DNA of 64,000 bases from Thalassovita mediterranea (GTDB taxonomy: Bacteria > Pseudomonadota > Alphaproteobacteria > Rhodobacterales > Rhodobacteraceae). Positions 1 to 64,000 of the stretch are shown piece by piece. The notes under the pieces were generated by a model, which was given only the letters and a program-made list of their open reading frames with translations, was not told the DNA's origin and ran no database searches. The DNA lies in contig NZ_CYSF01000002.1 of assembly GCF_001458435.1 (NCBI RefSeq), positions 1 through 64,000 of the forward strand, in the 5' to 3' direction. The position numbers and the translations under genes are program-made. Positions within the stretch are counted from its first letter, which is position 1; every line of letters begins with the position of its first letter.

Positions 1-502
1 CCTCGGTATTGGCCGCAGGATAGGCCCGGATGTAGCATGCGTCGCTGTGCGGCAGATCGAGGGCAAAGAAGTGTGCCTTCTGCTCGACGCCGCCGATCAC
101 GACAAGCGCTTCACCAAAATCGGCCTGTGCATGACCGGGCGGATGGCTCAGCGGCACGAACATCTCCTTGCCGGTCCGCTTCCGGTCTCGAACGTAATCC
201 TTGACGATGGTGTAGCTGCCATCAAAACCGCACTCGTCCCGCAACCGCTCGAAAATACGCTTGGCGGTGTGACGCTGCTTGCGAGGGCGGCTCCTGTCTT
301 CAGCAAGCCATTGGTCCATCTGGCTGGTGAACGCATCCAGCTTCGGGCGCCTGATCGGCGCTGTCCGCCGATATCCCGGCGGTTCCGAATAGGCCAACAT
401 CTTCGCAACACTGTCCCGGCTGATCCCAAAATCCCGGGCAATCTGACGCCCGCTCAATCCATCCTGGAAATGAGCGTGACGCACCTTCAAATACAAGTCC
501 AC
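1..502 (-). mobile_element. istA: IS21-family transposase IstA, 5' part only
   Basis: An open minus-strand frame runs from 502 off the left edge (167 codons seen). It opens with a short DLYLKVRHA stretch and a helix-turn-helix at about residues 14-36 (GRQIARDFGISRDSVAKM). It then reaches the start of the DDE integrase core, with the first acidic residue in QADFGEA (D128). This is the standard IS21 IstA layout, normally 340-520 residues and followed by the IstB ATPase, which would lie left of the window. The start is unclear: related proteins usually begin MYTVDLY, but here the M codon is ATA (511-509), so GTG at 502 is taken. The gene is cut only by the window edge; whether the element is active cannot be judged. 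Confidence 0.85.
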
Positions 503-575
503 GGTGTATATCCCCAAGCCCTCCCGAAATCCGAAAGGGCAAAAGTGGACGACTTTTACGCCGCCCGCGACAACA
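503..575 (-). repeat. outer end of the IS21-family element
   Basis: Reading minus strand, about 70 bp before istA contain a GGCGGCGTAAAAGTCGTCCA-type segment, typical of the multiple terminal repeats at IS21-family ends. The terminal dinucleotide should be TG; TG occurs at 572 and 575 on the minus strand, so the boundary lies at 572-575. The other end and the target duplication are outside the window. Confidence 0.55.
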
Positions 576-577
576 CT

Positions 578-1045
578 ATGCCGTCGCTACCGTGGCCGAG
601 TATTGCTCCGCCGTTCACAGGTGCGCTGCAGGCTGGGCAGTTCTGCGAGCTTGACGGGACTGAAATATTCTCCTGCACGCTGAAGGGTGGCACGCGCGGT
701 GTCGAACTGTGCAATGCGGTTTGGGCTGATGGCACCAAGGCCGCCTATGGGTTCTTCAAATCCAACGGAACGGTGGAAAAAGAAATCCTGCAGGACATGG
801 CCACACTCACCGCGATGCCGTGGAATGGCATGGGGAATTTCATGAATGAATCCGTGACCTTTGATGGTGGCGGTGGCTACGCCTATGAGGTTTGGTGGGG
901 CAGCGAACGCACTGCAGGGGCCACGGAAATGGGCGGGATCAATGTGCTGAAAGACGGCGCACTGATTGCCGATATCCCTTGTGATGCGGGCAGCGTGAAC
1001 AGCGACCTGACCTCCCTCATCGAACTGATCGAAGCGGCGCAATGA
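578..1045 (+). pseudogene. IS-truncated secreted cysteine-rich protein (paralogue 1 of 6)
   Basis: The frame is open far upstream, but everything left of about 575 is antisense to istA, so the original 5' end has been replaced by the IS end. What remains starts with a hydrophobic, uncharged stretch ending ALQA, which looks like the back half of a signal peptide. It is followed by FCELDGTEIFSC and a third Cys in GVELC, the three-cysteine start shared by the downstream paralogues. A fourth Cys sits near the C-terminus in ADIPCDAGSV, matching the short paralogue at 2492 (SYICATGTV). ATG 578 could still start a product, but it lacks the positively charged n-region needed for export. The stop overlaps the next start as ATGA. 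Function unknown. Confidence 0.6.
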
Positions 1046-1875
1046 CGGTTGTTTCAAAACATCGCTTCGCGTTCTCTGCGACTGCTGCTTTGGCGCTGTC
1101 CACTTGGGGCGGCACCGCTGCGGCGCAATCCGTTTGTGGTGGCGACGTGGTATTCCAATGCGCAACAGATAATGCCGATTTCCGCGAACAGATCACGGTC
1201 TGTGCGCAGGATCAGCGCTACGCGCTGACGCGCCATGCGCTGTCCTCGGGTGAGATGTATTACGACACGCCTTTGATCGCGGATGCCAATACCACCTGGT
1301 TTCGCTGGATCGAAGACGATCAGGCGCAGGTGGAAATCGGGTTTTGGAGCGTAGATTTGGCCGAACCGGTGACCCTGCATGTGGATCTGCCGTGGGATGA
1401 CATGAATGAAACCGTTGCAGATACGGGTAATTTCAACATGTGGCTGCAATCCCCACACTGGCGGGCCAGTGTGGATCAAACCTTATGTGCCTCTGATACG
1501 GTTTACGCCGCGCCAGAGGGGCTGTGGCAGGCCCAGCGCGCGCGCGGCCCTATTGGCACATTCTTTTCGCATGATGACGTCATCCCCCGCGTAGACACGG
1601 TGGGCGTGGCACGGGTGACTGATGGGGATGCCAGCCCAGAGGGCGTGCCAGTCTATGCGTCCTCGCGCCCATCGGCCGCGACACCGATCTGGTGGATGCT
1701 GCAGCCTGGCGAAACTATTGATATCCTTGGTCGCGCAGGTGATTTCATCGCTGTTGCGATCCCAACCAACGGGCTGACGCAATGTTTCTTGCGTCCCGAA
1801 GATTTGGGGAAACCCTACACAGGCCCCTGCGCTACGGGATGGGTCGATCGCGCCCATCTGCAGCACATTCAATAA
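1042..1875 (+). CDS. secreted cysteine-rich protein with C-terminal SH3-like domain (paralogue 2)
   Basis: This 277-residue protein has a signal peptide (MTVVSKHR, hydrophobic core, cut after TAAAQ). The mature N-terminus SVCGGDVVFQC and a third Cys in QITVC match the pattern of its neighbours. The last 80 residues, from about 195 (GVPVYASSRPSA, then LQPGETIDILGRAGDFIAV, then CATGWVDRAHL), read like a bacterial SH3 fold with the usual GWV near the end. It is translationally coupled to the truncated gene before it by a 4-bp overlap. It is probably a periplasmic or secreted binding protein; no enzyme motif was seen and the function is unknown. Confidence 0.8.
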   Translation: MTVVSKHRFAFSATAALALSTWGGTAAAQSVCGGDVVFQCATDNADFREQITVCAQDQRYALTRHALSSGEMYYDTPLIADANTTWFRWIEDDQAQVEIGFWSVDLAEPVTLHVDLPWDDMNETVADTGNFNMWLQSPHWRASVDQTLCASDTVYAAPEGLWQAQRARGPIGTFFSHDDVIPRVDTVGVARVTDGDASPEGVPVYASSRPSAATPIWWMLQPGETIDILGRAGDFIAVAIPTNGLTQCFLRPEDLGKPYTGPCATGWVDRAHLQHIQ

Positions 1876-1952
1876 AACACAAACAGGCGTGCGTGCCTCC
1901 TCCTGATGCTCTGCTCACAGAGCCAGCGCACTGCCGCCTATGGAGACGATAG

Positions 1953-2495
1953 ATGAGAACACTTCTCTTAACCGGAGCACTGGTCTGCACAGCCGGCACG
2001 GCCAGCGCCCTATGCGAGGATGCGTGGTATTTGCGGAACTTGGCCTTTGACAGGGCAGGGTATTGCTTTGGCTCCACCTTAGGAAAATCGGTATTTAGCG
2101 CAGACTGCTCGACGAAATCCCCCCACCTGACGGACTGGGATCAGCGCATGGTCAGCGCGCATAAACAACTGGAAGCCAGCTACAGCTGCAACATCAACAC
2201 GAAAGGCCGTCACTTGGCCTCGTCGCTGATCGGCAAGCTGGAGGACATCGACCTGTTGCCGACGCTTTCAGAATTTGAATCCTCCTGTGTTGGATACACC
2301 GGTGCCCCCGTCACCATGACCAGCGGCATTGGTATGCGTAACAGCTATCCGACAGGTAGCATCACGGGTGGCGAAACGGTGCATTTCCGTTTCGAACCAT
2401 GGGGCGGGTTCGAGTTTGTCGAAACAGACAGCGGCACTGGCTGGGTGCCCGAAGGTGCGATCACCCCCAATTCATGCGAGGTGTTTGCTGGATGA
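1953..2495 (+). CDS. secreted protein, DUF4453/YARHG-like N-terminus and SH3-like tail (paralogue 3)
   Basis: This 180-residue protein has a signal peptide (MRTLLLTGALVC, cut after ASA). The mature part starts LCEDAWYLRNLAFDRAGYCF, whose aromatic-RN-x(3)-RxGYCF core resembles the YARHG / DUF4453 proteins of Rhodobacteraceae; this is recalled, not searched. A second half from about 115 (GAPVTMTSGIGMRNSYP to GTGWVPEGAI) looks SH3-like, again with GWV. It lacks the CxxxxxxFxC start of the other members, so it belongs to the cluster by arrangement and by its tail rather than by its N-domain. The stop overlaps the next start (ATGA). Function unknown. Confidence 0.75.
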   Translation: MRTLLLTGALVCTAGTASALCEDAWYLRNLAFDRAGYCFGSTLGKSVFSADCSTKSPHLTDWDQRMVSAHKQLEASYSCNINTKGRHLASSLIGKLEDIDLLPTLSEFESSCVGYTGAPVTMTSGIGMRNSYPTGSITGGETVHFRFEPWGGFEFVETDSGTGWVPEGAITPNSCEVFAG

Positions 2496-2920
2496 TCGGG
2501 GGTATGCGTTCATCGCTGTTGTGCGTGCTGACTCTGGTGCCTGTCATCTCTCACGCGGGCTGCCAGCCTGCTGAAACCCTTGCGCTGTCTTGCACCTTGT
2601 CGAACGGGGGACAGCTTGCACTGTGCTGGACCCCGCAGCAGGCCCGCTTGGCGTATGACAAAGCCCCAGAGGTTCCCGCCGAAGTTGGCGTGCCTTTGGG
2701 GGATGTGACGGGGCTTACATCAAGCGACTGGGCGTCTTCGACACTCATCAGTGTGGGGGCGAGTTATGAAGTTTACCTCTCTGGGCAGATAGCAGGCCTG
2801 AACCTGATCCGGGACGGTGGCAGCCCCACCTCATACATCTGCGCAACTGGAACAGTGACTGGATCGCTGGCGAACCTCAACGAAGCGGCCATTTATGCCC
2901 CAAGTTCAAAGGAAGATTAG
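2492..2920 (+). CDS. short secreted cysteine-rich protein (paralogue 4)
   Basis: The start is placed at ATG 2492, overlapping the previous stop as ATGA (142 residues); ATG 2504 is an alternative. The signal peptide SSLLCVLTLVPVISHA is followed directly by GCQPAETLALSC and QLALC. A fourth Cys lies in SYICATGTV near the end, so this is the same four-cysteine domain as the truncated gene at 578 without an SH3-like tail. The residue at -3 of the possible lipobox is His, so cleavage by signal peptidase I is more likely than lipidation. It sits in a tight run with its neighbours (2-bp gap to the next gene). Function unknown. Confidence 0.75.
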   Translation: MIGGMRSSLLCVLTLVPVISHAGCQPAETLALSCTLSNGGQLALCWTPQQARLAYDKAPEVPAEVGVPLGDVTGLTSSDWASSTLISVGASYEVYLSGQIAGLNLIRDGGSPTSYICATGTVTGSLANLNEAAIYAPSSKED

Positions 2921-2922
2921 AC

Positions 2923-3831
2923 GTGCGATCGTTTCTAACAGTATTCGGGGCTAGTCTGCTGTGCTCTGCCGGTGTGGCGCAGGCCTTTTGCGACGACATT
3001 TTGGCGACACAGGTGCTTTGCCTCACCGAAGACGCGGATGAGATCAAAGTCTGCGCCAGCGCGCATCCCGAAACAGAAAACCCTGTGCTGGAACTTCATG
3101 TGACGCCTCAGATATCGGATGGTCCGATCTATCAGCTGGCGGCGGATGTGCCCTTTGGCATGACGCCGGGCACTGGGGGCTTTCCGTGGGATATCTACGA
3201 GTTTTCCTTTCTGCATGATGGTGGCCGGGCTGTTTTAAGCGTGAAAACCCCCATCGGCAGCATCGATACTGCTGACGCAGAGATTTGGCTGGATTTGTTT
3301 GGACACGGCACCGCGCCGGATCGCACCCTAACCTGCATGCAGCCCGCCCTCAGTGCTGAGCTTGAAAGCCTGCTGGCTTTGCGCCGCGTATCGATGAATG
3401 CGATGCGCACTGGCCCAAGCGTCGACAGCGCCGCCTATTATCAGCCCAGCAAACCGATCATCGGGGCGACGCCCTATGGCAGCTATGACTGCCGTGAGGT
3501 GGCTGGTGTTCTTAGCAACGAAGGCACCGAAAATGGGCAGATCGCGCTTTATGCGGCGCCATCAGACGGTGCAGCCATCCTTGGTTATGCATTTCCATCC
3601 GACCTTGGCTCGGCTTTCGAGTGTGTGAACGACGCTGGCTTCTCAGGCATCATCTGGATCGATCCCGACAAGGGCGATGGCAAAGGCGGCTACTTGTCCC
3701 GACAAGACTATGAGGCGCGTTTGGCCGCCTGCGCTATGGCGCCCGATGCGTGGCCGCCCAACATGGCCTATTGGGGCAACTGTTCCAGCGCCTGGGTCAA
3801 ACAAAGCAATATCGCCGGTTTTGGAGGGTGA
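2923..3831 (+). CDS. secreted cysteine-rich protein with SH3-like tail (paralogue 5)
   Basis: The start is GTG 2923, two bases after the previous stop (302 residues). The signal peptide MRSFLTVFGASLLC is cut after AQA, giving a mature start FCDDILATQVLC with a third Cys in IKVC. The middle has a GFPWDIYEFSF segment. The C-terminal third (from about 180, DCREVAGVLSN, IALYAAPSDGA, CSSAWVKQSNI) contains several Cys and an SH3-like end with AWV in place of GWV. Even cysteine numbers suggest disulphides and a location outside the cytoplasm. Function unknown. Confidence 0.8.
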   Translation: MRSFLTVFGASLLCSAGVAQAFCDDILATQVLCLTEDADEIKVCASAHPETENPVLELHVTPQISDGPIYQLAADVPFGMTPGTGGFPWDIYEFSFLHDGGRAVLSVKTPIGSIDTADAEIWLDLFGHGTAPDRTLTCMQPALSAELESLLALRRVSMNAMRTGPSVDSAAYYQPSKPIIGATPYGSYDCREVAGVLSNEGTENGQIALYAAPSDGAAILGYAFPSDLGSAFECVNDAGFSGIIWIDPDKGDGKGGYLSRQDYEARLAACAMAPDAWPPNMAYWGNCSSAWVKQSNIAGFGG

Positions 3832-3836
3832 CACAG

Positions 3837-4880
3837 ATGAAACATCTTGCATGTGCGGCGGCTGTGACATTCTACGCCGCCCCGACATTTGCCGACTGCG
3901 GCACTGACGGCACGCAGATCTTTTACTGCGACACGGAAAACGCCTCCCGCGTTCAGGTGTGCCTGCGCGATGAAACGGTCCAGTTTCTTGGTGGGCCCGA
4001 TCTGTCCAGCCCTGTCTATGACATATCCATGCCCGTTCGCTTCATGCCCTACCATTCAAGCGGCATTGCACACTCCGAAGAGGACTTCAGCTACATCCGT
4101 TTTTATGAAGGCAAGCGGGTTTTCACCGTGGGCGTAGATCGGGATCTGGAGTTTGCCTCGGCGGCGCTGGGGTTGGCGCATGACTTCCTGCCCTCAAACG
4201 AAGAGGCCTGTAATCCTGACTCTATCGTCGATCAATTCCAGATACTGGACCTGATCGCGCGCAGTATGGGCCGTGTCTCTCCGGTTATATCTGTGCCCGA
4301 GGTTGCATCAGACTGTGGGGCGATCCATGCCCTGCGGCCTGCGGAGTGGATGGATGACAAAGAGGTTAGCCCGATCCATCTGGGGCCAGATCAGATCACC
4401 ACAGAGGTCGTACCGGTTGATCAGAAGGTGCGCGCTTGTGGTGCGCCGGTCGATGGGTGGCAGGGGGTGCGTTTTCAATCCTATGGGTTTGAGTGCGACC
4501 TGAACGCACCGGATGCGATTGGCGCTGTGTGCAGTTCCGGCTTTGTGCGTCTGTCGCAACTCTCAGAAGGCCCCGACGCCGCGCCAGAGCCCACCCGCCC
4601 ACAGGCGCTTGCCTGTCAGGCTGGGGGCTTTCGGTTTGTCATGGTGCGCGCCGACAATGGATCAGTTGCAATCGAAAACGAGCAGTTGCGCCTGACCCTC
4701 CCCGAAGGATCGGGCCCCCAGACCACCACCGATACCGGGTCGGAACAAATCATGCGCTTAAACGCCAAACTGACCCTGGTACTGTCTTATGAAACGCTCA
4801 AACTTGATGTGTCCCACAGTGAACAGGGGCAGCAGTCCGGCATCTGCGTTCCCGTCGATCTAAGCGATGTGTCAAATTGA
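3837..4880 (+). CDS. secreted cysteine-rich protein with extra C-terminal domain (paralogue 6)
   Basis: The start is ATG 3837, behind a GGAGGG Shine-Dalgarno inside the end of the previous gene; the frame is open further up, but that part overlaps coding sequence. The 347-residue product has a signal peptide (MKHLACAAAVTFYAAPTFA) and a mature start DCGTDGTQIFYC with a third Cys in VQVC, then RVFTVGVDRD. A middle SH3-like part ends CSSGFVRLSQL. An extra last domain of about 75 residues starts ACQAGGFRFVMV and ends SGICVPV; its Cys and beta-strand spacing faintly recalls lysozyme-inhibitor (MliC-like) folds, an idea with no further support. It is the last gene of the run and a terminator follows. 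Confidence 0.8.
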   Translation: MKHLACAAAVTFYAAPTFADCGTDGTQIFYCDTENASRVQVCLRDETVQFLGGPDLSSPVYDISMPVRFMPYHSSGIAHSEEDFSYIRFYEGKRVFTVGVDRDLEFASAALGLAHDFLPSNEEACNPDSIVDQFQILDLIARSMGRVSPVISVPEVASDCGAIHALRPAEWMDDKEVSPIHLGPDQITTEVVPVDQKVRACGAPVDGWQGVRFQSYGFECDLNAPDAIGAVCSSGFVRLSQLSEGPDAAPEPTRPQALACQAGGFRFVMVRADNGSVAIENEQLRLTLPEGSGPQTTTDTGSEQIMRLNAKLTLVLSYETLKLDVSHSEQGQQSGICVPVDLSDVSN

Positions 4881-4888
4881 TCTGAAAT

Positions 4889-4925
4889 CCCCCCTGTCAT
4901 TGGAAACCGTGACAGGGGCCTTCTG
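4889..4925 (+). terminator. terminator of the secreted-protein cluster
   Basis: A perfect 9-bp stem, CCCCTGTCA (4891-4899) and TGACAGGGG (4910-4918), starts about 10 bp after the last stop. The following tract is only modestly T-rich (CCTTCTGATCC). Confidence 0.6.
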
Positions 4926-5295
4926 ATCCATTTTCAATGAATACAATTATGACATTCCATCGCGCTTTTGCCGCAGCCGCTCCTTTGAACCATTGGACAT
5001 CATGGCGACGATCTTCTCTTCGCCAGCCGCCGATATTTCCGCGCTTGAGGTAAAGCCGCCATCTCAGCACTGCACAGACCAAAGCCTGTCCGCAGCGCGC
5101 CGCCGCCCAGTGGCCGGACTTTTCGGTAGTTTCTCTGTCAGCTTGCTAGTGCGCGCAAAACCCATACCGCTTAATGAACTGACTGGCGGACAGTCAAAAC
5201 CCAATTAAGAAAATCCAAAAGTCGCAGTAAGAACCTGCAAATGAAACCAAAAATGCGCCGAGCGCGACGCTATGGGGTTGTGAAATGGGAAGTAA
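4926..5295. other. gene-free spacer
   Basis: About 370 bp between the secreted-protein cluster and the tRNA gene. It contains short open frames on both strands without ribosome-binding sites or recognisable products. It is the sequence directly downstream of the tRNA 3' end, where integrative elements often attach, but no integrase or repeat of the tRNA end was found in it. Confidence 0.4.
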
Positions 5296-5385
5296 TGGCG
5301 GAGAGACAGGGATTCGAACCCTGGGTGGGCTTGCACCCACAACGGTTTTCGAGACCGCCCCGTTCGACCACTCCGGCACCTCTCC
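5296..5385 (-). tRNA. tRNA-Ser (anticodon CGA)
   Basis: The minus strand reads as a complete 90-nt class II tRNA with CCA encoded. The acceptor stem is GGAGAGG paired with TCTCTCC and a G discriminator. The anticodon arm CGGT-CTCGAAA-ACCG gives CGA, which reads UCG serine codons. There is a long variable arm TGTGGGTGCAAGCCCACCC and a T arm with GGTTCGAATCC. All stems close. Confidence 0.95.
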
Positions 5386-5658
5386 GTCCGCTGAGACCGT
5401 GGTCTTGGTGTGGGGCGATTTAAAGAGTAATGGCGGGGGGGGCAAGGGGCTTTTTTGACTTTTGTGAAAGTTTTTCGTCAGCCGCTGCGTTGGCGTGTCC
5501 AGACCTGTTGAGGTGGGTGGTGGATCGGGTGCTGGAAAAGAGCACTTAGGAACCTAAATTCATAAGGGTAGGGGGTTTATCTTAAAGCGGGGCTTGCATC
5601 ACTCGCGGTGGCGGGCCACGCTGTTGGCGGGCTATGGCCCCTGTGGAGAGGACATGTT

Positions 5659-6561
5659 GTGTTGACATCTTTGACAAATTTGCATCGGAGCGTGGTCCGC
5701 TCTGTCTTGGGGGGCTTGACCGCGGTCTCGTTCGCTGCGCTTCCTGTTGCCGCTGCACCAGCGGCGGTAGAGGTGGCGCCGCGCACCGAGACGGTCGCCG
5801 ACAGCCACAGCGCACAGATCGATGCCTTGTTCGCGGCGCTCGGTATGCCCGAGATGTTGCAGATCCTTCAGGAGGAGGGGCTGGTTTATGGCGATGATCT
5901 GGCCAACCAGATGTTGCCCAATGGCACTGGTCCTGTCTGGCAGGCGCTGGTGGCGGATCTGCATGATCCGGATGCGTTGCACGCCTTGATGCGCAGTGGG
6001 TTTGAGGAGAGCTTTGGTGATGCTGACGTGACGCCATTGCTGGCCTTCTATAATAGCGAGGCGGGCCAGCGTATTGTCGAACTGGAACTGTCCGCGCGCC
6101 GTGCCTTCATGGACGAAGAGGTCGAAGAGGCCGCCCGCGCCCGTTTCCGCAATATCGCCGTGCCTTATAATGACCACCTCGGCGCGATCGAAGCCTTCGT
6201 TGAGGAAAATGATCTGGTCGAGATGAATGTGGCAGGCGCGTTTAATTCCAACTTCATGTTTATGCGTGGTTTGGTGCAGGGCGGCGCGTTTGAAATGAGC
6301 GAGGGCGACATTCTGGCTGACATCTGGTCACAAGAGGCGGAAACGCGCGCTGACAGTCATGAATGGGTCTATGCGTTTTTGAGTATGGCCTATCAGCCGC
6401 TGAGCGCGGCAGAGATTGAGGCCTATGTCGATCTGTCACGCACCGCCGAGGGTGCAGCGATGAACCGCGCGCTGTTCGCGGGGTTTGATCGGATGTACGG
6501 TGCGATCTCGCTATCGCTTGGGGTAGCGCTGGCGCGTCAGCTGCAAGGGGAAACGCTGTAG
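5659..6561 (+). CDS. DUF2059-type secreted protein
   Basis: The start is taken as GTG 5659 because GGAGAGG (5645-5651) lies 7 bp upstream and the product then begins with a signal peptide (MLTSLTNLHRSVV, hydrophobic core, cut near AAAPA). This gives 300 residues. Two related halves are visible: LLAFYNSEAGQRIVELELSA at about 130, and YVDLSRTAEGAAMNRALFAG near the end. The FYxSxxGQ signature is typical of DUF2059 proteins, which are exported and poorly understood. The gene stands alone between the tRNA and the L21 operon. Confidence 0.8.
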   Translation: MLTSLTNLHRSVVRSVLGGLTAVSFAALPVAAAPAAVEVAPRTETVADSHSAQIDALFAALGMPEMLQILQEEGLVYGDDLANQMLPNGTGPVWQALVADLHDPDALHALMRSGFEESFGDADVTPLLAFYNSEAGQRIVELELSARRAFMDEEVEEAARARFRNIAVPYNDHLGAIEAFVEENDLVEMNVAGAFNSNFMFMRGLVQGGAFEMSEGDILADIWSQEAETRADSHEWVYAFLSMAYQPLSAAEIEAYVDLSRTAEGAAMNRALFAGFDRMYGAISLSLGVALARQLQGETL

Positions 6562-6674
6562 GGCGGGCTGGTTTGCGCATCTGTGTAGGTGATTGCGCGG
6601 CTTATCTGGTCTGGTGATGTTGATGATCACTCAAGTAAATAAGGCCAAAAGGTCCATTGCAGTGCAAGTAAGTG

Positions 6675-6703
6675 TTGACTTATCCCCAGCAACCGACAAT
6701 AAG
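6675..6703 (+). promoter_or_regulatory. candidate rplU-rpmA promoter
   Basis: TTGACT (6675-6680) and AATAAG (6698-6703) are 17 bp apart, about 150 bp before rplU. The -35 is good, the -10 moderate. No other better pair was seen in the leader. Confidence 0.4.
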
Positions 6704-6711
6704 CGCGGCTT

Positions 6712-6742
6712 AGGGCAGGGGTAACTCTGCCCTGTTTTGTTG
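6712..6742 (+). promoter_or_regulatory. hairpin in the rplU leader, possible attenuator
   Basis: AGGGCAG (6712-6718) pairs with CTGCCCT (6727-6733) and is followed by GTTTTGTTGT. It lies just after the candidate promoter and 120 bp before rplU. A terminator-like hairpin there would allow attenuation, as in other r-protein leaders. A second short GCCCCGAGAGGGGC hairpin follows at about 6751. Confidence 0.35.
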
Positions 6743-6852
6743 TAATATCGCCCCGAGAGGGGCACGCAGTTCGCGGTGATGCAGGATGAAATGCCTGTAA
6801 CATGAACGCCCGAAACGGGGACCATAGAACGCGGAAACTGAAGGAAATGCAA

Positions 6853-7434
6853 ATGTTTGCGGTTCTGAAAACCGGCGGCAAGCAGTACAAAGTTCAGGCG
6901 GGTGATATCCTCCGCGTGGAAAAATTGGCTGCCGATGCAGGTGAAACTATCCAATTCAACGAGATTCTGATGCTGGGCGGCGACAACATGGTTGTTGGCG
7001 CACCCCTGGTAGACGGCGCGGCTGTTCAGGCCGAAGTTGTTGACCAGATCAAAGGCGAAAAGCTGATCCACTTCGTGAAGCGTCGTCGTAAGCACAGCTC
7101 CAAGCGTACCAAAGGTCACCGTCAGCAACTGACCCTGATCAAGGTAACCGACATTCTGGCCGCAGGCGCGGACAAGTCGGGCGTGAAAGCAGCCGTAGGC
7201 GCAGGTTCGGTTGCAGCAGCACCCGCCGCCAAGCCCGCAGCAGCGAAAACCGAAGCAGCCGCAGGCGCAGCCGACGATCTGACCCAGATCACCGGTGTTG
7301 GCCCCGCAGCCGCTAAAAAGCTGGCCGAAGCCGGCATCACCACCTTCGCACAGCTGGCTGCTGTTGACGCCGATGCATCGGACGTCAAAGTGAAACCCGA
7401 GTGGGTTGCACAAGCTGCCGAACTGGCGAAATAA
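6853..7434 (+). CDS. rplU: 50S ribosomal protein L21 with C-terminal extension
   Basis: The start is ATG 6853, 7 bp after AAGGAA; ATG 6847 is too close to it. The product (193 residues) begins MFAVLKTGGKQYKVQAGD, the L21 signature, and continues with the basic RNA-binding segment KRRRKHSSKRTKGHRQQ. Ordinary L21 ends near residue 105. Here an Ala/Pro/Lys-rich linker leads to a helix-hairpin-helix-like domain (DDLTQITGVGPAAAKKLAEA, ITTFAQLAAV) as the last 55 residues. Such extensions occur in L21 of Rhodobacterales. It is co-transcribed with rpmA 22 bp downstream and acts in 23S rRNA binding. Confidence 0.97.
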   Translation: MFAVLKTGGKQYKVQAGDILRVEKLAADAGETIQFNEILMLGGDNMVVGAPLVDGAAVQAEVVDQIKGEKLIHFVKRRRKHSSKRTKGHRQQLTLIKVTDILAAGADKSGVKAAVGAGSVAAAPAAKPAAAKTEAAAGAADDLTQITGVGPAAAKKLAEAGITTFAQLAAVDADASDVKVKPEWVAQAAELAK

Positions 7435-7456
7435 GTAGAGCTTAAGGAGACACCTC

Positions 7457-7726
7457 ATGGCACATAAAAAAGCTGGCGGTTCATCCCGTAACGGTCGCGA
7501 CTCAGCTGGTCGCCGCCTTGGCGTAAAACTCTACGGTGGCCAGGCCGCCATTCCGGGCAACATCATCGTGCGTCAGCGCGGTACCAAGATGTGGCCGGGT
7601 GAAGGCGTCGGCATGGGCAAAGACCACACCCTCTTTGCTACCGTCGAAGGCAAAGTGACCTTCCACAAAGGTCTGAAGAAACGTACCTTCGTTTCCGTAC
7701 TGCCAGTGGCGGAGGCCGCTGAGTAA
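7457..7726 (+). CDS. rpmA: 50S ribosomal protein L27
   Basis: This 89-residue protein begins [20 protein letters not shown] and has the conserved [22 protein letters not shown] core in two parts. It is a large-subunit protein near the peptidyl transferase centre. The standard order rplU-rpmA-(GNAT)-obgE is kept, and AAGGAGA lies 8 bp before the start. A strong terminator follows. Confidence 0.98.
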
Positions 7727-7754
7727 GCCGATCGGTTTCGCTTTATGCAAATTG

Positions 7755-7786
7755 GGGGATCGGCGAAAGCCGGTCCCCTTTCTCTT
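7755..7786 (+). terminator. rplU-rpmA terminator
   Basis: GGGGATCGGC (7755-7764) and GCCGGTCCCC (7769-7778) enclose a GAAA tetraloop, followed by TTTCTCTTT. A 10-bp stem with one G-T pair. Confidence 0.85.
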
Positions 7787-8037
7787 TGGTACATGGTCTT
7801 TGGTACTGCGGCCATTTTGGCCAAGCGATCTCGACAAGGTTTTAAGTTCACAAGAGTTTTTGGCGGCGTGACTTGCTTTTTCGGGGTCAGTTGCCATCTG
7901 TTTGATACATCAGCGGGTTACATGCCGCGCGCGTTGACGGAAATGGTCGCTGACCATCCTGACAACACGGCAAGAGGAGGCCGCAGCACAGGCATGCTGG
8001 CCCCGGCTGATGAGATTTACTTGGAGGAGTGTTTGAT

Positions 8038-8613
8038 ATGATGCTCGACAAACAGCCGCTTGAGGCGGCGATTGAAACAGATCGGTTCGTGCTGCGCCCG
8101 CTGCGCAAATCGGACAAAGGTCTCATTGAGATGAACAGCGCCGACCTGCGTGTCGCGCGCAATACCCGCACGATTCCACATCCCTTGCCGCCGGGGGCGA
8201 TTGACGCCTTTGTTGACCGCGCACTGGATGATGAGCGGACCGAGGATATGTGGGCCATCGACGGCACCCATGTGGGCGGCTGCGAGGTGATGGGCCTGAT
8301 CGGGCTAGAGGAAATGGATCGCGGCCAAAGCCAGATCAGCTTCTGGGTGGCGCCGCCGCATTGGAACAATGGCATTGCCTCTGCCGCCGTTGCGGCCCTG
8401 CTAGAGGCAAACCCGCAAGGCGCGGACACCGTCTTTGCCGAGGTGTTTCAGGACAATCCGGCCTCGGCCCGTGTGCTGACCAACTGCGGTTTTGAATATC
8501 TGGGGGATGCGGAAACCTTTTCGGTTGCCCGCGGCGCCAATATGGCCACCTGGACCTACCTGAAAAAACTAAACGATCATAAAGACGCCGGTAAAAAACA
8601 AAAACAGGCGTAA
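8038..8613 (+). CDS. GNAT-family N-acetyltransferase (RimJ/RimL type)
   Basis: The start ATG 8038 follows GGAGGA by 9 bp; the product has 191 residues. ETDRFVLRPLRKSD at the N-terminus, ISFWVAPPHWNNGIASAAV (acetyl-CoA binding region) and NPASARVLTNCGFEYLG near the end are typical of the RimJ/RimL branch, which acetylates protein N-termini or small molecules. Its place between rpmA and obgE is common in Rhodobacteraceae. The substrate cannot be told from sequence. The lysine-rich tail DAGKKQKQA is unremarkable. Confidence 0.85.
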   Translation: MMLDKQPLEAAIETDRFVLRPLRKSDKGLIEMNSADLRVARNTRTIPHPLPPGAIDAFVDRALDDERTEDMWAIDGTHVGGCEVMGLIGLEEMDRGQSQISFWVAPPHWNNGIASAAVAALLEANPQGADTVFAEVFQDNPASARVLTNCGFEYLGDAETFSVARGANMATWTYLKKLNDHKDAGKKQKQA

Positions 8614-8660
8614 GCAAAGGGGGATGTGCATGCTTGTGCATCCCGCGACCTTTGCGATAG

Positions 8661-10813
<2,153 letters not shown>

Positions 10814-10851
10814 GCGCACTTTTAATAGTTTTGCAAAAACGGACCAGACAG

Positions 10852-12114
10852 ATGACTGACAGCGAAAACATCCCCGCAATGATGCAAGAGCTTGGCCAGC
10901 GCGCCAAAGCCGCCGCAGCAGAGCTGGGTTTCGCCCCAGCCGCCCAACGCCAGAAGGCGCTGGAGGTGGCGGCAGACACCGTCTGGGCCAAACGCGCCGA
11001 GATCATCGCCGCCAACGCCAAGGATCTGGAATTTGGCCGTGGCAAAGGCCTGTCAGACGCGATGATGGACCGTCTATTGCTGGACGAGGCACGTATTCAG
11101 GGCATCGTTGATGGCTTGCGTGCAGTTGCCGCGCAGGATGATCCGGTGGGTGAGGTGCTGGCCGAATGGGACCGCCCCACCGGCCTGAACATCCGCCGCG
11201 TGCGCACGCCCTTGGGCGTCATTGGCGTGATTTATGAAAGCCGCCCCAATGTGACCGCCGACGCCGGTGCCCTGTGCCTGAAGGCGGGCAATGCGGTGAT
11301 CCTGCGCGGTGGGTCGGAAAGCTTTCATTCTTCATCCCTGATCCACGCCTGTCTGGTTGAGGGGCTGCGCGCCGCCGACCTGCCCGAAGCGGCGATTCAA
11401 CTGGTGCCGACCCGTGATCGCGCGGCGGTGCAGGAATTGTTGACCATGACCGACTATGTGGACGTCATTGTGCCCCGTGGTGGTAAAGGTCTGGTTGGTC
11501 TGGTCCAGCGTGAGGCCCGCGTGCCGGTCTTTGCACATTTGGAGGGGATCGTTCACATCTACGTCGATGCCTCTGCAGATCCGCAAAAGGCGCTGGATGT
11601 GGTGCTGAACGCCAAAACCCGCCGCACCGGCATCTGTGGGGCCGCCGAATGCCTGCTGATCCACCGCGATATCGTCGATGGTCTGGGTGCCGATCTGATC
11701 CGCATGCTGGTTGACGCCGGTGTAGAGGTGCACGCAGGCGAAGGCCTGCAGTTAGACGGCACGCTGGCCGCCAGTGACGAAGATTGGGGCAAAGAATTCC
11801 TCGACAGCATCATCGCAGCCAAGGTGGTGGATGATGTTGACGGCGCGATTGATCACATTCGCCGTTACAGCTCCAGCCACACCGACTGTGTGCTGGCAGA
11901 GGATGACGCAGTTGCCGACCGTTTCTTTGAACGGTTGGACAGTGCGATCTTGATGCGCAACGCCTCCACCCAGTTCGCTGATGGTGGCGAATTTGGCATG
12001 GGCGCCGAAATTGGCATCGCCACTGGCAAAATGCACGCCCGTGGTCCGGTGGGCGCGGCGCAGCTGACCAGTTTCAAATATCTGGTGGTGGGCAACGGAA
12101 CGACCCGCGCCTGA
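10852..12114 (+). CDS. proA: glutamate-5-semialdehyde (gamma-glutamyl phosphate) reductase
   Basis: 420 residues from ATG 10852; an upstream in-frame TTG at 10831 is less likely. The aldehyde dehydrogenase-type fold has the catalytic Cys at about 262 in [10 protein letters not shown], and the conserved [13 protein letters not shown] and IPRGG-like (VPRGGKGLV) motifs. It reduces gamma-glutamyl phosphate with NADPH in proline synthesis. It lies 38 bp after proB, in the obgE-proB-proA operon, and converges on chpT with only 8 bp between the two stops. Confidence 0.97.
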
Positions 12115-12122
12115 TTGTCAGG

Positions 12123-12755
12123 TTAGAAAATCAAATGCAGCTCCGCCTCCTTTGCAGAAATGCTGAGGGGGCGGTTTCGTTTTGCCAGTAGCGGGGGCAG
12201 CAACGCAAACTGCACCTCTTGTGGGGGCGGTGGCGTGGCATCTGTCACGTTTTGATCGGCCACGACGCGCCAGAGTTCTGAATTCCATTGTAACCGATCG
12301 CTTTCCACCTGCACCGACCATTTCACTGGTGTGCCGTCGCGCGCGCCGATGTGCACATCCCCGCCAAAGGGCAGCGCCGTATCCACGCACAACAACAAAA
12401 GTGCCAACACCTGAATGTCAGAGCGCGGTGCTGCGTCTGGCCCGTGCCAATGATAGCGAACCCGGGCATTGGCGCTAAAGTGTGGTAGCAGGGTTTGAAA
12501 TTCTGCCCCGTTGATGTCTGACTGCGCTGATGCCTGACCAAATGCCAAACGAAAGAACTTCAGTCGCGCGTTGGCACAAGCGACGCTGTCGCGGATCAGG
12601 GCCAGTTCCGCTGGTTCCGCTGATCCACGCGTAAATGACATTTCCAACATCTCAATCCCGTTGGCCAGCGCCCCGAGGGGGCTAACGAGGTCGTGGCAAA
12701 TCCGCGATCCGACCATTTCGGCTATGTTGCTTTGATCGCTCTGTGGTGTATTCAT
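12123..12755 (-). CDS. chpT: histidine phosphotransferase ChpT
   Basis: 210 residues from ATG 12755, behind GGAGGGG. The phospho-acceptor site is RICHDLVSPLGALANG with H21, the DHp-like helix of ChpT. The C-terminal half is a degenerate ATPase-like domain lacking the N/G boxes of true kinases. In alphaproteobacteria ChpT passes phosphate from CckA to CtrA; ctrA and its inhibitor gene sciP are 4 kb downstream. Divergent from the DUF3553 gene, with a 42-bp shared upstream region. Confidence 0.88.
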   Translation of the reverse strand: MNTPQSDQSNIAEMVGSRICHDLVSPLGALANGIEMLEMSFTRGSAEPAELALIRDSVACANARLKFFRLAFGQASAQSDINGAEFQTLLPHFSANARVRYHWHGPDAAPRSDIQVLALLLLCVDTALPFGGDVHIGARDGTPVKWSVQVESDRLQWNSELWRVVADQNVTDATPPPPQEVQFALLPPLLAKRNRPLSISAKEAELHLIF

Positions 12756-12797
12756 CCCCAAACCCCTCCGAACAGATCCCACCATAAGGATGCGATC

Positions 12798-12980
12798 ATG
12801 ACCTCTATGACGTCTTTTCTGGAACCAGGCATGCGTGTGCGCCATCCCCAACAGCCTGATTGGGGCATCGGCCAGGTCCAATCCAATATTGGCGGCAAGG
12901 TCACCGTCAATTTCCCAGAGGCGGGCAAAGTCGTGATTGACGGTACGCGCGTTGACCTGCAGCTGGTTTTTGATGATTGA
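12798..12980 (+). CDS. DUF3553 small protein
   Basis: 60 residues. The conserved GMRVRHPQQPDWGIGQVQS and GGKVTVNFPEAGKVVID motifs are those of DUF3553, a short beta-rich module also found at the end of some UvrD/PcrA-type helicases, resembling a Tudor/SH3 fold. Here it is free-standing. AAGGA lies 7 bp upstream. Its neighbour chpT is divergent, an arrangement common in Rhodobacterales. The function is not established; a nucleic-acid or polymerase contact is an inference from the helicase tails. Confidence 0.85.
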   Translation: MTSMTSFLEPGMRVRHPQQPDWGIGQVQSNIGGKVTVNFPEAGKVVIDGTRVDLQLVFDD

Positions 12981-13138
12981 AAATAGTTACTATTTAGTAA
13001 ACAATTTATAGGTGTGATGCGACGGTTTTAAACATCCTGTGCGCCTAGGCGTTGCCAATAGCCTCTTGTCGCCCTAAAACCCATTGAAATCAGGGCGCGC
13101 GCTGTCTGGGTGCGCAAACGACGGGTGAGATCACTGTC

Positions 13139-13912
13139 ATGCACACACCGGATTTTTCGACGAAGCTGGTCGAAACCGAAGAGGAACTGCGCGCCGCGCA
13201 ACATCTGCGTTATCGCGTCTTTGTTCAGGAACTGGGCGGCGGTGGCGCCGATGTGGATCACGAGGCGCAGCTGGAAAAGGATCGTTTTGATCCGTTTTTT
13301 GATCACTTGATTCTGCTGGATCACGCCCGACCTGGTGCGATCAAGGATCAAGTTGTGGGTGTTTACCGTCTGTTGCGCGATGATCAGGCCGACGCTGTGG
13401 GGCAGTTCTACTCCGAAGATGAATACGATCTGACCCCGCTGCGCGCCTCGGGGCGGCGTCTGTTGGAGCTGGGCCGGTCTTGCCTGCATTCGGACTATCG
13501 TGGTGGCGCGGCAATGTTCCACCTATGGAACGCTTTGGCGGCCTATGTCTTTGAACATGAGGTTGAAATCCTGTTTGGCACAGCCAGTTTTCACGGCACG
13601 GATCTTGATGCGCTGGCGCAGCCCTTGGCGATGCTACACCACAATCACCTTGCGCCGCCTGAACTGCGCGTGCGTACGCAGCCCGAACACTATGTCGATA
13701 TGAACCGTGTGGCGATCGATGACCTGGATCGCCGCCATGCGATGGTGCAGGTGCCAGCACTGATCAAGGCCTACCTGCGTTTGGGTGGCTTTGTTGGTGA
13801 CGGTGCCTTTGTGGATCATGCGTTCAATACCACCGACGTGTGTCTGATTATGGACACTGCGCGGATGAACGAAAAGAAAAAAAATATTTACACGAAAGAG
13901 GTTGCGCGGTGA
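13139..13912 (+). CDS. olsB: L-ornithine N(alpha)-acyltransferase OlsB
   Basis: 257 residues. The GNAT-like fold has RYRVFVQELG near the N-terminus, VGVYRLLR, and the conserved LELGRSCLHSDYRGGAAMF segment of OlsB proteins. It transfers a 3-hydroxyacyl chain from ACP to ornithine, giving lyso-ornithine lipid. The stop overlaps the olsA start (GTGA). The pair makes phosphorus-free ornithine lipids, often important under phosphate limitation. A Lys-rich tail (NEKKKNIYTKE) is unusual but harmless. Confidence 0.9.
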   Translation: MHTPDFSTKLVETEEELRAAQHLRYRVFVQELGGGGADVDHEAQLEKDRFDPFFDHLILLDHARPGAIKDQVVGVYRLLRDDQADAVGQFYSEDEYDLTPLRASGRRLLELGRSCLHSDYRGGAAMFHLWNALAAYVFEHEVEILFGTASFHGTDLDALAQPLAMLHHNHLAPPELRVRTQPEHYVDMNRVAIDDLDRRHAMVQVPALIKAYLRLGGFVGDGAFVDHAFNTTDVCLIMDTARMNEKKKNIYTKEVAR

Positions 13913-14748
13913 ACGTAACTTGGGAAATGCCGCCTGAACCACCCCGTGAACCGTTGGGGGTTGGGGGGATCGTGCGGGCATTGGCGCGCGGTATTGTGCT
14001 GGGCACACTGGTGTTTGGCGGGCTGATGTTGATGCTGTTGATCCGTCTGGTCGAACGTCCGATTTATGGCGTCCGCCGGCCGTTGACGCCGTTTTTAACG
14101 CAGTTTGTCTGTCGTAATGCGTTTCGCATTCTGGGGATCGAGTTTCGCCACCGTGGCACCCCAATGCAGGAACGCGGCGCTGTGGTCGCTAACCACTCCT
14201 CTTGGCTGGATATTTTTACGCTGAACGCAACCAAGCGGATCTATTTCGTGTCCAAGGCCGAGGTGGCCGGTTGGCCCGGTATCGGCTGGCTGGCGCGCGC
14301 AACGGGCACTGTGTTCATCAAGCGCGACCGCAAAGACGCCAAGCTGCAGCAGCAGATATTCGAGGACCGCTTGCTGGCTGGTCATAAACTGCTGTTTTTC
14401 CCAGAGGGTACGTCGACCGACTCGATGGTGGTTTTGCCATTTAAAACAACGCTTTTTCAGGCGTTCTTTCATGAGCATCTGCGTCATGAAATGCACATTC
14501 AGCCGGTTACCGTGATTTATCGCGCGCCCGAGGGGGCTGATCCACGCTATTATGGTTGGTGGGGCGATATGGAGTTTGGGCCGCATTTGTTGAAGGTGCT
14601 GGCGGCCCGCCGCCAAGGTTCGGTCGAGGTGGTGTATCACCCCCCGGTACGTGTGGACGCCTATGCAAACCGCAAAGTTTTGGCGGCTGAGATGGAAGCG
14701 ACTGTGCGCGGGGCTATGCCGCCGGAACGTCGCGGCCCGTCACACTAA
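13909..14748 (+). CDS. olsA: lyso-ornithine lipid O-acyltransferase OlsA
   Basis: 279 residues from GTG 13909, which overlaps the olsB stop. One N-terminal membrane helix (about 20-46) precedes the PlsC acyltransferase domain with NHSSWLD (H96, D101) and the acceptor-site motif FFPEGTS (about 163-169). It acylates the lyso-ornithine lipid made by OlsB, at the inner face of the membrane. On sequence alone it could be an ordinary lysophospholipid acyltransferase; the coupling to olsB decides the call. Confidence 0.9.
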   Translation: MNVTWEMPPEPPREPLGVGGIVRALARGIVLGTLVFGGLMLMLLIRLVERPIYGVRRPLTPFLTQFVCRNAFRILGIEFRHRGTPMQERGAVVANHSSWLDIFTLNATKRIYFVSKAEVAGWPGIGWLARATGTVFIKRDRKDAKLQQQIFEDRLLAGHKLLFFPEGTSTDSMVVLPFKTTLFQAFFHEHLRHEMHIQPVTVIYRAPEGADPRYYGWWGDMEFGPHLLKVLAARRQGSVEVVYHPPVRVDAYANRKVLAAEMEATVRGAMPPERRGPSH

Positions 14749-14773
14749 TTAGGTCATACGCTATCAAAAACGG

Positions 14774-14812
14774 AAAATGCCGCAGCGGGTGCTGCGGCAT
14801 TTTTGTTTTCAT
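14774..14812. terminator. bidirectional terminator between olsA and mnmA
   Basis: AAAATGCCGCAGC (14774-14786) and GCTGCGGCATTTTT form a 13-bp stem around GGGT. A-rich on one side and T-rich on the other, it can serve both convergent genes. Confidence 0.9.
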
Positions 14813-14830
14813 ACATAGGTTTAGGGGGCG

Positions 14831-15973
14831 CTATTCGCCTTTCCAGATCCAGCCGCCGCCAAAGATACGGCTGCCTTCACCGGCGTAAAACACACAGGCC
14901 TGACCGGGGCTGACGCCTTCTTCTGCGGTCAGCAGTTCCACCTCTGCCTCGGTTTCCGAAATCGGGCGGATGATCGCATCGCGTGGTGGGCGGGTGGATC
15001 GGACCTTCACCTTAAGGTGCCACTCCTTTTGCGAGGTGAACGCCTCATCCCCCAGCCAGTTGATCTCGCGCACGGGAATAGTGCGGGTTGCCAGCATTTC
15101 TTTGGGGCCGACAACGACCTGCTTGTTGTCAACGTCCAGTTTCACCACATACAGCGGTTCTGACAGGCCGCCGATGCCCAGGCCGCGACGTTGACCGATG
15201 GTGTAGTGGATCACGCCGTTATGTTCGCCCAGCACACGACCGTCCGCATGAACGATCTGTCCCGGTTCCGCCGCGCCGGGGCGCAGTTTTTCGATGACCG
15301 AGGCGTAATTTCCGTTTGGAACGAAACAGATATCCTGACTGTCGGGTTTGTCGGCAACGGCCAAGCCGTATTTCGCTGCCAATTCACGGGTCGCATCCTT
15401 GGAAGGCAGATGCCCCAGCGGGAAGCGCAGGTAAGACAGCTGTTCCGGCGTGGTCGAGAACAGGAAATAGCTTTGATCGCGGTTTGCATCCTCGGCGCTA
15501 TGCAGTTCCGCGCCGTTTGCGCCCATCTTGCGCTGGATGTAGTGACCGGTGGCCATGCAGTCGGCCTCCAGATCCTTGGCGGTTTCCAATAGGTCCTTGA
15601 ACTTCACCCGTTCATTGCAGCGAATGCAAGGCACAGGTGTTGCGCCACCCAGATAGCTATCGGCAAATTCGTCGATCACTGCTTCTTGGAAAATATTTTC
15701 ATAATCAAGAACATAGTGCGGAAAGTTCATCTCTTCAGCGACGCGCCGTGCATCGTGAATGTCGATGCCCGCGCAGCACGCACCTTTCTTGGCCAGCGCA
15801 GCGCCGTGATCATATAGCTGCAGGGTGACACCGACGACGTCATAGCCTTCTTCGGCCAGTTGCGCCGCAACGACGGATGAATCCACACCGCCCGACATGG
15901 CCACAACCACACGGGTCTCAGAAGGTGGTTTAGCGAACCCGAGAGAGTTCACTTCGGTGGGTTGGTCCAACAT
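14831..15973 (-). CDS. mnmA: tRNA-specific 2-thiouridylase MnmA
   Basis: 380 residues. The PP-loop SGGVDSS is at 27-33, the catalytic Cys is in PCIRCN (C119 by alignment), and the second Cys is in GQACVFY near the C-terminus. It thiolates U34 of tRNA-Lys, -Glu and -Gln using sulphur relayed from IscS. The full domain set (N-type ATP-PPase, central, C-terminal beta barrel with VVVGPKE) is present. The gene is monocistronic and divergent from sciP. Confidence 0.97.
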
Positions 15974-16204
15974 CGTTGACGACTCCTTACGAAAGATCGC
16001 GGGAATATATGAAAATTGCGCGCACTCTCAAGAGGGCGTTTCACCAGCTGTTAAGCTCTCTGTCTCAGATTTGGGGATGCGGGGGCGAATATCAACCCGC
16101 GATCGCGACAGATCTGCACCGGTGGGCGCTGTGGGAACCTGTCAGGACTGGCTAACCGTGGTGGTTGCGACCGGACGTTGGTCCGCGACGAAAGGAGTGG
16201 GTGA

Positions 16205-16483
16205 ATGTACTTGAAAAAACTCGACGGACCACGGGCGGTGACGTTGCCTGATGGCAGCCGCATGACATTGGCGGACTTGCCGCCGACTGACACAAGCCGC
16301 TGGGTTGCCAGCCGCAAGGCGGCGGTGGTGCGCGGGGTTCTTTATGGGTTGCTGTCACAGTCTGATGCACTGCGGCGTTACAATCTCTCGGACGAAGAGT
16401 TTCAGGAATGGATCGCCGCGATGTCCCTGCATGGGGAGGATGCGCTAAAGGCGACACATCTGAAGGCTTATAGAAATAGCTGA
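16205..16483 (+). CDS. sciP: CtrA inhibitor SciP (DUF1153)
   Basis: 92 residues. LKKLDGPRAVTLPDGSRMTLADLPP, read as two adjoining stretches, leads to the helix-turn-helix part (AAVVRGVLYGLL, SDEEFQEWIAAMSLHGEDAL). These are the marks of the DUF1153/SciP family, small DNA-binding proteins that bind CtrA and block its activation of target promoters. It is adjacent to ctrA, 114 bp upstream on the same strand, which supports the role. GAAAGGAG lies upstream of ATG 16205. Confidence 0.9.
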   Translation: MYLKKLDGPRAVTLPDGSRMTLADLPPTDTSRWVASRKAAVVRGVLYGLLSQSDALRRYNLSDEEFQEWIAAMSLHGEDALKATHLKAYRNS

Positions 16484-16508
16484 GTTGTGATAGTCTAGGG
16501 TGGTTTTG

Positions 16509-16525
16509 ATAATATTCGATTAACC
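16509..16525 (+). promoter_or_regulatory. candidate CtrA box upstream of ctrA
   Basis: ATAA (16509-16512), 7 bp, then TTAACC (16520-16525) fits the CtrA consensus TTAA-N7-TTAACC with one mismatch. It lies 73 bp before the ctrA start, so autoregulation is plausible. Confidence 0.4.
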
Positions 16526-16597
16526 TTTAAGGTGCATATTGGTTGGGCAGGCATAAAGCCGGCGCGTCGAATCGGCGCCCCATTATTGGAGAGAGTG

Positions 16598-17362
16598 ATG
16601 CGAATACTTCTTGTCGAAGATGATCCAACGACCTCGAAAAGCATCGAAATGATGCTGACCCATGCCAACCTGAATATCTATACAACCGACCTCGGCGAAG
16701 AGGGGATCGATCTGGCGCGCCTATATGATTACGATCTGATTTTGCTGGATCTGGGGCTGCCCGACCTGAATGGCCACGAGGTGCTGCGCCAAATTCGTCT
16801 GTCGCGGGTCGAAACGCCAATCCTGATCCTGTCCGGTGCTGATGACACAGAAAGTAAGATCAAGGGGTTCGGGTTTGGCGCCGATGATTATCTGACCAAG
16901 CCGTTCCATCGCGAAGAGTTGGTTGCGCGCATCCATGCAATCATCCGCCGCTCCAAGGGGCATTCGCAATCTGTGATCCGCACGGGCAAGATTAACGTGA
17001 ACCTTGACGCCAAAACCGTCGATGTTGGTGGTGTCACGGTGCATTTGACTGGCAAGGAATACCAGATGCTGGAACTGCTATCCTTGCGCAAGGGGACCAC
17101 GCTGACCAAGGAAATGTTCCTGAACCACCTCTACGGCGGCATGGATGAGCCCGAGTTGAAGATTATCGACGTCTTTATCTGCAAGCTGCGCAAGAAACTC
17201 AGTGTGGCAACAGATGGAGAGAATTACATCGAAACGGTTTGGGGGCGCGGATATGTGTTGCGCGACCCCGAAGAGGAACGGGTGGCGCTGGAAAATCTGT
17301 CCGCTGATCGTCGGGGCGGCGAAGATGCGGTGGCTGTGCCTGACCTCGCCCTGCGCGCCTGA
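16598..17362 (+). CDS. ctrA: cell-cycle response regulator CtrA
   Basis: 254 residues from ATG 16598. It is an OmpR-type regulator: receiver domain with the phospho-acceptor D51 ([13 protein letters not shown]), DDYLTKPF with the conserved Lys, then a winged-helix DNA-binding domain ([37 protein letters not shown]). These match CtrA closely. The last 25 residues ([17 protein letters not shown]) extend past the usual end. In Rhodobacteraceae CtrA is usually not essential and controls motility, gene-transfer-agent release and similar functions. Confidence 0.97.
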
Positions 17363-17416
17363 TCGCGCGCTTCTGCTCTGGACCTTGGCCCGTTCCAGCC
17401 CTATCACTTGGGGTGA

Positions 17417-21837
<4,421 letters not shown>

Positions 21838-21858
21838 CCTTCTCCAAGGGGCGAATGG

Positions 21859-21880
21859 GAACATTTGTTCGCAAATGTTC
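21859..21880 (+). terminator. UUCG-loop hairpin after recG
   Basis: Arms GAACATTTG (21859-21867) and CAAATGTTC (21872-21880) enclose a TTCG tetraloop, 21 bp after the recG stop. A short T run is missing, so it may act as an mRNA 3'-end stabiliser or as a protein-binding palindrome rather than as a classical terminator. It overlaps the SOS box that follows. Confidence 0.4.
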
Positions 21881-21891
21881 TCAAAAAGTTC
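21877..21891 (+). promoter_or_regulatory. LexA (SOS) box, GTTC-N7-GTTC
   Basis: GTTC at 21877-21880 and at 21888-21891 are separated by exactly 7 bp (TCAAAAA), the alphaproteobacterial LexA consensus. It lies 64 bp upstream of the 40-residue ORF at 21956. Confidence 0.6.
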
Positions 21892-21955
21892 TTTACTCGA
21901 CTCGGGTGATATGAGAACAAAGTAGCAACACGAGAGAGGGAAGGGAGATCACACC

Positions 21956-22078
21956 ATGATCCGCGACATCAAAGCTGCCATCATTCGTTCATCTGATACC
22001 CTGCTGGCTGACACCATCGGTGCCGCCGCATTGGTCGCCATGTTTGTGATTGGGCTGCATCTGCCGCTGCTGACCTGA
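21956..22078 (+). CDS. 40-residue one-helix membrane protein behind an SOS box
   Basis: ATG 21956 follows AAGGGAGA at a good distance. The 40-residue product starts MIRDIKAAIIRSSDTLLAD and has one hydrophobic segment (IGAAALVAMFVIGLHLPLL) as its second half, with a short basic N-terminus. It looks like an inner-membrane microprotein with the N-terminus in the cytoplasm. The upstream GTTC-N7-GTTC box suggests damage induction. Similar tiny SOS-induced membrane proteins block division in Caulobacter (SidA), but no sequence link to SidA is claimed. Function unknown. Confidence 0.65.
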   Translation: MIRDIKAAIIRSSDTLLADTIGAAALVAMFVIGLHLPLLT

Positions 22079-22291
22079 TCTGTTTGCCAGACGTTTATCT
22101 GCCTGCCTGATCATGCCACCCCGGCCTGCGCCACCTGTCCCCATGCGGCGTATTTGACCTGCCTGTTTGAACCTGACGTCCTGCGTCGGATCAGCCTGTC
22201 CCACAGTGATCTGCATCCCAGCGGATCACCGGTCCAACTGGAAAGCCTCTTCCCGGGGCGGGGTGGAACTGCACATGATCATGCAACTGTA
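22079..22291. other. spacer, probable 3' UTR
   Basis: About 210 bp between the 40-residue ORF and its terminator. The open frames here have no ribosome-binding site and no recognisable product. Nothing else seen. Confidence 0.35.
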
Positions 22292-22332
22292 CCGCCGCCA
22301 TTCCTGACGGAATGTGCGGCGGCTTTTTATTT
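22292..22332 (+). terminator. intrinsic terminator
   Basis: The stem GCCGCCATTCC / GGAATGTGCGGCGGC (one bulged T) is followed by TTTTTATTTT. It is the first clear terminator after the 40-residue ORF, 215 bp downstream, so that gene would have a long 3' UTR. Confidence 0.8.
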
Positions 22333-22352
22333 TGGGGAGATGTTTGTAGGAG

Positions 22353-22447
22353 GCCCCGGATCAGGTCCGGGGCGCGACGATTGCTCATCCACCTCGGATC
22401 ACATGGGGGCAACGAGTAGCTCACCCGCCCCGGACTTGATCCGGGGC
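22353..22447. repeat. pair of inverted GC-rich palindromes
   Basis: Two 21-bp palindromes, 22353-22373 and 22427-22447, each have arms GCCCCGGA and TCCGGGGC around a 5-nt loop (TCAGG and CTTGA), in opposite orientation with 53 bp between them. GCCCCGGATCAAGTCCGGGG-type palindromes are common dispersed intergenic repeats in alphaproteobacteria. Confidence 0.75.
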
Positions 22448-22460
22448 CTCTGCGGAGCGG

Positions 22461-22913
22461 TCAGGCGCTTGCGCGGGCCTGTGCCTGATCGATGGCTTCC
22501 AGCGTTGCCTCTAGTGCCAGCATGATCGACGCGTGGCGGTTTTTATAGTCACGGGCGGGGATCAGCACCTCTAGCCCGCCAAAAGGCGCATCGGGGATCG
22601 GGCCGTCGTTTTTCAGCATCTCTTTCAGCTGATCACGCGCCGTCTCAACAGTGGCGCGATCAGTGCCGATCACTGCGGCGCCAACGATAGCGGCGGCGGC
22701 TTGGCCCAGTGCGCAGGCCTTCACATCTTGGGAAAATGCGCTGATCCGGTCCTGATCCAGCTTGACCTCAACCTGTACGCTGGATCCACACAGCGGCGAG
22801 CGGCGTTTGGCGCTGCCATCGGCATCGTCCAGCGGGTCGATATGCGGGATATCGGCGGCCAGTTCCAGAATACGGGCAGAATAGAGTTTTATCAGGTCGG
22901 TATCGCCGGACAT
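22461..22913 (-). CDS. NifU/IscU-like iron-sulphur scaffold family protein
   Basis: 150 residues from ATG 22913 (AAGGAA upstream); the frame extends further but overlaps hisI upstream sequence. Conserved points are SPLCGSSVQVEVKL and VKACALGQAAAAIVG. These align with the first two cysteines of the U-type scaffold. The third Cys, usual in RxxCxxL near the C-terminus, is replaced: the site reads RHASIML. It may be a diverged scaffold or carrier rather than a full cluster-building site. Divergent from hisI. Confidence 0.75.
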   Translation of the reverse strand: MSGDTDLIKLYSARILELAADIPHIDPLDDADGSAKRRSPLCGSSVQVEVKLDQDRISAFSQDVKACALGQAAAAIVGAAVIGTDRATVETARDQLKEMLKNDGPIPDAPFGGLEVLIPARDYKNRHASIMLALEATLEAIDQAQARASA

Positions 22914-22961
22914 GGCTTTTCCTTTGCTTGCGTTCCCCATAGATAGGAGGCTGTAGCGCAG

Positions 22962-23339
22962 ATGCAAAAGGTTTTTCCGATGGCTTTCGACCCAGCAACC
23001 CTCAAATACGACGACAAGGGGCTGATCCCCGCAATTGCGCAGGACGCCGACAGCCATGAAGTGCTGATGATGGCCTGGATGAACGCCGAAAGCGTGGCCC
23101 GCACGTTGGAAACGCGCAAGGTGACCTATTGGTCGCGTTCACGCCAAAGTTTCTGGGTGAAGGGCGAAAGTTCCGGCAACGTGCAAGAGCTGGTGGATTT
23201 CCGCTATGACTGCGACCGCGATTGCCTGCTGGTCATGGTGCGCCAGACGGGTCCGGCATGCCACACTAACCGCCGCAGCTGTTTCTACACTGCCGTGCGC
23301 GATGGCGAGGATGTGGAGCTGATGACGCCGATGGCGTGA
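22962..23339 (+). CDS. hisI: phosphoribosyl-AMP cyclohydrolase
   Basis: 125 residues, monofunctional (no HisE domain). The signature is WMNAESVARTLETRKVTYWSR, read in parts, then GESSGN and metal-binding YDCDRDCLL and ACHTNRRSCFY. It carries out the third step of histidine synthesis, opening the purine ring of phosphoribosyl-AMP. AGGAGG stands 11 bp before ATG 22962; ATG 22980 is an alternative start. It stands alone, away from other his genes, and converges on gluQ. Confidence 0.95.
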   Translation: MQKVFPMAFDPATLKYDDKGLIPAIAQDADSHEVLMMAWMNAESVARTLETRKVTYWSRSRQSFWVKGESSGNVQELVDFRYDCDRDCLLVMVRQTGPACHTNRRSCFYTAVRDGEDVELMTPMA

Positions 23340-23355
23340 TCAGCGGGTACGCCCG

Positions 23356-24210
23356 TCACAGCCCGACCATGCGGCGGATGTCGGCGGGGCTGGCGCCGTC
23401 GGTGCGGTATTTGGCGATGGCGCGGGCGTCGTCGCGTTTGGCGAGGCGTTTTCCCTTTGGGTCGCGGATCAGGCGGTGGTGGTGGTAGGCGGGTGTGGGC
23501 AGCGCTAGCAGCTGTTGCAGCAGAACATGGATTTGCGTGGCCTCTGCAATGTCTTGGCCGCGCACCACATGGGTGATGCCTTGGTGCGCGTCATCCAGTA
23601 CCACGGAGAGGTGGTAAGATCCCAAAAAATCACGACGCGACAGGATGATATCACCCACGGTTGATGTCATGTCTTGCGCCGAGACGGTCACGGTTTGCGG
23701 CGTTTCTCCGGTTTCTTCATATCGGATTGCGGCTGTGTCCAGCGCCGCCACCGCGCGGGTCATGTCGAGGCGCAGCGCGGCACCTTCGGGCATTTTTGCA
23801 GGGCGCGGTTTGTCGCGGCAGGTGCCGGGGTAGATCAATCCGTCGGGGCCAAAGGCAGGCTCCACCCCTTCTTGTGGGGCGCTGAGGGCGGATTGGATAT
23901 CGCGGCGGGTGCAGTCGCAGGCATATAGCAGGCCGCGTTCCCATAAACCCTCCAGCGCTGCGCGATAGGCGGGCAGGCGGTCTGATTGGCGCAGCGGTTC
24001 CGCGTCCCAGGTGAGGCCGAGCCAGCGCAGGTCATCGTAAATCTGATCCTCCCACGCGGGGCGTGCGCGGGTGCGATCAATATCCTCTATCCGCAAGAGA
24101 AACTCTCCGCCTGCCGCGCGGGCCATGTCGTGGGCCAAGAGGGCAGAGTAGGCGTGACCCAGATGCAATGGCCCTGTCGGGCTGGGGGCGAACCGGGTCA
24201 CGAAGGGCAT
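23356..24210 (-). CDS. gluQ: glutamyl-Q tRNA(Asp) synthetase
   Basis: 284 residues from ATG 24210, which shares one base with the trmFO stop (TAATG). The truncated GluRS-like catalytic domain has FAPSPTGPLHLGHAYSAL (HIGH-type), a zinc-type cysteine set around YACDC and YPGTCRDK, and KGKRLAKRDDA in place of KMSKS. There is no anticodon-binding domain. It attaches glutamate to queuosine in tRNA-Asp rather than to a tRNA end. Confidence 0.93.
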   Translation of the reverse strand: MPFVTRFAPSPTGPLHLGHAYSALLAHDMARAAGGEFLLRIEDIDRTRARPAWEDQIYDDLRWLGLTWDAEPLRQSDRLPAYRAALEGLWERGLLYACDCTRRDIQSALSAPQEGVEPAFGPDGLIYPGTCRDKPRPAKMPEGAALRLDMTRAVAALDTAAIRYEETGETPQTVTVSAQDMTSTVGDIILSRRDFLGSYHLSVVLDDAHQGITHVVRGQDIAEATQIHVLLQQLLALPTPAYHHHRLIRDPKGKRLAKRDDARAIAKYRTDGASPADIRRMVGL

Positions 24211-25577
24211 TAGTTTTCCTGTGTGGCCTGCGTATCGAGCCACTCTTGAAACACCTGTTTGGCGCGGTCTGTGTAGGCCTTGTAGCGGTCTTTGCGGCCG
24301 CGGCGGCCACCTTTCAGGCCCTCGACCGGACGGAACAGGCCAAAGTTCACGTTCATCGGCTGGAACGTCTTCGCCTCGGCCCCACCGGTGATGTGGTGGA
24401 TCAGCGCGCCCATTGCGCTGTCCTGTGGGGCGGTTTCTAGGTCTTGGCCGAGAATTTCGGCGGCTGCCAGACGACCGGCCAGCAGGCCCATCGCGGCGCT
24501 TTCCACATAGCCCTCAACCCCCGTTACCTGACCGGCAAACCGGATGCTGGCCCCGGTGCCAAGGCGCGATTTCAGGCGCATTTGATCGTCCAGCAAGGTG
24601 GGGGAATTCAGGAAGGTGTTGCGGTGGATGCCGCCGAGGCGGGCAAAACTTGCATCCTCCAGCGCGGGGATCATTTTGAACACCTCGGTCTGGGCGCCGT
24701 ATTTCATCTTGGTCTGGAACCCAACGATGTTGAACAGCGTACCCAGTGCGTTGTCGCGGCGCAGCTGTACCACGGCGTAGGGTTTGTTTTCCGGATCATG
24801 CGGGTTGGTCAGGCCGACCGGTTTCATCGGGCCAAAACGCAGCGTGTCGTGGCCGCGTTCTGCCATCACCTCGATCGGCAGGCAGCCGTCGAAATAGGTG
24901 GCGGTTTCGCCATCGTGAAATTCGGTCTTCTCCGCCGCCATCAGGGCCGCGATGAAGGCGTCGTACTGATCCTTGGTCATCGGGCAGTTGAGGTAGGCCT
25001 TTTGCTCTTCCTCCGTCTCGCCCTTGTCATAGCGCGACTGCATCCATGCCACGTCCATGTTGATCGACTCTGCATAGACAATCGGCGCGATGGCATCAAA
25101 AAACGCCAACCGTTCCGCGCCGGTTTCTGCCTGAATGGCTGCGCCCAGTTTGGCGGATGTCAGCGGGCCGGTTGCGATGATCCAATGCCCTTCGGTCGGC
25201 AGTTCCGTCACCTCACCATATTCGACGCTGATATTGGGGTGATCCAGCAGCGCCTGCGTCACGCTTTCGGCAAAGGGATCGCGGTCCACGGCCAATGCGC
25301 CACCCGCAGGCAGGCGGTGTTTGGCGGCCATCTGCATGATCAGCCCGTTGGCCGCGCGCATTTCCCAATGCAACAGGCCAACCGCGTTTTGTTCATGGTC
25401 GTCCGAGCGGAAGGAGTTTGAACACACCATTTCCCCAAACGATCCCGTCTGATGCGCAAAGGTTTCCACCTCTGGCCGCATCTCATGCAGGACCACTTCG
25501 ACACCCATGTTTGCAGCCTGCCAGGCCGCTTCCGATCCGGCGAGGCCGCCGCCGACGATATGCAGTTTTTTATCCAT
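24210..25577 (-). CDS. trmFO: methylenetetrahydrofolate-tRNA-(uracil-5-)-methyltransferase TrmFO
   Basis: 455 residues from ATG 25577. FAD-binding [14 protein letters not shown] is at the N-terminus. [25 protein letters not shown] (in parts) and the C-terminal [19 protein letters not shown] are hallmarks of TrmFO. It makes the ribothymidine at U54 of tRNAs using folate. It is coupled to gluQ, so both genes of the unit act on tRNA. Confidence 0.95.
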
Positions 25578-25626
25578 GGCCGCGATGTAGGGCAGATTGA
25601 TCGTTTTGGAAAGGGCTGAGGCGCGT

Positions 25627-26952
25627 TTAGGGCTGATCCATCGGCAGGCCCGACGGCACGCTATCCGGCACACCCAGGCGCCCCTTCAGTGATGCTTCAT
25701 CCGTCAGTGCGCTTAGGAAGGCGAGGATCGCGCGCATCTCGGCCTCTTCTAGATCAATGCCGGACAATTCATTTGCGGCGGCGATGTCCAGCAGTTCGAC
25801 CTCATCATCAAGGGCGGCAAAGTCGTTCAGGGGCAGGGGATGCAGAATGGCCTGTGTGCGGTCATAGGTCAGTAGGCTATCCACCGGCCCCATGTGGTGC
25901 AGCAGCATCTCCTGTAGGTCGGGGAAGGCGCCGGCGTGGCCGTAGGGTGCGGTTTGGGTGATGTTGCGCAGGGATGGCGTGCGGAAGCGGTAGAAATCGA
26001 CCAGTTCGCCCGTGACCATGTGACGGCCGGTGTCGCTATAAGGCACCTCGCCCCCTTTGCCGGGGCCGATCTGGGGCGTGGCGATGGCGTGGAAATCCTG
26101 ATCGGTTTGCAGCAATCCCGCGTGACAGCCAGAACATCCCGCTTCGCCGTAAAACAGCGCCATGCCGTGCTGGGCCTCGGCGCTCATCGCCATATCATCG
26201 CCTGCCAGATAGCGGTCAAAGGGGCTGTTCACCGCGCGGAACTCATAGGCGATGAAGGCGGCGATGGCGTTGGCAATGTCGGGCATTGTGACAGCGCGGT
26301 CGCCCTGTAGGGCGCCGAAACGCTGGCGGTATTCAGGGATTGCCTCAACCCGCGCGGCGAGCAATGCCCATGCAGTAAATGGGTCATTTTTATGCACCGC
26401 GTCGGCAACAGGGTTTTCGTCCGGCTGCCCTGCCATCTCTTCCGGTGATAAAACGGGCAGCATGGCCTGTGCGGCCAGAACGCTATCAACGGCACCCGGT
26501 AGCGGGCGATCCGGTGGCATTTGGAACCCGAAGGGAGCGGTCGGATCAGTGGCCACGCGGCCATCATGAAACATTACGGTGATGTCGGTGGCGCCAAGGT
26601 TCCAGAGGGCAGGGGCGTTGCGCGGGATGCGGGCCGGAACCGTTTCGCCCGCGCGCAGTTGGCGGTCGGGGCCAAGGCCAATGCCGCCGTCCCCGATTGA
26701 CAATGACATTCCATCAGAGGTGCCAAGGCTAGGATGGTGACAGGTGGCGCAGGCAACCGTTTGATTGCCGGACAGCACCGGATCGTAGAACAGTTTTTGT
26801 CCTAGCAGTACTTGGGTCAGATTTGGTTCGGGAAAGGTTGCGTGGGTCGCCGCGGCCGGTAGATCCAAAAGATCCCTTTCGACAGCGTCACCGGCCAATG
26901 AGAGTGTGGCCGTGAGAGATGTGACGCCAAAAGCGGCGACCCAGGCTCGCAT
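25627..26952 (-). CDS. diheme cytochrome c peroxidase / MauG family protein
   Basis: 441 residues from ATG 26952 with a signal peptide ([20 protein letters not shown]). There are two haem c sites: CATCH at 68-72 and CSGCH at about 273-277. The layout matches periplasmic CCP/MauG proteins, with [14 protein letters not shown] near the N-terminus and [18 protein letters not shown] near the second haem. Typical CCPs are about 330-350 residues; this one has extra sequence between the haems and a longer tail. Peroxide reduction in the periplasm is likely, but a MauG-like oxidation role cannot be excluded. A frame extension to 27036 is unlikely because it would precede the signal peptide. Confidence 0.85.
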
Positions 26953-27095
26953 GATCAAGGGGCCATGTTTTGGCCCACATTTAGGCAATAGCAGGCGGAA
27001 TTGAGGCAGGAAAGTGGTCACTTGGAAAAAATCCACATAGAATTTGGAAACAATTGCCTCAACTTGCGCACGTTTTGTGGCCTCCGGCGGTTAAC

Positions 27096-27881
27096 TTACT
27101 GATCCCACTCGGGTTTGCGTTTTTCAAGGAAGGCTTCGATGCCTGCCTCTGTCTGGCGGTGCAGCATGTTTTCCACCATCACATCCCCCGTGTAATCGTA
27201 GGCGTCACTCAGGCCCATTTCCAACTGTTTGTAAAACGCTTCTTTGCCGATCTTGACCGCTACGCCCAGTTTTTCGGCGACCATATTGGCCAGCGCCTCG
27301 GTTTCGGTCTGTAGATTCTCAGGCGCCACCACACGGTTCACTAGCCCCAGTGCCTCGGCCCTTTCGGCGCTGATGAATTGGCCGGTGGTCAGCATTTCAA
27401 ACGCCTGTTTGCGCGGGATATTGCGGCTCAGTGCGACCATCGGGGTCGAACAGAACAGTCCGATGTTCACCCCGTTCACGCCAAACCGTGTGCCGGTGGC
27501 GGCAACGGCCATGTCACAGCTGGCAACCAGTTGACAGCCTGCTGCGGTGGCGATGCCATGCACCTCGGCAATGACCGGTTGGGGCAGGCGCTGCACGGTC
27601 TGCATCATGGTGGCGCAGCGATCAAATAGATCCTTGAAATAGGCGCGGCCCCCGTCTTCGCCTGCACGGGCGGCGGTCATCTGTTTCAGGTCGTGTCCGG
27701 CGCAAAATGCCTTGCCCGCGCCAGATAGGATAATGGCGCGAATGCTGCTGTCGTTGGCCAGTTCTTCAAACGTTGATTGCAGGGCGGCCAGCATCTCATC
27801 ACTTAGCGGATTTAACTTCTCCGGCTGGTTTAATGTCAGCCGCGCCACCGCGCCTGTGTCGCTACGTTCTAAAATCGCCAT
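27096..27881 (-). CDS. enoyl-CoA hydratase/isomerase family protein, ECHDC3-like
   Basis: 261 residues from ATG 27881, preceded by GGAGGAGGG. It has a crotonase fold with oxyanion-hole segments LSGAGKAFCAGHDLKQM and GIATAAGCQLVASCD. FGVNGVNIGLFCSTPMVALSR resembles the ECHDC3 branch, where the second catalytic glutamate is usually absent; no acidic residue was seen at the usual place here. It is therefore perhaps not a true hydratase. Divergent from the thioesterase, 68 bp away. Confidence 0.85.
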   Translation of the reverse strand: MAILERSDTGAVARLTLNQPEKLNPLSDEMLAALQSTFEELANDSSIRAIILSGAGKAFCAGHDLKQMTAARAGEDGGRAYFKDLFDRCATMMQTVQRLPQPVIAEVHGIATAAGCQLVASCDMAVAATGTRFGVNGVNIGLFCSTPMVALSRNIPRKQAFEMLTTGQFISAERAEALGLVNRVVAPENLQTETEALANMVAEKLGVAVKIGKEAFYKQLEMGLSDAYDYTGDVMVENMLHRQTEAGIEAFLEKRKPEWDQ

Positions 27882-27949
27882 CTTGCCCTCCTCCTCAGGT
27901 TGCCTCAATCCTAGACTGTATAAGAAGGGGAGGCCAGAGGAGGAGTGCA

Positions 27950-28369
27950 ATGCCCTTGCAAATGACGCCGGAGGAGCTGCAGACGTTCATCGCGCAGGTG
28001 TTCCCGCAGATCAAAGATGATTTTGTCATCGAAGAATTGGAAGAAATGCGCATCAAGGTGCGGCTCAAGGTGCGTGATGACCACCTGCGCCCGGGCGGCA
28101 CGGTGTCCGGCCCGTCGATGTTCGGGTTGGCGGATGTGTCGGTCTATTTCGCCATCATGGCGATGGTTGGCCCCAAGGCGCTGGCGGTGACCACGTCGTC
28201 GTCATTGGATTTCATGCGCAAACCGGTGGCCAATGCGGATCTGATCGCAGAATGCCGCCTGTTGAAACTGGGCAAGGTTCTGGCGGTGGGGGATGTGCTG
28301 ATGTTCTCGGACGGGGATGATCAGCCAGTGGCGCGCGCCAGTATGACCTATTCGATCCCGCAGCGTTGA
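27950..28369 (+). CDS. PaaI-family hotdog thioesterase
   Basis: 139 residues from ATG 27950 (AGGAGG upstream). The central HLRPGGTVSGPSMFGLADV is the hotdog helix region with its conserved Gly, and LDFMRKPVANADLIAEC follows. It likely hydrolyses an acyl- or aryl-CoA. The divergent crotonase-family gene suggests acyl-CoA metabolism in common, though the substrate is unknown. Confidence 0.85.
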   Translation: MPLQMTPEELQTFIAQVFPQIKDDFVIEELEEMRIKVRLKVRDDHLRPGGTVSGPSMFGLADVSVYFAIMAMVGPKALAVTTSSSLDFMRKPVANADLIAECRLLKLGKVLAVGDVLMFSDGDDQPVARASMTYSIPQR

Positions 28370-28410
28370 TGTTGTTTTGCGTGGTGCCAAAATGAAAAAG
28401 GGGCCAATGA

Positions 28411-28440
28411 AAAAGGGGCCGGAGAGTGATCTCCGGCCCT
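28411..28440. terminator. terminator hairpin between thioesterase and MocR genes
   Basis: GGGCCGGAGA (28416-28425) pairs perfectly with TCTCCGGCCC (28430-28439) around GTGA. The A-run lies on its left, so its T-run side points to the minus strand. The element AAAAAGGGGCC occurs twice in a row just before it (28396-28406 and 28410-28420). Confidence 0.7.
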
Positions 28441-28675
28441 AGTGTTATTCCGGCGTGGACGGGGAATGTCATTCACACCAGAACGGCGACGGGCCTCCGT
28501 ATAAGCCGCGTCACATTAAATGCCGGGGATCCGCAAGCGCGTGATCGGGCGACGCTGCTGCGCGCAACGCCAGCGGGCCGGCAAGACGGGAAATTGTATC
28601 GGGAATATCGCGGTCTAGGCGGGGTGGGCTGGTGTTTTTGCGGCCAGATTTCCACAGAACTTCGCTAATCCGTCG
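28441..28675. other. gene-free upstream region of the MocR gene
   Basis: About 235 bp between the terminator and the MocR promoter. No open frame with a ribosome-binding site was seen on either strand. Confidence 0.35.
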
Positions 28676-28740
28676 ATTGTATTGACACAATTTCGCAATA
28701 TCGCTACAAGTATCTTGATACAAAATCGCGATACAATCCG
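28676..28740 (+). promoter_or_regulatory. MocR promoter with operator-like repeats
   Basis: TTGACA (28682-28687) and TACAAG (28705-28710) are 17 bp apart. Around and after them are GATACAA at 28717-28723 and 28730-28736 (direct repeat, 13 bp apart), the palindrome GTATC-TT-GATAC (28710-28721) and ATTGT-N6-ACAAT (28676-28691). MocR regulators usually bind direct repeats, so autoregulation is likely. Confidence 0.5.
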
Positions 28741-28757
28741 TCTAGGAAAACATTGTT

Positions 28758-30134
28758 ATGGGTACAAATTGGCTGCCGGACCTCTCGAATGCGGGCCGAT
28801 CCAAGTATAAGGCGCTGGCCAATGCGATCCGGGACGGGGTGGCCGTTGGAGAGTTGCGCAGCGGTGAAAAGCTGTTGCCGGTGCGTGAACTGGCCTATCA
28901 GTTGTCGGTCACACCCGGCACAGTGGCGCGGGCCTATTCGCTGTTGACCGAAGAAGGTGTGCTGAGCGCCGGCGTCGGGCGCGGCACCTTTGTCGCCGAA
29001 ACAACGACCCGCAGTGATCCGTCCCATGACTGGCCCCTGACACTTAGTTTGCGCAGCCCGCTGCTGCCTGACATGGGGCAAAGCGAATTGATCCGCGACG
29101 CGATGCGCAAAACTGCGGATACCATTGGCGCACGCGACCTTCTTAGCTATCCGACCCGCGCGATGGACCTGCCGCTGCGCCGCGCGCTGCGCCGCTGGAT
29201 GTCGGATCTGCCTGTTGGGGCCTTCACGGCAGAAGAGCTGGTCCTGGCCCATGGTGCGCAAAATGCGCTGTTGATGGTGATGCAGACAATTCTGCAGGGG
29301 CCTGATCCGGTGATCGCGGTGGAGGATCTGACCTACACGGGCTTCCGCCGCGCTGCCGCCCTATGTCGCGCACGTGTGGTTGCCGTGCGCACAGATGAAG
29401 AGGGGCCGGTTGTCGCCGATCTGGAACGATTGGTGCGCGAAGAAGGGGTGCAACTGTTCTGCACCTCGTCCGAGGTCAGCAATCCCACTGTACGTTTCAC
29501 GTCAGCCCGCCGCCGTCGCGAGGTGGCGCAAATGGCGCGGCGGTTGGGGCTGCATATTCTGGATGATGACTGTTATTCCATCGGCAATCATCGGGATGAA
29601 AGCTATTATTCCTTGATGCCTGAGCGGGGCTGGTATGTGTCCTCGCTGTCCAAGGCGCTGACGCCTGCGTTGCGCGTAGGATATGTGGTGCCGCCCAAGG
29701 ATTATGTCGCTGATCTGGAACGTACTGCGCATTTCAATTCCTTCGGGCTGTCGCCTGCGCTGAGCGATCTGGCGCTGCACTTTATGGAGGACCCGCGCAT
29801 GTTGACCGTTGCGGCCAAGGTGCGGGCGCGGGTCAACGAACTGGTGCGCACAGCAGTCAATCATTTAGGCGCCTATGACCTCAGCTGGAATGAGGATGTG
29901 CCGCTGTTGTGGTTGCGCTTGCCTGAAGGCTGGCGCACAGCCAGCTTCCTACACGCTGCCGAAAGCAGTGGCGTTTTGCTGCGCAGCGCCGAGGATTTTG
30001 CCCTGCGTGACAGCCGCGCCCCTCATGCGGTGCGCATTGCGGTCAACGGAATGGTCGATCAGGAACGGTTCGAGGCAGGGATTCTGCGTCTGGCAGAGTT
30101 GTTGGACAATCCGCAGGAAGAAATCGGTGTCTGA
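28758..30134 (+). CDS. MocR-type GntR/aminotransferase transcription regulator
   Basis: 458 residues. The N-terminal winged helix (LRSGEKLLPVRELAYQLSV, TPGTVARAYSLL) is followed by a class I aminotransferase-like domain with the PLP lysine in SSLSKALTPALRVGY. Family members (GabR, TauR, PdxR) use PLP adducts of an amino compound as effector. The ligand here is unknown. No divergent metabolic gene lies next to it; the gene upstream is the co-oriented thioesterase, and downstream is the rplM operon. A regulator of its own gene and of a distant locus is the simplest reading. Confidence 0.9.
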   Translation: MGTNWLPDLSNAGRSKYKALANAIRDGVAVGELRSGEKLLPVRELAYQLSVTPGTVARAYSLLTEEGVLSAGVGRGTFVAETTTRSDPSHDWPLTLSLRSPLLPDMGQSELIRDAMRKTADTIGARDLLSYPTRAMDLPLRRALRRWMSDLPVGAFTAEELVLAHGAQNALLMVMQTILQGPDPVIAVEDLTYTGFRRAAALCRARVVAVRTDEEGPVVADLERLVREEGVQLFCTSSEVSNPTVRFTSARRRREVAQMARRLGLHILDDDCYSIGNHRDESYYSLMPERGWYVSSLSKALTPALRVGYVVPPKDYVADLERTAHFNSFGLSPALSDLALHFMEDPRMLTVAAKVRARVNELVRTAVNHLGAYDLSWNEDVPLLWLRLPEGWRTASFLHAAESSGVLLRSAEDFALRDSRAPHAVRIAVNGMVDQERFEAGILRLAELLDNPQEEIGV

Positions 30135-30213
30135 ATAGGGTTTGTGCGTGGGGTATTTTAATACCTAATTTGTAAAGCATTGATTTTAATAGATTAAAAC
30201 TGCATTGATGTAG

Positions 30214-30241
30214 TTGACCGTAAATTCAGGCGCTGTATAAC
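30214..30241 (+). promoter_or_regulatory. rplM-rpsI promoter
   Basis: TTGACC (30214-30219) and TATAAC (30236-30241) are spaced 16 bp apart, 66 bp before rplM. It is the best match to a sigma-70 promoter in this stretch. Confidence 0.6.
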
Positions 30242-30306
30242 CCCGCAATCGAATTCGGAAATCGGGCTTTGCCCTGTTTCCTTCACTGAACAAGGGTACT
30301 CCCGCG

Positions 30307-30768
30307 ATGAAAACCTTCTCTGCTACTCCGGCAGACATCGACAAGAAATGGATCATCATCGACGCCGAAGGCGTGGTGCTGGGCCGTCTCGCTTCGATCG
30401 TCGCCATGCGTCTGCGTGGCAAGCACAAGCCGTCCTTCACTCCTCACATGGATATGGGCGACAACGTGATTGTCATCAACGCTGACAAAATCCAGCTGTC
30501 CGGCAACAAGCGTGCCGACAAGAAATACTACTGGCACACTGGCCACCCGGGCGGCATCAAGCACCGCACCGCCGGTCAGATCCTGGAAGGCGCCTATCCT
30601 GAGCGCGTCGTAACCGCAGCCGTCAAGCGCATGCTGCCGGGCAACCGCCTGTCGCGCAAGCAGATGACCAACCTGCGCGTTTACGCTGGTGCTGAGCACC
30701 CGCACGAAGCCCAGAGCCCTGAAGTTGTGGACGTGAAGTCCATGAACTCCAAGAACACCCGGAGCTAA
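30307..30768 (+). CDS. rplM: 50S ribosomal protein L13
   Basis: 153 residues. [40 protein letters not shown] and [20 protein letters not shown] identify L13, an early-assembly large-subunit protein. It is the first gene of the rplM-rpsI operon, 4 bp before rpsI. Confidence 0.98.
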
Positions 30769-30772
30769 TTAG

Positions 30773-31261
30773 ATGACCGATCAAATCAATTCGCTCGAAG
30801 AGCTGGGTGCAGTTGCAGGCGACGCCGCAGCCGTGGCCGAAGTAGAAGTAAACCGTGAGCCGGTTCGTGACGAACTGGGCCGCGCCTACGCAACTGGTAA
30901 GCGTAAAGACGCTGTTGCCCGTGTATGGATCAAGCCGGGTTCCGGTAAAGTATCCGTAAACGGCCGCGACATGAGCGTGTACTTCGCCCGTCCGGTTCTG
31001 CAGCTGATCCTGCGTCAGCCGTTCGAAGTTGCCGGCGTTGAAGGTGAGTTTGACGTTGTTGCCACCGTTAAAGGCGGCGGTCTGACCGGCCAAGCTGGCG
31101 CGGTTAAGCACGGCATCTCCAAAGCTCTGCAGCTGTACGAACCGTCGCTGCGCGGCGCCCTGAAAGCGGCCGGCTTCCTGACCCGTGACTCGCGCGTTGT
31201 TGAGCGTAAGAAATACGGTAAGCGTAAAGCACGTCGTTCCTTCCAGTTCTCGAAGCGTTAA
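30773..31261 (+). CDS. rpsI: 30S ribosomal protein S9
   Basis: 162 residues. An acidic N-terminal extension of about 35 residues ([20 protein letters not shown]) precedes the conserved S9 core: [38 protein letters not shown] and the basic tail [11 protein letters not shown], which reaches the P-site tRNA. The extension is common in alphaproteobacterial S9. Confidence 0.98.
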
Positions 31262-31284
31262 TTCGTTTCACTGGAATATGGTTC

Positions 31285-31316
31285 AAAGGGTCGCCTTCGG
31301 GCGGCCCTTTTTTGTT
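31285..31316 (+). terminator. rplM-rpsI terminator
   Basis: AAAGGGTCGCC (31285-31295), a TTCG loop and GGCGGCCCTTT (31300-31310), then TTTG. A typical strong intrinsic terminator. Confidence 0.9.
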
Positions 31317-31444
31317 GGATGGAAGGTGGAGCGGGATGTGTCTTCGGCGCCCGATCTTAGCGCGGGCATGAATTCAGTCCCCGCCGTTGTTGTTCGCAGG
31401 TGATAGATGTGTGCAATTATGTCGAGCCGCGTTGGGCGATTGGC

Positions 31445-32062
31445 CTAGTGATCAGGATCAATCAGTCCAAGGCCGCGCAGGTAAATCCCGATTCCGCTTT
31501 CCAGTAGCGCATCGGCCTCAAACGGGGACTGGGTGCCGGGGGAGTTTCGGGCAAACAGTTCCACCACCCCGTGGCTCATCGCCCAGATATGGGCAGAAAA
31601 CATCGCTGCGGGTGGGCGTTTGTCGGCGGGGATGTGTTGTGACAGATCGGTGGCAGCCTTTTCCAGCACCCCTTGGGCGCGGCTGGCGACCGCTGCCAAT
31701 TCGGGGGTGCGGTTGACGGACATCCCGCTTTCAAACATCGCGATATAGTGGCCGGGGTGTTTGCGGGCAAAGGCCATATAGGCACGGCCCGTCGCCTCAA
31801 ACGCGGCGAGGGCTGAGGGCTGGCCGCTGTCATAGGCAAATTGCATCACATCGGCAAAGATCTCATAGCCCTGACGCGCGGCCTCGGCGATCAGGTCCTC
31901 GCGACCGGCAAAATGGCGATAGACCGCCGCGGGGGTGACACCCGCGGTTTTCGCGGCCTCTGACAGGGTGAAGCCGGTGGGGCCTTTCTGTTCGATCAGC
32001 TGCAGGGCAGCATCGACCAGCGCCTGACGTAGATTGCCGTGATGATAGCCGCGTTTAGACAT
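31445..32062 (-). CDS. TetR/AcrR-family regulator
   Basis: 205 residues. The helix-turn-helix (FTLSEAAKTAGVTPAAVYRHF, in parts) is at about 32-53. The ligand domain with HPGHYIAMFESGMS fits the TetR C-terminal group often annotated as WHG. The gene is 6 bp from the ppk2 stop on the same strand, so it may be co-transcribed with ppk2. Ligand and targets unknown. Confidence 0.9.
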   Translation of the reverse strand: MSKRGYHHGNLRQALVDAALQLIEQKGPTGFTLSEAAKTAGVTPAAVYRHFAGREDLIAEAARQGYEIFADVMQFAYDSGQPSALAAFEATGRAYMAFARKHPGHYIAMFESGMSVNRTPELAAVASRAQGVLEKAATDLSQHIPADKRPPAAMFSAHIWAMSHGVVELFARNSPGTQSPFEADALLESGIGIYLRGLGLIDPDH

Positions 32063-32068
32063 GGATGA

Positions 32069-32938
32069 TCAGACGTCCCAGATCTCTGGGCCTCCACAGA
32101 TGGATGGGTCGGGTGCGCCGACAGCGGCCGCATCCTTGTGCGTGTAGTCGATGGCGGACAACACATGGCGGATCGCGGCAAGGCGCGCGCGTTTTTTGTC
32201 ATCTGTGCGCAGGATTGTCCACGGGGCCTGTGCGCTGTGACTGCGCGTCAGGGTTTCTTTGATCGCGGCGCTGTAGTCGTCCCAACGCTTCAGCCCCTCA
32301 ACATCAATCCAGCTGAGCTTCCACTGTTTCAACGGATCGCTTTCACGGGCCAGAAAGCGGCGCAGCTGCTCACCACGACCGACGTTGAGCCAGAATTTGA
32401 ACAGCAGGATACCGTCGTCCACCAGCATTTGTTCAAATGGCGTCACCTGATGGAAAAAGCGTTCCCGTTCAGCCACTTCGCAGAAGTTGAAAACATGTTC
32501 CACCACACCACGGTTATACCAGCTGCGATCAAAGAAGGCGATTTCACCCGCACTTGGCAGGTGGTCAATGTAGCGTTGGAAATACCACTGGCTTTGTTCG
32601 GCGTCGCTGGGTTTTGACAGGGCAACAACATTGGCGCCGCGCGGGTTCAGGTTTTCGCGGAACCGTTTGATGGTGCCCCCCTTGCCTGCGGCATCGCGGC
32701 CTTCGAACACAATTGCAATGCGCGCACCGCTGTCACGCGCCCAGGATTGCAATTTCACAAGTTCGATCTGCAGCGCGTCCATGTCGCGAGCATAGTCCTT
32801 GCGCCGCATTTCGCGGGCGTAGGGATAGCTGGGCGATAGAATGTCGTCCTTGTTCGCCTGCGCGATGGCAGTGCGCAGATCGTCTGGTGCGCTGTCGCGG
32901 TAAAAGGCGCTGATGGCACCGTCAAAGGGTAGATCCAT
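32069..32938 (-). CDS. ppk2: polyphosphate kinase 2
   Basis: 289 residues from ATG 32938 (AGGAGG 9 bp upstream). Walker A is [16 protein letters not shown], Walker B is [15 protein letters not shown], and a lid [10 protein letters not shown] is present, as in class I PPK2 enzymes. These phosphorylate nucleoside diphosphates with polyphosphate, or the reverse; Roseobacter enzymes of this type have been described. Nucleotide preference cannot be read from the sequence. Confidence 0.93.
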
Positions 32939-32983
32939 GTGGGCCTCCTGCAATTGATAACCCACGGGTACTATGGGTGGAAT

Positions 32984-33940
32984 CTATGCGCTGCGCAATC
33001 CGGCGCGCTTGGCAGCGCGGTGAATGGCGCTCATCACGTCTTCACGCGCGACGTGGTGCGGCATGTGGCCAACGCGCGGGATCAGCGTCAGGCTGGCACT
33101 GGACACTTTGTGCGACAAGGGCAGGGCGTGGATTTCCATCGGGACAATGTCGTCTTCTTCGCCATGCACGATTTCCGTTGGCACCGTGATCGAGGAATAC
33201 AGCACCTCCAGCGCGGCCAATTCGCGGGCCAGATTGCTGCGGTGCATCGCATTCACCCGCAACGCCCCGCGGCGCAGGCTGAGGCGTGCGCCGATATGGC
33301 TGGCATAGCCCAACGGTGGACGTTGAGGGGCGAAAATCTCGCCCAACTCACGCTCGATCACGCTGTCGGGGACAAAGGCGGTCATCAGCGGGGCGGAAAA
33401 CTGCGTCAGCACCGGATTGGCGTTCAGCCAGTAGTAAAGCGGCATCGCACTATCAAAGGGTAACGCAGGGGAGCTGAGCGTGACCAGCGCCGCCAACCGG
33501 TTGGGAAACCGCACCGCCCAGGCCAGCGCCACCGCGCCGCCGTAGGAATGCCCCACAACGATCGGCAAATGCGCACCAAGGGCGCCTGCGGCCTTCTTCA
33601 GCACCCGCGCCTGTTCCACGATCGAGTTGTCGGAGGGCAGGACATCACTGTAGCCCATGCCGGGGCGATCCATCACCAGCACGCGGTAGCTGCTGGACAG
33701 GCGGTCGGCCAACGACATGGTGAAATCACGGGTATTGCCAGACAGCCCGTGGATCAGCACCAGATCGGGGCCGCTTTCGCCCTTGATGACGACGTGAACC
33801 TTGCGCCCGTCGACCTCGATGATCTGACCTTCGGGCGGATGGTTTTGCACCGCTTCCTTCTCTTGCGTCGTGGCGCGGATATGCACCCAGCCTGTCAGGC
33901 CCGCAATCAACGTCAAGAGATAGGTCAGCGCATCTGTCAC
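32984..33940 (-). CDS. alpha/beta hydrolase, membrane-anchored
   Basis: 318 residues. One N-terminal membrane segment ([15 protein letters not shown]) precedes an alpha/beta-hydrolase fold with the HGLSGN oxyanion region, nucleophile elbow GHSYGG (S132), Asp in EEDDIVP and His near the end (RVGHMPH). It overlaps the MetA-type gene by 4 bp, so the two are coupled. An esterase or lipase role is likely; the substrate is unknown. Confidence 0.85.
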
Positions 33941-34893
33941 TGGGGGTTAACCCGCCCGTCCGATCCGTCCTTGATGCCGATATCGGCAATGTCAAAGGGC
34001 GTTGTCTGATAGATCTGATTGATCCAGTTGCCGTACAGCAGATGCGCGTGGCTGCGCCAGCGGTTTTGCGGTTCATTCGAGGGATCATCGTCCGGGTAGT
34101 AGTTCATCGGTACATTGATTTCGGTGCCGGCGGCTACGTCGCGGTCGTACTCTTCCTTCAGGGTGCCACTGTCGTATTCAAAGTGGTTGAAGATATAGAG
34201 AGCGCGGTGCGCCGGATCCTCGACCAGACAGGGGCCAACCTCGTCACTGCCCAACAATGTGGTCAGGCCAGACACAGCGTCCACTTCGGCCTGATGGATT
34301 TCGGTCCAGCGGCTGACAGGGATCACGCAATCATCGGAAAAGCCACGCAGGTAGGGCGACGCCGGTGCGCGGTTTTGGTGACGGAAACAGCCGAATGCCT
34401 TGTGATCCAGCATATGTTTGGCAACACCGTTGAAATAGTTGATCATCGCCATGCCACCCCAGCACACGCCAAAGGTGGAATGCACGTGGGTCTGCGTCCA
34501 GTCAAAGATCTGTTCCAGCTCACCCCAGTAGTCCACATCCTCGAACGGCAGATGTTCGATCGGGGCACCGGTGATGATCAGCCCGTCGAATTTCTGGCCC
34601 GAAGCCAGCACTTCGGAAAACGGGTGGTAGAAACTGGCCATATGTTCGGCCGCCGTGTTGCGGGTTTTGTGATCGCTCATGCGGATCAGCGTCAGTTCAA
34701 TCTGCAACGGGGTGGCGCCGATTAGGCGGGCAAACTGGTTTTCCGTCTGGATTTTCTTCGGCATCAGGTTGAGGAGGCCGATTTTCAGTGGTCGGATATC
34801 CTGCCGTGTGGCCCGATCATCCGACATCACCATCACGCCTTCGCGCGAAAGCACGTCATAGGCGGGTAGGTCGGCGGGCAATTTAATCGGCAT
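33937..34893 (-). CDS. metAA: homoserine O-acyltransferase MetA, predicted acetyl-CoA specific
   Basis: 318 residues. The nucleophile is C144 in [10 protein letters not shown] and the triad His/Glu lie in FNHFEYD. Family members use succinyl-CoA when the residue after TGAP-x is Gly and acetyl-CoA when it is Glu. Here the motif is [10 protein letters not shown], with Glu (E113 in this protein, matching E111 of Bacillus MetA). Acetylation of homoserine is therefore predicted, although such genes are often labelled succinyltransferase. It opens methionine synthesis. Confidence 0.9.
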
Positions 34894-34989
34894 TTTATCC
34901 GGGCTCCTTCTCGGGATCTGATGGTATTGGATTCACGCAGCGTGCCAAACGGTGCGCTGGCTGCGATAGGGCTGCGTAAGCGCCGGACC

Positions 34990-35862
34990 CTATGCGGGGT
35001 TGACGCTACGCTCAAGGGCCATTGCGATCAACTTATCGAAATCATCCGCACTTTTGACTTGTGCCACTTCGTCCATATGCAGCGTAACACCCCAGTTGCG
35101 TGCCATCGCCTCATAGCGTGGCTGGCGATGCGCCAGCGCCTGTGCGTAGGTCCAACGGATGAATTCATCCGGGTCGACTTGTTCTTCGCGCATCTGAAAG
35201 AGGTGCAGGTATTCGTTCCACACACGATCCAGAAAGGCCGCCTGATAGGACATTGGTTTGGGCGCTTTGTCGAAACGACGGATCAGCTCTTCGGTGTGAT
35301 CTTCGCTGCCTTTGAGCCAAACCAGCAAGGTGTTGTTGGCCAGCATCTTGAGGATGGGGTTATCGGGATCTTCGGGGTCGACCCATTCGCAGATCGAACC
35401 GCCGGTGTCACAGATGAAATGCGGGTAGCCATAAAGCGCCTCGGCGCGTTCGATGAAATAGGGCGTGTCCATCAGAGCTTTAACCTCTGCCTGACGGAAT
35501 TGGCCCTGACGGCGGACGTATTCATCATAGGGTAAACCACCCTTATCCACGTTGCCGGGTTTGCCCAAATAGGCGGACACTGGGTTCAGGTTTTCAAAAG
35601 TGATGTTGGATCTGATCTGGATCGAGTCCGTCATCAAAAGATCGCGCAGGAAAGGGACCTTCATCGCTTCGCGTTTGGCGTTATCGGCGATGTATTCGCC
35701 CATGTAGCGCGTGCCAATGCGGTAGTCGATTGAATAGTGGAACCAATCCCCCTGATCGCGCAGCAGGTTGGAAAGGTAGGTTTTGCCCAGACCGGACATG
35801 CCAAAGAACAAAATCCGTTTCTGTGGCGCGTTCAGCCAATCATCCGCACTGCGATAAATCAT
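34990..35862 (-). CDS. P-loop NTPase of unknown function
   Basis: 290 residues from ATG 35862. A single Walker A, GMSGLGKTYLSNLL (21-28 for GxxxxGKT), is near the N-terminus, and VWLKGSEDHTEELIRRF lies in the second half. The overall size and the HFICDTGGSICEW segment suggest a small-molecule or nucleotide kinase-like fold, but no named family fits. It is 96 bp upstream of the metAA-type gene on the same strand. Confidence 0.75.
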   Translation of the reverse strand: MIYRSADDWLNAPQKRILFFGMSGLGKTYLSNLLRDQGDWFHYSIDYRIGTRYMGEYIADNAKREAMKVPFLRDLLMTDSIQIRSNITFENLNPVSAYLGKPGNVDKGGLPYDEYVRRQGQFRQAEVKALMDTPYFIERAEALYGYPHFICDTGGSICEWVDPEDPDNPILKMLANNTLLVWLKGSEDHTEELIRRFDKAPKPMSYQAAFLDRVWNEYLHLFQMREEQVDPDEFIRWTYAQALAHRQPRYEAMARNWGVTLHMDEVAQVKSADDFDKLIAMALERSVNPA

Positions 35863-35962
35863 TATTAATCCCACTGTTGTTACGAAAGTCCTAGCGGTGG
35901 GCACTTGGGGCGTCAATTGCTCATCGGTGTAGCATACAACAGCGTTGTATGATGGGCCGCCA

Positions 35963-35996
35963 AAACGCAAAAGCCGGGCACAAGGCCCGGCTTTCT
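35963..35996 (-). terminator. fadL-type gene terminator
   Basis: On the minus strand AAAGCCGGGC and GCCCGGCTTT (35970-35979 and 35985-35994) form a 10-bp stem, followed by TGCGTTTTGG. Confidence 0.85.
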
Positions 35997-36017
35997 ATAG
36001 ATTTGGTGATCGTCAGA

Positions 36018-37100
36018 TCAGAAGCTGTGGGTCAGCTTGACGCCGAAACCGGTCGCAGTGTTATTGGTGAACTCGCCACCCACAGTCGAGGTGGTCGCAT
36101 CGCCCAGCCATACACGGCGCACGCCGCCCGAAATCGCGGTGCCTTCGGCAACCTGATATTTCAGACCCAGAGTGATCGAACGGAAACCATCGGTCGGGCC
36201 CAGGTTGCCGCTGAGGGTGCCATCGCCAGCCTCATAGCCAAGGGTCACAGAACCGGACAGTTTGTCGGTCAGCTGACGGCCCACACCCAGCGAGTAGGTG
36301 GTGGTGTCGCTATCGTATTCTACCAGCGACGCGCCGCCCAGACCGGTGGGGGTGATGTCGAAGTTGCTCCAGTTCACCCAGCGGGCCGACGCCATCAGCA
36401 GGGTGCCGGGTGCGATGCCGGTCTGGAAGTCGAGGTTCACCGACTTCGGCTTGACGATGGTCATCGGCGCTTCGGGCAGGGTGGTCATGCCAATCTGCTG
36501 CTGGGTGGTGAAGTCCTGCTCAACCTCAGAGTTGTAGGTGATCGCCGCACGCAGAGCGATGTCGGGGATTTCATAGGTCGCACCGATCAGGTAACCGAAA
36601 TCGGTTTGGGTGTCGGTGGTCATGTTGTAAATGTTGGGACCAGTGATCAACAGATTGTTGACGCGGCCCTCGGTGCGGATCGCACGTACACCACCATGCA
36701 CTGCAACGCGGTCCGATACACGGTAGCGCAGCACTGCGGTGATTGCGTTGGTGTCAACCGACGCGGTCGCGCCCTGGAACGGGTAACCGGTGCCGGTGGG
36801 GTAGGCGACGTCTGCGCCAAACGGCTGGTCGAACAAAATGCCGATCGACAGTTTGTCGTTCAGTTCTTGTTTGTAGCCCAATGCAACCTGAGTGTAGTTT
36901 TCGGCGATGTTGCCAGAGCTGACTGCGCCGCCGCCAACTGTGCCCGAAATGTTGGCGTTTACGCTGCCGAAGCGCAGCTCAACAACATTGCCCTTTTCGA
37001 ACATGAAGTCGATGCCTTGACCGGTGCGATCCAGACCACCTGCCTGCGCGGTACCTGCAGTTACAGCGATTGCTGCAACCCCTGCCAGAAACTTTTTCAT
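36018..37100 (-). CDS. FadL/OmpP1/TodX-family outer membrane transport protein
   Basis: 360 residues. The signal peptide MKKFLAGVAAIAVTAGTAQA is followed by alternating beta strands and a C-terminal strand ending LTHSF, with Phe last as in outer-membrane porins. GGLDRTGQGIDFMFEKG and YTQVALGYKQELNDKLSIGI (short pieces) fit the FadL fold. It takes up hydrophobic compounds such as fatty acids or aromatics. It is monocistronic with its own terminator. Confidence 0.9.
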   Translation of the reverse strand: MKKFLAGVAAIAVTAGTAQAGGLDRTGQGIDFMFEKGNVVELRFGSVNANISGTVGGGAVSSGNIAENYTQVALGYKQELNDKLSIGILFDQPFGADVAYPTGTGYPFQGATASVDTNAITAVLRYRVSDRVAVHGGVRAIRTEGRVNNLLITGPNIYNMTTDTQTDFGYLIGATYEIPDIALRAAITYNSEVEQDFTTQQQIGMTTLPEAPMTIVKPKSVNLDFQTGIAPGTLLMASARWVNWSNFDITPTGLGGASLVEYDSDTTTYSLGVGRQLTDKLSGSVTLGYEAGDGTLSGNLGPTDGFRSITLGLKYQVAEGTAISGGVRRVWLGDATTSTVGGEFTNNTATGFGVKLTHSF

Positions 37101-37226
37101 GCATTCCTCCCCTGCATGTTGGATTTGTTATCCTTATGCATAGCCAAGCAGAAATCCGCCTGTCAACGCGACCCTAGCGTAAACTTGTCGCAGTCCGGGG
37201 TTCTACCCCTTGAAAGTTTAAAATCG

Positions 37227-38084
37227 CTACCGTGATAATTCCGCACGAATGTTGATGCTGTTGGCGGTAAAGATAATTACCGCCCCAACCAGCACCCAAA
37301 GGTCCAGTGCTTCGCCGTAGACCAACAGCCCCAGTACTGCGATCAGCGGCAGGCGTAGGAAGTCGACCGGCATCACCACACTGGCAGGGGCCAGTTTCAA
37401 TGCAGTGGTCATGCAGAAATGCGCCAGCAATCCCGCCAATGCGATCAGCACCAGCCAAGGGGTGGCGCTCAGGGATGGTAGGGCAATGTCGCCATCATAT
37501 CCCGCTGCGATCAATCCCATGACGGCCTGCATGGCGGTCAGGTAAAACAGCACACAGGTGATGGTTTCGCTGCGCGTCAACAGGCGGGTGAAAACGGCAG
37601 ATCCGGCAAACCCAATGGCGGCAACGGCGGCAGCGATTTGACCAACCGACAGCGTGTCAGCGCTGGGGCGGGCCACAATCAGAATGCCGATGAAGCCCAA
37701 AACACCCGCCAAGGCGCGCGCTTTTGTGATCCGTTCCCCCAGTAACAGCGCAGACAACAGGATCGCCCAGAGGGGTGATGTGAACTCTAACGCAAACACC
37801 TGCGCCAGCGGTATCGCCGTCAGTGCAAAGAACCACAGGTTCTGACCGGTAAAGTGGCACAGATTGCGCAGGGCATGCAGGCCAAGGTTGCGGCGGCTGA
37901 CCTCATGCAAATGGCCCGTCGCCCCCGCCACTGCCAGCACCACCATGAAACCAACGATGCTGCGAAACAACATGATTTCAAAGGTATCAAGCTCTAGGCT
38001 AATAGCTCGTCCCGCCACCGCCATTGAAGAGAAAGAGACAATCGCGCCACTCATCCAGAGGGCGGCTTGAACCGTGGTGTTCAT
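37227..38084 (-). CDS. EamA/DMT-family transporter
   Basis: 285 residues with about ten predicted helices and two EamA repeats; VFALEFTSPLWAILLSALLL and LRLPLIAVLGLLVYGEALD are the repeat ends. Such proteins export amino acids or other metabolites. It overlaps the small ABM-domain gene upstream by 4 bp. Substrate unknown. Confidence 0.88.
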   Translation of the reverse strand: MNTTVQAALWMSGAIVSFSSMAVAGRAISLELDTFEIMLFRSIVGFMVVLAVAGATGHLHEVSRRNLGLHALRNLCHFTGQNLWFFALTAIPLAQVFALEFTSPLWAILLSALLLGERITKARALAGVLGFIGILIVARPSADTLSVGQIAAAVAAIGFAGSAVFTRLLTRSETITCVLFYLTAMQAVMGLIAAGYDGDIALPSLSATPWLVLIALAGLLAHFCMTTALKLAPASVVMPVDFLRLPLIAVLGLLVYGEALDLWVLVGAVIIFTANSINIRAELSR

Positions 38085-38359
38085 ACTTCGCTAATCTCAT
38101 ATTCGCGCGGCAATCCGGCGGTCACGCGCGCCCAGTCGCTGGCCGCACCGCGAGCCTGATGGGCGTCAAAGGCGGCGCGATCGGAAAACAGCTCATCCAC
38201 CTCAAATCTGCCACCGTCGCGTTCGACGACATCAAACTTCAGGCAGCCGGGCTCTAGCCGTGTCAGGCGGATGTGTTCCGGCAAAGCCGCGCGCACCTCT
38301 GCCAGTCGCTCGGTCGTGCAAATCATCGCGCCAGTCAGCTGGATCTGTTTTTGTGTCAT
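38081..38359 (-). CDS. antibiotic-biosynthesis-monooxygenase (ABM) domain protein
   Basis: 92 residues from ATG 38359; the frame extends further without a start of its own. The short alpha/beta sandwich has EPGCLKFDVVERDGGRFEVDE (in parts) and SDRAAFDAHQ, as in ABM-domain quinol monooxygenases such as YgiN. It works without a cofactor or as a binding protein. It is coupled to the exporter gene. Confidence 0.8.
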   Translation of the reverse strand: MTQKQIQLTGAMICTTERLAEVRAALPEHIRLTRLEPGCLKFDVVERDGGRFEVDELFSDRAAFDAHQARGAASDWARVTAGLPREYEISEV

Positions 38360-38452
38360 TACTCGCTCCTCTTGAGGCACCATAGCGGGGGGCAGGTCTG
38401 TCTCGCAAGTGTTTTCTGTGCAGTAGCCTGTCACAGAACCACCGGGTTCAAT

Positions 38453-38484
38453 GAAAAACGGCGGCACCCGAAGATGCCGCCGCT
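38453..38484 (-). terminator. guaA terminator
   Basis: On the minus strand, CGGCGGCA (38482-38475) pairs with TGCCGCCG (38466-38459), followed by TTTTTC. Confidence 0.8.
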
Positions 38485-38505
38485 TAGAAATCTCAGACTG
38501 CAGGA

Positions 38506-40065
38506 TCACTCCAGCTCGATGGTGCCCGGCGGCTTCGAGGTGACGTCGTAAAAGACGCGGTTCACGCCTTTCACCTCGTTGATGATGCGGGTCATCGTCT
38601 CACCCAAAAACTCATGGCTGAACGGGTAGTAATCCGCGGTCATACCATCAACCGAGGTCACCGCGCGCAGGCCAACGGCGTAGTCGTAGGTGCGGCCATC
38701 GCCCATCACACCCACGGTGCGCATCGGCAGGATGGCGGCAAAAGCCTGCCAGATCTCGTCATACAGACCGTGCTTGCGGATCTGGTCGATGTAAACCGCA
38801 TCCGCTTCGCGCAGGATGTCCAGCTTGTCGCGGGTGATCTCACCGGGGCAGCGGATCGCCAGACCCGGTCCGGGGAAGGGGTGGCGACCGATGAAGCTGG
38901 CGGGCAGGCCCAGTTCGCGACCCAGCACGCGGACCTCATCCTTGAACAGACCACGCAGTGGTTCGACCAGTTTCAGGCCCATTTTTTCGGGCAGGCCACC
39001 CACGTTGTGGTGCGATTTGATCGTCACCGACGGACCGCCGGAGAAGCTGACCGATTCAATCACATCAGGGTAGAGCGTACCTTGAGCGAGGAATTCGGCA
39101 CCTTCGATCTGGTCGGCGTATTTCTGGAACACGTCGATGAACAGCTTGCCGATGATCTTGCGCTTGGTTTCTGGATCGCTGACGCCCTCCAGCTCACCAA
39201 GGAACAGGTCGCTTTCGTCGGCGTGGATCAGGTTCAGGTTGTAGTTGTCGCGGAACATCGCGACGACTTCCTTCGCTTCGTTTTTGCGCAGCAGGCCGTG
39301 ATCCACGAACACACAGGTCAGCTGATCACCGATCGCTTCGTGCAGCAGGATCCCGGTGACAGAGCTGTCAACGCCGCCAGACAGGGCGCAGATCACCTTC
39401 TTGTCGCCCACTTGCGCGCGGATGTCTTCGATCATTTCCTGACGGTAGGCGCCCATGGTCCAGTCACCAGAGAAGCCGGCCAGTTTGACGAAGTTTTCGT
39501 AGAGTTTCGCACCCTTGGGGGTGTGGTGAACCTCAGGGTGGAACTGAACCGCGTAGAAATGACGTTTGGTGTCGGCGGTGATCGCAAACGGCGCGTTGGG
39601 CGAGGTTCCGTAAACCTCAAACCCTGGGGCGATTTCGCTGACGTGGTCGCCGTGGCTCATCCAGACCTGTTCGTCGCCATCCGCGAACCAGCCATCCAGA
39701 ATATCCAAGCTGTTTTGCGGGGTGACGAAGGCACGACCGAATTCGGCGGTGCCGTGGCCGCTTTCGACCTTGCCGCCCAGCTGGTGCATCATCACCTGCT
39801 GACCATAGCAGATGCCAAGGATCGGCACGCCAAGGTCAAAGATCCCTTCGGGCGCGCGCGGGCTGCCCTCGCGGGTGACGCTGTCGGGCCCACCGGAGAA
39901 GATCACAGCCTTGGGCGCCATGTCGCGCACAAAGTCGATGGTGACATTCTGATAGGGGTGGATTTCGCAATAGACGTTCAACTCGCGCAGGCGACGCGCA
40001 ATCAGCTGCGTAACCTGGCTGCCAAAGTCGATGATAAGGAGGCGGTCGTGTGATGTCTGGGTCAT
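38506..40065 (-). CDS. guaA: GMP synthase (glutamine-hydrolysing)
   Basis: 519 residues. The class I glutamine amidotransferase half has C86 in GICYGQQ and His in QFHPEVHHT. The ATP-pyrophosphatase half has [11 protein letters not shown], and a dimerisation domain ends [10 protein letters not shown]. It makes GMP from XMP, the last step of guanine nucleotide synthesis. It is monocistronic with a terminator. Confidence 0.98.
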
Positions 40066-40428
40066 GGACGCGCATTAGGGCAGAATGACCCGATCCGCAA
40101 GGATAATTCGCCCCATGAGGACGTCATTTGCCGCCGATTTTGTGCCTCTCTGGTGGACGCGGCGCGGTTGCCCACCGATTGCGAGATGTTTGCGTGATTT
40201 TCAGGCTGTCAGTTGCCCCGCGCGTGATTTTTGTGCGTTTTGCTTGCCCTGCGGGGGCAGTCGTGGCAACAATCCCGCCTTAATTCGTGCTGATAACAGT
40301 TTGTGTTGCATAGGAAAGATGGGTTTTGTGCTGATCAAGTGCTGCCGTTTGGCTGAGCCAGATCACACATTTACCTCAACCAGCGCCACAACCAGACTGC
40401 GCCACAGACGCCCTTGAAAGGATGCAAT
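40066..40428. other. gene-free region between guaA and the mgtC-like gene
   Basis: About 360 bp serving as divergent upstream region. Short frames (for example 40085-40417) lack ribosome-binding sites and protein-like composition. No riboswitch fold was recognised. Confidence 0.35.
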
Positions 40429-41151
40429 TTGACCGAATTTTTGATGACTTACTTTCCGGTGACGGCCGAATTCACTGCCGCTGCATTCAACCTGTTGCTG
40501 GCGCTGGTCTGCGGCGCTTTGGTGGGATCGGAACGGCAGGTGCGTCAACGGATGGCGGGGCTGCGCACCAATGCGCTGGTGGCGCTTGGGGCGGCGTGTT
40601 TTGTGGTGTTTTCCACCCTGTTCCCGGATGAGGTCAGCCCAACCCGTGTCGGCGCGCAGGTGGTGTCGGGGATCGGTTTTCTGGGGGCAGGGATCATTTT
40701 TCGCCACGGGTTCACCATTCATGGGCTGAACACGGCGGCAACATTGTGGTGTTCGGCAGCGGTGGGCCTGATTGCGGGGGCGGGGGCCTATCCCTATGCA
40801 ATACTGGCCACGGGGATGATCATCTTTGTCAATCTGGGGCTGCGCCCGCTGGTCAAATGGCTGAAGCGCAAAACCCGCGCTGGCGTGCCCTTGACGCAAG
40901 AGTATCGCATCGTTTTGCGCTGTGATGAGAAAGACACCACCAAGGTACGCGCCCTTGTCATGCAGGCATTGTCGCAGCGTGCGGTGCGGGTGACCGGGTT
41001 TGAGGTGCAGCGCGAAGGCGAAGTGAGCGAGCTGGAAATCATGATAGAAGTCAACGACCTGTCTCAAGAGGCGATTGACGGTATCATCTCTCCCTTGATG
41101 ATTGATGCGCGGGTGGACAGCGTAAACTGGGATGCCCTGTCCGAAGCATAG
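40429..41151 (+). CDS. MgtC/SapB-family membrane protein
   Basis: 240 residues from TTG 40429, 7 bp after GAAAGGA; ATG 40444 is an alternative start and TTG 40414 is too far upstream. Four hydrophobic segments fill the first 140 residues, with GALVGSERQVRQRMAGLRTN, GIGFLGAGII and LNTAATLW, the core MgtC motifs. The cytoplasmic tail has an ACT-like ferredoxin fold (YRIVLRCDEKDTTKVRALV). MgtC proteins act in magnesium-limited growth and ATP control. Monocistronic. Confidence 0.9.
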   Translation: MTEFLMTYFPVTAEFTAAAFNLLLALVCGALVGSERQVRQRMAGLRTNALVALGAACFVVFSTLFPDEVSPTRVGAQVVSGIGFLGAGIIFRHGFTIHGLNTAATLWCSAAVGLIAGAGAYPYAILATGMIIFVNLGLRPLVKWLKRKTRAGVPLTQEYRIVLRCDEKDTTKVRALVMQALSQRAVRVTGFEVQREGEVSELEIMIEVNDLSQEAIDGIISPLMIDARVDSVNWDALSEA

Positions 41152-41335
41152 GGCGACTGTCCGAGGGGTACACAAAGATGCGACGCTGTGATGTCGCAAT
41201 GGGAACGGTGTATGCGCAGCGAACCGCGCGAATATGTCGCTTTTGGGTGTGAGGTGACGTTCCCGACAAGAAAAGTTGCGCCCCTCGCGGTAGGTTTATG
41301 CTGAAAACTCTTATTCAGCACTTGAGGGGGGCAAA

Positions 41336-42880
41336 ATGTCCGAAGCAGGATCGCGCAGACGCGCAAGAGGTGGCGGCGGCGCAGCACGTCGTGCAGCACG
41401 TAGCGCAGTATCGTTTGAAACCGCCAAGTATATCGAGCGTAACATTCCGAACTTTGAGGTTCTGACCGAAGAAGCGCTGGAAATCATCGAAGCAAACGCG
41501 GAAACCATCCTCGAAGAGGTTGGCGTCAACTTCGTCAACAACCCTGCCGCGCTGGACCGCTGGCGCGAAGCGGGTGCTGACGTTGACGGCGAACGTGTTC
41601 GCATCCCGCGTGGTCTGGCCCGTCAGCTGTGTTCCACCGCGCCGAAACAGTTCACCCAGCACGCCCGCAACCCTGAGCGTAACGTCGTCATCGGCGGCCG
41701 CAATCTGGTGCTGGCACCTGTTTATGGCCCGCCCTTCGTGCATGACGCCAAACAGGGCCGTCGCTATGCCACGATGGACGATTTCCGTAACTTCGTGAAG
41801 CTGGGCTACATGTCCAAATGGCTGCACCACTCGGGCGGTACCGTTTGTGAACCCACCGATGTTGCGGTGAACAAACGTCACCTCGACATGCTGCACGCCC
41901 ACATGACCCTGTCGGACAAGCCGTTCATGGGCTCGGTCACCGAACCCAGCCGTGCGCAAGACAGCGTTGAAATGTGTGAAATCTTGTTTGGTAAGGATTT
42001 CGTGCAGGAAAACACCGTGATGACATCGCTCATCAACATCAACTCGCCGATGACCTTCGACGACGTGATGATGGGTGCGCTGGAAGTCTACGCGCAGAAC
42101 AACCAAGCCTGCATCATCTCGCCCTTCATCGTGGGCGGTGCAATGGCGCCTGTTTCCGTGGCAGGTACGCTGACACAGGTTCTGGCCGAAACGCTGGCCG
42201 GTATCGCCTACAGCCAGCTGATCCGTAAGGGTGCGCCGGTGATCATGGGTGCGTTCGTATCCTCGATCGACATGAACTCGGGCGCGCCGACCTTCGGCAC
42301 CCCTGAGGCCAGCCAAGTGACCTACGGCGTCGGCCAGCTGGCCCGTCGTCTGAACCTGCCTTACCGTTCGGCTGGTTCCTTCTGTGGTTCCAAACTGCCC
42401 GACGCGCAGGCGGCTTATGAAACTGCCAACAGCCTGAACATGGGCCTGCTGGCCGGTGTGAACTTCATGCTGCACTCCTGTGGCTGGCTGGAAGGTGGTC
42501 TGGCGGCTTCCTACGAAAAATTCGTGATGGACGCCGACCAACTGGGCGCGCTGCACAAAATGGCCGAAGGTGTATCCATCGACGCCAATGCACAGGCGAT
42601 GGACGCCATCCGCGAAGTGGGCCCCGGCGGTCACTACCTGGGCTGCGCGCACACGCAGGCGAACTTCAAAACCGCGTTCTGGCGCTCGGACCTCTTGGAC
42701 TACAAGCCGTTTGAAACCTGGGCCGACGAAGGCAGCCGTGACACCATGGCGCTGGCCGGTGAGCGTGTAGAAAAGATGCTGAGCGACTATGAGCAGCCCG
42801 CACTTGATCCCGCGATCAATGAGGCGCTGAACAGCTACATCGCCAACAAAAAGGCATCGATGCCCGACGTCATCGGCTAA
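41336..42880 (+). CDS. trimethylamine methyltransferase family protein (MttB-like, non-pyrrolysine)
   Basis: 514 residues, uninterrupted. After a basic Arg/Gly/Ala-rich start (SRRRARGGGGAARR), the TIM-barrel core of the MttB family follows (SKWLHHSGGTVCEPTDVAV, INSPMTFDDVMMGA, HSCGWLEGGL). True MttB carries pyrrolysine at an in-frame amber codon; this reading frame has no TAG, so it belongs to the non-Pyl branch, such as glycine betaine methyltransferase MtgB. A demethylation role on a quaternary amine is likely. No corrinoid-protein gene is adjacent. Confidence 0.88.
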   Translation: MSEAGSRRRARGGGGAARRAARSAVSFETAKYIERNIPNFEVLTEEALEIIEANAETILEEVGVNFVNNPAALDRWREAGADVDGERVRIPRGLARQLCSTAPKQFTQHARNPERNVVIGGRNLVLAPVYGPPFVHDAKQGRRYATMDDFRNFVKLGYMSKWLHHSGGTVCEPTDVAVNKRHLDMLHAHMTLSDKPFMGSVTEPSRAQDSVEMCEILFGKDFVQENTVMTSLININSPMTFDDVMMGALEVYAQNNQACIISPFIVGGAMAPVSVAGTLTQVLAETLAGIAYSQLIRKGAPVIMGAFVSSIDMNSGAPTFGTPEASQVTYGVGQLARRLNLPYRSAGSFCGSKLPDAQAAYETANSLNMGLLAGVNFMLHSCGWLEGGLAASYEKFVMDADQLGALHKMAEGVSIDANAQAMDAIREVGPGGHYLGCAHTQANFKTAFWRSDLLDYKPFETWADEGSRDTMALAGERVEKMLSDYEQPALDPAINEALNSYIANKKASMPDVIG

Positions 42881-42910
42881 GGCTAACCGTCACATCGATC
42901 CAAAAAAACG

Positions 42911-42947
42911 AAAGGCGCGCCGAACCTAAGGCGCGCCTTTTTCTTTT
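42911..42947 (+). terminator. terminator of the MttB-like gene
   Basis: AAAGGCGCGCC (42911-42921) and GGCGCGCCTTT (42930-42940) pair over 11 bp, followed by TTCTTTTG. Confidence 0.9.
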
Positions 42948-43244
42948 GTGTAACCCCCTGAAAACGCGCACGATGTTAACGCTGATTTTTGCCGCTTCGT
43001 CGTTGATTTCCCCACAGGGATTCGCGCAACGACGTGGTTTCGCGTGAAATATCATCACCTTGAAAGGTGTTGCGCACCCAGGACCTGCGCACGGCGCTTT
43101 TCCTCCGTGTTCATAATTCGGCAACAAAGATTGATCCACGCCTCGGACGTTAACGATTGCTTAGCCGCTTCGCTGAAGGGTCATGGGCGCAGGTGTGCTG
43201 CAGGTTTGGGACGGCCTGAGCATCAATTCAAGGAGGCCAAGATT
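42948..43244. promoter_or_regulatory. upstream region of the DUF6456 gene with a CtrA-like site
   Basis: About 300 bp without a gene. TTAA (43150-43153), 7 bp, TTAG (43161-43164) matches the CtrA pattern TTAA-N7-TTAA with one mismatch, 81 bp before the start. Single-mismatch sites occur by chance, so this is weak. Confidence 0.25.
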
Positions 43245-44384
43245 ATGCAAACAATGGTGCAAGAAACGGTGAACACAAACGCACAGACCGCCGCGCAATC
43301 ACGCGCTCCAGCTCGGCATTGTCGACAGGATGCAGCAGAGGCTGACGCATGTGCATTTCCCGATTGGGTGCCATCCGCTGCGCGTCTTTATCTGGCACAT
43401 GTGGAACACGGACAGCCGATGCGCCGTCTGGCGCGGTTGTCGGGGTGCCATGCCTCAACCGTGATGCGCCAGATCCGCAAGCTGGAAACCCAGCGTGATG
43501 ATGTGTTGGTGGATCTAGCGTTGCAGCGCCTTGGAACCCATCACTCCTTCAAAGAGGAGGCCGTCATGCGCCCATCGTCGACCAACGAGAACACCGCACC
43601 TGAGGGGCAGGCGGTATTTGCCAAATCCCGACTATTGCTGACTGGGCTGGCGCAAAAGGGGCATGTGCTGGCGGTGGCTGCGGATATGGAGAAGGCGGTT
43701 CTGGTGGATGCTTCGGGCGGGCGTAAAACCGTTGTGGATCGCGCGCTGGCAGAGGCGTTGGCGCTGCATGGCTGGATCGAATGTGCCCAGCCGGGGCGGG
43801 TGTCGCGCTACACGCTTAGCGCAGAGGGGCGGCGCCAGCTGACGCTCCGCTCTGCGACGCAGCCCGCGGGGTTTGCTGAGGCGCAGGCCAGCTTTCACAC
43901 GATGGTGCCACTTCAACCGATGCGTCCGCAACCAATGTCACCCTTTCAAGGGGCTGGTGATCGGTTGGCGTCAACGGATACGCCGTTGGCGTTGCTGGCC
44001 CGTCGTCGTGATAAATCAGGGCAGTTGTTTTTGCACCCGTCCTTCGCCGCTGCCGGTGAGCGCCTGCGCGAAGATTTTGAACTGGCCGCGTTGCGCCCTG
44101 AGGACGAGGCCCTGTGGAACCCTCTGTTTGGTGGATCGGTCCAACCACATGCGCAGCCTGCAATTGCTGCCGCACGACAGCGCATCAGTTACGCGCTGGA
44201 GGTGCTTGGTCCGGGACTGGCGGATGTTGTTCTGCGCTGCTGTTGTTATCTAGAGGGGTTAGAGGCCGCCGAACGCCAGATGGGGTGGTCTGCGCGGTCT
44301 GCCAAAATTGTGCTGCGCATCGCGCTGCAACGTTTGCACCTGCATTACATCGATCTGGGGGACGAGGGGGCCTTGATCGGTTAA
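43245..44384 (+). CDS. DUF6456-like helix-turn-helix protein
   Basis: 379 residues from ATG 43245, behind AAGGAGG; the open frame upstream is not needed. An N-terminal helix-turn-helix-like part ([23 protein letters not shown]) is followed by a winged-helix-type segment ([23 protein letters not shown]) and a C-terminal part ([20 protein letters not shown]) with the layout of DUF6456 proteins. It is probably a DNA-binding protein of Rhodobacterales; targets unknown. Its stop overlaps the end of the VIT-family gene by 4 bp (convergent). Confidence 0.7.
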
Positions 44385-45073
44385 CCGCCGATCAGCCAGC
44401 CCACGCCATAGGCGGCACTGGCGCACAGTCCGCCGATCCCGACGGTTTCCAGCTGTGCCTGCCATAGGGGTTCTGCAGTCACAAACCGGCGCAGACCGCC
44501 GAGTGTGATCAACGCCATCACAGTCGCCGCAACAGATGTCGGCCATTGCATCGGGGCAGGTAGACCAAACAGGTAGGGTGCAATCGGCATCAACCCGAAA
44601 AGAATGAAAGAGATAAACGTCACACAGCCGTTGCGCGCTGGATGATCGCCTTCGGGACGGGGCAGCGCCAGATCCTGTGACAGGATCTGATCTGCGGCGA
44701 CCTGCGGATGACGGGCGATCAACGCGCTGATCTGTGCCGCATCACCATCTGGAATGCCTTGTCGCGTCAGGGCCTGCTGCAGGCGGTTGCGGGCCGTATC
44801 GGGGTTGGTTTTCAGGACCTGTAGCACGTCGCGGCGATGGCGTCGGTACATTTGGTGTTGCGATCGCGCCGACAGAAACTCCCCTAGTCCCATCGACAAT
44901 CCGTCCGCCAAAAGGTTCGCAAGGCCAAACAGAATGACCGCCAAAACCCCGATTTCCGCAGGTGTATCACCGCCAGCGCCAGCAAATCCGGCGACGATAG
45001 CAAAGGTGGTGACGATGCCGTCATTGCCGCCATAGATCACCTGTTTCAGGGAACGGTGCGGTGTAAGTGCCAT
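44381..45073 (-). CDS. VIT1/CCC1-family membrane protein
   Basis: 230 residues from ATG 45073. [22 protein letters not shown] at the N-terminus and [17 protein letters not shown] are VIT-family signatures. Four to five helices are present. Relatives move iron or manganese out of the cytoplasm. Whether this one carries iron or manganese cannot be told. The linker [18 protein letters not shown] is soluble. Confidence 0.88.
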
Positions 45074-45169
45074 ATCGGTGCCTCCGCAATTCACGGGGAT
45101 TATGGCAGGGCAATCGCCTGCTGCCTTTGATCAGGCGCAAGCGCCGCAGGCAGCGGCAACACAAAATAA

Positions 45170-45200
45170 AACCCCGCGACGGGCAAAACCTGTCGCGGGG
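45170..45200 (-). terminator. peroxiredoxin gene terminator
   Basis: CCCCGCGAC (minus strand, from 45200) pairs with GTCGCGGGG (ending 45172), then TTTTAT. Confidence 0.8.
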
Positions 45201-45228
45201 CCAAGGCATGTATCAAAGGGGGCAGGGA

Positions 45229-45777
45229 TTACTCTGCCGCTACCTCTGCGCCTGCTTCCAGATGCTTCAGCAGGTTCTCGGGCGAGCTTTCGCCATAGGG
45301 ATCTTCGCCGTGGTTGTCGCTCAGGCCCGGCTCTTCGAACCATGCTTCGACCTGACCGTCGTTGATGATCGCCGCATAGCGCCAGGAACGCATGCCAAAG
45401 CCCAGGTTGTCCTTGGCGACCAGCATGCCGGCTTTACGGGTGAATTCACCGGAGCCATCGGGGATCACTTTGACGTTCTTGATGCCCTGAGCTTCGGCCC
45501 ATTTGTTCATCACGAAGCTGTCGTTCACCGACATGCAGTAGATCTCTTCGATGCCCAGCTCGTTGAACTTGGCGAAGTTGTCTTCAAAACCCGGCAGCTG
45601 GTAGGTGGAGCAGGTGGGGGTGAACGCACCCGGCAGCGAGAACAGGATTACGCGCTTGCCAGCGAAGTAATCGTCGCTGGACATGTCCTGCCAACGGAAG
45701 GGGTTCGGGCCGCCTACGGATTCGTCACGAACGCGGGTGCGGAAGGTTACTGCGGGGACTTTCTGGCCTGCTTGCAT
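45229..45777 (-). CDS. peroxiredoxin (Prx5-like)
   Basis: 182 residues. The peroxidatic Cys is C56 in AFTPTCSTYQLPGF, with the redoxin-fold context GKRVILFSLPG. A second Cys, C81 in IYCMSVND, is present but is not in the usual resolving position. It reduces peroxides with thioredoxin or glutaredoxin. The acidic tail (HLEAGAEVAAE) is unusual. Divergent from lipA; a possible small RNA lies between the two. Confidence 0.93.
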   Translation of the reverse strand: MQAGQKVPAVTFRTRVRDESVGGPNPFRWQDMSSDDYFAGKRVILFSLPGAFTPTCSTYQLPGFEDNFAKFNELGIEEIYCMSVNDSFVMNKWAEAQGIKNVKVIPDGSGEFTRKAGMLVAKDNLGFGMRSWRYAAIINDGQVEAWFEEPGLSDNHGEDPYGESSPENLLKHLEAGAEVAAE

Positions 45778-45921
45778 CTGTCTATCCTACATTAAGATCA
45801 CAACTCTGGCGGTTCTTTATAACGATTCCAAACTGGCGGCTAGATGGGAATGTCTCTGCGCTGCAGAATTGGCGTTTTTCAGGATAAATGGCCCCAAGGA
45901 AAAGGTTTGTTGCTGATCTGT

Positions 45922-45982
45922 TGTGCAAATTGCTGCGATGCAAAAATGCAGGTTATGGTCGCGAATTTTGTCGGTTTTGAGG
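45922..45982 (+). ncRNA. possible small RNA or lipA leader ending at the orphan terminator
   Basis: The hairpin at 45983 has no protein gene behind it. A weak promoter, TTGCTG (45931-45936) and TATGGT (45955-45960), could start a short transcript, and a lipA leader is the alternative. No known RNA family was recognised. Confidence 0.25.
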
Positions 45983-46012
45983 AGCTATGCGTCGTGTGCA
46001 TAGCTTTTTTCA
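45983..46012 (+). terminator. orphan intrinsic terminator upstream of lipA
   Basis: AGCTATGC (45983-45990) and GCATAGCT (45998-46005) form a perfect 8-bp stem followed by TTTTTC. No plus-strand gene lies upstream (prx is on the minus strand), so it must end a leader or a small RNA. It is 88 bp before the lipA start. Confidence 0.65.
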
Positions 46013-46097
46013 GGCAATGGTACTTTCGGATTGCTGCCGTTATACTAAGTCGACCCTCACAGGTGACTATCAGGACCAAACGTCAGGATGAACGACA

Positions 46098-47048
46098 GTG
46101 CGTGATCTTAAGATTCCTCAGCAGCGGCACCCCGAAAAGGCCCACCGCCCGGACAATGCCCAGCCAAAGAAACCCAGCTGGATCCGCGTAAAAGCGCCCG
46201 TGTCTGATGGGTATAAAGAAACCCACAAAATCATGCGCGAAAACAAACTGGTCACAGTTTGCGAAGAGGCGGGTTGCCCCAACGCCGGTGAATGCTGGTC
46301 GCAGGGTCACGCCACCATGATGATCATGGGCGATATCTGTACCCGCGGCTGTACCTTCTGCAATATCGCGACCGGCAAGCCTGACAGTCTGGATGTGTTT
46401 GAACCGGGCCGTGTTGCGGATGCGGTGCAGAAACTGGGGCTGAACCATGTGGTGATCACCTCGGTGGACCGCGACGACCTGAAAGATGGCGGCGCAGAAC
46501 ATTTCGCCCAGACCATTCGCGCGGTGCGTCACCGTTCGCCGGGCACCACGATTGAGATTCTGACCCCCGACTTCCTGAAATGTGACATGTCGGTGCTGGA
46601 AACCATCGTTGAGGCGCGCCCTGACGTGTTCAACCACAACCTTGAAACTGTGCCAGGCCTGTATCCTGAAGTGCGCCCGGGCGCGCGCTACTTCCATTCC
46701 TTGCGCCTATTGCAGCGGGTGAAAGAACTGGACCCGACCATGTTCACCAAATCCGGCATCATGGTCGGTCTGGGTGAAGATAAACAGGGCGTGCATCAGG
46801 TGATGGACGACATGCGCGCCGCTGACATCGATTTCCTGACCATTGGGCAATACCTGCAACCGACCCCGAAACACCACGCGGTCGATCGCTTTGTGCATCC
46901 GGATGAGTTCAAAGCCTATGAAAAAGCCGCCTATGGCAAGGGTTTCCTCATGGTTTCGGCGACGCCGTTGACCCGTTCGTCCTACCATGCGGGTGATGAT
47001 TTCGCCCAGTTGCGTCAGGCACGGATGGAAAAGCTGGGTCAGGCCTAA
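46098..47048 (+). CDS. lipA: lipoyl synthase
   Basis: 316 residues from GTG 46098. It is a radical SAM enzyme with the CxxxCxxC cluster (CTRGCTFC) and the auxiliary cluster cysteines [12 protein letters not shown], plus the conserved C-terminal SSYHAGDDF. It inserts two sulphurs into octanoyl groups of lipoyl domains. LipB and the target dehydrogenases are elsewhere. A terminator follows. Confidence 0.97.
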
Positions 47049-47075
47049 GGTCACGACACACCTTCCGAGACGAAG

Positions 47076-47110
47076 AAAGCCGCCCCGTGATCAAGGGCGG
47101 CTTTTCTATT
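47076..47110 (+). terminator. lipA terminator
   Basis: AAAGCCGCCC (47076-47085) and GGGCGGCTTT (47095-47104), then TCTATT. It lies 27 bp after lipA and may also serve hpt on the other strand. Confidence 0.85.
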
Positions 47111-47129
47111 TCAGCGCTGATGTGGTCGC

Positions 47130-47681
47130 TTAGACCTCATCTTCGTCGACAAATCGCACCTTGCCGATGAAGGGCAGGTTGCGGTTACGTTGGGCGTAGT
47201 CGATGCCATAGCCGACAACAAATTCATCCGGAATCTCAAACCCGATCCAATCCGCCTTTACATCCGCCTCACGGCGCGACGGTTTGTCCAGCAGCGCAAT
47301 GGTGCGCAGTTTACGCGGGTTACGCCCTTTCAGCAGGCGCAGAACGTGGGTCAGGGTAAAGCCGGTATCAACGATATCCTCAACCACCAGAACATCACGG
47401 CCCTCAATCTCGCCACGGATATCCTTCAGGATCCGCACCTCACGAGAGCTTTCCATATCGTTGCCATATGACGACGCCTCTAGGAAATCGACCTCTACCG
47501 GCAGGCCCAGTTCACGCACGATGTCGGCGATGAACACAAAGCTGCCGCGCAGCAGGCCGACCACAATCAGCTTATCGGTGCTGCCAAATTCAAATTCGAT
47601 CTCACGCGCGAGGGATTCAATCCGGGCGGCGATTTGCTTGGCTGAGATCATTTCGTCGATGACATAAGGACGCTTGGACAT
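47130..47681 (-). CDS. hpt: hypoxanthine phosphoribosyltransferase
   Basis: 183 residues from ATG 47681 (AAGAGGG upstream). The PRPP-binding motif is [14 protein letters not shown], and [15 protein letters not shown] is a type I phosphoribosyltransferase signature. It salvages hypoxanthine and guanine to IMP and GMP. Convergent with lipA; divergent from ratA, 80 bp away. Confidence 0.95.
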
Positions 47682-47761
47682 GAGACCCTCTTGCAATTTC
47701 GTCGACACTCTACGAAATGAACCTGTAAGATACCACGTGAAAAGATCGAAAAGACCGCGAA

Positions 47762-48211
47762 ATGCCCACACACTCCGAAACGCGCCAGATGCCCTATACG
47801 GCCCAGCAGATGTATGACCTCGTGGCGGATGTGGCGACCTATCCGAAATTCCTGCCCTGGTGCGCTGCGGCCCGTATCCGCAAGGTGACGCCGCAGGGTG
47901 ACGGCACCGATGTGATGGAGGCGGATCTGGTCATTTCCTTCAAGGTGTTTCGCGAACGTTTTGGCAGCCGCGTGGTGCTGTCGCCGGAAACCAAGCGGAT
48001 TGATACAGAATATCTGGATGGCCCATTCAAATACATGAAGAGCTACTGGCAGTTTTCCGACCGTGACGATGGCCAGTGCGACGTGTCCTTCTTCGTGGAT
48101 TTTGAATTTAAGAACGCGGTGTTTCAGGGCATCATCGGTGTGGTGTTCAATGAGGCGATGCAGCGTATCGTGCGCGCCTTTGAAAACCGCGCGGCGGCGC
48201 TTTACGGCTGA
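47762..48211 (+). CDS. ubiquinone-binding COQ10/RatA START-domain protein
   Basis: 149 residues. [29 protein letters not shown] is the typical start of the COQ10/RatA family, a hydrophobic-pocket START fold. It probably binds coenzyme Q and helps its use in respiration; the E. coli member RatA has also been described as acting on ribosome assembly, so the name is used with care. Confidence 0.92.
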
Positions 48212-48305
48212 CATAGAACGCTTGATCTGACGGATTTCTGGCAACCTGCAGGGCTTTCCTCATCGCGGCGGCTGAATTAACCTGCGCGGGAACAAGGGGT
48301 GTGTC

Positions 48306-49601
48306 ATGCAGAGTTTCAGCCAACAGTTAAGCGCATTTGCCTGTCAAACCGCATCCAGCGACCTGCCAGAGGCGGCGCTGTCTGTGATGCAACTGTCGCT
48401 GATCGACTGGGCGGCCTGCGCGATTGCGGGCCGTGATGAACCCGTCGCCCAGATCCTGCGCGCCCAAGCGATTGAGGAGGCGGGCGCTGCGCAGGCTACT
48501 TTGGTCGGTGGCGGCATGGCGCCCGCACGCATGGCGGCACTGGTCAATGGCACGATCAGCCACGCACTTGATTACGACGACACCCATTTCGCCCATATCG
48601 GCCATCCCTCCGTAGCGGTGATCCCCGCCGCGCTGGCCGTGGCGCAAAAGATCGGCGCAGATGCGGCGGCGTTTCAGGCGGCCTGCCTCATCGGGGTGGA
48701 GGTGGCAGTGCGCGTTGGTGTCTGGCTGGGCCGCGATCATTATCAGGGGGGATTTCATCAAACTGGCACAGCTGGCGCGTTTGGCGCCACGGTGGCGGCG
48801 GCGCGCCTGATGGGGCTGAGTGCCGCGCAATGCCAGATGGCGCTGGGGCTGGTGGCAACACGGGCCAGCGGTCTGAAATCGCAATTCGGCACCATGGGCA
48901 AACCCTATAACGCCGGCCTTGCCGCCAGCAACGGGGTGGAGGCGGCGGAACTGGTCGCACGCGGGTTCATCGCCAACCCCGATGCGCTGGAGGCGGCGCA
49001 GGGCTTCGGGCCAACGCATATGGGGCAGGGCGATCCGCTGGCCCTGGCCGGTCTGGGTGAGGCTTGGCTGCTTGAAACCGTCAGTCACAAGTTTCACGCC
49101 TGTTGTCATGGCTTGCACGCCGCGTTGGAGGCGATGAATGACCTGTTGCCATTGCGCCCCGAGGATCTGCGCGCGATCGAGGTGCGCACGCATCCCCGCT
49201 GGATGAGCGTGTGCAACCAATCCGCCCCGATGACCGGTCTGGGGGCGAAGTTTTCTTACGGCACCGTGCTGGCCATGTCGGTGCTGGGCCATGACACCGC
49301 GCGGCTTGACAACTACCGCGACAGCCTGTGCGTTGATCCGGCCCTGCAGGCCTTGCGCGCGCGGGTGCATGTGGTTGCAGACGACCGTGTCAGCGAAACC
49401 GCGACACGGTTGAAGGTGCAAACCCGCCAAGGCATCTATGAAGCGGCGCATGATCTAATCGCACCGATGGATCTGCCCCAACGCAAAGCCAAAATCTTGC
49501 GCAAGGCAGAAAGCCTTTTGGGTCGCGACACAGCGGGTGCCGCTGTATTGGCGGTTGAGGGCGCAGGCAGCCCCGCAGAATTTGCTGCCCTTCTGGCGTG
49601 A
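48306..49601 (+). CDS. MmgE/PrpD family protein
   Basis: 431 residues. LDYDDTHFAHIGHPSVAVIPA carries the conserved acidic/His motif of the MmgE/PrpD family, and HKFHACCHGLHAALEAM is typical. Relatives include 2-methylcitrate dehydratase (PrpD) and aconitate decarboxylase. No other propionate-pathway gene is near, so the substrate is open. The gene is alone, 94 bp after the COQ10-type gene. Confidence 0.9.
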   Translation: MQSFSQQLSAFACQTASSDLPEAALSVMQLSLIDWAACAIAGRDEPVAQILRAQAIEEAGAAQATLVGGGMAPARMAALVNGTISHALDYDDTHFAHIGHPSVAVIPAALAVAQKIGADAAAFQAACLIGVEVAVRVGVWLGRDHYQGGFHQTGTAGAFGATVAAARLMGLSAAQCQMALGLVATRASGLKSQFGTMGKPYNAGLAASNGVEAAELVARGFIANPDALEAAQGFGPTHMGQGDPLALAGLGEAWLLETVSHKFHACCHGLHAALEAMNDLLPLRPEDLRAIEVRTHPRWMSVCNQSAPMTGLGAKFSYGTVLAMSVLGHDTARLDNYRDSLCVDPALQALRARVHVVADDRVSETATRLKVQTRQGIYEAAHDLIAPMDLPQRKAKILRKAESLLGRDTAGAAVLAVEGAGSPAEFAALLA

Positions 49602-49975
49602 TCCGGTTCTGATCTGACCTCTCTAGCTTTGATACTCTGGCCTGTGGTCGCTGCAGGACGTTTTGTACCTGTCGCCTCGTCAGCATCAGCTCTCGCGTCC
49701 GCGAATCCCCCATTTTCCCCGCCTGATACATCCCGAAGGATATATCGCGGATATATCCTTTCTGGACCCGCACCAGCGGTTCGAGAGCGCGGATTTTACT
49801 CCCATCCGGCAGGATGCAGATCACCTTCCGCCGGAACCGCCTAAGCCCCTTAGGACGATCGAGAGGGCGCGCCATACTTTATCTCAATTGAGGCGATAAA
49901 GGCGGATATCTATATTCGTTTGTAGAGAGCACGAGCAAACAATCGCATAAGCGACAAACGAGAAAGAGACACACC
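49602..49975. other. gene-poor region with an unexplained minus-strand frame and a palindrome
   Basis: About 370 bp. A minus-strand frame starts at 49875 (MARPLDRPKGLRRFRRKV) and stays open to 49390, the last third antisense to the PrpD-family gene. Its first 90 codons look coding in base use, but no ribosome-binding site and no family were found. A perfect 10-bp inverted repeat, AAGGATATAT (49736-49745) and ATATATCCTT (49751-49760), lies inside. It may be the remnant of a lost gene. Confidence 0.35.
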
Positions 49976-50353
49976 ATGACCCAGATGACCGTTCTGAACA
50001 CCGCTGAAATCATCAACAACAGCATCGTTGCACATTACGTTCTGGGTCATCAGCTGCGCGCAGCCGCCATCGACGGCAACTGCAGCCTGCCGGTGCGCGC
50101 CTATAAAAACGCCGAGAAATGTGGTCTGGGTAAACTGATCTCCTTCCTGAAAGACAACGCACAGATGACCACCCGCGCCAAAGAAGTTGACGCGCTGCAT
50201 GTTGACCTGCACGACGCTGCCTGCGGTGTTGCGGCCCTGATCGCCACTGGCAACTTCGACGCGGCGATTGATGAACTGGCCACCGGCTACTACGCCGACG
50301 CAGCTGCGGCCCTGACCAAGGCACTGTCGCACTGGAAAGTTGAGATTTCGTAA
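49976..50353 (+). CDS. free-standing CZB-type zinc-binding protein
   Basis: 125 residues, all helical in appearance. H20, C49, H75 and H79 (in VAHYVLG, EKCGLGKL and ALHVDLHDA) have the spacing of the chemoreceptor zinc-binding (CZB) domain; the diguanylate cyclase DgcZ of E. coli uses H22, C52, H79 and H83. Here the domain is the whole protein, with no output module. It could be a zinc or hypochlorous-acid sensor subunit acting on a partner. The start follows GAAAGAGA. Confidence 0.6.
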   Translation: MTQMTVLNTAEIINNSIVAHYVLGHQLRAAAIDGNCSLPVRAYKNAEKCGLGKLISFLKDNAQMTTRAKEVDALHVDLHDAACGVAALIATGNFDAAIDELATGYYADAAAALTKALSHWKVEIS

Positions 50354-50385
50354 ACGCCACAGACTTTTTCTGCTCTCTCAAACAA

Positions 50386-50420
50386 AAAAGCGCCCCCAAA
50401 CGGAGGGCGCTTTTGTTTTT
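50386..50420 (+). terminator. terminator of the CZB-type gene
   Basis: AAAAGCGCCC (50386-50395) and GGGCGCTTTT (50405-50414), then GTTTTT. A 10-bp stem, 33 bp after the stop. Confidence 0.9.
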
Positions 50421-50600
50421 GCGAAAAACCTGCGGGCGTTAAGGGAATGTTCATCAATAGGCTTTAGAACCGTTTCGCGCCTTGATGATTGAGACTGTTA
50501 AGGAATCGAAATGAGGAGATGCGATAGATTGAAATTTTTAGGTCTGGAACGCAGCGCTGACATGTCGTGTTCGATAAAAGATATCAGACACTGCTGAAAC

Positions 50601-50624
50601 GCAAAACGGGCCCCGAAAGGCCCG
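50601..50624 (-). terminator. probable amtB terminator
   Basis: CGGGCC (50607-50612) and GGCCCG (50619-50624) pair across 6 bp; on the minus strand the next bases are TTTTGC. 25 bp after the amtB stop. Confidence 0.6.
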
Positions 50625-50648
50625 CCTGCTGATGCGTCGGTTTGTACC

Positions 50649-51827
50649 TTAGGACGAGTGGTCGTAGGCGCGTTCGCCGTGGACGGTGAGGTCCAGACCG
50701 TTCACCTCGGTCTCCAGATCTACCCGCAGGGGGAAGACCATGGCAACCAGTTTGGCCAGTACGACTGAGACCACCAGAGTAAAGACGCCTACGATGGCCA
50801 GGCTGCCCAGTTGCGCCGCCCAGCTGCCTGCGCCGAAACCGGCGATCATGATGGTGCCGAAGATGCCGCCAACGCCGTGGACGGCAAAAACATCCAGCGT
50901 GTCGTCGATGCGCAGCTTGTTGCGTACGAGGTTCACCGCTTCCTGACACAGGACACCTGCGACTGCACCGATGATCAGCGCCTCTACCGGACCGACGAAG
51001 CCGGAGGCGGGGGTGATCGAGGCGAGGCCCGCAATGGTGCCGGTGACCAGACCAACGAGGGAGGCTTTGCCGTGTTTCTTGTATTCCCACGCCAACCAGG
51101 TCAGCGATGCGGTGGCGGCAGAGATGTGGGTTACGGTCAGAGCCATCGCAGCGCCGCCGTCAGCCGCCAGCTGCGAACCACCGTTAAAGCCAAACCAGCC
51201 GACCCACAGCATCGCGGCGCCGATCATCACGTAACCGGGGTTGTGCGGCGGGGTTGTCTGGTGCTTGCGTGCGCCCAGCATCACGGCCAGTACCAATGCG
51301 GCAATCCCTGCGGTTTCGTGCACAACGATGCCACCGGCGAAGTCCTTGACACCAACGTCGCCAAAGATGCCGCCATCAGCCAAGAAACCGCCGCCCCAGA
51401 TCCAATGGGTTACAGGCGCATAGACCAGGACCATCCATAGGGCCGAGAAGGTCAGTACGAAGGCAAAACCGATACGTTCCACATAGGCGCCGACGATCAA
51501 CGCCGGGGTGATGATCGCAAAGGTCATCTGGAAGGCAAAGAACAGAACCTCGGGCAGGTTGCCCGACAGGGTGTCTGCGTCGATTCCGTTGAGGAAGGCC
51601 TTGCCCAGACCGCCCCAGATCGCATTGCCGTCACCAAAGGCGATAGAGTAGCCGACGGCGAACCACAAAACGCTCATCAGACAGGCGATGGCGTAGCAGT
51701 GCATAAAGACGCTGAGTACATTTCGTGCGCGCACCAGACCGCCGTAAAACAGCGCCAGTCCGGGGAGTGTCATGAACAGCACCAGGGCTGTCGCGACGAT
51801 GATCCAGGCGGTATCCGCTCCGTTCAT
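50649..51827 (-). CDS. amtB: ammonium transporter
   Basis: 392 residues from ATG 51827, behind AAGGATC. Eleven helices are expected; LFYGGLVRARNVLS, the D-x-AGG-x-V-x-H signature of the ammonium transporters (DFAGGIVVHETAGIAAL), and HGVGGIFGT with a pore His are present. It transports ammonium and methylammonium. The GlnK gene that usually precedes amtB is not next to it. Regulation by the NtrBC genes 3.5 kb away is likely. Confidence 0.95.
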   Translation of the reverse strand: MNGADTAWIIVATALVLFMTLPGLALFYGGLVRARNVLSVFMHCYAIACLMSVLWFAVGYSIAFGDGNAIWGGLGKAFLNGIDADTLSGNLPEVLFFAFQMTFAIITPALIVGAYVERIGFAFVLTFSALWMVLVYAPVTHWIWGGGFLADGGIFGDVGVKDFAGGIVVHETAGIAALVLAVMLGARKHQTTPPHNPGYVMIGAAMLWVGWFGFNGGSQLAADGGAAMALTVTHISAATASLTWLAWEYKKHGKASLVGLVTGTIAGLASITPASGFVGPVEALIIGAVAGVLCQEAVNLVRNKLRIDDTLDVFAVHGVGGIFGTIMIAGFGAGSWAAQLGSLAIVGVFTLVVSVVLAKLVAMVFPLRVDLETEVNGLDLTVHGERAYDHSS

Positions 51828-51979
51828 AACTGTGATCCTTCTTTTCCCGATTTCGGGGAGGCATCTCAGATCGGGCGCAAAAGAAAACAGCAAAGGCCTA
51901 AAAAACAGGTCAAAAAACACCCGTTTTGCAAAGCGGTTAAATATTAGGCGAAATAATTAGGCTTATGATTAATTAATAG

Positions 51980-52456
51980 TCACGCCGTATTTGCCGCAAT
52001 TTGCAGCAGGGTGAGTGCTTTTTCAGCGGCGGCGCTGCGGACCTTGTCGCGGCCCAGCGGCCCAAACTCCACCGTTTCGCTGACCGGCGGGGTGGTTTCA
52101 GTCGCGATTGCAAAACAAACGCGGCCCTCTGGCTTATGCTCGGATCCGCCGGGGCCAGCGATGCCGGTGATCGCCACGGCGACCTGCGCGTCGGAGTGGC
52201 GCAGCGCGCCGGCGGCCATTTCGCGCGCGACCTCCTCTGACACAGCGCCATGGGCGTTGAGTGTTGCGGCGGACACGCCCAGCATCTGCTGTTTGGCGGC
52301 ATTGGTGTAGGTGACGAAGCCGCGATCAACCACGGCAGAGGACCCCGGCACATCGGTTAGCGCCGCCATCACCATGCCGCCAGTGCAGCTTTCTGCTGCG
52401 GTGGCCATCCAGCCGCGTGATTTCAGTGCGTCGAGTACCGCAGCCGCCAAAGTCAT
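51980..52456 (-). CDS. pncC: nicotinamide-nucleotide amidohydrolase PncC (CinA C-domain)
   Basis: 158 residues. ATAAESCTGGMVMAALTDVPGSS and AITGIAGPGGSEHKPEGRV are the stand-alone CinA domain motifs. It deamidates NMN to NaMN, in NAD recycling. Only the C-terminal CinA domain is present, as is common. It follows pgpA by 2 bp. Confidence 0.92.
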   Translation of the reverse strand: MTLAAAVLDALKSRGWMATAAESCTGGMVMAALTDVPGSSAVVDRGFVTYTNAAKQQMLGVSAATLNAHGAVSEEVAREMAAGALRHSDAQVAVAITGIAGPGGSEHKPEGRVCFAIATETTPPVSETVEFGPLGRDKVRSAAAEKALTLLQIAANTA

Positions 52457-52458
52457 GA

Positions 52459-52950
52459 TCAGATCCCCAGAACGCCGTGGCTGATATAGGCGCCCAGCAT
52501 GACCACCACAGCGGCGAAGACACCGGCGATCACGTCGTCTAGCATCACGCCCAGCGCATCGCCGCGGCGGTCAGCCCAGCCCACGGGGCCGGGTTTCAGG
52601 ATGTCGAACGCGCGAAACGCGACAAAAGCCGTGACCCAACCCGGCCAGAGGGCCAGCATCCCCGCGCCGGAATGTGTGATGCCGATAAACACCGGCAGCA
52701 GCGCGATCCATTGGCCTGCGACCTCGTCGATCACGATCTCTGACGGGTCGTGGTCATCCTTGCCGCGGGTTTCTTCGGCGGTGGCCCACCAACCGATGGC
52801 AAACACGGTCGGGATCGCCAGCGCAAAACCGATGAGGCCGAAAACCCAGTAGACAGCCGCCGCCGCGGGCAGGGCGGCCAGCGATCCCCAAGTGCCGGGG
52901 GCAGGGCGCATCAGGCCCGCGTAGAAAAAGGTGGCGATTAGTTTGGTCAT
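52459..52950 (-). CDS. pgpA: phosphatidylglycerophosphatase A
   Basis: 163 residues. The PgpA domain has APGTWGSLAALPAA near the N-terminus, DDHDPSEIVIDEVAGQWIAL and FRAFDILKPGPVG. It dephosphorylates phosphatidylglycerophosphate at the inner membrane (three to four helices). It sits between ispDF and pncC in a tight operon. Confidence 0.93.
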   Translation of the reverse strand: MTKLIATFFYAGLMRPAPGTWGSLAALPAAAAVYWVFGLIGFALAIPTVFAIGWWATAEETRGKDDHDPSEIVIDEVAGQWIALLPVFIGITHSGAGMLALWPGWVTAFVAFRAFDILKPGPVGWADRRGDALGVMLDDVIAGVFAAVVVMLGAYISHGVLGI

Positions 52951-52954
52951 CGCA

Positions 52955-54142
52955 TCACACCTTGATCAGGGTTGCGGTGGCAATGGCGGCGATGCCCTCT
53001 TCACGTCCGGTGAAGCCGAGGCGTTCCGAGGTGGTTGCCTTGATCGACACGCGGTCGCGGGCAAGGCCCAGAATGCGCGCCATTTCATCCATCATCGCAT
53101 CCGCGTGCGGGCCGACCTTGGGGTATTCGCAAACCAGCGTGCAGTCGACGTTCGAAATGGTGAAGCCCTTGCTGCGGGCCAGATCGGCGGCGTGTTTCAG
53201 GAAAATCTCACTCGCCGCGCCTTTCCACTGTGGGTCGGATGGGGGGAAGTGGCGGCCAATGTCGCCTTCGGCCATCGCGCCATAAAGTGCATCGGTGACC
53301 GCGTGCATGCCCACATCGGCGTCTGAATGCCCCTGCAACCCACGCCCGTGGGGGATTTTCACGCCGCAAAGGATCACGTGATCCCCGTCGCCAAACCGGT
53401 GCACGTCATAGCCATTGCCCAGACGGATATCCATGTGATCTTCCTTATGTTCTAGTGCCTGCATAGCCACTTGTTGCGCTTGCAGGATCTCTTCGGCGCG
53501 GGCGAAATCGCCGGGCCGGGTGATTTTCAGGTTGCTGTCCTCGCCCACAATGATGCGGACGTCAATGCCAGCGGCGCGCGCCACCTCTACGTCATCAGCG
53601 GCACCGCCGGGGTGGGCCATATGCGCGGCCAAAAGGGGCGCGAAATGAAACGCCTGCGGGGTTTGCGCACGAAACAGCCCGCTGCGATCCTGCAATCCGT
53701 TGACCAGACCGTCGTTGCCCCGCCACAGGGCATCCACCACCTCTAGTCCCGGGGCGGCGGCGGTGTCACGATCCAGCGCGTCAATCAGCGCGGTGATTAG
53801 ATCGGCGGACAGACAGGGGCGCGCGACGTCGTGGATCAGCACCTTGGCGGGCGCGTCTTGCCCATCGGATGCCAATGCCTGCAATCCGTTCAGCACGGAT
53901 TGGTCGCGGCTGGCCCCGCCCGCGCAATGGCGCAGCTTGGGGTGATTGGTCCAATCGCCCAGCAGGTCGAAATCGTCGGGATGCAGCACCACCATCACCT
54001 GATCAATGCCCGGATGATCTGCCAGTGCTGCCAGAGTCCAATCCGCCACCCGACGGTCTAGCAGCGGACGCCACTGTTTGGGCACACCAGCACCGGCACG
54101 GGTGCCGCGTCCTGCGGCCACGATCAGCGCGGCTGTGGTCAT
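52955..54142 (-). CDS. ispDF: bifunctional 2-C-methyl-D-erythritol 4-phosphate cytidylyltransferase / MECDP synthase
   Basis: 395 residues from ATG 54142. IspD covers about 1-230 ([30 protein letters not shown]), IspF the rest ([30 protein letters not shown]). It joins steps 3 and 5 of the non-mevalonate isoprenoid pathway in one chain, as is usual in alphaproteobacteria. Overlaps nothing; pgpA follows in 4 bp. Confidence 0.96.
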
Positions 54143-54346
54143 GAAATGCTCCGTTTGGCGGTTGTTTCTGTTTGCCCCCATTGCATACGCCGGACGGGGA
54201 TCAAGGGCAATCACCCGCCCGATCCGGAGGCGAATGCCTAAAAATTATGCATTTGACATTTGGGCGGCTAAAAACGTAGCGGCAGTCGTTGAAACCGTCA
54301 CATTCTCTGGTCTAGCCAGTAGATAACGCACAAGGATTAAGCACTC

Positions 54347-55330
54347 ATGCCGCTCAGGCTTGCAGATAAAACCATCACCACCCCCGTCTTTCTGGCGCCC
54401 TTGGCCGGAATCACAGATCTGCCGTTTCGCGATCTGGTGTCGCGCTTTGGCGCTGGTCTGGTGGTGAGCGAAATGGTCGCCAGTCAGGAAATGGTCCAGG
54501 CGAAACCCGGCGTGCGCGAACGCGCTGAACTGGGCTTTGACAAGGTGAATACCGCCGTACAGCTGGCCGGCCGCGAAGCATCGTGGATGGCGCTGGCGGC
54601 CAAGATGGTCGCCGACAACGGCGCCCAGATTATCGACATCAACATGGGCTGTCCGGCGAAGAAGGTGGTGAACGGTTATTCCGGTTCCGCCCTGTTGAAG
54701 GATCTGGATCACGCGCTGACCTTGATTGAGGCGGTGGTCGAAGCGGTGGATGTCCCGGTGACACTGAAAACACGTCTTGGCTGGGATGACGCGCTGTTGA
54801 ATGCACCAGATTTGGCGGTGCGCGCACAGAACGCCGGTATTCAGATGATCACCATTCATGGCCGTACCCGCTGCCAATTCTACAAGGGCAGCGCCGACTG
54901 GGCGGCGATCAATCGGGTGAAAGAGGCCGTATCGATTCCGGTGATTGCTAACGGTGACATTTGTTCGCCGAATGATGCCCGCCGTGCGCTGGACCTGTCT
55001 GGTGCTGACGGGGTTATGATTGGCCGTGGGGCGCAGGGGCGCCCGTGGCTGCTGGCGCAGGTTGCGGCGGACCTATACGGCCATGCCGCCCCAATCGTCC
55101 CCGACGGGCAGGCGCTGGTGGATATGATCATTGGGCATTACGAAGCGATGCTGTCTTTCTACGGTCCTGATCTGGGCCTGCGCGTCGCCCGCAAGCATCT
55201 GGGATGGTACATGGACGAGGCGGGGACAAGCGCCGCCAAGCGTCGTGCCGTCCTGACGGAAAAAACACCAGACGCAGTGATCGCCCTGTTGCCAGACGCG
55301 ATCCTTGCCCCGCAGGAGGATGCGGCATGA
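54347..55330 (+). CDS. dusB: tRNA-dihydrouridine synthase
   Basis: 327 residues. FMN-dependent TIM barrel with [33 protein letters not shown] (catalytic Cys in MGCP) and [13 protein letters not shown]. In Rhodobacter this gene (nifR3) leads the ntrBC operon, and the same layout is seen here. It overlaps ntrB by 4 bp. Confidence 0.95.
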
Positions 55331-56424
55331 CGGTAGAACTGACACCAGAAGCAGGGCTGTGGTCGTCGTTGCCGATCCCCGGCATTCTGATCGACCCTCA
55401 GGACAAAGTCGCGGACATCAATTCCGCCGCCGAGGGGTTCCTGAATTCGTCGAAAAAATCCATTTTGGGTGAACCCGTTTGGGACCGTGTCACTGTCGAT
55501 GCCCCGATGGAAGAAGCGTTTGAGCGTGCGCGCAGTACCAACTCGCCCTTGTTTGTGAATGACGTGGATGTGGGAACGGGATCGCGTGCGCCGTTGCATT
55601 GCAACCTGCAGATTGCGCCACTTCAGGGTCAGCCGGGGTATATGATCTTCCTCATCAGTCCGCGCGAATTGGCGGGCCGCATGACGCAGAGCAATTCGGT
55701 TAAATCCGCCGCCAAATCTGCAATCGGCATGGCCGAAATGCTGGCCCATGAGATCAAGAACCCGCTGGCTGGTATCACTGGTGCAGCGCAGCTGTTGTCG
55801 ATGAACCTCAGCCCTGAGGATCTGGAGCTGACCGACCTGATCGTCGAAGAAAGCCGCCGTATCGTGAAATTGCTGGAACAGGTGGAACAGTTCGGCAATC
55901 TGTCGGAACCAGAACGCCAAGAGGTGAATATTCACGATGTTCTGGACCGCGCGCGCCGGTCGGCGCTGTTGGGGTTTGGCGCGCATATGAAGATCGTGGA
56001 GCAGTATGACCCTTCGCTGCCGATGGCATTGGGGGATCCTGATCAACTGCTGCAGGTTATCCTCAATCTGGTGAAAAACGCATCGGAAGCGGCGGATAAG
56101 GCGGGCGGCACCATTCGGTTGCGCACGTTTTATGAACATTCTTTCCGCCTGCGTCGCGCAGATGGCACCGGCCAGTCGCTGCCGCTGCAGATCGAGATCA
56201 GTGATGACGGGCCCGGCCTGCCCGAAGACATCAAGGGCGATATTTTCGACCCCTTCGTGTCGGGTCGCGAAAATGGCACCGGTCTTGGACTGGCGCTGGT
56301 GAGCAAGATCATTTCAGACCACGACGGGTGGATTTCGGTCAATTCGGTCCCCGGTCGCACTGTATTCAAAATTTCTCTGCCGATGGCAGAAACGCCCAAG
56401 CGGCGTGCGAAAAAGGAGAGCTAG
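55327..56424 (+). CDS. ntrB: nitrogen regulation histidine kinase NtrB
   Basis: 365 residues from ATG 55327. A PAS-type sensing domain (residues 15-115) is followed by the H-box [12 protein letters not shown] (H141) and an ATPase with [13 protein letters not shown] and [11 protein letters not shown]. It controls NtrC in response to PII proteins. It is in the dusB-ntrB-ntrC operon, as in Rhodobacter capsulatus. Confidence 0.95.
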
Positions 56425-56427
56425 AAA

Positions 56428-57795
56428 ATGGATGGCACCGTTCTTGTCGCGGATGATGACCGCACGATCCGCACCGTTTTGACCCAGGCGCTGACCCGCG
56501 CGGGCTGTAAGGTGCACGCCACCTCTTCGCTGACCACGCTGATGCGTTGGGTTGGTGAGGGCAAAGGTGATGTGGTGATTTCGGATGTGGTGATGCCCGA
56601 CGGGAACGGTTTGGAGATGCTGCCCAAGATCGCACAGGACCGCCCAGGCCTGCCGGTGATCGTGATTTCGGCTCAAAACACCATCATGACCGCCATTCAG
56701 GCGGCCGAGGCAGAGGCCTATGATTACCTGCCCAAACCGTTTGATCTACCGGATCTGATGAAACGGACCGCCAAGGCGCTGGAGCAGAACCATCGTAGCG
56801 CCCCGGCCGCGCGTGTTGATGAGGGCGAGCGCCCGGATGAGTTGCCGTTGGTGGGTCGCACGCCTGCCATGCAGGCGCTGTATCGTCTGGTGGCGCGTGT
56901 GATGAACACCGATCTACCGGTGTTGATTGCGGGTGAAAGTGGGACAGGCAAGTCATTGATCGCGCGTGCTATTCACGATTTTTCTGATCGTCGCACGCTG
57001 CCGTTTGTGACAATCACCGCCGCGGACCTGCAGGACATCGAAGGCCCAGCACGGGTTCTGGCGCGGGTCAAGGGGGGCACCGTCCTGATTGACGAAATTG
57101 GCGATGTGGACGCCGAAGTACAGGCGCGCATTGTGCGCATGATCGACAATCCCGGGGAACATGTGCCCCGTTTTATGGCCACGAGTCAGACCGACCTGAC
57201 CGAAGCGTTGGATCGTGGCGATATTCGCCAGGACCTGTACTACCGCCTCAGCGGTGCGACGCTGGTGGTGCCGTCGTTGCGTGAACGGGTTGAGGATATT
57301 CCGCTGCTTGCTGAACACTTCTTGCTGCGGGCCGAACGTGATGGTCAACCGTCGCGCCGCCTGTCTGACGATGCGGTGGAGCTGATGCGCAGCTACAGCT
57401 GGCCGGGCAATGTGCGTCAGTTGGAACATGCGGTGCGCCGTCTGGTGCTGACGTCGCGTGCGGATGAAATCACCCGCACCGAGGTCGAGATGGTGCTGGG
57501 CAACCAGCCCGAGATGGAGCCTGTACTGGGTGGTGGCGATACTGAAAAGCTGTCAGCATCGGTTGCGCGCCATTTGCGCCGGTATTTTGATCTCCATGGT
57601 GCGATGCTGCCGCCAGCGGGCTTGTATGCGCGAATCCTGCGCGAGGTTGAACTGCCATTGATCGAAATTGCCCTCGAGGCGACGGGCGGAAATCAGGCAA
57701 AATGTGCGGATTTGTTGGGGATCAACCGGAATACTCTGCGCAAGAAGATTACCGATCTGGATATTAACGTGACACGGCGCCGAAAATTGATGTAA
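56428..57795 (+). CDS. ntrC: nitrogen response regulator NtrC, without GAFTGA
   Basis: 455 residues. Receiver with D53 ([13 protein letters not shown]), AAA+ core with Walker A GESGTGKS (168-175) and [10 protein letters not shown] (216-225), and a C-terminal Fis-type helix-turn-helix ([19 protein letters not shown]). The segment that should hold the sigma-54-contacting GAFTGA loop is shortened by about 20 residues: after FVTITAADL the chain goes almost directly to [10 protein letters not shown]. Rhodobacter capsulatus NtrC also lacks this loop and activates sigma-70 promoters. Confidence 0.94.
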
Positions 57796-57895
57796 AATCG
57801 CAACAATGGCGTGGCGCTTTGGTCTGTCGGCTTGATGGCGCCCCCATATAAAGCGGTTTGTCGCAATCAGCGACACATCAGGATGAGGGTAAGGC

Positions 57896-60250
57896 GTGGC
57901 CTTTCAGGCACAGCACAAACGGGTTCCCAAACTGGCGCGCGGGCGCTCTTGGGCGAAAATCAGCCGATTGCGGCGACAGCGGAGGGTGCAGAACATCGCG
58001 ACCTTCTGTCTTGTGGTGTTGGCGCCGGTTCTGGTGGTGGCCACCTATCTGGTGCTGGGGCCGCTGGATCAGGGCGGATCGTCATTTTCCCTGCGGCTGA
58101 TCCTGCTGGCAGATTTCGTGTATGCGCTATTGATTGCGGCCTTGGTCCTGCAGCGGATCGTGGCGCTGATTTCGGCGCGCCGGGCCAAGTCGGCGGGGTC
58201 AAAGCTGCACCTGCGCCTAACCGGCGCCTTTGCATTTTTGGCCCTGATTCCAACGGTTTCTGTGGCGATCTTTGCGGCATTGACGGTGAACATCGGGCTT
58301 GAGGGCTGGTTTTCCGATCGGGTGCGGCAGGTGGTTGGGTCCTCCCTTGCAGCGGCCGAAGCCTACGAGGAAGAACACCGTACAGACCTGACTGTTGATG
58401 TGTTGGTTCTGGCCAGCCGGATCGACGGAACGCGCCGCCAAAGTTTCTTCATGACTGATGGCGATGTGCGGGTTGTGCTGACCGAATTTCAATCCCGTAT
58501 CCAGCGCGGTTTGAAAGAAGCGTATGTAATTGATGGAACAGGTGAAATTCGTGCGCGCGGTGTTCGTAGCTATCTGTTCGACTACGAAGCCCCAAGCGCT
58601 GAACAACTGCAAAGTGCCAGCGAAGAAGGTGTGCAGATCATTGCGGATTGGCCCAACAACGAATTTCGCGCCCTTGTCCGGCTAGAGGCCTTTCCAGACC
58701 GGTTCCTGTATGTCAGCCGCGAGGTTGACGGCGCGCTGCTGGGGTTGCTGGATGACACCAAGCAAACGGTGCAGGTTTATCAGCAACTCGAAAGTGAACG
58801 CGGCCGAGTTCTGTTTGAATTCGGGCTGATCTATCTGGGGTTTGCGCTGATCCTTATTCTGGCCGCGATTTGGCTGGGGCTGTGGTTCGCGGAGCGTCTG
58901 TCTGGACCAGTGGGGCGTTTGGCCGGGGCCGCGCAGCGCGTTGGTGCAGGCGATCTGGACGTGCGCGTGATTGAGGAAGAGGGCGACGACGAAATCGCCA
59001 TGCTGGGGCGCTATTTCAACCAGATGACCCGCCAGTTGAAGGCACAGCGCGTAGAGCTGTTGGACAACACGGAACAGGTAGAACGCCGTCGCCGCTTGTT
59101 CGATTCCGTTCTGACCTCGGTGACATCTGGGGTGGTTGGTCTGGATGCAGAGGGACGGGTGACCTTTGTGAACCGCTCAGCAGAACGGCTGCTGGATTGG
59201 AGTGGCGAAAACCATGCAACGCTGGCTCTAGCGGTTGCTGTGCCTGAATTTTCGCCCTTGTTTGAACGCCTGACCGCTGATGGCCTGCCCACTGTACAGG
59301 GAGAGGTGAAGGTCACGCGCAATGGTCGTCTGGAAAACCTGCTGGTGCGCATGGCCACCCGCTACGGCGAGGATGGAGCGCTTGAAGGATATGTTGTGGC
59401 TTTTGATGACGTCAGCGATCTGGTCGCCGCGCAACGCATGGCAGCCTGGGGCGACGTGGCACGCCGCATCGCCCATGAGATCAAGAACCCGTTGACCCCG
59501 ATCCAGTTGTCTGCCGAACGGATCAAACGCAAATTTGGCCGCCAACTGGATACAGAGAATGCCGATAGTCTGGCACAGTTGACCGAGGTTATTGTTCGTC
59601 AAACCAATGACTTGCGCCGCATTGTTGATGAATTTTCCAAATTTGCCCGGATGCCGGAACCCGATCGGCGGTCTGAGGATTTGGTGAAATTGGTACGTGA
59701 CGCTGTTGTGCTTCAGCAGGCGGGCCAACCGGATGTGACGTTTGATGTCGCCCTGCCGCAGGACACGCTGTTGGCGGATCTGGACGCCACCATGATTTCG
59801 CAGGCGCTGACCAATCTAATCAAAAACGCAGGCGAAGCGATTGAAAGTTATAGGCAAAAGCAAGGCGCGCCAGAACATGTCGGGCAGATCCGCGTTGATC
59901 TGACCACCGAAGGGCGCGTTGCCACGCTGCGGATCATGGACAACGGTATTGGCCTGCCCGAAGACAGAACGCGCCTGTTTGAACCCTATGTGACGACCCG
60001 CAGCGAAGGCACCGGTCTGGGATTGCCCATCGTCAAGAAAATCATTGAGGAACACGGCGGTAGCCTGGCATTGGAAGATGCGCCCGTTTTTGATGGTTCC
60101 GCAGATGACAGCGCCCATTTTGGCGCGATGGCGGTGATCCAGTTGACGCTGACACCGCAAGTGGATGCCCACGACCCCAATTCCGAAACTTCACCAGCAG
60201 ACGATGCACCTTTCGGGGCGGCGGATGCTGACGGACAGATTAAGACGTGA
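57896..60250 (+). CDS. ntrY: NtrY-type membrane histidine kinase
   Basis: 784 residues from GTG 57896. It has three N-terminal membrane segments (first ATFCLVVLAPVLVVATYLV), a periplasmic part, another helix (about 305-335, LIYLGFALILILAAIWLGL), HAMP, PAS, and a kinase with HEIKNPLTPIQLSAERI and NGIGLPEDRTRLF. It pairs with NtrX, encoded directly downstream, in envelope and nitrogen-related control. A 100-bp gap separates it from ntrC. Confidence 0.94.
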   Translation: MAFQAQHKRVPKLARGRSWAKISRLRRQRRVQNIATFCLVVLAPVLVVATYLVLGPLDQGGSSFSLRLILLADFVYALLIAALVLQRIVALISARRAKSAGSKLHLRLTGAFAFLALIPTVSVAIFAALTVNIGLEGWFSDRVRQVVGSSLAAAEAYEEEHRTDLTVDVLVLASRIDGTRRQSFFMTDGDVRVVLTEFQSRIQRGLKEAYVIDGTGEIRARGVRSYLFDYEAPSAEQLQSASEEGVQIIADWPNNEFRALVRLEAFPDRFLYVSREVDGALLGLLDDTKQTVQVYQQLESERGRVLFEFGLIYLGFALILILAAIWLGLWFAERLSGPVGRLAGAAQRVGAGDLDVRVIEEEGDDEIAMLGRYFNQMTRQLKAQRVELLDNTEQVERRRRLFDSVLTSVTSGVVGLDAEGRVTFVNRSAERLLDWSGENHATLALAVAVPEFSPLFERLTADGLPTVQGEVKVTRNGRLENLLVRMATRYGEDGALEGYVVAFDDVSDLVAAQRMAAWGDVARRIAHEIKNPLTPIQLSAERIKRKFGRQLDTENADSLAQLTEVIVRQTNDLRRIVDEFSKFARMPEPDRRSEDLVKLVRDAVVLQQAGQPDVTFDVALPQDTLLADLDATMISQALTNLIKNAGEAIESYRQKQGAPEHVGQIRVDLTTEGRVATLRIMDNGIGLPEDRTRLFEPYVTTRSEGTGLGLPIVKKIIEEHGGSLALEDAPVFDGSADDSAHFGAMAVIQLTLTPQVDAHDPNSETSPADDAPFGAADADGQIKT

Positions 60251-60257
60251 GGATACG

Positions 60258-61670
60258 ATGAGCGATATTCTGATTGTTGACGACGAAAAAGACATTCGAG
60301 AGCTGATCTCGGACATTCTGCAGGATGAAGGGTTTAGCACCCGCCTTGCAGGGAACTCCGACGACGCCATGCGCGAAATCTCTGGTGAACAGCCGGGGCT
60401 GATCATTCTGGATATCTGGCTGAAGGACAGCCAGATGGACGGGATCGACATTCTGAAAGCGGTGAAGCGGGATTATCCCGATGTGCCGGTGGTGATCATC
60501 TCGGGGCACGGGAATATTGAAATTGCAGTCGCAGCGATCAAACAGGGCGCTTACGACTTCATCGAAAAACCGTTCAATATTGATCAGCTTTTGGTGGTGA
60601 TCCGGCGTGCAATGGAAACGTCGCGCTTGCGTCGTGAAAACCTGGCACTGAAACGCAAGGACGGGGGCGAGGCCGAGATGATCGGCGACACCGCCGCCTT
60701 CCGCACCCTGGTCGGTCAGTTGGACAAGGTCACCAAGTCCAACGGTCGGGTAATGCTATCGGGGCCCTCAGGCGTCGGCAAAGAAGTGGCCGCGCGCTAC
60801 ATTCATGCCCAATCCAACCGTGCCAGCGCCCCGTTTGTTACCGTTGGCTGCGCCACGATCGAGCCGGAACGCATCGAAGAGGTTCTGTTTGGCCGCGAAA
60901 GCGCAGACCGCGGTGTTGAGCCGGGTCTGTTGGAGCGTGCCGATGGCGGCATCATCTTCTTTGACGAAGTGGCGGACATGCCGCTTGGGTCGCAGTCGAA
61001 AATTCTGCGGGTTCTGGTAGATCAACAGTTCCAGCGTGTCGGAGGCGCGGAAAAGGTCAAAGTGGACCTGCGCGTCGTGTCCTCGACCAGTCGTGATCTA
61101 GAAGCAGAGATCGCCGCTGGCACTTTCCGCGAGGAATTGTATCACCGCCTGAACGTGGTGCCGATTGCGGTGCCATCGCTGGAAGAGCGGCGCGAAGATA
61201 TTCCGACATTGGCGCAACATTTCATTGCGATGTTTAACCAGACGCAGGGCCTGCCGCTGCGCGAACTGTCGCAGGATGCGGTGGCTTTGATGCAGACGAT
61301 GCGCTGGCCGGGCAACGTGCGCCAGCTGCGCAACCTGATTGAACGGGTGTTGATCCTTGGCGATGGTAGCGGCCCGATTGAGGCGCGCGAACTGCCGGAA
61401 AGCAGCGACAATAGCGCACCGTCGGATCAGGTGGTGCTGACTGGCACACTGGCGACCCTGCCGCTGCGCGAAGCGCGGGAGGTGTTTGAGCGTGAATACC
61501 TGCTGACCCAGATCAACCGCTTCGGCGGCAATATCAGCCGCACCGCCAGTTTCGTCGGCATGGAGCGTTCGGCCCTGCACCGCAAACTGAAATCGCTGGG
61601 CGTTGTCACGTCTTCCAAATCCGGTGCTCGGGTTGCCTCGGTCGATAAAGAGGCGGCGGAGGCGGAGTGA
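60258..61670 (+). CDS. ntrX: NtrX-type response regulator, without GAFTGA
   Basis: 470 residues from ATG 60258. Receiver with D52 (LIILDIWLKDSQMDG), AAA+ core with SGPSGVGKEVAARY and GGIIFFDEVADM, and a Fis-type C-terminus (RTASFVGMERSALHRKLKSL). Where GAFTGA is expected the sequence reads LFGRESADRGVEPGLLERAD, so contact with sigma-54 is unlikely. Partner of NtrY. The usual next gene, trkA, is displaced by 1.8 kb. Confidence 0.94.
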   Translation: MSDILIVDDEKDIRELISDILQDEGFSTRLAGNSDDAMREISGEQPGLIILDIWLKDSQMDGIDILKAVKRDYPDVPVVIISGHGNIEIAVAAIKQGAYDFIEKPFNIDQLLVVIRRAMETSRLRRENLALKRKDGGEAEMIGDTAAFRTLVGQLDKVTKSNGRVMLSGPSGVGKEVAARYIHAQSNRASAPFVTVGCATIEPERIEEVLFGRESADRGVEPGLLERADGGIIFFDEVADMPLGSQSKILRVLVDQQFQRVGGAEKVKVDLRVVSSTSRDLEAEIAAGTFREELYHRLNVVPIAVPSLEERREDIPTLAQHFIAMFNQTQGLPLRELSQDAVALMQTMRWPGNVRQLRNLIERVLILGDGSGPIEARELPESSDNSAPSDQVVLTGTLATLPLREAREVFEREYLLTQINRFGGNISRTASFVGMERSALHRKLKSLGVVTSSKSGARVASVDKEAAEAE

Positions 61671-61795
61671 TTTGATCGCAGGATGGCGTTCCTGGTGGCG
61701 CTAAGCGTTTGCAGGCGCAATGTGTAGCTATTTGGTGCGCATTCACGCATAGCATTGGGGCCTGAGTGTCGTTTCAGCGAAGTGAGTTCTTTTAA

Positions 61796-62719
61796 GTGAA
61801 TATGAGTGATATAATAAACTATTCCGGAAATACGCATGAGTTGCCGCCAAGGCCCAAGTTCATCGGGTGGTATGAGGAGACGATCCCTATTCGGGGATGT
61901 CGTCTTGACCTGGATGGCATCAAAGAATTGTACATTGAACTCAGCTCAATCAATCGCAAGTTTGGGGCCGGCGAAATCGCAGGCTTGGTGCGAGATCCTG
62001 AAATGTCTGATGCTGAATGGAACGGGTATCAAGAATATCTCTTGGAGGATGCCTTTTGCTTGGCCATCTTGATCAAAGGTGAAAATGATCAGCAGGTGTA
62101 TGGGGAAAGTAGTGAAGTTTTCGAGAGTGAGGCTTTGCCAAATCCCATTAAGGCAATCTATTTCGACAATGTGAAAGCTTGGCGGAGGCACGCGCCCAAC
62201 GTGGATCCACAAAATCGCATCGAAGTGTATTTGGATTTTGGAAAGCCGCCATTGTTAGATCCCACATCGGTGCTTTCAGAACCTACGCCTAATGCAAGCA
62301 ACGTTAGTGTTCGCGCTGACGATATGACATATTTTCGTGCGGTTCAGAAGGTAGTTGATGATAAGCTTCTAAGTCACCGAACTTGGTATAGTGCCATACA
62401 TGGCTCGTTTGCGTATGACGTTGGCATTTGGCTTGTCGCTTTGCCCGCGGGTTTGGTCATCGCCACTTTCTATATGGAGAGCCTGCTACCAGTTGGCAGT
62501 AGGTTGGAAGTCTATCGGTGGGCGTTCTTTATATATGCGCTTGGATTGACGGTTTTGGGTTATCGGTTTGTGACTGGTTATGCGAAATGGGCTTTCCCTG
62601 TTAATGTTCTAGCTGACAACAAAGATCGCAGTGTGCGGCATAGAGTTGCGCTCGGCGGGATTTTCGCGGCGTTGGGCTACAAGGCGTTTGATGCGGTGTA
62701 TAGTCTGCTGCCTTTCTGA
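61796..62719 (+). CDS. AT-rich orphan gene, three-helix membrane protein
   Basis: 307 residues from GTG 61796 (ATG 61802 possible). A soluble, acidic first part of about 200 residues (no recognised domain) is followed by three hydrophobic segments at about 208-227, 240-259 and 283-304. Codon use is much more AT-rich than in the flanking genes (ATA, TTA, AAT, GTA). No family was recognised. It sits between ntrX and trkA, which are usually adjacent. It is probably a recent import, with its function unknown. Confidence 0.7.
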   Translation: MNMSDIINYSGNTHELPPRPKFIGWYEETIPIRGCRLDLDGIKELYIELSSINRKFGAGEIAGLVRDPEMSDAEWNGYQEYLLEDAFCLAILIKGENDQQVYGESSEVFESEALPNPIKAIYFDNVKAWRRHAPNVDPQNRIEVYLDFGKPPLLDPTSVLSEPTPNASNVSVRADDMTYFRAVQKVVDDKLLSHRTWYSAIHGSFAYDVGIWLVALPAGLVIATFYMESLLPVGSRLEVYRWAFFIYALGLTVLGYRFVTGYAKWAFPVNVLADNKDRSVRHRVALGGIFAALGYKAFDAVYSLLPF

Positions 62720-62827
62720 CATTAACTTGCAGAGCTTTTGGTAACATGAGTGCCAGCGCCTTCCTTTAGAGAAAGGGCTGGATACTTTGTGTTCAAGGTT
62801 TTGATATCACTGAGCTTACACTCGTCC

Positions 62828-63277
62828 TTAACGCGGCGTGGCGACCTGTGATTGGCCGCTGGCCCCGCGCACGATGCAAGAGTTGGGCGCGATGCCGGTC
62901 ATGCGCGCTGGCACGGCGACAGATTGGCCGCGTTCGCAGCGCGGCAGCGTCACCTGCGTATAGCCCTTATCGCGGATGCACTGCTCCTTAACGCGTCCGC
63001 GCAACTGTTTGTTCACATCCACGGTGTAGGGTTCTGGGTCGGTCCAGTAGTGGTCGGTGATGCAGCGATCCTTGTGGTCGCAGATCTTGCGTTCGCGTTT
63101 TACTGGCGGGTGGTAGCGGATTTCGGTTGCCACTGGCGCCTCACGCAGCGCCCTCACATCGCAACGCAACAGGTCGCGGTCGCGGTCCTCGATGGTTTTT
63201 CCGGGCTGGTGGTAGACGGTATAGTTACAGCCGCTCAGGACTGCGCCGCACAGGGCGAGCCATGCGAATCGTTGCAT
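62828..63277 (-). CDS. small lipoprotein
   Basis: 149 residues. The signal MQRFAWLALCGAVLSGC ends in the lipobox LSGC (Cys17). The mature part is basic with several Cys in a CxxxxRC-type layout (KICDHKDRCITDH, KEQCIRDKGY, LPRCERGQ). It is probably an inner- or outer-membrane lipoprotein; function unknown. It is on the opposite strand to trkA and convergent with the AT-rich gene. Confidence 0.75.
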   Translation of the reverse strand: MQRFAWLALCGAVLSGCNYTVYHQPGKTIEDRDRDLLRCDVRALREAPVATEIRYHPPVKRERKICDHKDRCITDHYWTDPEPYTVDVNKQLRGRVKEQCIRDKGYTQVTLPRCERGQSVAVPARMTGIAPNSCIVRGASGQSQVATPR

Positions 63278-63442
63278 ATTTGCCTCCTTCGTTCGCTCGC
63301 AGGGTGTCTTTTGCGGGCATGTAAGGCAATAACACGTGCATTGATAGGCGATAACAAACCACGCAGGCGGGGGGGTGACAATTCAATTGACCCCCCGCGC
63401 GCCCCATGCGAGGAAAGGCGCTGGATTGCAGGGGAACATCTG

Positions 63443-64000
63443 ATGAAGGTCATCATCTGCGGGGCAGGGCAGGTTGGCTGGCAAATTGCCCGTCATCTGT
63501 CTGGTGAGAAAAACGACGTAACCGTGGTGGACAACAACGCCGATCTGGTGCGCCGTGCGACAGATACGCTGGATGTGCAGGGAATTGCGGGCTTTGCCTC
63601 TTATCCTGATGTGCTGGACCGCGCCGGTGCGCGTGATGCGGATATGATCATCGCCGCCACTCATTCGGATGAGGTCAACATGGTGACCTGTCAGGTGGCG
63701 CATTCGGTGTTTGCCATTCCGCGCAAAATCGCGCGCCTGCGCTCACAAAGCTATCTGACGGCGATCTATTCCGACCTATATCGCCGCGATCACATGCCGA
63801 TTGACGTGGTGATCAGCCCTGAACGCGAAGTGGCAGAGGCCGCGCTGCAGCGGATCGCATCGCCGTCGGCGTTTGATACCGAGACTTTCCTGTCCGGCAA
63901 GGCGCATTTGTTGGGGATCAGCATCGAAGAAGGCTGTCCGGTGATCAACACGCCGCTGCGCCAGTTGAACGATTTGTTTTCGACCCTGCGCGCGATTGTG
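63443..64000 (+). CDS. trkA: Trk potassium uptake protein TrkA, cut by the window edge
   Basis: 186 codons seen from ATG 63443 to the right edge. The Rossmann RCK_N domain has KVIICGAGQVGWQIARHL (GxGxxG), NNADLVRRA and ADMIIAATHSDEVNM, then the start of the first TrkA_C-type domain (AHLLGISIEEGCPVINTPL). It controls potassium channels through NAD(H) binding. In Rhodobacteraceae it is normally next to ntrX, with hfq after it; the rest lies outside the window. Confidence 0.93.
   Translation, partial: MKVIICGAGQVGWQIARHLSGEKNDVTVVDNNADLVRRATDTLDVQGIAGFASYPDVLDRAGARDADMIIAATHSDEVNMVTCQVAHSVFAIPRKIARLRSQSYLTAIYSDLYRRDHMPIDVVISPEREVAEAALQRIASPSAFDTETFLSGKAHLLGISIEEGCPVINTPLRQLNDLFSTLRAIV

Follow-up and report, generated by a model that had tools for sequence, protein, structure and literature searches.

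The locus described here lies in a window of 64,000 nt (the whole stretch of DNA that was analyzed: positions 1–64,000, forward strand, of contig NZ_CYSF01000002.1 in the Thalassovita mediterranea assembly GCF_001458435.1) and contains a gene for a 40-residue protein with a single predicted transmembrane (TM) helix. This gene follows recG, is preceded by two boxes of the LexA type and is followed by a structured RNA that ends in an intrinsic terminator (Table 1). The initial annotation had reported a GTTC-N7-GTTC box 64 bp ahead of the 40-residue ORF, and both were confirmed at these positions; the additional GTTC half-site, the probable second operator and the structured 3′ RNA go beyond it. 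The order of genes is almost invariant, with recG beside the microprotein ORF in 86 of 87 relatives; at the remaining locus recG went undetected by tblastn. Downstream of the 3′ RNA terminator an inverted repeat (gaggccccggatcaggtccggggc ... gccccggacttgatccggggcctc, 22345–22455) separates the locus from a convergent gene (22461–23057, minus strand) that looks scaffold-like and was judged by eye to be of the NifU/IscU type. A similar gene seems to come after the locus in many relatives.

Table 1. Features of the microprotein locus (positions within the window)
Feature	Position	Strand	Remarks
recG, 704-aa ORF	19723..21837	+	Near-invariant upstream neighbour; named from sequence and from its place in relatives
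Additional half-site 5′ of box 1	21867..21880	+	Forms GTTC-N6-GTTC with the first half of box 1
LexA/SOS box 1, GTTCTCAAAAAGTTC	21877..21891	+	64 bp ahead of the start codon (ATG, 21956)
−35-like hexamer TTTACT	21892..21897	+	From the logo; putative promoter role
Box 2, GAACAAAGTAGCAAC	21915..21929	-	Reverse complement GTTG-N7-GTTC; over the −10/start region
Ribosome-binding site AAGGGAG	21941..21947	+	From sequence
Gene for 40-aa single-TM microprotein	21956..22078	+	Translation MIRDIKAAIIRSSDTLLADTIGAAALVAMFVIGLHLPLLT
Conserved structured 3′UTR RNA	22099..22330	+	Covariance model match, covariation, fold z-score, motif statistics
Intrinsic terminator CCGCCGCCATTCC..GGAATGTGCGGCGG and T run	22292..22328	+	Sequence and fold; kept in relatives

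A conserved pair of LexA-type boxes in front of the microprotein gene

The bare GTTC-N7-GTTC pattern occurs twice in the window, where 1.84 matches are expected by chance, and 113 times in the genome compared to 84 times in a reversed control, which is a mild excess only. Box counts were rejected as evidence for this reason, and since they are near chance we took conservation as the deciding test. The exact box is present in 84 of 87 relatives that carry recG and the microprotein gene, and the other three loci keep near-matches. The 84 aligned loci share a promoter of the form TTTGTTCrCAAATGTTCTCAAAAAGTTCTTTACA-N11-AATATGAGAACAAAGnGGCAACAAA, in which the positions of box 1 reach 100%, the loci having been selected by that box. 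A second block, conserved at 92–98% per base, reads GAAC-N7-CAAC, i.e. GTTG-N7-GTTC on the opposite strand, and starts 37–39 bp after box 1 in 80 of the 84 loci (exactly 38 bp in 76). Furthermore, each position of the upstream GTTC half-site (−10 to −7) is conserved at 88–96%, and the −35-like hexamer has the family consensus TTTACA, sometimes TTGACA. In most loci box 1 begins only ∼20–40 bp after recG.

For a reverse test all GTDB contigs were scanned with the operator pair alone, which yielded at least 117 stretches, and 80 loci were fetched. recG adjoins 79 of these 80 (tblastn) and the microprotein profile matches all 80, some of them weakly (Paracoccus), so that the operator pair appears to mark the microprotein gene specifically. 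All loci whose record title names a group belong to Rhodobacteraceae, among them Ruegeria, Roseovarius, Sulfitobacter, Paracoccus, Rhodobacter and Celeribacter; a few others are metagenome bins with a label at class or phylum level only. The sets of 80 and 87 loci share some species and are thus not fully independent. Box 2 is probably a second LexA operator; its outer half is GTTG instead of the exact consensus, so that LexA binding at this site is putative, and it may be a promoter element instead. In Caulobacter ∼97% of the SOS promoters carry one LexA box only (PMC12700426), and a conserved double operator therefore suggests unusually tight repression.

Among the SOS genes of alphaproteobacteria, recA and lexA belong to the core. 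A box of the same class is found in the T. mediterranea genome ahead of lexA, recA, uvrA, an mmcB-like gene and a GGDEF gene, and uvrA and the shared core have been described as alphaproteobacterial SOS genes (PMC3323433). The microprotein gene thus has a conserved operator at its promoter in a genome that encodes LexA and carries LexA-type boxes at core SOS genes. The conserved double operator and the boxes at lexA, recA, uvrA and mmcB strongly support the original reading of SOS control, and from these sequence features we regard such control of the microprotein transcript as highly probable. The box at the GGDEF gene is AT-rich (G000 C17:217002–217016) and lies upstream of a 714-codon frame that ends in a GGDEF (diguanylate cyclase) domain, which makes a link from the SOS response to c-di-GMP possible. 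LexA sites have been predicted at c-di-GMP and pilus genes of D. shibae (PMC6473078).

The microprotein is conserved in Rhodobacteraceae

By protein search the ORF was detected in 26 of 61 relatives; a profile built from 25 homologues matched 174 of the 200 genomes of Rhodobacteraceae (close to one genome per genus) and left 26 unmatched. Among 387 genomes across the class, ∼380 of them from other families, there was no credible match outside Rhodobacteraceae; two additional hits, both partial, fall within long frames of a single distant family. The ORF is under purifying selection, as dN lies well below dS in close pairs (0.012 and 0.17, 0.054 and 1.63, 0.046 and 0.88, respectively), and the entropy at the three codon positions is 1.21/0.77/1.59. 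A Shine–Dalgarno-like motif precedes it in 70 of 71 relatives. We are nearly certain that the ORF encodes a real protein.

The consensus of 158 sequences is M-L-T-Q-I-K-x-x-L-x-R-S-x-x-T-L-L-Q-D-A-x-G-A-A-A-L-V-V-M-L-V-V-G-L-H-L-P-G-L. Both D and G of the D-x-x-G motif are fixed, the alignment being anchored on them, whereas L26, L30, L34, L36 and P37 are conserved at 85–99%. Not one of the 158 homologues has a charged residue after D19, which leaves a single uncharged TM helix. AlphaFold2 predicts helices at residues 2–11 and 13–39 (pLDDT 92). Searches of Pfam, NCBIfam, PHROGs, PADLOC and PDB sequences returned no match to the microprotein. The uncharged TM helix of all 158 homologues and the predicted all-helical fold support the membrane microprotein proposed at the outset. 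The conserved residues D19, G22, L26, L30, L34 and P37 occupy one face of the helix, and this one-sided conservation suggests a helix–helix interface with a partner instead of a non-specific pore. In two Paracoccus loci (L170 and L196) the protein is shortened to ∼31–33 residues and the N-terminal amphipathic helix is gone; in a third (L186) the N-terminus differs. All three retain the conserved TM part, which points to this part as the minimal functional part.

A structured RNA follows the microprotein gene

The region after the stop codon contains elements common to the relatives, namely a TTTCTGCCTGC motif, a long closing helix, the hairpin GCATC[CUGUCCCAA]GATGC, further hairpins with CUGCCUGUCC and CUGCCUC, and a GC-rich terminator. 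The RNA of the window has CUGCCUGC at the 5′ side, a long closing helix and inner hairpins with CUGUCCCC, CUGCCUG, CCUGUCCC and GCCUCUUCC motifs, and its fold has an energy of −101 kcal/mol (z = −4.1). RNAalifold missed the closing helix when applied to the whole diverse set, owing to misalignment, and a 16-sequence seed solved this. Covariation was tested on a 16-sequence MAFFT alignment that was not fitted to the structure: two-sided changes occur at 15 of 19 pairs and 88.6% of the cells are paired, a result that none of 500 shuffles reach, and pairing drops to 27–43% in slid controls. In a fitted alignment of 56 sequences, 196 cells carry two-sided changes compared to 41 in shuffles. Furthermore, G-U pairs (48) outnumber A-C mismatches (17), which identifies the sense strand as the folded strand. 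The covariance model matches 56 of 86 loci, the seed sequences among them by construction, and 47 of the 80 loci obtained by the operator alone; where found, the RNA is present in one copy per genome. The window's own match (22096–22221) is weak, with E-values of ∼2e-4 to 3e-3 depending on the search.

The loops of this RNA are rich in one type of motif. CUGYC occurs 302 times compared to 59 in shuffles, and CUGUCCC 86 times compared to 2.3. Motifs of the CUGYCY type, about four per RNA, are presented in loops; their unpaired probability is 0.76, that of the rest of the core 0.35, and the value is higher for the motifs in 70 of 70 sequences. In Rfam 15 nothing relevant matched the locus, with E-values of up to 5 allowed. 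An Rfam assignment was rejected, as there were weak spurious hits only, mainly on the downstream inverted repeat, which accounts for the miRNA matches. We consider it very probable that the 3′ RNA is a functional structured RNA, and it may represent half of the function of the locus.

Screens of leader sequences, in the own genome and in 15 genomes, gave no convincing conserved target of the 3′ RNA. Sites of the type GGGACAGG..ATG in the own genome were mostly internal matches, and a screen for GGGACAGGCAG..ATG in 15 genomes returned no recurrent gene and the start of dnaB in one genome only. As a separate observation, dnaB leaders of Rhodobacteraceae (L286–L316) tend to have GGGGACA(G)/GGGGCAG instead of a canonical Shine–Dalgarno sequence, a feature absent from the other alphaproteobacterial families sampled.

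DISCUSSION

Computation shows a double operator, an ORF that is coding, a structured RNA with loop motifs and the linkage of all these elements. The unit that they form would be a monocistronic SOS transcription unit of Rhodobacteraceae, which LexA, bound to two operators flanking the promoter, would hold tightly off and which RecA-stimulated cleavage of LexA would switch on; LexA binding and induction by DNA damage are very likely, as we infer. The transcript of ∼0.4 kb would carry two conserved products. One of them is a candidate inner-membrane protein of 40 residues that is likely to insert with the N-terminus inside; its N-terminal helix would be amphipathic and cytoplasmic, and its TM helix is uncharged. 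The conserved face of the TM helix could dock onto a partner in the membrane and thereby delay division during repair; as with SidA, this partner would most likely belong to the late divisome. The other product would be the terminator-ended structured RNA, which would most likely act in trans, its C-rich CUGYCY loops pairing with purine-rich leader sequences or binding an RNA-binding protein. That the locus is a LexA-repressed transcript for an uncharged single-helix inner-membrane microprotein and a 3′ regulatory RNA has in our judgement about an even chance of being correct. The more specific version, a dual-function SOS transcript throughout the family in which the microprotein blocks division or targets the membrane otherwise and a trans-acting sRNA reprograms translation in response to DNA damage, possibly including that of dnaB, is put forward tentatively.

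The properties of the microprotein have to be weighed against other functions of small SOS-controlled peptides. A toxin of the TisB/DinQ sort would lower the membrane potential and induce dormancy, with the operator and the RNA structure limiting leakiness, and a small single-helix peptide under SOS control, a very tight-looking repression and a highly structured mRNA would all fit such a role. However, charged and polar residues are reported to matter in TisB (PMC11449926), and the TM helix found here is without a charged or polar face, with no charged residue after D19 in any of the 158 homologues. One conserved face is also what a binding interface would be expected to have. No conserved antisense RNA was seen in the sequences, the gap between recG and box 1 is short in most loci, and the folded strand of the 3′ RNA is the sense strand. 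We consider a membrane-damaging toxin unlikely. A binding interface would equally suit another inner-membrane protein such as a sensor kinase, a transporter, a protease or a cell-wall enzyme, which the microprotein would modulate in place of the divisome. Binding to transporters or kinases is common among bacterial microproteins. The conserved uncharged helix face is compatible with this reading, and signalling genes of Rhodobacteraceae appear linked to LexA, as seen in the box at the GGDEF gene and in the predictions for D. shibae (PMC6473078). We rate such a partner as possible, at somewhat less than an even chance, and give the same weight to the divisome as the target; a SidA-like block of division is a plausible analogy.

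For the 3′ RNA the main alternative is a role in cis only, in which it would control the stability or the translation of the microprotein mRNA and regulate no other genes. The RNA is always attached to the ORF in a single copy, no shared target was found, and the structure could merely protect the mRNA; on the other hand, about four copies of one loop motif look like binding sites. The ribosome-binding site pairs more weakly with the own 3′ RNA than with the RNA of other species (−20.7 compared to −21.7), and with 1998 of 2000 permutations at or below the observed value the deviation has the opposite direction, so sequestration of the ribosome-binding site is not supported. We judge a purely cis-acting element to be a minority possibility, and the chances that the RNA acts in trans to be evenly divided. 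The lead towards dnaB, which encodes the replicative helicase, would make the RNA a replication brake that represses dnaB through the CUGUCCCC loop. GGGACA or GGGGCA is present in the dnaB leaders of 14 of 28 Rhodobacteraceae genera compared to 2–4% of background leaders, in 0 of 19 leaders from other alphaproteobacterial families, and the own dnaB leader carries GGGGACA. However, this lead was chosen post hoc on the basis of a single hit out of 18 to the pattern, exact complementarity between dnaB leader and RNA of the same genome does not exceed background in length (median 0.46), and the motif may just be an inherited Shine–Dalgarno variant. Repression of dnaB by the RNA is thus very unlikely in our view.

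Within the open-licence literature we found no description of this locus and no SOS division checkpoint of the SulA or SidA type for Rhodobacteraceae. The microprotein locus would be a near-universal candidate for such a checkpoint in this family, and it is easy to delete. Should the 3′ RNA act in trans, the SOS regulon of alphaproteobacteria would include an sRNA, and DNA damage would be connected to the control of translation. One transcript may thus carry two damage-response products that appear undescribed, and owing to its conserved 3′ RNA the locus is of greater interest than the initial annotation held.

The C-rich loops of CcsR, an sRNA of Rhodobacter, resemble those of the 3′ RNA. UdsC, SorX and CcsR (PMC9779115, PMC8625941), together with the coding RNA Pos19 (PMC5036791), resemble the present case in that the 3′ portion of an mRNA for a small protein is, or could be, regulatory. 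However, these RNAs are controlled by RpoH or RpoE, whereas the RNA described here is ∼200 nt long, has CUGYCY loops and putative SOS-type control, and is without an Rfam family. UdsC of R. sphaeroides (67 nt, RpoHII-dependent) was checked as a possible identity of the 3′ RNA and is a different RNA.

SidA of Caulobacter, a protein of 29 aa that binds FtsW (PMC4211646), shares with the microprotein the LexA-type control in an alphaproteobacterium and the form of a tiny single-TM inner-membrane protein, here seen as an operator and an uncharged TM helix with a predicted localization. In contrast to SidA, the microprotein occurs in another bacterial family, has 40 aa, is linked to recG in a near-invariant manner and comes with a double operator and a conserved 3′ RNA. 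YneA of B. subtilis, which has been shown to act on FtsW (PMC13396833), and SosA of S. aureus (PMC6851548) are likewise small, SOS-induced, membrane-bound division inhibitors; they come from unrelated bacteria, and a division role of the microprotein would be an analogy. TisB/istR-1 and DinQ/agrAB of E. coli (PMC11449926, PMC3567139) also combine an SOS-controlled tiny membrane peptide with a structured transcript, but here the helix is uncharged, no antisense antitoxin is seen and the structure lies in the 3′ UTR with repeated loop motifs. We claim membership in none of these groups; by analogy, the microprotein appears most like SidA, YneA and SosA, and the RNA like the 3′UTR-derived sRNAs of Rhodobacter.
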